DNA of 32,460 nt from Acidimicrobiales bacterium (GTDB taxonomy: Bacteria; Actinomycetota; Acidimicrobiia; Acidimicrobiales; Aldehydirespiratoraceae). The notes below the pieces were generated by a model that was given only the letters and a program-made list of their open reading frames with translations, was not told where the DNA came from and searched no databases. Below are positions 1-32,460 of the stretch, piece after piece. Position numbers and translations under genes: made by a program. The number at the start of each line of letters is the position of its first letter. Positions within the stretch are counted from its first letter, which is position 1. The stretch spans positions 1 through 32,460 of the forward strand of contig JAJCXZ010000029.1 of NCBI GenBank assembly GCA_029263175.1. The letters run 5' to 3'.

Positions 1-1182
<1,182 letters not shown>

Positions 1183-1206
1183 TCGATCCTCCGAGATCGT
1201 TTTCGT

Positions 1207-1220
1207 TTAGCACGGTGCTA
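1207..1220 (-). repeat. Extra CIRCE-like half-site palindrome in the groES leader
   Basis: Between the CIRCE operator and the groES ribosome site the coding strand reads TAGCAC-C-GTGCTAA, a perfect palindrome built from CIRCE core half-sites but with one central base instead of nine. With the overlapping GTGCTTTAGCAC palindrome at 1233-1244, the short leader holds several inverted copies of the same core. It could be an RNA hairpin or an auxiliary binding site. No function is shown. Confidence 0.5.
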
Positions 1221-1237
1221 GGAGCCTGCCTCGTGCT

Positions 1238-1264
1238 TTAGCACTCGGACAGGTCGACTGCTAA
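1238..1264 (-). promoter_or_regulatory. CIRCE operator (HrcA binding site) of groESL
   Basis: Read on the coding strand the site is TTAGCAGTC, nine bases, GAGTGCTAA. The CIRCE consensus is TTAGCACTC-N9-GAGTGCTAA, so the right arm is perfect and the left arm has one mismatch. It begins where the -10 box of the groES promoter ends, so bound HrcA would block transcription initiation. This is the established mode of control for groE operons in many bacteria. The hrcA gene itself is not in the window. Confidence 0.9.
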
Positions 1265-1292
1265 CGATAGAACCAGGGCATGCCCGCGACAA
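1264..1292 (-). promoter_or_regulatory. Sigma-A-type promoter of groESL
   Basis: On the coding strand there is TTGTCG (1287-1292), exactly 17 bases, then TATCGT (1264-1269). This is a good match to a housekeeping -35/-10 pair with optimal spacing. The -10 box abuts the CIRCE operator, which supports the assignment. The -35 box lies 25 bases past the stop codon of the GGDEF gene, so read-through from that operon is possible. Confidence 0.7.
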
Positions 1293-1316
1293 CCCGGAAA
1301 CCGTCGAATCGACGTG

Positions 1317-2954
1317 TCAGGGCCTGGAAGCCGTGCTGACTTCGTCAGAAGCGACCGTGCTGGAGCCGTCGCCCTGCCGCAACGTGGTCAATGCAGCATT
1401 GGCGAGCTGCAGAATCCCGCGCACGCTGGTGGCCAGATGGGTGTCCGCAATGCCGACATGCCCCTCGATACCGACCAACCGGGCTCGATCGAAGGCGGCC
1501 CGGAGATCGTCCTGCATTCGTTCGAAGAAGGGGCGAGCAGCGGCGGCAGAGGCCGCCGGCACCACGACGACGAATTCGCCACCGGCCCAGCGGCCCACGA
1601 AGTCGCCCGCTCGGCAGGAGGACTGGAGTGACTCGGCGGCAACCTTCAGCGCTCGGTCTCCTCCCGCCCTGTCATCTCGATCATTCATCTCGATCAGCCC
1701 GGCGATCTCGATCAGGGCAACGGCCCCGGTATTGATCTCCGCGACCAGGGCACGAAGTCGGTCCTCGGTCGCCCGACGGTTCGGCAGGCCGGTGAGAACG
1801 TCAGTCGAGGCCTGGAGTTCAGCCTTGGCGAACGAACGAAGCGTGCCGATACGCGTGGCCGACTCACTGGCCACCATGGTGAGATCCTCGACCAGGTCCT
1901 TCGGCGGTGTCTCGCCGACCGGTCCGGTCGCATGAAGCACGCCCATCGGCTGACCCATGAACGTCAGCGGTGAACAGACCGCCGAGCACGGCGCCTCATG
2001 CTGCGCAAGGTGCGGACACGAGCGGATCGATTTCGAATCGTCGAACACCATGGTCGTGCCCCGACGAACCGCGGGGCACGACCACGGCCCTATCACGCCA
2101 CATCCGCTGCCTCCCCTGACGGGATGAACGGCCACGGGACGAAGGTGGGCCTGGCTCGAGTCGGCGAGGAGCAACTCGGCGGCATGATCAGGAGCAGCCA
2201 CGCGGAGCGCCCGGGAGATGACGGCGAACGCCTTCTCTTCGGTTTCGGCCACATCGAGGCCGTCAGTGACCTGCACCCTCAGCGTTCGACGAGCGGTGTC
2301 GCGTGCCGAGAGGTCCTGCCAGTTCTGGAGCTTCTTGAGCGAACGCTCGATCGAGCGGCTGAGGGGAAGAATCGCAGTGACGACAATCACGGTGAAGACC
2401 ACTACAGCACCACCGGTGACGATCTGGATCCAGCGAAACCAATTCCCGAGATCGGTCACGGCTTCCCTCGCCAAATCCCCGGCCAGGGTCGCAGCTGTCG
2501 ATGCAAGCTCGGCATAGGTCAAACTCAGACTCGCCAAACCAATATTGACATCAGTTGCCGTGGAGCCGTCGACACTGATCAGCCTTGTCAAACGACGGTT
2601 CGCAGCGGCAAATTCGCCCAGCTCGTCGGCGTGTTCCCTCCCCTGAACGTTGGCGAGGTGATGCTGCGTCTCGTCGAGGGCCCGAGTCAGATCAGCTCTT
2701 GCCTGTTCCGGGTCAATGCTCCACCTTCCAAGGATGACCACGATCTGCTCGGCGGAACCGCCGACCTCGGCCCAAACTGTTGATTCGGCGAGGTGGGCTT
2801 CTGAGTCGCCATCAATCGTGCGGATGGTGAACGTCAACGCCACCGAGAGCAGGAACATCACCAGCAAGCAGCCGACAACGGCGTAGTTCAGCCGTTGGTA
2901 GCGGCGCGTTGCGGCCCACCGCTGCGATGCGGCGCGCAGTGCCCGGGGTGTCAC
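1317..2954 (-). CDS. Membrane GAF-GGDEF protein with degenerate cyclase site (third of three tandem paralogues)
   Basis: A 545-residue protein. Two membrane segments (about 24-45 and 177-197) flank an extracytoplasmic sensor region; a GAF domain (about 245-370) and a GGDEF-family domain (about 383-530) follow. The GAF domain carries Cys at 285, 293, 313, 323 and 327, in the spacing shared with its two upstream paralogues. The GGDEF motif reads AGGEF (457-461) instead of GGEEF, the metal-binding Asp is replaced by Glu (416) and the DxDxFK region is lost, so diguanylate cyclase activity is unlikely. The RxxD inhibitory-site motif (RAGD, 448-451), five residues before the motif, is kept, so it may act as a c-di-GMP receptor. 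I chose the GTG at 2954: it overlaps the upstream stop as GTGA and has a GAGGTGG ribosome site. An ATG at 2978 would add eight residues. Confidence 0.85.
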   Translation of the reverse strand: MTPRALRAASQRWAATRRYQRLNYAVVGCLLVMFLLSVALTFTIRTIDGDSEAHLAESTVWAEVGGSAEQIVVILGRWSIDPEQARADLTRALDETQHHLANVQGREHADELGEFAAANRRLTRLISVDGSTATDVNIGLASLSLTYAELASTAATLAGDLAREAVTDLGNWFRWIQIVTGGAVVVFTVIVVTAILPLSRSIERSLKKLQNWQDLSARDTARRTLRVQVTDGLDVAETEEKAFAVISRALRVAAPDHAAELLLADSSQAHLRPVAVHPVRGGSGCGVIGPWSCPAVRRGTTMVFDDSKSIRSCPHLAQHEAPCSAVCSPLTFMGQPMGVLHATGPVGETPPKDLVEDLTMVASESATRIGTLRSFAKAELQASTDVLTGLPNRRATEDRLRALVAEINTGAVALIEIAGLIEMNDRDDRAGGDRALKVAAESLQSSCRAGDFVGRWAGGEFVVVVPAASAAAARPFFERMQDDLRAAFDRARLVGIEGHVGIADTHLATSVRGILQLANAALTTLRQGDGSSTVASDEVSTASRP

Positions 2955-4693
2955 GAGTCCACCTCGGCCGCCGTCCACATCTCCTCGAACTCACGATCGG
3001 CATCGTCCCCATGGTCCACCCCTGGGAGCGGGGCCACGACTGGTCCGATGACAACACGATCTCGGCCCTGCGTCTTGGCCACCAGCAGCGCCTCATCGGC
3101 GAGGCGGACGAGTTCGTCGCCCCGGCGACCGGCGTCGGTGTCGACGAGACCCATCGAGACGGTGACAGCGGGCGCTTCGGCTCGAGCCCACGCGTCAGCG
3201 AGGCGGTCGCGAACACGATCCAGCGCTTCCTTTGCACTCCCGGCCGCCATGCCCGGAAGCACAATGACGAACTCCTCGCCGCCCCATCGACCGATCCAGT
3301 CGTCGGCGCGGAGGGCGTCTCTGATCGAATCAGCAAAGATGCGGAGTACTCGATCACCGGTCTCCTGGCCGTACTTGTCGTTGAGCTGCTTGAAGCCGTC
3401 GAGGTCGGCCATCGCCACTGAAACCGTGTCCTGCTTTCGCAGCGCTCTTTCGAGCTGATCCTCCGTGGCGCGACGGTTCGGCAGGCCGGTGAGCACATCC
3501 GTCGATGCCTGAAGCTCGACCTGGGCGAACGAGCGGAGTGTCCCGATCCGTACGGCGACCTGAGAGGCGACGAGTCCGAGCACATCGACGATGGCGGAAT
3601 CCGCAACGACATCAACTGCGCCAGTCGTGTGGATGACACCCATGGATTCGCCCATGAACGACAGCGGAACACACGTCGCCGAGCATGCGCCGCCTGGCCG
3701 TCCAGCGAGGTGCGGGCATGCATTGATCGACTCTGAGTTCTCGTAGGTCATCGTGCGACCACGACGAACAGCGGGGCAGGACCAAGGCGAATCCACGCCA
3801 CATCCCGGTCCTCCATGGCGAGGGTGCTGAACCGCGCTCGCCAAGTCAGCCTTCGCCGCACTGGCCAGCATCAACTCCACCGGGGCCGAGGGAATCAGAC
3901 GCTCGAAGGCGCGTTCGACGACACGATGGGTCTCGTCCTCCGATTCCGCGGCCTCCAGCCCGTCGGCAAGATGCGACGTCAGTTCCTGGCGCTCTGATTC
4001 AGCGCGATGCGTCTGATTGGCCGCCTCGAGAGCTGCGCTCTCCCGCTGCATGAGCCGCTTCAGCGGACGAAGCAACATTCCGACGAGCAGGAACAGGAAG
4101 GCCAGCGCGAAGACGGCGGATGCGGAGCTCGACCAGCGCATGTCGGTGATTGTCTGATCGGCGCGCGACTCGAAGACGTTCACCACGAAATTCATACGAT
4201 CGGCGAGTTCGGTCGCATCGTTCTCAAGGCGGCTCGCCTTGGAAACGTCGACCTCGCTCAATGCCGCCACGCCGCCCGAGCCTGCGTCGGCCATGGCCGA
4301 TGCATCGTCGATCCAGTGCTCGAGAGTTGCGGACAGACCCTGCGATCCCGAGAGTTCAGCCACGACCCCATCGGGCAACGCCTCGATATCGCCGAGTCGC
4401 GCATCCCACTCACTGGACAGGTCATCGACGACGCGCTTCAGGTCCGATCGGGAGGACAACGAGCGAGGCGAATTCGAGATCGAGGCGAGGACATCCGCCG
4501 AGATACGCAGATCCTCGACGAGGTCAGCGACGCCGCGGGCCTGTTCGGTTTCCGTCTCGATCGAATCCAGTCCGGACTGTGTGGAATACCACACGAACGC
4601 CGAAACGATCACCGCCACCACGAGCCCGGCTTGGTAGCCGCGGGCGAACCGTTGGTGGAGGGGGAGGCGCGTTACGCGGCGCAGCTTTCTCAT
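2951..4693 (-). CDS. Membrane GAF-GGDEF diguanylate cyclase (second of three tandem paralogues)
   Basis: A 580-residue protein predicted to make cyclic di-GMP from two GTP at the inner face of the membrane. The order is a transmembrane segment (about 21-38), an extracytoplasmic helical sensor region, a second membrane segment (about 191-208), a short linker, a GAF domain (about 255-385) and a GGDEF domain (about 395-550). The cyclase signature is complete: metal-binding Asp430 in MADLDGFKQLND, GGEEF at 471-475, and an RxxD inhibitory site (RADD, 462-465) at canonical distance, so product inhibition is expected. GAF cysteines are at 298, 306, 326, 337 and 341. The ATG overlaps the preceding stop as ATGA and has a GAGGT ribosome site, so it is translationally coupled to the gene upstream. 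What it senses is unknown. Confidence 0.9.
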   Translation of the reverse strand: MRKLRRVTRLPLHQRFARGYQAGLVVAVIVSAFVWYSTQSGLDSIETETEQARGVADLVEDLRISADVLASISNSPRSLSSRSDLKRVVDDLSSEWDARLGDIEALPDGVVAELSGSQGLSATLEHWIDDASAMADAGSGGVAALSEVDVSKASRLENDATELADRMNFVVNVFESRADQTITDMRWSSSASAVFALAFLFLLVGMLLRPLKRLMQRESAALEAANQTHRAESERQELTSHLADGLEAAESEDETHRVVERAFERLIPSAPVELMLASAAKADLASAVQHPRHGGPGCGVDSPWSCPAVRRGRTMTYENSESINACPHLAGRPGGACSATCVPLSFMGESMGVIHTTGAVDVVADSAIVDVLGLVASQVAVRIGTLRSFAQVELQASTDVLTGLPNRRATEDQLERALRKQDTVSVAMADLDGFKQLNDKYGQETGDRVLRIFADSIRDALRADDWIGRWGGEEFVIVLPGMAAGSAKEALDRVRDRLADAWARAEAPAVTVSMGLVDTDAGRRGDELVRLADEALLVAKTQGRDRVVIGPVVAPLPGVDHGDDADREFEEMWTAAEVDS

Positions 4694-6429
4694 TGCAGTA
4701 CCTCACTTTCGAGACCTTCGGCCTCGCGAGAGTCGAGTGACGCGGAGTCGACGGGACCAACAATGATCCGGTCTCGGCCCTCTTCCTTCGCCACGTACAG
4801 GCAGTTGTCCGCGTGAGCGACAAGCTCGTCGAGCGACGCGGCTACAGAGGTGTCGACAACGCCGATCGAGACGGTGACATTCGGGCCCTCGGTGCGTTCA
4901 CAACGTTCGGCCAAGTTCGCGCGAATCCGCTCGATAGCCGCGCCGGCTTCTGCCGCAGCCATGCCGGGCAGGTACATGACGAACTCCTCGCCACCCCAGC
5001 GGCCGACCCAGTCCTGTTCGCGGATCGACTCGCGCACGACATCGGCGAACATGCGGAGGGCGCGGTCTCCGGCTTCGTGGCCGTAGGTGTCGTTGAGCAC
5101 TTTGAACTTGTCGAGGTCAGCCATGGCGATGGCTCCTCGTTCGCGAGATGCGATCGCTCGTCCAATGTGATCCTCGGTGGCGCGCCGGTTCGGGAGGCCC
5201 GTGAGCACATCAGTGGATGCCTGGAGTCGGGCCTGGGCAAACGATCGAATGGTGCCGAGGCGAACAGCGGTTTGGCCGGCGATGAGTTCCAACGCATCGA
5301 TCTGAATGGTCGGCGGCTTCCAGCCGACGTCACCCGTCACATGGAGCACGCCCATGGCATCGCCTATGAAGGACACCGGAACACAGATCGCGCTGCAGGG
5401 ACCGTCCTCTCGGTCGGCGAGGTACGGACAGGCCCGAATCGAGTCGGAGTCTTCATACCGGATGGTCGATGCACGGCGCACCGCCGGACACGACCACGGG
5501 GAAGAAACGCCGCATCCGGGAGCCGGGAGGCTCGCGTTGACAGCAACCGGCTTCAAGTGCGCCATCGATGAGTCGGCCAGCAGCATCTCAACCGGGTGTT
5601 CACGAACAACAGTTCCGAGGGCCCGCTCCACGACCTCGCGGACCGCCTCTTCCGTTTCGGCGGTCTCCATACCTTCACTGAGCCGTGCGTTCAGGTCACG
5701 CCGGAGTCGGTCGACCTGATGAATCTCGTCTGCTTGCTTGGACTGTTCCTGTTCGACACTGAGCTGCTTGACCAACGGCCGCCCCAGCACGAACAGGCGC
5801 AGCGCTGACAGGACCACGGTGATGGCAGCCAACAAGCGGCCGAGGATGCGCAGCGAGTACGCCGAATCACTCAGGGTGTCGGCGTCGGCTTGGATGAGAT
5901 CGGCAAGCGGCTTGTCGAGGGCTTCGATCCGGTCGAACGCCAAGAGCAGGGCAACACGGAGGTTCAGTGCGCCGACCGGGCCGGCATGGAGTTCGACGAG
6001 CAGGTCAGCTGACTGAAGGGCGAGGGCCACACCCTCACCGATCGGGACGAGCTCACCTTCGAATTCGACCTCGGCGACGCCGAGGTCGGGGTTCTGAACA
6101 ACGATTTCGACATGGCGTTCCGCGATCGCGCTCGAAAGTTCGGCGATCTCAACGCGTTGGTCGGCCTCGCGAGCCAGATCATCGAGTTCCAGGAGCTCGG
6201 CGAGGTCGCCGCGAAGACGAAGAAGGTCCGCCCTTTGCTCGGAGAGCAACTCGACCTCGTGTTCGCGCGAAGCCATCGTGCCGCTGATCGTCTCCGTCAA
6301 CAGCAACATGGCGAGGGCCAAGACGGCTGTGACCGCGAACCCAGCCCGAACACCGCGCTGGAAGCGCGAAACGAGGGTTCCATCACCCTGACGTCGAGAA
6401 ATTGGCGAACGAAGCATCTCTCTACCCAT
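4690..6429 (-). CDS. Membrane GAF-GGDEF diguanylate cyclase (first of three tandem paralogues)
   Basis: A 579-residue protein with the same plan as the next two genes. Membrane segments lie at about 28-50 and 195-215, enclosing about 145 extracytoplasmic residues rich in acidic residues and Leu. A GAF domain (about 255-395) and a GGDEF domain (about 405-562) follow. The cyclase residues are intact: Asp438 in MADLDKFKVLNDTYG and GGEEF at 479-483, with the inhibitory RxxD as REQD (470-473). GAF cysteines are 306, 314, 334, 345 and 349. It is the first gene of the three-gene unit and starts 103 bases after tsaD. I see no convincing promoter in that gap. The ATG at 6427-6429 lacks a clear ribosome site, and an in-frame ATG four codons later (6415-6417) follows GGTAGAGAG and is an alternative start. 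Confidence 0.9.
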   Translation of the reverse strand: MGREMLRSPISRRQGDGTLVSRFQRGVRAGFAVTAVLALAMLLLTETISGTMASREHEVELLSEQRADLLRLRGDLAELLELDDLAREADQRVEIAELSSAIAERHVEIVVQNPDLGVAEVEFEGELVPIGEGVALALQSADLLVELHAGPVGALNLRVALLLAFDRIEALDKPLADLIQADADTLSDSAYSLRILGRLLAAITVVLSALRLFVLGRPLVKQLSVEQEQSKQADEIHQVDRLRRDLNARLSEGMETAETEEAVREVVERALGTVVREHPVEMLLADSSMAHLKPVAVNASLPAPGCGVSSPWSCPAVRRASTIRYEDSDSIRACPYLADREDGPCSAICVPVSFIGDAMGVLHVTGDVGWKPPTIQIDALELIAGQTAVRLGTIRSFAQARLQASTDVLTGLPNRRATEDHIGRAIASRERGAIAMADLDKFKVLNDTYGHEAGDRALRMFADVVRESIREQDWVGRWGGEEFVMYLPGMAAAEAGAAIERIRANLAERCERTEGPNVTVSIGVVDTSVAASLDELVAHADNCLYVAKEEGRDRIIVGPVDSASLDSREAEGLESEVLQ

Positions 6430-6532
6430 CGGTACGGGCCAGAGGTCACTTCAGAGAGGCCTGACCAACGTAAGGACCCTTAGGGCCAGAAGACCCACGA
6501 ACGGCGTTCTGAGGCGATATGTCGGTTGTCGT

Positions 6533-7537
6533 TCAGTGCACCGGGAGTCGCAACGATGGATCCGCTCCGATGTTGAGCGGCGAGGGCCCGTCAGCCTCCA
6601 GCCGCCACCACGCGGCCGCGGCCACCATCGCAGCATTGTCCGTGCACATGGCTCGGCTCGGGAGGAAAGCTCGGAAGCCATCTTCGACGCAGACGTCGAG
6701 CAGTTTTTCCCGTAGCCGCGAGTTGGCCGCAACCCCGCCGCCGAGACACAGCCCTTTTGCGCCGACCTCACGCGCGGCGCGCCGTGCCTTGTCGATCAGC
6801 ACGTCGACGACCGCTTCCTGGAATGACGCGGCAAGGTCAGGAATCGCTGTGTCCGGGTTCTTGCGAACATGGTTCACAACCGACGTCTTCACGCCAGAGA
6901 AAGAGAAGTCCCAGCCATCTTTGGCCATCGCCCGCGGAAAGTGGATCGCGTTGGGATCGCCATCGACACTGAGCGCATCAATGACCGGGCCGCCCGGGTA
7001 GCCGAGGCCGAGATGGCGGGCGACCTTGTCGAAGGCCTCACCGGCGGCATCGTCCACGGTGCTTCCGAGCACGCGGTAGCGGAGATGATCCTCCATCACG
7101 ATGAGGCTGGTGTGACCGCCCGAGACCAGCAAGATCACCAGCGGCATCTCGAGGTCGGGTTCCTCGAGGAACGACGCGTAGAGGTGCGCCTCGAGGTGAT
7201 TGACGGCCACAAACGGCACGTCCCAAACCATCGACATGGCCTTGGCCGCAGACACGCCGACCAGCAGGGCGCCCACCAAACCAGGACCATAGGTGGCCGC
7301 CACAGCTTCGATCTCACGGTCCTCGACACCGGCCTCGACCACTGCCTGAGCCACAACGGGCATCAGGAGTTCGACGTGAGCACGCGATGCGACCTCGGGC
7401 ACGACGCCGCCATAGCGGGCATGAAGCTCGATTTGGCTGGAGACAACCGAAGACATGACGTCGGTGCCCCGCGACACGACAGCAGCCGCGGTCTCGTCGC
7501 AGGACGTTTCGATTCCAAGAATACGATCGGCGCTCAC
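6533..7537 (-). CDS. tsaD: tRNA N6-threonylcarbamoyladenosine synthase subunit TsaD
   Basis: A 334-residue protein that transfers the threonylcarbamoyl group onto A37 of ANN-decoding tRNAs, working with TsaB and TsaE. It begins MSADRILGIETSCDETAAAVV, the classic Kae1/TsaD start. The metal-binding HxxxH is at His114 and His118 (NHLEAHLY), and the third ligand is Asp300 in CTDNAAM. The nucleotide motifs LVSGGHTSL and CLGGGVAANSRLR are present. The start codon is GTG, overlapping the rimI stop as GTGA, so translation is coupled. It is the last gene of the acpS-to-tsaD operon, and its partners tsaE and tsaB lie just upstream. Confidence 0.97.
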   Translation of the reverse strand: MSADRILGIETSCDETAAAVVSRGTDVMSSVVSSQIELHARYGGVVPEVASRAHVELLMPVVAQAVVEAGVEDREIEAVAATYGPGLVGALLVGVSAAKAMSMVWDVPFVAVNHLEAHLYASFLEEPDLEMPLVILLVSGGHTSLIVMEDHLRYRVLGSTVDDAAGEAFDKVARHLGLGYPGGPVIDALSVDGDPNAIHFPRAMAKDGWDFSFSGVKTSVVNHVRKNPDTAIPDLAASFQEAVVDVLIDKARRAAREVGAKGLCLGGGVAANSRLREKLLDVCVEDGFRAFLPSRAMCTDNAAMVAAAAWWRLEADGPSPLNIGADPSLRLPVH

Positions 7538-8061
7538 GTCCGATCCCCTTCCGCTGCGACGCCGATCTCACTTCGAACGACGTCCAGGCGCTCGCCGACC
7601 TCGGACCCATCGAGATCGTGCAACCACATGATGATCGCGTCGTCGACTGGGACCGCGTAGTAGTTCTGGCGCACGCCGGCCGGCTGAAAGCCGAAACGGG
7701 CGTAGAGGCGTTGCGTACGGCGATCCGATGCCCGGACCTCGAGCGTGGCCGACGCTCCGCCGACCGATCGAGCGTGATCGAGCAGGTGAAGGACCAGCAG
7801 AGTGGCGAACCCCTCACCTTGATGATCGGGGTGGACGGCCACCGTCGTGACGTGGATCTCGTCGAGGATGATCAGAAGCCCGGCGTGGCCGACGATCTCA
7901 TCGCCCTTTCTCGCTACAACGTGGCAGCGCGTCTCTTCCGCGAGCTCGGTTCGCCATGTGGCGGCGCCCCACGGCGAGCTGTAGCAGCGGTCATCAATGG
8001 CTCTCACGATGTCGATGTGGCGATTGGCCATCGGTTCGATGACCAGGGATGCGGCGAGCAT
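7534..8061 (-). CDS. rimI: RimI-like GNAT N-acetyltransferase
   Basis: About 175 residues forming one GNAT fold. The acetyl-CoA-binding motif is VAVHPDHQGEGFATLLVLHLL, with the Q-G-x-G-x-A pattern. The family-typical downstream segment LYARFGFQPAGVRQNYYAVPVDDAIIMWL includes the Tyr-Tyr region. RimI acetylates the N-terminus of ribosomal protein S18 in E. coli; actinobacterial homologues between tsaB and tsaD are annotated the same way, but the substrate here is inferred from position. The start is placed at the ATG (8059-8061) that overlaps the tsaB stop as TGATG, with GGGAG upstream. Start codons up to 15 bases earlier are possible. The C-terminus runs about 25 residues past the usual end and is rich in charged residues. 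Confidence 0.9.
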   Translation of the reverse strand: MLAASLVIEPMANRHIDIVRAIDDRCYSSPWGAATWRTELAEETRCHVVARKGDEIVGHAGLLIILDEIHVTTVAVHPDHQGEGFATLLVLHLLDHARSVGGASATLEVRASDRRTQRLYARFGFQPAGVRQNYYAVPVDDAIIMWLHDLDGSEVGERLDVVRSEIGVAAEGDRT

Positions 8062-8750
8062 CACGCGCTCTCCCACTTTGCGACTGCGTCGGGTCGGCGC
8101 ATGTACATCGGTTCGATCTGATCAGGGCGCACGAACTCTTCGCGCAACGCCTTGGCGTGGGCCAGCATCACCAGCGATGCAGCCGAGGGAAACGCCACTG
8201 CCGCGTCAGCGACCTCCACGCCGGTGACATTCTCGAACTCCTGGTGATAGCGCAGGGCGCCGTCGCCCACCAGGAGGACCTCGTCATGATCGGCAATGAT
8301 GTCGGCACGAAGATCAGCCGGTGCCGACACACCCGGTTCGGTCATCCGCTGCACGCCCCCCGGGACCGCCCGGTAGCTGGCGTGGAACACTTCGCCCCGA
8401 CGAGCATCGATGGCCGCCACGATCGTGCGCTCGGTATGAGCCATGGGGAAGGCCAACAAGTCCAGCGAGCTCACACCGATCATCGGGATCCGGAGAGTGT
8501 GGGCAAGAGCCATTCCCGTTGTGATGCCGACCCGGAGGCCCGTGTAGAGACCCGGGCCGACGTCGACCGCCACCACGCCGACCTCGGAGAGCTTGATGCC
8601 CGCCTGCTCGGCGATGAACTCGATCTGGGGGGCCAGCGACTCGGCATGGCGACGCGGACGGGCGGAGTGAGCGGAGGCAAGTACACCTTCATGGCCGCCG
8701 ATGGCGCACCCGACCTGCGAAGTGGCGGATTCGATCCCGAGGATGAGCAT
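8061..8750 (-). CDS. tsaB: tRNA threonylcarbamoyladenosine biosynthesis protein TsaB
   Basis: About 229 residues of the ASKHA fold, a dimerisation partner that stabilises TsaD in the t6A-forming complex. It begins MLILGIESATSQVGCAIGG, matching the family N-terminus. It contains VVAVDVGPGLYTGLRVGITTGMAL, the highly conserved TsaB/TsaD-type segment, and AAIDARRGEVFHASY. The ATG at 8748-8750 overlaps the tsaE stop as TGATG, so I prefer it to the GTG five codons upstream. The C-terminal half is less conserved, as usual in the family. It lies between tsaE and rimI in the same operon. Confidence 0.93.
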   Translation of the reverse strand: MLILGIESATSQVGCAIGGHEGVLASAHSARPRRHAESLAPQIEFIAEQAGIKLSEVGVVAVDVGPGLYTGLRVGITTGMALAHTLRIPMIGVSSLDLLAFPMAHTERTIVAAIDARRGEVFHASYRAVPGGVQRMTEPGVSAPADLRADIIADHDEVLLVGDGALRYHQEFENVTGVEVADAAVAFPSAASLVMLAHAKALREEFVRPDQIEPMYMRRPDAVAKWESA

Positions 8751-9229
8751 CAGCGCACGATCCACTCGTCGAGCGACTCAGCGAGCGAACGGGAGCGGGC
8801 CTGCCATGAAGATCCGGCCGGGTTGAGCTCGAGCATCCGATCGTCGTCGCCTTCGCCCAGAGTGATCCGGACTTCGAGATGGGCCGCTGGGAGGGCCGGC
8901 AGAATGTTGTCGCCCCACTCCACGAGCGTCACGCCGTCTTCGAGCAGCTCAGGTATGGCGAGGTCCTCGGCTTCGGCCAGCGCTTCGACCCGGTACGCAT
9001 CCAGATGGTTCACCGTCATCGAGCCTCGGTAGCGATTGGCCAGGGTGAACGTCGGACTGGTGACGGGTTCGTCAACGCCGAGCGCACGCGCGAACCCTTG
9101 CGTGAATGCTGTCTTGCCCGCGCCGAGATCGCCGACGAGAACGAGCAGATCTCCCTCGGCCACGAGTCCTGCCACTGCCGCGGCGACCGCTCTGGTGCCG
9201 TCGACGCTTTCGGTGGCACACAGGATCAT
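8750..9229 (-). CDS. tsaE: tRNA threonylcarbamoyladenosine biosynthesis ATPase TsaE
   Basis: A 159-residue P-loop ATPase that powers turnover of the TsaB-TsaD complex during t6A synthesis. The Walker A motif GDLGAGKT is at residues 33-40. TSPTFTLANRY, NHLDAYRVE and LVEWGD follow in the expected order. Its length is normal for the family. The ATG overlaps the stop of the P1-family hydrolase gene as ATGA, and its own stop overlaps tsaB by one base. Confidence 0.95.
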   Translation of the reverse strand: MILCATESVDGTRAVAAAVAGLVAEGDLLVLVGDLGAGKTAFTQGFARALGVDEPVTSPTFTLANRYRGSMTVNHLDAYRVEALAEAEDLAIPELLEDGVTLVEWGDNILPALPAAHLEVRITLGEGDDDRMLELNPAGSSWQARSRSLAESLDEWIVR

Positions 9230-10131
9230 GAGGCTTCGTCCGGGCTCGGCTTCATGGCGTCGAGGCTACCGACCCCATTTCGAATGGCCTGTTCCATGGC
9301 CACGACGGCGAGCCATCGAACATGATCGACGTCGACCCCCGAGACCTGCCCCGTTGCCGCGGCGACAAAGGCGTCGCCGTCGGAACGCATGTGCGGGGGC
9401 GAAACGGCGCGAGCGAGTCCATCGTGGGCACCCTGCGCGGCCAGGTAGCACTCGAGCTTCGTCATCTCAGCGTTCGTGACCACGACGCCGATGACGGTGT
9501 TGGTGCCGACGAAGCGCTCCGGCCGGGTCCAGCGGAACGAGCCGTCGCGCACGGCGGCGGCCGCCACCCCATCGTCGATCCCACCGGCGGCGTTGACGGC
9601 CACGATGGCACTGACGGTGAGCTCACCCTCGGTGAACGTGGCGATGCCGACTCCTCCCGCAACCGTGCCCGCCGGGCCGCGCCACTTGTTGACCGTGGCT
9701 CCGGTACCGGCGCCCACCCGCCCGACATCCGGAGTCGCAGTGGCGGCCGCTAGGGCGGATGCGCCGGCGGCGGCTTCCGGCCAAGTGTCCGGACTCCCGA
9801 CCCCAAGATCGAACAGCGACATGCCCACGACGATCGGAACCGCGCCGACGCTGGTCGGAAAGCCGACGCCATCGGTGCGCAAAGCGTCGACCACCCCGTC
9901 GCAGGCGCGAAGCCCGAAGGCCGACCCACCGGACAAAACGACGGCGTCAACGTGGGAGACGAGACGTTCAGGATCGAGAAGGGCGAACTCCCTGGTGGCA
10001 GGAGCCCCACCGCGAACCTCACCCGATGCCACGGTCTGCGGGGGTAGCCGCACGACTGTGCAGCCGGTGGCCGCATCGGCATCGGTCCAATGGCCGACGA
10101 GAAGTCCCTCGATCTCTCCGTTCACGATCAC
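9226..10131 (-). CDS. P1-family (S58) Ntn-type hydrolase, DmpA/NylC-like
   Basis: About 301 residues. The conserved core motifs are SGGSAFGL (68-75), VGAGTGATVNKWRG (139-152) and GTNTVIGVVVTNA (209-221). In NylC, a 6-aminohexanoate-oligomer hydrolase, the proenzyme cuts itself at an Asn-Thr bond and the new N-terminal Thr is the nucleophile. Here Asn211-Thr212 sits in the matching position, so self-processing is predicted. DmpA-type members are aminopeptidases; the natural substrate is unknown. The start is uncertain: GTG at 10131 or 10125, neither with a clear ribosome site. It begins only five bases after the preceding glycosyltransferase stop and overlaps tsaE, so it is part of the operon. 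It is not part of the usual alr-tsaE neighbourhood. Confidence 0.85.
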   Translation of the reverse strand: MIVNGEIEGLLVGHWTDADAATGCTVVRLPPQTVASGEVRGGAPATREFALLDPERLVSHVDAVVLSGGSAFGLRACDGVVDALRTDGVGFPTSVGAVPIVVGMSLFDLGVGSPDTWPEAAAGASALAAATATPDVGRVGAGTGATVNKWRGPAGTVAGGVGIATFTEGELTVSAIVAVNAAGGIDDGVAAAAVRDGSFRWTRPERFVGTNTVIGVVVTNAEMTKLECYLAAQGAHDGLARAVSPPHMRSDGDAFVAAATGQVSGVDVDHVRWLAVVAMEQAIRNGVGSLDAMKPSPDEAS

Positions 10132-10136
10132 CGACG

Positions 10137-11273
10137 CTAGTGCGCCGGGCGAGACCCTCCCGCCACGAGTTCGTCGATCGCAGTGTCGTACGCCTCTGCC
10201 ACCACCGGCCAATCGAATCGGCCCATCGTGGCGGCCAAGCCCGAGACGCCGGGACGTTCGGAGGCAACTGCATCGAGCGTCGAGCGGAGGGCCGTGCCCA
10301 GCCGGCCTCGTTGGTAGAGACATGCTGCGTGCCACGGTGGCGGTATCACCTCTCGGTAGGCAAGCGCATCCGGGACGACCGGCCATGCACCAGCCGCTAT
10401 GGCCTCGACCACGGCGATACCGAAGAACTCGTTCCTCGCGGCTGAGACAACGATGTCGGCATCTCGCAGCAGCGCCACATAGTCCTCGCGTGACTGTTGA
10501 CCGCGGGCGACAACCCGGACACCCAGCTGATCGATCATCGGGTTCAGCTCGTCCGCCTGGCCGCCGGTGTCGTCGCCGACGATTGCGAGTCGGAAGTCGA
10601 TCCCATCCCCCGCGGCGCGGATCAGCGCTTGCAGCACCGCACCGACCTCCTTGTCGTGGTGCCAACGTTGACTGCTGAGAACGAGCGGAGCATCACCGCG
10701 GCGGCCGGACCGAGTCGTGGCGCTGAGCCCGGCTTTGTCGACCCCCACCGGATGCACCCGAGCGCGATCGGCCACACCATCGAGCAGGTCGAGATGGTCG
10801 TGATCGGGAACCGACAACAGGAGACCCGGCAACGCGCCGAGAAGCTCCTCGCGATGAAAGCTCGAGTTGAACCAGATCTCATCGGCTGCAACCATGCTGC
10901 GCCACATCGACCACACCAGTCCCTGATCGAGCGGTTCATCACCTTGGCGGGGATAGGTCAGCTGGTTCTCGTGCAAATACAGCACCGCGGGGACATCCGG
11001 GAGCGACTGACGCGTGAGTCCGAGCAGCGCGGCGAGGTCCACCATGTCGGTGGCCACGATCGCGGCCGGAGGACCGTGGATGGCGATGTCTTCGTTCAAT
11101 GCGCGGGCAAGCGTGACCGCGCTGCCGCGCATCCGCCACCGCCACGCCATTGCCTCATGTCCGTGAATCGTGACGCTGTGGCGGCTCGCCCGCTGCCATC
11201 CCACCGCCCAGGCCCGGTGCGACCCGCCGAGGTAGGGCTCGATCAGGGAGACCCGGAACGAACCGGTGGTCAC
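10137..11273 (-). CDS. GT4-type glycosyltransferase with DUF3524 N-terminus, tRNA-queuosine alpha-mannosyltransferase-like
   Basis: A 378-residue protein. The N-terminus VSLIEPYLGGSHRAW (8-22) and YLHENQLTYP (99-108) match the DUF3524 domain found in GTDC1/QTMAN, the animal enzyme that adds mannose to queuosine at position 34 of tRNA-Asp. The C-terminal half is a GT-B glycosyltransferase domain with the retaining GT4 signature E-x7-E (Glu282, Glu290, in NEFFGIAVVEAIAAGAWPVV). Bacterial homologues are mostly uncharacterised, so the tRNA substrate is an inference from the family and from sitting among tRNA-modification genes. The GTG start overlaps the alr stop as GTGA, which fixes the start. 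A longer reading frame upstream is an alr shadow. Confidence 0.82.
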   Translation of the reverse strand: MTTGSFRVSLIEPYLGGSHRAWAVGWQRASRHSVTIHGHEAMAWRWRMRGSAVTLARALNEDIAIHGPPAAIVATDMVDLAALLGLTRQSLPDVPAVLYLHENQLTYPRQGDEPLDQGLVWSMWRSMVAADEIWFNSSFHREELLGALPGLLLSVPDHDHLDLLDGVADRARVHPVGVDKAGLSATTRSGRRGDAPLVLSSQRWHHDKEVGAVLQALIRAAGDGIDFRLAIVGDDTGGQADELNPMIDQLGVRVVARGQQSREDYVALLRDADIVVSAARNEFFGIAVVEAIAAGAWPVVPDALAYREVIPPPWHAACLYQRGRLGTALRSTLDAVASERPGVSGLAATMGRFDWPVVAEAYDTAIDELVAGGSRPAH

Positions 11274-12361
11274 CGGTGACGTCGTTCGATGCGGGGGCCG
11301 AGCATCGTCAGGACCTCGTAGCCGATGGTGCCGAGCCGGCCGGCGACGTCGTTTGCACCGATCTGATCGTCGCCCTGACGTCCGATGAGGATCACCTCGT
11401 CGCCCAACTCGACGCCGGGACCGACCTCGATCATCGTCTGGTCCATGGTGATGTTGCCCACCATGTGGCAGCGTTCCCCGGCGACGAGCACATCGACGCC
11501 GAGCACACCCGATGACCGGCGGATGCCATCCGCGTAGCCGACCGGAATGGTGGCTACTCGGGTGTCTCGACGCGCCGACCAACGACGCCCATAGGAGGCC
11601 GTCGCTCCTTCGGCCACGTCGCGGATGGAGCTCACGGACGTGCGCAGCTCGAGGGCCGGGTGCAGGTCGACCACGGCCTCCGTTTCCGGGGCCGGATGGA
11701 CGCCGTACATCGCCAGCCCTATGCGAACCAGATCTCGCCGCGCCGACGGATGAAGCAGAGCTCCAGCGCTGTTCGCAGCGTGCACGACGGTTGGATCGGC
11801 CCCCGCGGCGCGAGCGATTTCGAGCGCCTCGTCGAACCGCGTCAATTGCTCGGCAGTGAAGGAATCAGCCGGCTCATCGGCGACGGCAAGGTGAGTCCAG
11901 ATTCCCTCGAGGTCGAGCCCTGCGCCGATTGTCTCGTGCACCACATCGGCAACCTCCGCCGGCCGCACACCCATGCGATGCATGCCCGTGTCGATCTTGA
12001 GATGAACGGGAAACGAACGTGCCAGCCCGGCAGCCTTCTCGACTCCCGCAGCCGAGCCGACGGTGAGACGGGTGCCCGCGGGGAGGTGGTGCCCGAAGCG
12101 CTGCATCTCGTCGACGGGCCGTTCACTCAGCACGAGGATCGGCGTGTCCTCGACGACCTCGGCCAACTCGATCGCCTCCGGCAACGAGGACACGGCGAGC
12201 CAGGTAGCACCCGCATCAAGGGCCGCGTGGGCCACTTCGACCGCGCCGTGGCCATAGGCGTTCGCCTTCACCACTGCGCAAACGGGCGTGCCGACACGGG
12301 ATCGGATGAGCCGCACATTGTGGCGAATCGCGTCGAGGTCGATGTCGGCGTAGGCGGTCAT
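11270..12361 (-). CDS. alr: Alanine racemase
   Basis: A 363-residue PLP enzyme that interconverts L- and D-alanine for peptidoglycan precursors. The PLP-binding lysine is Lys32 in VKANAYGHG. The catalytic tyrosine of the opposite face is Tyr257 in ATASYGRRW. LKIDTGMHRMG, HAANSAG and PVGYADGIRR are also present. Its length is normal. The ATG overlaps the nnr stop as ATGA, and its own stop overlaps the next gene as GTGA, so it is in the middle of a translationally coupled run. Confidence 0.97.
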   Translation of the reverse strand: MTAYADIDLDAIRHNVRLIRSRVGTPVCAVVKANAYGHGAVEVAHAALDAGATWLAVSSLPEAIELAEVVEDTPILVLSERPVDEMQRFGHHLPAGTRLTVGSAAGVEKAAGLARSFPVHLKIDTGMHRMGVRPAEVADVVHETIGAGLDLEGIWTHLAVADEPADSFTAEQLTRFDEALEIARAAGADPTVVHAANSAGALLHPSARRDLVRIGLAMYGVHPAPETEAVVDLHPALELRTSVSSIRDVAEGATASYGRRWSARRDTRVATIPVGYADGIRRSSGVLGVDVLVAGERCHMVGNITMDQTMIEVGPGVELGDEVILIGRQGDDQIGANDVAGRLGTIGYEVLTMLGPRIERRHR

Positions 12362-13698
12362 GATCGAGTCTCGCTGATCCGGGCGAGAACGTGCGGCAGG
12401 CGGTCGACCAGATCATGGGCCACAAGACCGACCGGATCGAGCGCTCCCGCCTCGGCATGAATCTGTACGGCGGCGGTGGCGGCATCGAACGCATCGATGC
12501 CCTGGGCCAGCAGACCGACAACGAGCCCGGCGAGCACATCACCGGTCCCTGCCGTGGCCAGCGCGGCGCTTCCTGCCGTCACGACCCGCGCCTGACCATC
12601 CGGCGATGCCACGATCGTGGTCGGACCCTTTCGCACAACGACCGCTCGGGTCGATCGAGCCATGTCCACGGTGGCGGCAATTCGGTCGTTCGACGGATCG
12701 CCGCCCAGCCTGCGCCATTCACCGTCGTGCGGGGTGAGGACCGTGGCTGGAGTACGGGTCGGAAGCATCGTCATGATCTCGGGGACAAGTGCATCGCCAT
12801 CAACGACCACTGGGAGGTCGACGGCGAGAATGTCATGGACTGAAGCCAGATCGTCTCGGCCCAGCCCGGGGCCGAGCAGGATCGCGTGCAGCCGATCGAT
12901 GTTGCCGGCCGCCGCGGGTCCCCAACCGGTGGCCGGGAGGCGATGACCGACCGCCTCGGCCGGTCCGGCGCCGGCTGCGCCCCCGGGGCTGGCGAGTTGC
13001 ACGAGACCGGCGCCCACCCGCTGCGCGGCCGCGGCCGCGAGGTATCCGGCACCCTCCATGCCGAGGCTTCCACCGATGACACGGACCGCGGTGCGCCACT
13101 TGTGGTCGTCCGCTGGTCGGGTCGGGACCCACGCCACAAGATCGGCGTGTTCGGTGACGAACACCGTGGCGCGGCTCACGTCGAGGCCGATGTCGGCCAC
13201 CAGCACGTCACCGCAGTGCGACCGTCCCGGTTCGAGCAGTAGCCCCGGTTTCAACGCCGCGAAGGTGATTGTGCGGTCGGCGAAGACCGGAGCGCCAACG
13301 AGTTCGCCGGTGAGTCCGTCGACTCCGGAAGGGATGTCCACCGCAAGGATCGCGACCTCTGGGGCGACGCGTGGGAACGAGTACGACCGCGACAACCCGG
13401 TGCCGAACGCCGCATCGATCACGAGGTCGACACCGTCGATGATGGTGGGGGTGTCCGCGACGTCGACCACGTGCGCCCTCACCCCTCGCCGGTTGAGGTG
13501 GCGAGCCCCAACCCGACCGTCCGCACCATTGTTTCCTGGCCCGGCAACGATGGCGACGCGGCGGCCGTAAACCCCGCCAAGCATCCGGATTGCTTCCCGG
13601 GCGACCGCTCGACCGGCTCGATCGACCAGAGCGTCAATCGGGTCAGCGGCGCCGGCATCGATCGCCGACATCTCCAAAGGGGTGACGACTGGGATCAC
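12358..13698 (-). CDS. nnr: Bifunctional NAD(P)H-hydrate epimerase / ADP-dependent NAD(P)H-hydrate dehydratase
   Basis: A 446-residue metabolite-repair enzyme that restores damaged NAD(P)HX. The N-terminal epimerase domain (YjeF_N, about 1-195) has GPGNNGADG (53-61), DAAFGTGLSR and DIPSGVDG (121-128). The C-terminal dehydratase domain (ribokinase-like, about 198-446) has LGPGLGRDD, LTPHDGEWRRL, VRKGPTTIV and the TAGTGDVLAG phosphate-binding turn. The domain order and size match the usual bacterial fusion. The GTG start overlaps the acpS stop as GTGA. The epimerase domain is shorter than usual after RAVAREA, but the key motifs are kept. Confidence 0.95.
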   Translation of the reverse strand: MIPVVTPLEMSAIDAGAADPIDALVDRAGRAVAREAIRMLGGVYGRRVAIVAGPGNNGADGRVGARHLNRRGVRAHVVDVADTPTIIDGVDLVIDAAFGTGLSRSYSFPRVAPEVAILAVDIPSGVDGLTGELVGAPVFADRTITFAALKPGLLLEPGRSHCGDVLVADIGLDVSRATVFVTEHADLVAWVPTRPADDHKWRTAVRVIGGSLGMEGAGYLAAAAAQRVGAGLVQLASPGGAAGAGPAEAVGHRLPATGWGPAAAGNIDRLHAILLGPGLGRDDLASVHDILAVDLPVVVDGDALVPEIMTMLPTRTPATVLTPHDGEWRRLGGDPSNDRIAATVDMARSTRAVVVRKGPTTIVASPDGQARVVTAGSAALATAGTGDVLAGLVVGLLAQGIDAFDAATAAVQIHAEAGALDPVGLVAHDLVDRLPHVLARISETRS

Positions 13699-14066
13699 GA
13701 TGCGAGGGCGACCACCGTCGCCTGAGCGAGCGTGTCGGTATGGCTGAGCGAGATGAGGAATCGGGCGACACTGTGAGCCGTCGCCACCTCCCCCGCTTCG
13801 CCATGGAGCACGAGCTCGGGGTGACCGTCGGGGAACCGCACGACTTCGATTTCGGTGAAGCGCATGCCGCCCAGGCCGAGCCCGAGCGACTTCAACACCG
13901 CTTCCTTTGCCGCAAAACGAGCGGCATACGGGCGAGCCGGATCAGCCGAGGTTTCGGCGTAGGCCTGCTCGCCGGGGCAGAAGAGACGATCGACCATGCC
14001 CGGGGTGCGCGCCAGCACATCCCGCATGCGGTCGATGTCGACGAGGTCGGTACCAATCCCGATCAC
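13695..14066 (-). CDS. acpS: Holo-[acyl-carrier-protein] synthase
   Basis: A 123-residue 4'-phosphopantetheinyl transferase of the AcpS type that converts apo-ACP to holo-ACP using CoA. It begins MIGIGTDLVDIDRM, with the Mg-binding Asp7, and carries RFAAKEAVLKSLG with Glu55. ISLSHTDTLAQATVVA is the usual C-terminal strand. The GTG start (14064-14066) has no ribosome site, but a TAGGCT box ends six bases before it, which suggests a leaderless transcript. It is the first gene of the nine-gene operon. Confidence 0.96.
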   Translation of the reverse strand: MIGIGTDLVDIDRMRDVLARTPGMVDRLFCPGEQAYAETSADPARPYAARFAAKEAVLKSLGLGLGGMRFTEIEVVRFPDGHPELVLHGEAGEVATAHSVARFLISLSHTDTLAQATVVALAS

Positions 14067-14072
14067 AACCGG

Positions 14073-14078
14073 AGCCTA
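14073..14078 (-). promoter_or_regulatory. Putative -10 box for a leaderless acpS transcript
   Basis: The coding strand reads TAGGCT, then six bases, then the GTG start of acpS. TAnnnT six to eight bases before a start codon that lacks a Shine-Dalgarno sequence is the hallmark of leaderless actinobacterial mRNAs. The same TAGGCT hexamer is the -10 box of the rplM promoter. No convincing -35 box is seen, because that region is taken up by the hairpin at 14081-14107. Confidence 0.4.
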
Positions 14079-14080
14079 AA

Positions 14081-14107
14081 GCACACTGGGGACAGACCCC
14101 AGTGTGC
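14081..14107. repeat. Perfect 11-bp inverted repeat between glmS-like and acpS, possible terminator
   Basis: The arms GCACACTGGGG and CCCCAGTGTGC are perfectly complementary around a five-base loop. As RNA on the minus strand it forms a strong hairpin beginning 10 bases after the stop codon of the GlmS-like gene. It is followed only by CTTTAGG, so the U-run needed for a canonical intrinsic terminator is poor. It could be a bidirectional or U-less terminator, or a copy of a dispersed palindrome. Confidence 0.6.
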
Positions 14108-14117
14108 GTTAGAAGCT

Positions 14118-17100
14118 TCAGCTCAGCCGCCAGCGATCGGCAAGGTCGTTGATCGGGAGCGTTAGAAGATCGCTCACCGCCTGATCGGCGAGAATGTCTT
14201 CCCGGAACGTCGGCTCGGTCTCCGTCACCGCGTCGCGCAGAGCGCTGTAGCGGTGGCGGTAGCCCTGCAGCACACCACGAGCGGCGGCCGCGGACAGGCC
14301 GTCGACGAACTTCACCTGGAGCAATGTCATGCCAGTCGTGACGTTGTCCTTGAGCTCGGGGATGAAGATGACCGGACGGTTGTCGCTTCGACCGCGAGCC
14401 ACGAACACCCGTCGTTCCAATGCGACCTGGTGCTTGGTACCCCGCAGGGTCGGGTTGCGATCGGTTCGGGATGCGATGTTGCGCGAGATGCCGCCCCGGT
14501 CGACAACGACCACGCTGGCATCACCCTTGCCGTCTTCGTCCAGGCCTTCGATGCGATAGCGCGTGTGGCCCAGGACCTCGTCGATCGCAGGATCGAGATC
14601 GGCGAGGGTTCGCAGCGAGGCGTAGCTCAGACGATCGCGGGGTGCGCCTGCTTCGAGCGCCGCAGAAGCAAGCGCAACCTCGAGCAGTGTTTCGTCACTT
14701 CTCGAGATGCCGACCGTGACCGTCTTGGCCTGGTGCTTGATGGCATCGATTGGTCGAGTGAGTTCCTCGATGCCGAGAGTGAGAGCGGCGGCCAGATCGT
14801 CGAGCACCACCGCCGGCGTGCCGACCTTGCCGTATTCGATCTGGTACGACTCGAGTTGGATCGAGCCAAGAGCAAAACGCAGGAGCGATCCGATCTTCAC
14901 TGCCGTCGACGCTTCGAGGTGGCCGTTGTATGCACCGCTGCGAACACCGTCGAAAAAGGCTGTGGCTGACTGCTCGAGGACCACATCGACCGAAGCGAGG
15001 GCTGCCTCACCGGTGATATCAGTGCGCGCGGCGGCCTGCTCGATCGCGCTCCGGGCTTCCCGCATCGGCTGAGCCTGAGCGTCGATCGCGAGAGCGGCTT
15101 CGTAGCCGAAGAGATGACCGGCCATCGCCGAGAGAATGAACCCGAGGCGGGCATCAACCGAGGGCACCGGCAGCACCGCGAGAGCACTGTCGAACCGCCC
15201 TTCGCCTTCGTCCGCGACCACGATCGGCGCCGCCTTGTGAGCTCGAAAGATTGCGACCTCCTTCGCCACATCGTCGGCGGTCGAACCGGAGAGCCCGGCG
15301 GCACAAACGAGTATCAACGGCTCCGACGAGAGATCGATGTGCTTCTTGTCCTCCGTGGAGTCACACGCAATCGACTTGTAGCAGAGCTCGGAAAGCTTGA
15401 TCCGGACTTCTTCAGCGGCGATCTTGTTCGGCCCGTTGCCGACGATGGCCCAATAGCGGCGCGACGGCGCGAACTGCCGGGCAGCCTGGCCGATGACTTC
15501 GCGACGGCTGATCACCGTTTCCAACGACTCGGGCATCGCGATGATCCCGGACACCAGCTGACGTCGGTCCTCGGCCCCCTCGTCGCCGAGCACCTCGTCG
15601 GCAATGGTCACCGCGAGCAGGAGCCCGGCCGCGATCTGCGAATAGAAGGCCTTGGTCGAGGCAACGCTCATCTCGACATCGCGACCGTCGGATGTGTAGA
15701 GAACACCGTCGGCTCGATCAGTGAGATCGCTCCCCCGCCGGTTGACGATGGCGATGACCCTGGCGCCGCGGCTGCGAACGATGTCAACAGTCCGATTCGT
15801 GTCGGTGGTGGTGCCGGACTGGCTCACGGCGACGATCAGGGTGTCGCGCATGTCGGGCCGCAACTCGAAGCCCGACAGCTCGGTGGCGAGGAGAGCCTCG
15901 GCGTGCACCTCACCCGTCGGGATCAGCGCTTGCAGCGCCGCCGCCAACGATTGACCTCCGACCGCGGCCGTACCCTGGCCGATGACGAGGACACGGTTGA
16001 TGCTGCCGTCGCGTAGTCCGACGCGAACGTCCTGCGGCACGATCTCCTGATCGAGCGTGACCTGTGGGCCGGACGGAGTTTCGGTGATCTTGCCGCGCAG
16101 TGTCTTGCGGAACGAGGTCGGTGCTTCGCCGATCTCCTTCATCAGATAGTGCGGGTGATCACCACGGTCGATGTCGCGTGTGGTGATTTGGGCGACGACA
16201 ACGTCGGCTTCGACAACCGGAAGATCGGTGCCGTCGTAGGCCTTACGAAGAATGCCCTCGAGCGTTCCCGCCTGATTGCCGTCGAGCTCGAGGATCTGAC
16301 CGCGGCTGGCGTTGGGGTTTTCGAGGTTGCCGGGCGTCTCGCCGTCCATTCGGATGTACCGGGCAGTTTCTTCAACGACGCCATACGGCTCGCTGGCCAC
16401 GATGTACGCATTCTCGGCCAGGCCGACATACAGAGCCTGACCCGAACCTCGAAGCGCGAGCTGGAGCCGGTCGGGGGCCGCCGCGGTGGAAGCACCGATG
16501 GCGACCGAGCCCTCGAAGGTGGCCACCGTGCGACGGAATGCCTCAGCGGACTCGAGCCCATCACTCAGACGCCGACTCATCAGACTCGGGATGACCTTCG
16601 CATCGGTGGTGATGGCGGGCGGGATGGTCACGCCTTCTTCGACAATCAGGTCGGCGAAGTTGTCGACGTCGCCGTTGAGCGCGCCGACCACATAGGGGCC
16701 CTCGGTGTCGAGCAGTTCGCTGTTGAGCGGGTGAGCGTTGGGCTCAGAGACGATCCCGATCGACGCCCACCGGGTGTGGCCGAGCACGAGGGTGCGAGCC
16801 GTCTCGTTCGCGAGAGCACGCTGCAGGAGATCGTCGCCCGCGAAACCTTCACGCAGGACCGCTGTGTTGTCACCGAGTTCGCCGATTTCCGCCGCGGTCT
16901 TGTGGACGATGCTCAAGACGCCATCGACAATACGAACCGAACCGGTGCCGTAGTTGACGTCGCCAGATCGGCGTTCGATCTCGCCCTGGACGGCCGGGTC
17001 GTCGAGGTCGAGTGCGTGGTCATGAATGAGGAGATGCAACCCGGCCGAATCGCGACCGCGAACCTCGAGACGATCGAGCGCTGACAGCGCCTGGTGGATC

Positions 17101-17552
17101 GACAGGAATGCGCCCAGGGCACCTCCATCGGTCGAGCCTCCGCTGAGCGTGGAAACAACCTCGGCGGCGCGGAGTCGGTCACGGGTGATGGCCCAGATTC
17201 CGTCACGAACACGGATGAATTCGAAGTTGCGGCCTTCAAGGGCGCGAGTGTCGAGACCGCCATCACGCTCGAGGCGCTCTTCTTCTTCCACCACGACGGC
17301 GAGGAGCTCGCCGCAATGGTGCTCAAGCGACGACGCCAACGAGCGGTCAGCGAGCATCAGGCGAAGGCCCGGCACACCACGCAGGAGCCGGTCGGCCTCC
17401 GTGAGTCGATCACCGGCCACGGTGAGTGCCGCGGTGACGTCGTCGGCCCCTGTCACCGTCCCCGCCAAACCCGCGACGAGGTCAACGACCTCGGACGCTC
17501 TGGGCGTTGGCCGGGTAGATGGCCGCCGTACAACGGCGATGATGCCGCACAT
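14118..17552 (-). CDS. Enlarged GlmS-like glutamine amidotransferase / double SIS-domain protein (1144 aa)
   Basis: It lies in the position usually held by glmS (glutamine-fructose-6-phosphate aminotransferase, which makes glucosamine 6-phosphate) but is nearly twice the usual length of about 610 residues. The class II amidotransferase residues are present: Cys2 after Met, GHTRWA (258-263), NAHP, LNGD (292-295) and TTD (315-317). HPHYLMKEIGEAPTSFRKTL (466-485) is the usual linker. SIS domain 1 includes VSQSGTTTDT (576-585) and SVASTKAF (629-636). SIS domain 2 spans about 690-840. About 130 extra residues separate the N-terminal Cys strand from RGRDSAG (165-171), and about 300 unrecognised residues follow the second SIS domain. 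The usual C-terminal lysine region appears as REARSAIE. The ATG has a GGAGG site. It is most likely the functional GlmS, but this is unproven. Confidence 0.85.
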   Translation of the reverse strand: MCGIIAVVRRPSTRPTPRASEVVDLVAGLAGTVTGADDVTAALTVAGDRLTEADRLLRGVPGLRLMLADRSLASSLEHHCGELLAVVVEEEERLERDGGLDTRALEGRNFEFIRVRDGIWAITRDRLRAAEVVSTLSGGSTDGGALGAFLSIHQALSALDRLEVRGRDSAGLHLLIHDHALDLDDPAVQGEIERRSGDVNYGTGSVRIVDGVLSIVHKTAAEIGELGDNTAVLREGFAGDDLLQRALANETARTLVLGHTRWASIGIVSEPNAHPLNSELLDTEGPYVVGALNGDVDNFADLIVEEGVTIPPAITTDAKVIPSLMSRRLSDGLESAEAFRRTVATFEGSVAIGASTAAAPDRLQLALRGSGQALYVGLAENAYIVASEPYGVVEETARYIRMDGETPGNLENPNASRGQILELDGNQAGTLEGILRKAYDGTDLPVVEADVVVAQITTRDIDRGDHPHYLMKEIGEAPTSFRKTLRGKITETPSGPQVTLDQEIVPQDVRVGLRDGSINRVLVIGQGTAAVGGQSLAAALQALIPTGEVHAEALLATELSGFELRPDMRDTLIVAVSQSGTTTDTNRTVDIVRSRGARVIAIVNRRGSDLTDRADGVLYTSDGRDVEMSVASTKAFYSQIAAGLLLAVTIADEVLGDEGAEDRRQLVSGIIAMPESLETVISRREVIGQAARQFAPSRRYWAIVGNGPNKIAAEEVRIKLSELCYKSIACDSTEDKKHIDLSSEPLILVCAAGLSGSTADDVAKEVAIFRAHKAAPIVVADEGEGRFDSALAVLPVPSVDARLGFILSAMAGHLFGYEAALAIDAQAQPMREARSAIEQAAARTDITGEAALASVDVVLEQSATAFFDGVRSGAYNGHLEASTAVKIGSLLRFALGSIQLESYQIEYGKVGTPAVVLDDLAAALTLGIEELTRPIDAIKHQAKTVTVGISRSDETLLEVALASAALEAGAPRDRLSYASLRTLADLDPAIDEVLGHTRYRIEGLDEDGKGDASVVVVDRGGISRNIASRTDRNPTLRGTKHQVALERRVFVARGRSDNRPVIFIPELKDNVTTGMTLLQVKFVDGLSAAAARGVLQGYRHRYSALRDAVTETEPTFREDILADQAVSDLLTLPINDLADRWRLS

Positions 17553-17689
17553 GTTGTGCCTCCGCAGAGCGAGAGAAGTCGCTTACCAGTCGGCCGCCCG
17601 ACCGGGGCAGTTTAGAAGTGGACTCCGCCGGGTTCGTCGCGGCCACGGAGCGTGACAATTCTGACTCAACGGGCAAAGCAGCGCCGGGC

Positions 17690-19009
17690 TCAACCGAACA
17701 TTTGAGTGACCGCGGCGATGAGAGCATCCGCCTCCATGGCCGCCTCGGCATCGGTCTCCGCCTCGACCATCACCCGGATCAGGGGTTCGGTGCCCGACGG
17801 CCGAATCAGGATCCGTCCCCGATCGCCCAACCGCATCTCGGCTGCTTCGACGAGCGGAGCGATACGGGCCTCAACATCATCCGGGCGGGTCGCCACCCGC
17901 ACACTCTGGAGCACCTGTGGGAGGCGGGTCATCGCCGCCGCCGCGAGCGAGGCGAGGGTCGATCCGGCCCGCTGCATCGCGGCGAGGAGCTGAACCCCGG
18001 TGAGGAGACCATCGCCGGTGGCCGCGAGCTCCCGGAATATCACGTGGCCAGATTGTTCGCCGCCGAGGCCCAAACCGCGGGCATCGAGCGCCTCGAGGAC
18101 GTAGCGATCGCCGACCCTGGTGTCGACGACTTCGATGCCGGCCGCGGCCATCGAGCGGCGGAAACCAAGATTCGTCATGACCGTGACCACGACGGCATTT
18201 CCCTTCAGCTCGCCGCGGGCGTGCGCATCAAGAGCGCAGATCGCGATGATCTCGTCACCGTCGACGAGCGCACCCGTGTGATCGACAGCGAGGAGACGAT
18301 CCGCATCGCCGTCGAAGGCGAGACCCACGTGCGCACCCTCGGTGCGGACTCGGGCCTGGAGCGACTCGGGATGAGTTGAGCCGCAGCCGTCGTTGATGTT
18401 GCGGCCGTTGGGCTCGGCGTGAGTCACCACCACGTCAGCTCCGAGGGAGCGAAGTGCCTCGGGAGCTACTTCGGATGCCGCACCGTTCGCACAATCGATC
18501 ACCACACGCATTCCGGCCAGGCACTTCGTCTCGACACTCGTGACCACGGCGGCAACGTGGGCAGCCGCGGCACCGGAATGGCGATCTTCGCCGGCGGCCG
18601 GCGCCGGCACCGCTTCACCGAGGAGCTCCTCGAACCGATCCTGAATCCGGTCCTGGATCTCATCGCTCAGCTTCGAACCACCGGGTGCAAAGAACTTCAC
18701 CCCGTTGTCGTGCCAAGGGTTGTGGGAGGCCGACACCATTGCGCCGGCCACGTGGCGTTGTGCACACCACAAGGCCACCGCGGGAGTTGGCAGCACGCCG
18801 AGATCCACCGACGATCCACCGGCACGCTGAACTCCGGCATGAATGGCGGAAACCAGCTCAGGGCCCGATTCGCGCGTGTCTGCGCCGACGGCAAAGCCGT
18901 CGCCGCCGAGCACTTCAGCCGCGGCCTGAGACAAGGCGGCAACGGGCGCGTACGTGAGATCCGTGCGGGCGTCGCCACGCATGCCGTCGGTACCGAAACG
19001 AAGCGTCAC
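17690..19009 (-). CDS. glmM: Phosphoglucosamine mutase
   Basis: A 439-residue enzyme that converts glucosamine 6-phosphate to glucosamine 1-phosphate for UDP-GlcNAc and peptidoglycan. It begins MTLRFGTDGMRGDA. The phosphorylated serine is Ser95 in VSASHNPWHDNGVK. The metal-binding loop is FDGDADR (232-238), the sugar-specificity loop GGEQSGH, and the phosphate-binding loop RPSGTEPLIRV. The start is GTG (19007-19009), 31 bases after rpsI, with only a weak ribosome site. The order rplM-rpsI-glmM-glmS is typical of Actinobacteria, and the next gene supplies its substrate. Confidence 0.97.
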   Translation of the reverse strand: MTLRFGTDGMRGDARTDLTYAPVAALSQAAAEVLGGDGFAVGADTRESGPELVSAIHAGVQRAGGSSVDLGVLPTPAVALWCAQRHVAGAMVSASHNPWHDNGVKFFAPGGSKLSDEIQDRIQDRFEELLGEAVPAPAAGEDRHSGAAAAHVAAVVTSVETKCLAGMRVVIDCANGAASEVAPEALRSLGADVVVTHAEPNGRNINDGCGSTHPESLQARVRTEGAHVGLAFDGDADRLLAVDHTGALVDGDEIIAICALDAHARGELKGNAVVVTVMTNLGFRRSMAAAGIEVVDTRVGDRYVLEALDARGLGLGGEQSGHVIFRELAATGDGLLTGVQLLAAMQRAGSTLASLAAAAMTRLPQVLQSVRVATRPDDVEARIAPLVEAAEMRLGDRGRILIRPSGTEPLIRVMVEAETDAEAAMEADALIAAVTQMFG

Positions 19010-19040
19010 GGCACCACTATCGGCAGACGGACGCTCAGGA

Positions 19041-19433
19041 CTAGCGCTTGCTGTACTGCGGCGCCTTACGGGCCTTCTTGAGGCCGTACTTCTTGGATTC
19101 CTTCTTGCGAGGATCGCGAGTGAGGAAGCCGGCCCGCTTCAGGGCTTCGCGGTTCTCAGGATCGAGCGTCACGAGAGCGCGAGCGATACCGAGGCGGAGG
19201 GCACCGGCCTGGCCGGTCACGCCGCCACCGTGGATGGTGGCGTCGATGTCGTAAGCGTCGACTGTCTCGGTGACCACAAAGGGCTCAACGATGCTCATCT
19301 GGTGGGTGAGCGCCGGAAAGTACTCGGCAACGGCGCGACCGTTGATGGTGACAGTGCCGGAGCCGGGGCGGACGCGAACACGAGCGACAGAGCGCTTGCG
19401 GCGGCCGGTGGTCTGAAGGAGAGGAGAGGTCAT
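19041..19433 (-). CDS. rpsI: 30S ribosomal protein S9
   Basis: A 130-residue protein beginning [21 protein letters not shown]. The family core [24 protein letters not shown] and VHGGG-type [19 protein letters not shown] are present, and the C-terminus [12 protein letters not shown] is the tail that reaches the P-site tRNA. I place the start at the ATG 19431-19433 with AGGAT upstream; the reading frame stays open further upstream but that part overlaps rplM. It is 14 bases after the rplM stop and co-transcribed with it. Confidence 0.97.
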
Positions 19434-19447
19434 CGCAGGGATCCTGA

Positions 19448-19903
19448 TCAGGAGCGGGCCCGGAAGCGGGCGTGTTCGATTTCGCGGGGCTGCGGGTTCT
19501 GAGCCGCATGCGGGTGCGTCGGGCCGGCGTAGACCTTCAGCTTGGAGATCTGGGCGCGACCGAGGCGGGTCTTGGGGATCATGCCGCGGATCGAATCCAT
19601 CACGGCTTGCTCTGGCTTGCGAGCCATCTTGTGAGCGTAGGTCTCGCTGCGGAGACCACCCGGGTAGCCGCTGTGGCGGTGGACGAGCTTCTTGTCCGCT
19701 TTCCCCGCAGTCAGCACGATCTTGTCGGCATTGACGATGATCACGTGATCGCCGGTGTCGAGGTTCGGGGTGTAGGTGGGCTTGTGCTTGCCCCGCAGGA
19801 TGTTGGCGACTTCGGTGGCAAGACGACCGAGGACGAGGCCCTCGGCATCGACGACGTGCCAAACACGCTCGATCTCGCCGGCCTTCGGTGTATAGGTGGT
19901 CAC
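19448..19903 (-). CDS. rplM: 50S ribosomal protein L13
   Basis: A 151-residue protein. It begins [22 protein letters not shown] and contains [19 protein letters not shown] and the L13 signature region ending in [19 protein letters not shown]. The start is GTG (19901-19903) behind a strong GGAGGAAG ribosome site. It opens the rplM-rpsI-glmM unit, with a promoter at 19976-20004. Confidence 0.97.
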
Positions 19904-19975
19904 GCTTCCTCCGCGGAAGTAGAAGAGAACTGGAATGATCCGAGCCGAAGTAATGGGCTTCTGGACCGACAGACA

Positions 19976-20004
19976 AGCCTAAGGGGCAGGGACGGCAACA
20001 ACAA
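19976..20004 (-). promoter_or_regulatory. Promoter of rplM-rpsI
   Basis: On the coding strand, TTGTTG (19999-20004), 17 bases, then TAGGCT (19976-19981), about 70 bases ahead of the rplM GTG. Spacing is ideal and both boxes resemble actinobacterial housekeeping promoters. It lies in the 126-base gap after truA, which leaves room for a leader. Confidence 0.6.
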
Positions 20005-20029
20005 TCGCTCGTGGCTGCTTTGTCGCCGG

Positions 20030-20833
20030 TTAGTTGTTCGGTTGTGGTAGCGCCGGATAGTGCGCTTTGACGAAAACCAGGCCCTGGGGTGGTGCCGGTG
20101 ACCCTACCGCGGCGCGGTCTTTGCGGGCCAGAGCTTCGCCCATGTCCACGGCGCGACGACTCCCCCGGCCGATCTCGACTGATAGCCCGACAAGACTGCG
20201 CACCATCTGGTGGGTGAAGGAGCTGGCGGTGATGTCGAACTGCACGGTGTCACCGTGTCTGGACCAGTCGGCCCGCCTCACTCGACGCATGTGGGTTTCG
20301 GTCGGTTTGGACTTGTTGCGTTTGCTGAACGATGCAAAGTCGTGCAGCCCGATGATGCGGTCAGCTGCGGTGCGCATCGAAGCGAGTTCGAGTGGCTCAC
20401 GAACATGCCAGGCCAGGTTCGCCAACAACGGATCGGAGACCGGAGCGTTGAGAATCCTGTATCGGTACGTGCGCGCGATACAGGAGAACCGGGCATCGAA
20501 GTCCGGCGGAGCCTCGGCGACATCGCGAACGGCGATGGCGGGATGCAGCGTTCGGTTCACCGACCGCGCGAGCAGCCCCGCGTCGAAATGATCTGCGGCC
20601 GCGTCGAACGAGATCACCTGCCCCCGGGCGTGAACGCCTTTGTCGGTACGACCCGCACAGGTGATCGTGACCGGGTGCCGCAGGGCGGACTCGATGGCAC
20701 CTTCGAGATCGGCTTGGATCGTGCGCACACCGGGCTGGGTCGCGAACCCGCTGAACGGGGTGCCGTCATAGGCCACCGTCATCTGAACGCGTACAAACCC
20801 CTCAGGAGGAAGTGACGCGGTCCGGTCAGCCAT
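20030..20833 (-). CDS. truA: tRNA pseudouridine(38-40) synthase TruA
   Basis: A 267-residue enzyme that forms pseudouridine at positions 38-40 of the tRNA anticodon arm. The catalytic aspartate is Asp64 in [25 protein letters not shown] near the N-terminus, [17 protein letters not shown] and [12 protein letters not shown] are all family hallmarks. The start at ATG 20831-20833 has no ribosome site, but TACCCT ends exactly six bases before it, consistent with a leaderless mRNA. The frame is open upstream into the acyl-CoA synthetase gene, but nothing supports a longer protein. Confidence 0.95.
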
Positions 20834-20839
20834 CCCGAC

Positions 20840-20845
20840 AGGGTA
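20840..20845 (-). promoter_or_regulatory. Putative -10 box for a leaderless truA transcript
   Basis: TACCCT lies six bases before the truA ATG, and the ATG has no Shine-Dalgarno sequence. The spacing is that expected when transcription begins at the start codon itself. A -35 box is not evident. Confidence 0.4.
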
Positions 20846-20880
20846 CGCCCTCGCTTTTCCGACGACTTGTTCGGCGTGGG

Positions 20881-22395
20881 CTAGTGGATCTGCGAATCCT
20901 GGTCCGCCCAGTACGGAGCTCGCAATTCTCGCTTCAGTACCTTGCCCGGCCCTGACTTCGGCAGCTCGTCGGCGCGCATCTCCACCGTCTGCGGGACCTT
21001 GTAGCCGGCGATCAGCCCCCGCACATGGGTGACGATCTCGTCGGGTGTTACCGGCGTCGACTCCCGTGGCACGACGACCGCGTGGACGGCCTCGCCCCAC
21101 TGCTCACTGGGAATCCCGAACACGGCGGCCTCGAGAACCCCGGGATGGGTGTAGATCGCGTCCTCGACCTCGGTGCAGTACACGTTCTCACCACCCGAGA
21201 TGATCATGTCCTTTGAGCGGTCGAGGAGGTAGAGGTTGCCCTGCTCGTCGAGTCGACCGACGTCGCCGGTGTTGTACCAGCCGTCCTGCAGCACGGCCGC
21301 GGTCTGCTCCGGCTTGTTCCAATACCCGGCCATCACGTTGTCGCCCCGCACGAGTACGTCGCCGGGTTGACCGAGCGGGTGCGGCGTGCCATCGGATTGT
21401 TGGATCCGGATCTCGACGCCGAGAGCCGGGGTTCCACAACTCGCAGCCCGCTCACCGTCGAGTTCTTGTTCCTCACGTCGCATTCCTGTGATCAACGGGG
21501 CGGTCTCGGTGGCGCCGTAGAGATGAGCAAATTCGGTGCCAGGGAATGCTTGGACTCCCCGACGGATCACCTCGAGCGGAACGGGTGAACCGCCGTGGGC
21601 GTAGAGCCGTAGCGACGAGACCCCACGAGGTTCGACCAGTTGCGTCTCGACTTGCGCGGCCAGCATCGACGGCACACCCAAGGTGGACGTGACCTGTTCC
21701 GCCTCGATCTGGTCGAGAATTGCGGCCGGATTGAACACCGGCACGACCACCTGCCGAGCGCCCACATACAGGCACTGAAGTACCGCGACAGAGCCTGCGG
21801 CATGAAACAGCGGAGCAATCACCTGATACACGTCACGCTCATCCAGCGGGAACAACATCTGGGCGTTGTAGGTGTTTGCGATCAGGTTGGCGTGGGTCAA
21901 CATCACTCCCTTCGACGCCCCGGTCGTCCCACCGGTGTAGAAGAGGCCGGCCAGGTCGTCCGGACCGATGTCCGCATCGAAGTCGGTCTCGGCGGCGGCA
22001 TCGATGCGAGCGGCGTAGTCGCCGGTGTCCAGGCGAACGACCGTTTCGACGAGCTCGGCCAAGGCCCCTGGGTCGCGGTCGATGAAGAGCACGTTCGCGC
22101 CGGAGTCCTCGAGGGCATACGCCAGCTCCGGGTCGGCCCAACGGAAGTTGAGCGGGACCTGGACACGGCCGGCGGCCGGGATGCCGCAATACAACTCGAT
22201 GAACTCGATCGAGTTGAACGAGATGATGGCGACGCGGTCACCTCGATCGGTGCCGAGATCGGACAAGACCGTGCCGAGCCGGCGGCACCGTGAGACGAAC
22301 TCGCCGAAGGTGCGCCGGACTTCACCGCAAATCAGCCCCTCGACGTCGGTGGCCATCTGTTCGACCCGGAGAAGTGGATTCTTGATTGTGTGCAT
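20881..22395 (-). CDS. Acyl-CoA synthetase (class I adenylate-forming ligase)
   Basis: A 504-residue protein predicted to activate a carboxylic acid as acyl-AMP and load it on CoA. The P-loop-like motif YTGGTTGASKGVMLTH begins at residue 153. GATETAP, the NTGDVG adenosine-ribose aspartate region and DRSKDMIISGGENVYCTEVE follow. The catalytic lysine of the C-terminal domain is Lys485 in PKSGPGKVLKREL. It resembles medium/long-chain fatty-acid or aromatic acid ligases; the substrate cannot be told. The ATG has an AGGGGAC ribosome site and lies 12 bases after the PPDK-like gene, so the two form an operon. This pair interrupts the usual rplQ-truA order. Confidence 0.92.
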   Translation of the reverse strand: MHTIKNPLLRVEQMATDVEGLICGEVRRTFGEFVSRCRRLGTVLSDLGTDRGDRVAIISFNSIEFIELYCGIPAAGRVQVPLNFRWADPELAYALEDSGANVLFIDRDPGALAELVETVVRLDTGDYAARIDAAAETDFDADIGPDDLAGLFYTGGTTGASKGVMLTHANLIANTYNAQMLFPLDERDVYQVIAPLFHAAGSVAVLQCLYVGARQVVVPVFNPAAILDQIEAEQVTSTLGVPSMLAAQVETQLVEPRGVSSLRLYAHGGSPVPLEVIRRGVQAFPGTEFAHLYGATETAPLITGMRREEQELDGERAASCGTPALGVEIRIQQSDGTPHPLGQPGDVLVRGDNVMAGYWNKPEQTAAVLQDGWYNTGDVGRLDEQGNLYLLDRSKDMIISGGENVYCTEVEDAIYTHPGVLEAAVFGIPSEQWGEAVHAVVVPRESTPVTPDEIVTHVRGLIAGYKVPQTVEMRADELPKSGPGKVLKRELRAPYWADQDSQIH

Positions 22396-22407
22396 TTGTC
22401 CCCTGGG

Positions 22408-24594
22408 TCAGTGACCCATCTCCTCTTCGAGCCGGGTGCGGCCGATGAGGTGGATCATCTCCTCGTGATACTCGAACCAGACGGTGTGGTAGCTGTCCTT
22501 CAACGGTGAGGCGAGCATCGACACATCGCCGCCGACGAGAGCCTCGATGGCGAACTCGAATCGGTGGAGGTACGGCCTGAGACGCGGCACGAGCTCCACC
22601 GAAGCCGCAAGGAGCGCGGCGAAGTCCTGATGGAGCGCCTGGGTCTCGGCGGTGACGGTCGCCAGATCGGCGGGCGCCTGCTCGCTGAGCTGCCACGCCG
22701 AAACGAACTCCTTGAACCCGTTGTTCAGCGGCATGAAGCGGTCGTAGATCTCGGTGAGAGCTGCGGTATCGACGCTCCCGCGCTCCCCGGTCATTCGCGC
22801 GGTCAGCCACTCGCGGCCTTCGGGCGTCAGCATCACCCCGCGCGGCGTGACGTTGACTCGTTCACCGAGCCCTGCGACGACCGCCTTCACCGCAGCCTCG
22901 TCGGTCTCCAGCGCGTGGGCGGTCGCTTCGACCGAGCCGAAACCCTTGAGTTGCAACGCACGGATCACATCGAACTCGTCGATGTCTCTGTGTCTCGCTT
23001 CCGGCTCCACCGCGCGGGTGGCGTGTTCGCCGAGCTCCATACCCAGATCGAGGGCCCACTGGCGCATTTGGTCGATCTCGGGGACGTCGTGGTCATGATC
23101 GACGAGTTGGTCACCCTCGTACACTCCTCCACCGCCGCCATCGACGGTGATCGTGGTACCCGATGCGATGAACCGTTCACCGATCCGGATCCCGCCGTCC
23201 TCGACCTCGATCGCTTTCACACCGGTCACGGCCGGGATGCCCCAACTTCGCGCCACGACGGCAGCATGGCTCACTGCGCCACCGAGCGAAGTGACCAGAC
23301 CGGTGGCCCCGACCATGCCGTGAACGTCAGCGGGTGCGGTCTCGACCCGGACCAGAACGACGTGAGTGCCGGAACGGGCGAGTTCGGCCGCCTCATCGGG
23401 GTCGGTGCTGAGCAACCCGTACCCGACGCCGGGTGCGGCGGCGATTCCGGTGGCGATCGGCTCGGCCTCGGCCCGGACCGCGGCGAGGCCGGCAATTCCT
23501 TCGAGAGTCGCATGGTCGATACGTTCGAGAGCTTCGGCTCGGGTGAGCGGGAAGTCGGGATCCTCGGCCATTTCGGCGGCGATGCGAACGGTGGCCTCGG
23601 GGCTGCGGCGGCCAACTCGCGTCTGGAGGATGTAGAGGCGCCCGGAAGCGACCGTGAACTCGACATCGCACATGTCGCGGTAGTGGTGTTCGAGCCGATC
23701 GCACACGACCATCAGTTCCTGGTACACATCCGGAAGATCGGACTTCAGTGCATCGAGTCCGTCGACCTCATGGGTGCCGGCGACCACGTCCTCTCCCTGG
23801 GCGCGGGCCAGATAGTCGCCATAGGGCTCGTTGCGGCCATTGGCGGGGTCGCGCGTGAAGATGACGCCGGTGCCGGAATGCTCATCGAGATTGCCGAAGA
23901 CCATCGCCTGCACCACGACCGCAGTACCGAGGTCGTCGTTGATCTGTTCGGTCTCTCGGAAGAGGCGAGCACGCGGCGAATTCCAGGAACGCAGCACGGC
24001 CTCGATGGCGCCACGAACCTGAGCGTCCGGATCGAGGGGAATACCCCCGAACGGCTCTGCAGCGTGACGGAGACGCTCGGCGGCGGCGTTGTATGTGTCA
24101 GCTCCGGTGGGCACGCCGACTGCCGCATCAATTCGGGCACGATCCATCTCGAGCACGGTCTCGGCGTACATCCGACAGAAGCGAAGCCAGGTCTGAGCCG
24201 CGAAGTCGGGACGGCCGGTTTCCCTGGCCATGCCGTCGCGAACGTCGGGATTGATGCCGACGTTGAGGACGGTGTCCATCATCCCCGGCATCGAAACCGG
24301 AGCCCCGCTGCGCAGGGCGACAAGGAGGGGGCGGTCGGGATCGCCGAAGCGGCGATCCACAATCGCGCCCAACTCCACCATGGCGTCGTGGACACGGACC
24401 TCGAGCCCGGTTGGCCATCCCGATTTCATATAGGAGCGGCACGCATCGGTGGTGATCACGAAGGCAGGCGGCACCGGAAGCTCGAGGTTCTGCGCCATTT
24501 CGGCAAGGGCCGTGCCCTTGCCGCCCAGGCGGTCGAGCGTCACGGCACGATCGCTGTCAAGCTCGTCCGTTATCCAGGCAAGGTCGTGGTGCAC
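22408..24594 (-). CDS. PPDK-like phosphotransferase lacking the PEP/pyruvate domain, with winged-helix-like C-terminus
   Basis: 728 residues. The N-terminal ATP-grasp part (about 1-330) matches pyruvate phosphate dikinase: LGGKGTALAEM, RSGAPVSMPGMMDTVLNVG, GVIFTRDPANGRNEPYGDYL and DVEFTVASGRLYILQTR. The swivelling phosphohistidine domain (about 370-500) has GGAVSHAAVVARSWGIPAV, with the phospho-acceptor His443. PPDKs continue into a TIM barrel that binds PEP/pyruvate and total about 880 residues; here that barrel is missing. Residues 535-600 look like a winged helix (VIRALQLKGFG...TPRGVMLTPEGREWL), and an unrecognised helical segment with several His and Glu ends the protein. The acceptor of the phosphate is unknown. 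The GTG start follows a TAGGGT box by eight bases. Confidence 0.82.
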   Translation of the reverse strand: MHHDLAWITDELDSDRAVTLDRLGGKGTALAEMAQNLELPVPPAFVITTDACRSYMKSGWPTGLEVRVHDAMVELGAIVDRRFGDPDRPLLVALRSGAPVSMPGMMDTVLNVGINPDVRDGMARETGRPDFAAQTWLRFCRMYAETVLEMDRARIDAAVGVPTGADTYNAAAERLRHAAEPFGGIPLDPDAQVRGAIEAVLRSWNSPRARLFRETEQINDDLGTAVVVQAMVFGNLDEHSGTGVIFTRDPANGRNEPYGDYLARAQGEDVVAGTHEVDGLDALKSDLPDVYQELMVVCDRLEHHYRDMCDVEFTVASGRLYILQTRVGRRSPEATVRIAAEMAEDPDFPLTRAEALERIDHATLEGIAGLAAVRAEAEPIATGIAAAPGVGYGLLSTDPDEAAELARSGTHVVLVRVETAPADVHGMVGATGLVTSLGGAVSHAAVVARSWGIPAVTGVKAIEVEDGGIRIGERFIASGTTITVDGGGGGVYEGDQLVDHDHDVPEIDQMRQWALDLGMELGEHATRAVEPEARHRDIDEFDVIRALQLKGFGSVEATAHALETDEAAVKAVVAGLGERVNVTPRGVMLTPEGREWLTARMTGERGSVDTAALTEIYDRFMPLNNGFKEFVSAWQLSEQAPADLATVTAETQALHQDFAALLAASVELVPRLRPYLHRFEFAIEALVGGDVSMLASPLKDSYHTVWFEYHEEMIHLIGRTRLEEEMGH

Positions 24595-24602
24595 GGCCCG
24601 CG

Positions 24603-24631
24603 ACCCTAGTCAGTCGTGTGAAAACGCAAAA
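24603..24631 (-). promoter_or_regulatory. Putative promoter of the PPDK-like/ACS pair
   Basis: The coding strand has TTTTGC (24626-24631), 17 bases, TAGGGT (24603-24608), then eight bases to the GTG start. Transcription would begin at or within two bases of the start codon, that is, nearly leaderless. The weak -35 box overlaps the U-run of the rplQ terminator. Confidence 0.4.
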
Positions 24632-24652
24632 GCCGCCCCGTCAGGAGCGGCT
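24621..24652 (-). terminator. Intrinsic terminator of the alpha operon (after rplQ)
   Basis: On the coding strand AGCCGCTCC, loop TGAC, GGGGCGGCT forms a nine-base-pair stem with one G-U pair, followed by TTTTGCGTTTT. It lies about 100 bases after the rplQ stop. A second 7-bp triloop hairpin without a U-run is found at 24720-24736, just after rplQ. This marks the end of the ribosomal protein transcript. Confidence 0.82.
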
Positions 24653-24753
24653 CTGCGAAACCGAGCCACGATCCGGCTCCGCCAGTCGTTGCGAACGACG
24701 CTTGCGTTCTGCGCATGAACGACGCCGGAGGCGTCGCGAACCCGCAGCGAGAC

Positions 24754-25107
24754 TCAGACGAGTTCGATGCGGGCCATCGGGGCGTTGTCGCCCTGACGGG
24801 GGCCGAGCTTGATGATGCGGGTGTACCCACCCTGGCGATCCTCGTAGCGGGGACCGATCTCATCAAAGAGCTTGCTCGCCATCTCGCGGTCACGCAGGAA
24901 CGCCACGACGTTGCGGTGGTTGTGCAGGCCACCCTTTTTTGCCTTGCTGATGATCTTCTCGGCGACGGGACGCAGCGCCTTGGCCTTGGCCTCGGTCGTG
25001 ACGATTCCCTCCGCCGCGATCAGCGAGGCAACGAGGTTGGCCATCATGGCCTTCTGATGGGCAGCGCTTCCACCGAAGCGCTTACCCTTGCGCGGACGTG
25101 CGGGCAT
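24754..25107 (-). CDS. rplQ: 50S ribosomal protein L17
   Basis: A 117-residue protein with the L17 core: [43 protein letters not shown] in outline, then [16 protein letters not shown] and [25 protein letters not shown]. The length is normal for an actinobacterial form without the long C-terminal tail. It begins two bases after the rpoA stop and is the last gene of the alpha operon. Confidence 0.97.
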
Positions 25108-25109
25108 GA

Positions 25110-26048
25110 TCAGTCTCGATTCCGGAGCGAGAGGCCTCGCTCGTCAAGCTTCACGATGACCTCGTCGAGGCTCTTCTGGCCGAAGTTGGTAATGGCCAGG
25201 AGATCGTCCTCGCTCTTCTGCAGCAGCTCGCCCACGGTGTTGACCTGGGCGCGCTTGAGACAGTTGCGGGGACGCTCGGACAGATCGAGGTCTTCGATCG
25301 GAATTTCCATGTCGGGGCCGCCACTGGCGACCTGGACGGCTTCACCGAGCTCGAGGCCCTGGGGCTCATCGCTCATCTCTTCGACGAGCTGAACCAGGGC
25401 ACGCAGGGTGCCGCCGGCCGAGGCGAGGGCTTCACGCGGGGTGATGGAACCATCGGTCTCGATCTCGAGGATGAGGCGATCGAAGTCGGTGGACTGCTCG
25501 ACACGGGTCGGAAGGACTTCGAACGACACGCGGCGGACCGGCGAGTAGATCGAGTCGATCGGGATGACACCGATGGTCGAGCTGGTGTTGTTGCGATCAG
25601 CCGATACGTAGCCACGGCCGGTCTGCACGGTGAGGTCGACGGCAAGACGACCCTTCCCGTTGATCGAAGCGATCGGCAGTTCCGTGTTGAGGATCTCAAC
25701 ATCGGGGTGCGGCTGAATGTCGGCCGCAGTGACCTCGGCGGGACCACGAGAGTCGAGGCGCAGGGTGACCGGTTCATCACTGTGAACAACGAGGACGAGG
25801 TCCTTCATGTTCAAGATGATGTCGGTGACATCCTGGGCAACACCGGTGATGGTGTCGAACTCGTGGAGGGCATCGTCGAACCGAACCTGTGTGACCGCTG
25901 CGCCCGGAATGGACGACAGGAGGGTACGACGCAGGGAGTTGCCGATGGTGTGACCAAAGCCGGGCTCGAGAGGACCAACAGCGAAACGCTGCAGATTGCC
26001 TTCGGCCTCATCGATTGCTTCGACTGAGGGGCGCTGAATGACGAGCAT
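25110..26048 (-). CDS. rpoA: DNA-directed RNA polymerase alpha subunit
   Basis: A 312-residue subunit. The N-terminal dimerisation and assembly domain (about 1-230) includes [20 protein letters not shown] and [14 protein letters not shown]. The C-terminal domain (about 245-312), which contacts UP elements and activators, includes [23 protein letters not shown] and [19 protein letters not shown]. The start is the ATG at 26046-26048, with GAGGT six bases upstream; a TTG one codon earlier is unlikely. It follows rpsD closely. Confidence 0.98.
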
Positions 26049-26060
26049 CAAATACCTCGA

Positions 26061-26675
26061 CTACTTCGAGTAGAGCTCAACGATGAGCTGTTCGCGGACG
26101 GGGATGTCGATCTGCTCACGAATGGGCAGCTCGCGGACGGTGATCTGGAACTGATCGTTGCGGTCGAGCCACGCCGGAGGCGTGCGGTCGAGCACATCGA
26201 GGTTCCACTGCACGGTGACGAAGTCCTGTGCGTTGGATCGGAGTTCAACGACGTCGCCTTTGCGGAGACGGTAGCTGGGGATGTTGACCCGGCGACCGTT
26301 GACGTTGACGTGTCCGTGGTTGACGAACTGGCGGGACTGGGGGCGAGTGGCTCCCCAACCGGCACGGTAGATCACGTTGTCGAGACGAAGCTCGAGGTAG
26401 CGAAGCATGTTCTCGCCGGTGACTCCCTGACGGCGCGAGGCCTCGGCGAAGATGTTGCGGAACTGCCGCTCGGTGAGGCCGTAGGAGAAACGGGCCTTCT
26501 GCTTTTCCTGCAGCTGCAGGAGATATTCCGAGACGGAACCGCGACGACGGCTACGACCGTGATCACCTGGTGGGTAGGGACGCTTGTCAAGCGCGATGGT
26601 CTCGCCCTTGGTGCCCCAGATGTTGGTGCCGAGCCGGCGTGAAACGCGAGCGCGGGGTCCGGTGTAACGCGACAT
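26061..26675 (-). CDS. rpsD: 30S ribosomal protein S4, zinc-free form
   Basis: A 204-residue protein with MSRYTGPRARVSRRLGTNIWG at the N-terminus and the S4 RNA-binding domain (LELRLDNVIYRAGWGATRPQSRQFVNHGHVNVNGRRV in outline, about 95-160). S4 nucleates 30S assembly. The N-terminal CxxC/C zinc cluster seen in some actinobacterial S4 proteins is absent, so this is the cysteine-free paralogue type. It sits between rpsK and rpoA in the normal alpha-operon order. Confidence 0.97.
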   Translation of the reverse strand: MSRYTGPRARVSRRLGTNIWGTKGETIALDKRPYPPGDHGRSRRRGSVSEYLLQLQEKQKARFSYGLTERQFRNIFAEASRRQGVTGENMLRYLELRLDNVIYRAGWGATRPQSRQFVNHGHVNVNGRRVNIPSYRLRKGDVVELRSNAQDFVTVQWNLDVLDRTPPAWLDRNDQFQITVRELPIREQIDIPVREQLIVELYSK

Positions 26676-26678
26676 TGC

Positions 26679-27077
26679 TTAACCCCTCCGCCGCTTGTTC
26701 AAGCGGCAGCCGTTATGCGGGATCGGGGTGCAGTCCTTGATCCCAGTGACTTCGATTCCAGCCTGCTGGATCGAACGAATAGCGGTCTCACGACCGGAGC
26801 CGGGACCCTTGACCTGAACGTCGACCTTGCGGACGCCGTGTTCCATCGCTCGACGAGCAGCCTGCTCGGCAGCCATCTGCGCGGCATAGGGGGTCGACTT
26901 ACGCGAACCCTTGAAGCCGACATTGCCGGCCGATGCCCAGGCGAGAACGTCGCCGGACTGGTCGGTGATGGTGATGATGGTGTTGTTGAACGAGCTCTTG
27001 ATATGAGCCACCCCGTGGGTGACATTCTTGCGCTCGCGCTTGCGGGGCCGACGGCCACCTGCTGCTGGCTTCGCCAT
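26679..27077 (-). CDS. rpsK: 30S ribosomal protein S11
   Basis: A 132-residue protein with the family core [30 protein letters not shown] and the conserved C-terminal [18 protein letters not shown]. The ATG (27075-27077) overlaps the rpsM stop codon by one base (TAATG), which fixes the start and couples translation. Confidence 0.98.
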
Positions 27078-27454
27078 TACTTCGTCACCTTCTTCTTGCC
27101 CGCAACGGTCTTCTTGGGACCCTTGCGAGTGCGAGCGTTGGTGTGGGTGCGCTGCCCACGAACCGGGAGGCCACGGCGGTGGCGAAGACCCTGATAGCAA
27201 CCGATCTCCATCTTGCGCTTGATGTCCTGGGACACCTCACGACGGAGGTCGCCCTCCACCTGGAGGTCGGAATCTATGTGGGACCGAAGACGAGCAACCT
27301 CGTCGTCGGTCAGGTCGCGAACCCGCGTAGTGGGCTCGATCCCGGTGGCGGCGCAGACCTGCAGCGCGACCGTACGACCAATGCCGAAGATGTAGGTGAG
27401 GCTGATGCCCACCTGCTTCTCACGAGGAATATCGACGCCGCTAATGCGTGCCAT
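27077..27454 (-). CDS. rpsM: 30S ribosomal protein S13
   Basis: A 125-residue protein beginning [21 protein letters not shown], with [16 protein letters not shown], the helix-two-turn-helix core, and [21 protein letters not shown] near the Lys-rich C-terminus that touches tRNA. The ATG is at 27452-27454, two bases after the rpmJ stop codon. The frame is open upstream but overlaps rpmJ. Confidence 0.98.
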
Positions 27455-27456
27455 GA

Positions 27457-27570
27457 CTAGCCCTGCCTCTGCTTGTGACGCGGGTTTTCGCAGATGACCA
27501 TGACATTGCCGTGGCGACGAATCACCTTGCACTTGTCACAGATCTTCTTAACGCTTGCTCGAACCTTCAT
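27457..27570 (-). CDS. rpmJ: 50S ribosomal protein L36, zinc-ribbon form
   Basis: A 37-residue protein, [20 protein letters not shown] and onward to [10 protein letters not shown]. Cys11, Cys14, Cys27 and His32 make up the zinc-binding set of the C+ form. It is the standard neighbour between infA and rpsM. Its length is exactly that of the family. Confidence 0.97.
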
Positions 27571-27589
27571 TACGATCTCGGTTTCTTCG

Positions 27590-27603
27590 CTGCCCGGAGG
27601 CAG
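27590..27603 (-). other. Small stem-loop 1 between infA and rpmJ
   Basis: CTGCC, four bases, GGCAG. It has a near-twin at 27612-27625, with identical loop and mostly identical stem. It lies in the 62-base spacer between infA and rpmJ. There is no U-run, so it is not a standard terminator; it may affect mRNA processing or stability. Confidence 0.45.
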
Positions 27604-27611
27604 TCTCGTTG

Positions 27612-27625
27612 CTACCCGGAGGTAG
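27612..27625 (-). other. Small stem-loop 2 between infA and rpmJ
   Basis: CTACC, four bases, GGTAG, just after the infA stop codon. The loop is the same as in stem-loop 1 and the stems differ by one base pair. Each carries a CCTCCG core on the coding strand. Confidence 0.45.
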
Positions 27626-27632
27626 TTCATCG

Positions 27633-27857
27633 CTACTTGTAGCGGTAGGTGATCCGACCTCGCTGGAGGTCGTACGGGGTCAGCTCTACCTGGACTCGGT
27701 CTCCGGGAAGAATACGGATGTAATGCATACGCATCTTTCCGCTGATGTGCGCGAGGACCTCATGGCCGTTCTCCAACTCAACGCGAAACATGGCGTTGGG
27801 GAGCGACTCGGTGACGGTGCCCTCGAGGACAATCGCATCTTCCTTTTGCTTCGGCAG
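27633..27857 (-). CDS. infA: Translation initiation factor IF-1, probable CTG start
   Basis: A 74-residue OB-fold protein that binds the ribosomal A site during initiation. The core [38 protein letters not shown] and the C-terminus RGRITYRYK are typical. There is no ATG, GTG or TTG at the expected start. A perfect AGGAGGT site (27864-27870) stands six bases before a CTG (27855-27857), which gives a protein of exactly the usual length, [12 protein letters not shown] onwards. The alternative is a GTG at 27887, which adds ten residues, has no ribosome site, and places the AGGAGGT inside the gene. I favour CTG. A promoter lies at 27930-27958. The map gene that often precedes infA is not present. 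Confidence 0.93.
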
Positions 27858-27863
27858 GGCTGA

Positions 27864-27870
27864 ACCTCCT
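27864..27870 (-). promoter_or_regulatory. Strong ribosome binding site that points to a CTG start for infA
   Basis: AGGAGGT on the coding strand, a full anti-16S match, six bases before CTG. It lies inside the longer GTG-started reading frame and decides the start choice for infA. Confidence 0.7.
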
Positions 27871-27929
27871 GAAAACTCACTTGCCACGGTGGCACGCGAG
27901 AGGGCGACCTGAGAACAGGCCAGCTGACT

Positions 27930-27958
27930 ACGTTACAGGACGCTCTAGGAGCGGCCAA
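27930..27958 (-). promoter_or_regulatory. Promoter of infA-rpmJ-rpsM operon
   Basis: TTGGCC (27953-27958), 17 bases, TAACGT (27930-27935) on the coding strand, about 73 bases before the CTG of infA and just past the adk stop. Spacing is ideal; the boxes are moderate matches. It predicts a leader upstream of both candidate infA starts. Confidence 0.5.
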
Positions 27959-27985
27959 CCCGCGCGATGACAGCGACGTGCTGTT

Positions 27986-28558
27986 TCATGCGAGGCGTTG
28001 ATCGATCACGGCCCGAAGCCGGTCGAATACGTCGGTTTCCCCGCCCAATCCATCGACCGTGGCCAGAAGGCCTCGCTCGGCAAACCAGTCGAGAAGGGGT
28101 GCCGTTTCAGCCTCATAGAGACTGAGCCGGCGGGCGATGGCTTCTTCTGAATCGTCTTCACGACCCCGAGCCACCATTCGCTGCGTCACTTCCTCGACAG
28201 CGACGTCGAGGTTGATGGCAACAGTGAGCTTTTGGCCGAGGGCGTCGAGCATGGACTCGAGGCCATCGGCCTGATCGGCAGTACGAGGGAAGCCATCGAG
28301 GAGAACCCCGTTGGCGACGATGTCGTCCTTGCCGATGCGTTCTTCCACCAGCGGGATCATGACGTCGTCACCGACGAGTCCGCCGCTGTTCATGATTGCT
28401 TCAGCCTGTCGGCCCAGCTCGCTGCCCTCCGCAACCGCGGCGCGCAGAACATCACCGGTGGACAGATGGGTGCAGCCGTAGGCCTCCGCCAGCCGAAGCG
28501 ATTGAGTTCCCTTGCCCGAGCCCTGCCGGCCGAGGATCACCATTCGAAGCGTGCTCAT
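27986..28558 (-). CDS. adk: Adenylate kinase, short-LID form
   Basis: A 190-residue enzyme that equilibrates ATP, ADP and AMP. The P-loop is GRQGSGKGTQ (10-19); the usual Pro of GxPGxGKGT is replaced by Gln, while the Lys and Gly residues are kept. THLSTGDVLR and LLDGFPRTADQ are present. The LID is short and lacks the zinc cysteines, as in mycobacterial Adk. The ATG is at 28556-28558, five bases after the secY stop; the ribosome site is weak. It follows secY as is usual in spc operons. Confidence 0.96.
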   Translation of the reverse strand: MSTLRMVILGRQGSGKGTQSLRLAEAYGCTHLSTGDVLRAAVAEGSELGRQAEAIMNSGGLVGDDVMIPLVEERIGKDDIVANGVLLDGFPRTADQADGLESMLDALGQKLTVAINLDVAVEEVTQRMVARGREDDSEEAIARRLSLYEAETAPLLDWFAERGLLATVDGLGGETDVFDRLRAVIDQRLA

Positions 28559-28563
28559 GGCGA

Positions 28564-29892
28564 CTACTTGAGGAAGCCCTCGTAGTTGCGCATCATGAGC
28601 TGGCTGTCGATCTGCTTCATCGTCTCGAGCGCGACGCCAGAGGCGATGAGCAAGGAGATGCCGCCGAACGCGAAGCCGCCTGCGCCGCCGCCTCCGCCCG
28701 CGCTGCTGCTCGTACCGATGGTGACGGCGATGAGGATCGATGGCACCAGCGCCACGCCGGCGATGAACAGCGCGCCGGGGAATGTGATCCGCGAAAGGAT
28801 TCGGGCCAGATAGCGCTCGGTCTGCGGGCCCGGGCGAATGCCGGGGATGAAGCCACCCTGCTTGCGAATGGTGTCGGCCTGCTTGGCCGGATCGAAACTG
28901 ATGGCGGTGTAGAAGTAGGCGAAGCCGACGATCATCACACCGAAGAAGGTGAGATAGACCGGGGAACTCGGGTTGGCGAGGTTGCCGTCGACCCACCGCT
29001 GGATACTGCCGCCGAAGCCCTCGTTGGGCAGTGCCACCGCAATCAGGTTGGGGAGGTAGAGAACCGAGCTGGCGAAGATGATCGGGATGACACCGGACTG
29101 GTTCACCTTCAGCGGGATGTAGGTGCTCTGGCCGCCATACATCCGACGTCCGACAACCCGCTTTGCGAACTGGACCGGAATTCGGCGTTGACCCTGCTCG
29201 ACGTACACGATGCAGACCAGCAAACCGATCGCCACGATGATCAAGGCGATGAGCGCACCGACACCGTTCTCGGCATGGACCAGCGCACCCTGAGCGGGAA
29301 GGCTCGACACAACCGACGTGAAGATCAGCAGCGACATACCGTTGCCGATGCCACGCTGGGTGATCAGCTCACCCATCCACATCAGCAATGCGGTGCCGGT
29401 GGTGAGGGTGAGGACCACGATGAAGACAGTCCAGGCGTTGAACTTGGGGAGCAGGTCGAGATCGCCGCCGACGATGCCGCCGTTGTGGAACAAGAAGGCG
29501 AAGCTCGTGGACTGCACGATGGCGATGGTGACTGTCAGGTACCGCGTCCACTGTGTGATCTTGCGCTGACCGACTGCGCCTTGCTGCTGCCACTGCTCGA
29601 TCTTCGGGATCACCACGCCGAGGATCTGCATGATGATCGACGAGGTGATGTACGGCATGATCCCGAGCGCAAATACCGCGAACTGGGTGAGTGCACCGCC
29701 CGAGAACAGCTGCATGAAGCCGAGGATGCCACCTTGGTTCGCCTGATCGCGAAGCAGCTGAACAGCCTCGACATCGACGCCCGGAGCCGGCACGAACGCG
29801 CCGAGCCGGTAGATCCCGAGAATGAACAGAGTGAAGATGATCTTGCCGCGCAAATCGGCGACACGGAACATGTTGAGCACTCGTGAGAGCAT
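28564..29892 (-). CDS. secY: Protein translocase subunit SecY
   Basis: A 442-residue integral membrane protein with about ten transmembrane helices, the channel of the Sec machinery. MLSRVLNMFRVADLRGKIIFTLFILGIYRLGAFVPAPGV starts the protein in outline. The plug region (GGALTQFAVFALGIMPYITSSII) and the cytoplasmic loop before MEQ-like VEQGQRRIPVQFAKRVVG are visible, as is the GGFIPGIRPGPQTERYL loop. A Gly/Ala/Ser-rich stretch (SSSAGGGGGAGG) lies in a loop near the C-terminus. It follows rplO in the normal order. Confidence 0.97.
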   Translation of the reverse strand: MLSRVLNMFRVADLRGKIIFTLFILGIYRLGAFVPAPGVDVEAVQLLRDQANQGGILGFMQLFSGGALTQFAVFALGIMPYITSSIIMQILGVVIPKIEQWQQQGAVGQRKITQWTRYLTVTIAIVQSTSFAFLFHNGGIVGGDLDLLPKFNAWTVFIVVLTLTTGTALLMWMGELITQRGIGNGMSLLIFTSVVSSLPAQGALVHAENGVGALIALIIVAIGLLVCIVYVEQGQRRIPVQFAKRVVGRRMYGGQSTYIPLKVNQSGVIPIIFASSVLYLPNLIAVALPNEGFGGSIQRWVDGNLANPSSPVYLTFFGVMIVGFAYFYTAISFDPAKQADTIRKQGGFIPGIRPGPQTERYLARILSRITFPGALFIAGVALVPSILIAVTIGTSSSAGGGGGAGGFAFGGISLLIASGVALETMKQIDSQLMMRNYEGFLK

Positions 29893-29936
29893 CTAGCAGT
29901 CTCCTGGGAGTTGGCGCCCGGAAAGGCGACGCCGGA

Positions 29937-30431
29937 TCAGCGGTTGGTGTGTTGGCTGAAGCTGCCGTGTGAAGGACGAACGCTCCACGGCAATTCGAGC
30001 TTCTCGACAGTACCGCCCGCAGCGGTGATAGCTGCTTCAGCGGACTTCGAGAAAGCGTGGGCCTTCACGGTGACAGCAGAGCTGAGCTCGCCACGACCGA
30101 GGACCTTCACCAAGGCACCCTTGGAAACCAGGCCGCGCTCGAGGAGGGTCTCCGGGGAGATCTCGCTCAGGCCGGATTCGGCGATGGTGTCGAGGTTGAT
30201 GGCCTGGTACTCCACACGGAACGGGTTGGTAAAGCCACGAAGCTTCGGGACCCGCTGCAGGAGGGGCATCTGGCCACCCTCGAAACCAACACGGACCGTG
30301 TTGCGAGCGCGCTGACCCTTGGTGCCACGGCCTGCGGTCTTGCCGCCTTTGCCGCCGATACCGCGGGCCTTGCGCTTGCCGCGCTTGTTGGAGCCGTCAG
30401 CCGGCTGAAGATCGTGAATCTTGATGCTCAT
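29937..30431 (-). CDS. rplO: 50S ribosomal protein L15
   Basis: A 164-residue protein. The N-terminus MSIKIHDLQPADGSNKRGKRK leads into the Gly-rich RGIGGKGGKTAGRGTKGQRAR typical of L15, and VGFEGGQMPLLQRVPKLRGF follows. The ATG overlaps the rpmD stop as ATGA. A short basic tail (SVRPSHGSFSQHTNR) extends past the usual end. Confidence 0.97.
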   Translation of the reverse strand: MSIKIHDLQPADGSNKRGKRKARGIGGKGGKTAGRGTKGQRARNTVRVGFEGGQMPLLQRVPKLRGFTNPFRVEYQAINLDTIAESGLSEISPETLLERGLVSKGALVKVLGRGELSSAVTVKAHAFSKSAEAAITAAGGTVEKLELPWSVRPSHGSFSQHTNR

Positions 30432-30622
30432 TCGCCTGCATCCTCTGAGGTTTCCTCAACTGAAATGAGGTGCGGAACCCGGGCGATCATGCCACGGATT
30501 TCCGGGCGATCGGGAAGGGTATTGGTCTTGCCGATGCCGCGCAGACCGAGAGCACGAAGAGTGCCACGCTGCTTGGGCTTACAGCCGATGTTGGACTTGA
30601 TCTGAGTGATCTTCAGCGCCAT
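30428..30622 (-). CDS. rpmD: 50S ribosomal protein L30
   Basis: A 64-residue protein, [20 protein letters not shown], then TLRALGLRGIGKTNTLPDRPEIRGMIARVPHLISVEE. The ATG (30620-30622) overlaps the rpsE stop by one base, with GAGGTG upstream; a GTG one codon earlier is also possible. Confidence 0.96.
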   Translation of the reverse strand: MALKITQIKSNIGCKPKQRGTLRALGLRGIGKTNTLPDRPEIRGMIARVPHLISVEETSEDAGE

Positions 30623-31224
30623 CACGACACCTCACTCGGATCAGTCGGAGCGTCGGGGCCCCGCTCGGATTCCTTGTACGCCTTCCACAATGCCGGCGGG
30701 AGGAACTCCTCGGGGTCAAGACCACGAAGACGAGCGATCTCGTCCGGGCGACGCTGATCCTTCAGGCCTGCGATCGTGGCACGAGCCACGTTGATGTGGT
30801 TGGGCGAACCGAGCGACTTGCAGAGCACGTCGTGGATCCCGGCCTCTTCGAGGATGGCGCGAGCAGCACCACCCGCGATCACGCCGGTACCGGGAGCGGC
30901 AGGCTTCAGCATGACTCGTCCGGCACCGAGTTCACCAATGGTCTCATGGACGATGGTGGAGCCGGCCATGGCAACCTTGAACAGGTTGCGACGAGCTTCT
31001 TCGGTGCCCTTCTGGATAGCCAGCGGGACTTCCTTGGCCTTGCCGTAACCGAGACCGACCTGACCGGCGCCGTCACCAATCACCACCAGTGCGGTGAAGG
31101 AGAAACGGCGGCCGCCCTTGACGACCTTGGCGACGCGGTTGATGTTGATGACGCGGGACTCACGGAGGCCTTCGCCTCCATCACGGGGATTGTCGCGATC
31201 GTTGTTCTTGCGATCAAAAGCCAT
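30622..31224 (-). CDS. rpsE: 30S ribosomal protein S5
   Basis: A 200-residue protein with the double-stranded RNA-binding-like N-terminal domain ([29 protein letters not shown] in outline) and the C-terminal domain ([30 protein letters not shown]). The C-terminus carries a 35-residue acidic extension ([12 protein letters not shown] end). The ATG overlaps the rplR stop as TGATG. Confidence 0.97.
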
Positions 31225-31589
31225 CAGAACGTGAGCCCTCCTTCGCGAGCTGCGTCGGCGAGCGCCGCAACACGGCCGTGGTAGCGGAATCCACCACGGT
31301 CAAACACGACAGTGTCGATGCCGGCAGCCTTGGCGCGCTCTGCGAGCAGAGTGCCGACCTTGGCGGCAGCTTCGATGTTGCCGTTGTTGTCGCTGCGCAA
31401 CGCCGATTCCGTCGTGGAAGCGGAGGCCAGCGTCACACCGGTGAGGTCGTCGATGACCTGAGCCGAGATGTGCTTGTTGGAACGAAATACTGCGACGCGT
31501 GGACGCTCGGCGCTGCCGCGGACGTTCTTGCGAACCCTGCGGTGTCGGCGAATACGGTCGTCGCGACGCTTCTTGGCGGAAACTGCCAT
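31224..31589 (-). CDS. rplR: 50S ribosomal protein L18
   Basis: A 121-residue 5S rRNA-binding protein: basic N-terminus ([20 protein letters not shown]), then [20 protein letters not shown] and [26 protein letters not shown]. The ATG overlaps the rplF stop as TAATG. Confidence 0.97.
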
Positions 31590-32128
31590 TACTTGGCCGC
31601 CTTTCCAGCTTTACGAATCACACGCTCGCCGGCGTAGCGAATGCCCTTGCCCTTGTACGGCTCGGGCTTGCGCCACTTGCGAATGTCGGCCGCAACCTGG
31701 CCGACCAGCTGCTTGTCGATTCCCTTGACAAAGATCTGTGTCTGTACCGGGACATCGAACTCGATGCCATCGGGAGCGGTGATGTTGACAGGATGGCTGT
31801 AACCGAGCGCCAGCTCGAGAGCGTTGTTGCCCCGGGCCGTGGCTCGATAACCGACACCCTGTATCTGCAGCTCCTTGACGAAGCCTTCAGTCACACCGGT
31901 GATCATGTTCTGTACCAGCGAGCGGGTGAGGCCGTGAAGGGCCCGTGACTCGCTGGTTTCGTCGGGTCGCTCAACAACGAGGGTGCCCTCGTCTTCGCGA
32001 ATCGTGATGCCGCCCCTGAGATCCTGCTCGAGCGAGCCCTTGGAACCCTTGATCGAGACCTTGGCCGCCGAGATCGAAACCTCGACGCCGCTCGGGACGG
32101 TGATGGGCGCGTTGCCTACGCGGGACAT
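31589..32128 (-). CDS. rplF: 50S ribosomal protein L6
   Basis: A 179-residue protein beginning [19 protein letters not shown], with two related domains. [24 protein letters not shown] and the C-terminal signature [23 protein letters not shown] are characteristic. It follows rpsH by 10 bases. Confidence 0.97.
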
Positions 32129-32138
32129 GCGAGCCTCC

Positions 32139-32460
32139 TCACCAGACGAAGCACAGGATTTCGCCGCCCATGCGGTTCTTCCGTGCTTCGCGGTCGGACA
32201 TCAGGCCCTTGTTGGTCGACACAACCGCCACACCGAGGCCACCCTGAACACGGGGGATCTCGTTGCGCTGACGGTAGATGCGGAGACCGGGCTTGGATAC
32301 ACGCTTGAGACCGGAGATGACGCGAGCCCGTTCGGGGCTGTACTTCATCTCGATGGTCAGCGTCTTGCCGGGCTTCTCACCGTTTTCGGCCTCGGCGAAG
32401 GAGCTGATGTAGCCCTCCTTTTCGAGAACCTTGGCGAGTGCCACCTTTTGCCTTGAAGAA
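32139..32460 (-). CDS. rpsH: 30S ribosomal protein S8, N-terminus cut by window edge
   Basis: About 107 residues to the stop. The visible part runs FFKAKVALAKVLEKEGYISSF, then LKRVSKPGLRIYRQRNEIPRVQGGLGVAVVSTNKGLMSDREARKNRMGGEILCFVW, the classic S8 C-terminal domain. The reading frame stays open through the window edge; a GTG at 32444 inside it is not the true start, since S8 normally has about 25 further residues. Confidence 0.96.
   Translation of the reverse strand, partial: SSRQKVALAKVLEKEGYISSFAEAENGEKPGKTLTIEMKYSPERARVISGLKRVSKPGLRIYRQRNEIPRVQGGLGVAVVSTNKGLMSDREARKNRMGGEILCFVW

Follow-up and report, generated by a model that had tools for sequence, protein, structure and literature searches.

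What does the GAF domain sense in a row of three adjacent genes whose products each place it between a membrane part and a GGDEF domain? The signal is still to be found for many GAF domains on c-di-GMP enzymes. The three genes lie on the minus strand of the 32,460-nucleotide stretch of Acidimicrobiales DNA that we analysed (the window). In the order of the genes, they are P3 (4690..6429), P2 (2951..4693), and P1 (1317..2978). The ORFs and the domain and hydropathy results bear out an earlier note on this DNA, according to which the three consecutive genes have the same architecture: a transmembrane segment, an extracytoplasmic region, a second transmembrane segment, a GAF domain with five cysteines (5-Cys GAF), and a GGDEF domain. 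The genes were also said to overlap by 4 bases. This is so for P3 and P2; for P2 and P1, it requires the GTG at 2954 to be the start of P1 (overlap GTGA), whereas a start at the GTG at 2978 gives an overlap of 28 bases.

The array is bounded upstream by tsaD (6533..7537, minus strand; over the cut-off of NCBIfam TIGR03723) and downstream by groES (892..1182, minus strand; NCBIfam NF001530), after which comes groEL (2-880, recognised by GroEL models and truncated where the window stops). With tsaD on one side and groES-groEL on the other, the array has no Fe-S assembly gene next to it, which counts against an Fe-S centre. The same site is empty or scarred in relatives, and the array is older than the genera that now carry it. 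A recent local triplication, considered as the origin of P1-P3, was rejected.

The hydropathy count places two hydrophobic segments before the GAF domain in P1 (residues 28-57 and 181-211), P2 (16-34 and 186-212), and P3 (25-51 and 192-210). (It also adds one weak later segment in P1 and one in P2.) Because the GAF domain follows the second membrane segment, it should be cytoplasmic. The model of the P3 ectodomain was too poor for searching (mean pLDDT of about 44-62 per block, residues 81-170). The GAF domains, all on the minus strand, span 5221..5688 in P3 (C1 at 5514-5512, C2 at 5490-5488, C3 at 5430-5428, C4 at 5397-5395, and C5 at 5385-5383), 3509..3976 in P2 (3802-3800, 3778-3776, 3718-3716, 3685-3683, and 3673-3671), and 1812..2276 in P1 (2102-2100, 2078-2076, 2018-2016, 1988-1986, and 1976-1974). 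The cysteines are residues 306/314/334/345/349 of P3, 298/306/326/337/341 of P2, and 293/301/321/331/335 of P1, which confirms the proposed order C-x7-C-x19-C-x9/10-C-x3-C in all three. The domain had also been called nearly unchanged. A stretch of 17 residues, ASTDVLTGLPNRRATED, is indeed identical across P1, P2, and P3, but the GAF domains of P2 and P3 share only 50-52% identity with the P1 domain, and the description is too strong for the domain as a whole. C2 is followed by Pro in P1-P3; at C3+2, P1 and P2 have His and P3 has Tyr. The Pfam model GAF_2 matches the three domains at E values of 3e-5 to 3e-4, short of its curated cut-off.

How far the cysteines are conserved was counted in 118 non-partial related GAF domains. 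We distinguish class I, with C1, C2, C3, and C5 all present, from class II, without C1, and class III, in which only C3 is kept. C1, C2, C3, and C5 occur jointly in 85/118 domains, and this recurrence is beyond chance. C4, however, is a cysteine in just 48 of those 85, which led us to reject a strict class of five invariant cysteines: all five are present in P1-P3, as the earlier note had it, but the family set is four. (That C4 varies across the family, and that the GGDEF domain of P1 is degenerate, had both been missed.) Changes on a 146-row tree, from whose building the cysteine columns were left out, numbered 2 for C1, 4 for C2, and 3 for C5, versus 20 for C4. Homologues without most of the cysteines, which had been thought of as a possible refutation, do exist: class III has 15 of the 118 domains, one of them in the same genome as the array. 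But they score only 50-75 bits, versus 206-292 for the 12 array members, so class III reads as a specialised sister group, judging by these sequence scores, and not as a refutation of the cysteine class. Four of the 118 domains fall into none of the classes, and three of these have intermediate patterns, a point against the reading of a four-ligand centre. GAF_2 matched 63 of 77 class I members at E ≤ 0.001. Among solved structures, profile searches found no close relative of class I (best match 3oov, E = 0.0005, the best stretch beginning past C3) or of class II (best match 3trc, E = 0.012). There was no match to a class I GAF domain in viral contigs, and tblastn with the P3 GAF gave no class I match in plasmids. 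A peptide-pattern scan, otherwise the sole search to reach into other phyla, returned four loci, all in Actinomycetota.

The earlier note had suspected a distinct cysteine class related to GAF domains with a CWALRRG motif. This is supported: a profile of five CWALRRG-type domains, which fall within class II, gave E = 1e-13 for P2 and 1e-10 for P1, and on the sequence evidence the CWALRRG type and the 5-Cys GAF are sister variants. Both have C2, C3, and C5 in register, a similar context past C2, VP or IP after C5, and, in annotated matches, the GAF-GGDEF architecture. Unlike the 5-Cys GAF, the CWALRRG type lacks C1 and keeps a His at C3+2 (24/27 domains with a loose CWAL-like pattern), and its combination of Trp after C2 with that His is absent from P1-P3. 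An upstream LQxC-type cysteine (again a loose pattern) is present in 23/40 class II domains versus 0/85 in class I. In Pfam, five CWALRRG-type members match at most a generic GAF model, and none of them matches a model in NCBIfam.

The His at C3+2 bears on what the cysteines do. It is present in 27/85 class I domains, which have C1, in 32/40 class II domains, and in all 15 of class III. On the tree, the C1-bearing branches (length 47.8) show 18 changes of this residue and the C1-lacking branches (length 46.4) only 2 (p = 0.00025). This was the lowest p value among 14 conserved columns tested (the next lowest was 0.0788), and repeating the test on four trees with two root states each gave p values of 0.0002-0.018. 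As the His is usual without C1 and drifts with it, C1 and the His seem to stand in for each other as the fourth ligand. A CCHC-to-CCCC exchange is the kind that metal and cluster sites can accommodate, and the trade would speak more for a metal or Fe-S site than for a switch based on thiols alone. Thus, where the earlier note had left a choice between metal, Fe-S, and thiol redox input, the first two are favoured, with a conserved set of four cysteines. On the other side, neither C1 nor the His is present in 8/40 class II domains. Class III retains C3 and the His without C2 and C5, so C3-x-His has some role that does not need the full set. An independent-pairs test of C1 against the His had only 1-2 pairs and no power because C1 arose about once (2 changes).

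An AF2 model of the P3 GAF domain (pLDDT 88.9, pTM 0.85) has the antiparallel sheet and flanking helices of the GAF fold. Foldseek and VIA-align agree: the matches they list are, judging by their titles, GAF-bearing proteins (Z 13.5-16.4). In the model, C1 is in the loop following strand 63-68, C2 and C3 are each one residue ahead of a short helix, and C4 lies just ahead of strand 117-125, which contains C5. The cysteines are thus predicted to be in loops and a strand that line the GAF pocket, and we infer that they may meet in space.

The output domains are not equivalent because P1 is a conserved probable pseudo-cyclase. The GGDEF domains of P3 (4768..5220, minus strand) and P2 (3056..3508, minus strand) have GGEEF, a DLDxFK motif with the metal Asp, and an RxxD I-site (Pfam, 1e-38), and by these motifs P2 and P3 are probable diguanylate cyclases. 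P1 (1374..1811, minus strand) has AGGEF for GGEEF and EIAGLI for DLDxFK, but keeps its I-site (RAGD). The same combination of a degenerate GGDEF domain and a kept RxxD, as in PelD, is found in 3/3 orthologues, so P1 is probably a pseudo-cyclase and conserved as such. The array is therefore best read as two probable cyclases accompanied by a probable pseudo-cyclase. (Genome-wide, there are 32 GGDEF and 18 EAL domains.)

We lean, by a little, towards the explanation that a metal or Fe-S centre in the GAF pocket of P1-P3 controls c-di-GMP synthesis in P2 and P3, with P1 inactive. C1, C2, C3, and C5 would hold a four-ligand metal-type centre where GAF domains usually hold their ligand, and an Fe-S cluster would be more likely than Zn. 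When the centre changes, be it through redox, through oxygen or NO, or because the metal is lost, the helix that leads to the GGDEF domain would shift, and P3 and P2 would make more or less c-di-GMP, combining the shared inside signal with their differing outside regions. P1, which most likely does not make c-di-GMP, could bind it through the kept I-site, pair with P2 or P3, or both. The identity of the metal or cluster, the signal, the direction of control, and the role of P1 are what we infer. A common cytoplasmic input to proteins with differing outside parts, as the earlier note had suggested, is supported.

A second and less likely possibility, with perhaps a quarter of our confidence, is a thiol switch without metal: C1-C3 would be in about the cysteine slots of free methionine-(R)-sulfoxide reductase (fRMsr; MsrC in E. 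coli), which is likewise a GAF protein, and oxidants or small thiol or sulfoxide ligands could be sensed via disulfides. E. coli MsrC has three cysteines in the same order, with C-G-T-A-V versus C-P-A-V at the second, though spaced x9 and x23 versus x7 and x19 here. A profile comparison places C1 exactly on the first MsrC cysteine and C2 one residue off, but C3 is opposite a gap, with the third MsrC cysteine five columns away; C5, which completes the recurrent set of four, is opposite a Val, and the probability is 9.5%. VIA-align does match structures of fRMsr (3mmh, Z 14.7; 3ksf, 13.8; and 1vhm, 14.1, which we take to be E. coli MsrC), but a ptsP GAF does better (Z 16.4). The order of the cysteines had led us to expect a preferential kinship with the free-Met-sulfoxide reductase, but no such preference emerged: other GAF domains match equally well or better, the exact alignment of C1 notwithstanding. 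Also, a His-for-Cys exchange would be less natural in a disulfide switch, and disulfides should be transient in the cytoplasm, where the GAF domain is expected.

Third, and rather improbably, the cysteines could hold a structural zinc that only stabilises a GAF domain whose task is to bind a small ligand or simply to link the membrane part with GGDEF. In favour of this, structural zinc is typically held by CCCC or CCHC sets. Class III has the domain without most of the ligands, so the fold does not depend on a centre that carries a signal. Against this, the predicted place of the ligands is around the pocket in which GAF domains bind signals. Finally, a covalent chromophore (bilin or similar) is very improbable, even though the structural matches include GAF domains of phytochromes and cyanobacteriochromes, as bilin attachment needs one or two cysteines versus the four that recur here, and neither a bilin-lyase nor a heme oxygenase is among the nine named neighbouring genes.

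The exchange of ligands that is visible in the sequences is a direct and testable hint of a metal or Fe-S centre in this type of GAF domain, which we found in Actinomycetota, Deinococcota, Cyanobacteriota, and Pseudomonadota. More tentatively, and with rather less than even confidence, the CWALRRG type and the 5-Cys GAF could together form a single large family, so far undescribed, that serves c-di-GMP enzymes as metal or Fe-S sensors and in which the fourth ligand was swapped between the His at C3+2 and C1 about once (in the Actinomycetota that were searched); the tsaD-groES array would then be two such cyclases with a dedicated pseudo-cyclase that reads the same centre and c-di-GMP. P3-P2-P1 itself is a naturally occurring set in which two probable cyclases and a probable pseudo-cyclase have one inner sensor in common but differ in their outer sensors.

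Among known systems, MsrC/fRMsr shares with the array the GAF fold and has three cysteines in what may be comparable places, with C1 aligned exactly, but it is a stand-alone enzyme, lacks C5, has other spacings, and compares weakly by profile. The GAF domains of phytochromes and cyanobacteriochromes attach a bilin through Cys (PMC8846402). PelD (PMC7112168) is a membrane protein that has a GAF domain and a degenerate GGDEF domain that keeps RxxD and binds c-di-GMP; this makes it a model for P1, whose c-di-GMP binding is putative. PelD is encoded in a polysaccharide operon, whereas P1 is beside two probable cyclases, and no pel gene is among the named neighbours of the array. For the centre, the chloroplast sensor kinase/Hik2 is a precedent (PMC6949291): its GAF domain has a conserved ligand Cys tied to a [3Fe-4S] cluster that governs the output domain through its redox state, but only one cysteine ligand (C19) is identified there and the output is a kinase. 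In the CZB-domain diguanylate cyclases (PMC8846402), the metal site of 3 His and 1 Cys is in a helical bundle and not in a GAF domain, but these enzymes are like the proposed P2 and P3 in that a Cys/His metal site within a cyclase reads metal or oxidant.

The three TM-GAF-GGDEF genes are consecutive, as the earlier note had claimed; they lie on the minus strand in the order P3 (6429-4690), P2 (4693-2951), and P1 (2978-1317). The 4-base overlaps that it described hold for P3/P2, but for P2/P1 (GTGA) only if P1 starts at 2954; with a start at 2978, the overlap is 28 bases. Each GAF domain does carry cysteines in the order C-x7-C-x19-C-x9/10-C-x3-C (C1 to C5), and outside the GAF domain, P1 and P3 have two cysteines each and P2 has none. 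Identity to P1 is 50% for P2 and 52% for P3 across the GAF domain, and 33% and 34%, respectively, over the full length. By a hydropathy count, each protein has two hydrophobic segments ahead of the GAF domain, and P1 and P2 have a further weak one later in the chain. Pfam recognizes GGDEF in all three proteins, and GAF_2 matches only below its cut-off.

In the genome that contains the window, a profile of these three GAF domains (A2) found five domains: those of P1-P3, a fourth five-cysteine domain (contig C32), and one with C3 only (contig C91). It also matched at least 15 of 296 genomes in a sample of the phylum (E ≤ 1e-5), at least 53 of 397 in a sample of the order (1e-8), and 15 of 51 in the family (1e-8). 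(These tallies are lower bounds because at most 12 candidates per genome were scored in the phylum sample and at most 9 in the order sample; they pool all classes of domain, and the samples overlap.) We combined the matches listed by the three A2 searches with four loci from a peptide-pattern scan; removing identical domains and matches under 20 bits left 124, of which six were partial and were set aside. The remaining 118 comprise 85 with C1, C2, C3, and C5 (class I, A2 scores of 45-292 bits), 14 with C2, C3, and C5 but not C1 (class II, 24-82 bits), 15 with C3 only (class III, 50-75 bits), and four others, three of them with intermediate patterns. Of the five cysteines that the earlier note proposed as a possible class signature, four recur in 85 of 118 domains, but C4 is cysteine in only 48 of the 85. 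(The 77 rows of our alignment A4 were selected on these cysteines, and the invariance of the cysteine columns in it therefore carries no weight.) In class III, PW-[DEIT]-[SA]-x-A stands where the C2 motif would be, and all 15 domains (including L035, at 81046-81477 of C91) combine C3 with a histidine two residues later (C3+2). Among the matches listed from the open-licence literature, none describes a cysteine-rich GAF domain of the class I kind on a GGDEF protein, and the term "CWALRRG" was not found in the papers searched.

The suspected kinship to CWALRRG-type GAF domains is borne out by a profile of five such domains (A5), which matches P2 at 1e-13 and P1 at 1e-10. For the five domains themselves, Pfam gives at most a match to its generic GAF models, and NCBIfam gives no match. 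We added 28 domains, from the A5 search and from plasmid records (12 domains, among the 40 listed of 47 matched; from Deinococcus, cyanobacteria, and alpha- and gammaproteobacteria), for 146 in all (85 class I, 40 class II, 15 class III, and 6 others). By a loose pattern, an LQxC-type motif places an extra cysteine in the N-terminal helix of 23 of the 40 class II domains (e.g., L165, L185, and L186) and none of the 85 in class I.

Across the 146 domains, the C3+2 histidine is present in 27/85 of class I, 32/40 of class II, and 15/15 of class III (class I vs. II, P = 4e-7, Fisher test, ignoring kinship); class II may be sampled with a bias towards histidine, which is found in 5/5 rows from A5 and 2/3 rows from A2. 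Within class II, 24 of 27 domains with a loose CWAL-like pattern have it, and of the eight class II domains that lack it, seven are actinobacterial and have no CWALRR motif, while the eighth, a CWALRRG domain from Deinococcus, is aligned with proline. On a maximum-likelihood tree of the 146 rows (quick search, omitting the cysteine columns and C3+1 to +3), C1 changes 2 times, C2 4, C5 3, C4 20, and the histidine 21 (18 within class I), as counted by parsimony on a tree with 60 of 143 inner branches weak. The histidine changes 18 times over a branch length of 47.8 with C1, versus 2 times over 46.4 without it (P = 0.00025). This is the lowest of 14 P values for columns conserved in the rows that lack C1, among them C2, C3, C5, and the histidine (next lowest, 0.0788). 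The contrast persists on four trees (IQ-TREE, FastTree of all rows, without class III and others, and without A5-derived rows) and two root states (P = 0.0002 to 0.018); as C1 arose about once, an independent-pairs test of C1 against the histidine has no power. We read C1 and the C3+2 histidine as ALTERNATIVES, with one job that would be done by either. Cys, Cys, His, Cys versus Cys, Cys, Cys, Cys is a natural exchange for the ligand set of a metal or cluster. Three distant Actinomycetota relatives without the histidine (L052, L176, and L183) have an extra cysteine three residues past C2 (C-x2-C), which is perhaps another source of a fourth ligand.

An AlphaFold2 model of the P3 GAF domain (8 sequences; pLDDT 88.9, pTM 0.85; model residue = P3 residue minus 229) has C1 to C5 at 77, 85, 105, 116, and 120, helices at 86-90, 99-102, and 106-109, and strands at 63-68, 94-96, and 117-125. 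The model places C1, C2, and C3 in loops and C5 on a strand beside the usual GAF pocket, which suggests that these four cysteines would meet in space. It resembles solved GAF domains (Foldseek E to 5.5e-6; VIA-align Z to 16.4, rmsd 3.2 over 158). In the full-length P3 model (7 sequences; pLDDT 76.8, pTM 0.44), two long helices span the hydrophobic segments, the outside part is modelled poorly, and the GAF and GGDEF domains are present.

The best-supported mechanism, towards which we lean with moderate confidence, is that a metal-type centre with four ligands, located in the GAF pocket, would be a cytoplasmic input common to P1-P3, that P2 and P3 would give a c-di-GMP output, and that P1 would have a binding or partner role. 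We favour an Fe-S cluster over zinc because the site would lie where GAF domains read signals and because there is a precedent for Fe-S in a GAF domain (PMC6949291, in which a single Cys ligand was identified). A second possibility, which we consider less likely, is a thiol switch without metal in the GAF domain. In a weak profile comparison with E. coli MsrC (probability 9.5%), C1 falls exactly on the first MsrC cysteine, C2 is one residue off, and C3 is five columns off; structures of fRMsr (Z 13.8-14.7, VIA-align) are not separated from other GAF domains in their match to the P3 model.

Returning to the genes that would share this metal-type centre, the minus-strand order is acpS, NAD(P)H-hydrate dehydratase, alr, two further genes, tsaE, tsaB, rimI, tsaD, P3, P2, P1, groES, and groEL, with the three array genes in the tsaD-groES interval (1182-6533). 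The same site holds three genes in genome G692 and two (P3 and P2) in G693, and contig ends cut the array at L036, L037/L113, and L038. The tree has sets for P3 (3 rows), P2 (4), and P1 (4) with SH-aLRT of 97, 96, and 99, whose members we read, from nearest-row lists, as the respective orthologues, and the 12 array domains form one group (SH-aLRT 99); hence the triplication is older than the genera that carry it. We inspected the tsaD site in 14 hand-picked genomes of the family without an array match, and tsaD was matched in 13 (L196-L208). In 11 of these 13, the tsaD and groES alignments lie 131-525 bp apart with no array match between them; two of the 11 belong to the window's own genus (TsaD 95% identical). 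In G690 (L205, 594-1424, minus strand), the membrane and outside part of P3 (58% identity to the P3 start) is fused to the ~55 C-terminal residues of P1 (58-62%) in a single ORF of 276 aa; this ORF may be a dead deletion scar, or it may encode a shortened membrane protein that lacks GAF and GGDEF. G653 (L204) has a frame-broken array remnant at this site. Hence the array is old in the family and has probably been lost more than once; the empty sites themselves fit either gain or loss.

As for outputs, GG(D/E)EF follows the GAF domain in 67 of the 85 class I domains, and among the other 18 are contig ends, the four P1 genes, and further degenerate or different outputs. Two hydrophobic segments precede the GAF domain in 55 of the 85. 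Five open frames of 403-447 aa (L125, L127, L132, L133, and L134) have a class I GAF domain and strongly altered GGDEF-like ends that retain an RPDD motif; they are possible c-di-GMP receptors that share the class I sensor. P2 and P3 have GGEEF and the I-site RxxD. The GGDEF domain of P1 retains RxxD but is degenerate (AGGEF replaces GGEEF, and EIAGLI replaces DLDxFK), as are those of its orthologues in three other genomes, which also retain RxxD (AGAEF in L098 and L036, GGAQF in L037). Judging from these motifs, P2 and P3 are probable cyclases, and P1 is a probable pseudo-cyclase that has been conserved. AGDEF can be active, as in VCA0965 of Vibrio cholerae (PMC3974145), but in P1 the acid at the third position is missing as well, and so is the second Asp of DLDxFK. 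As a conserved, probable pseudo-cyclase, P1 is comparable to PelD (PMC7112168).
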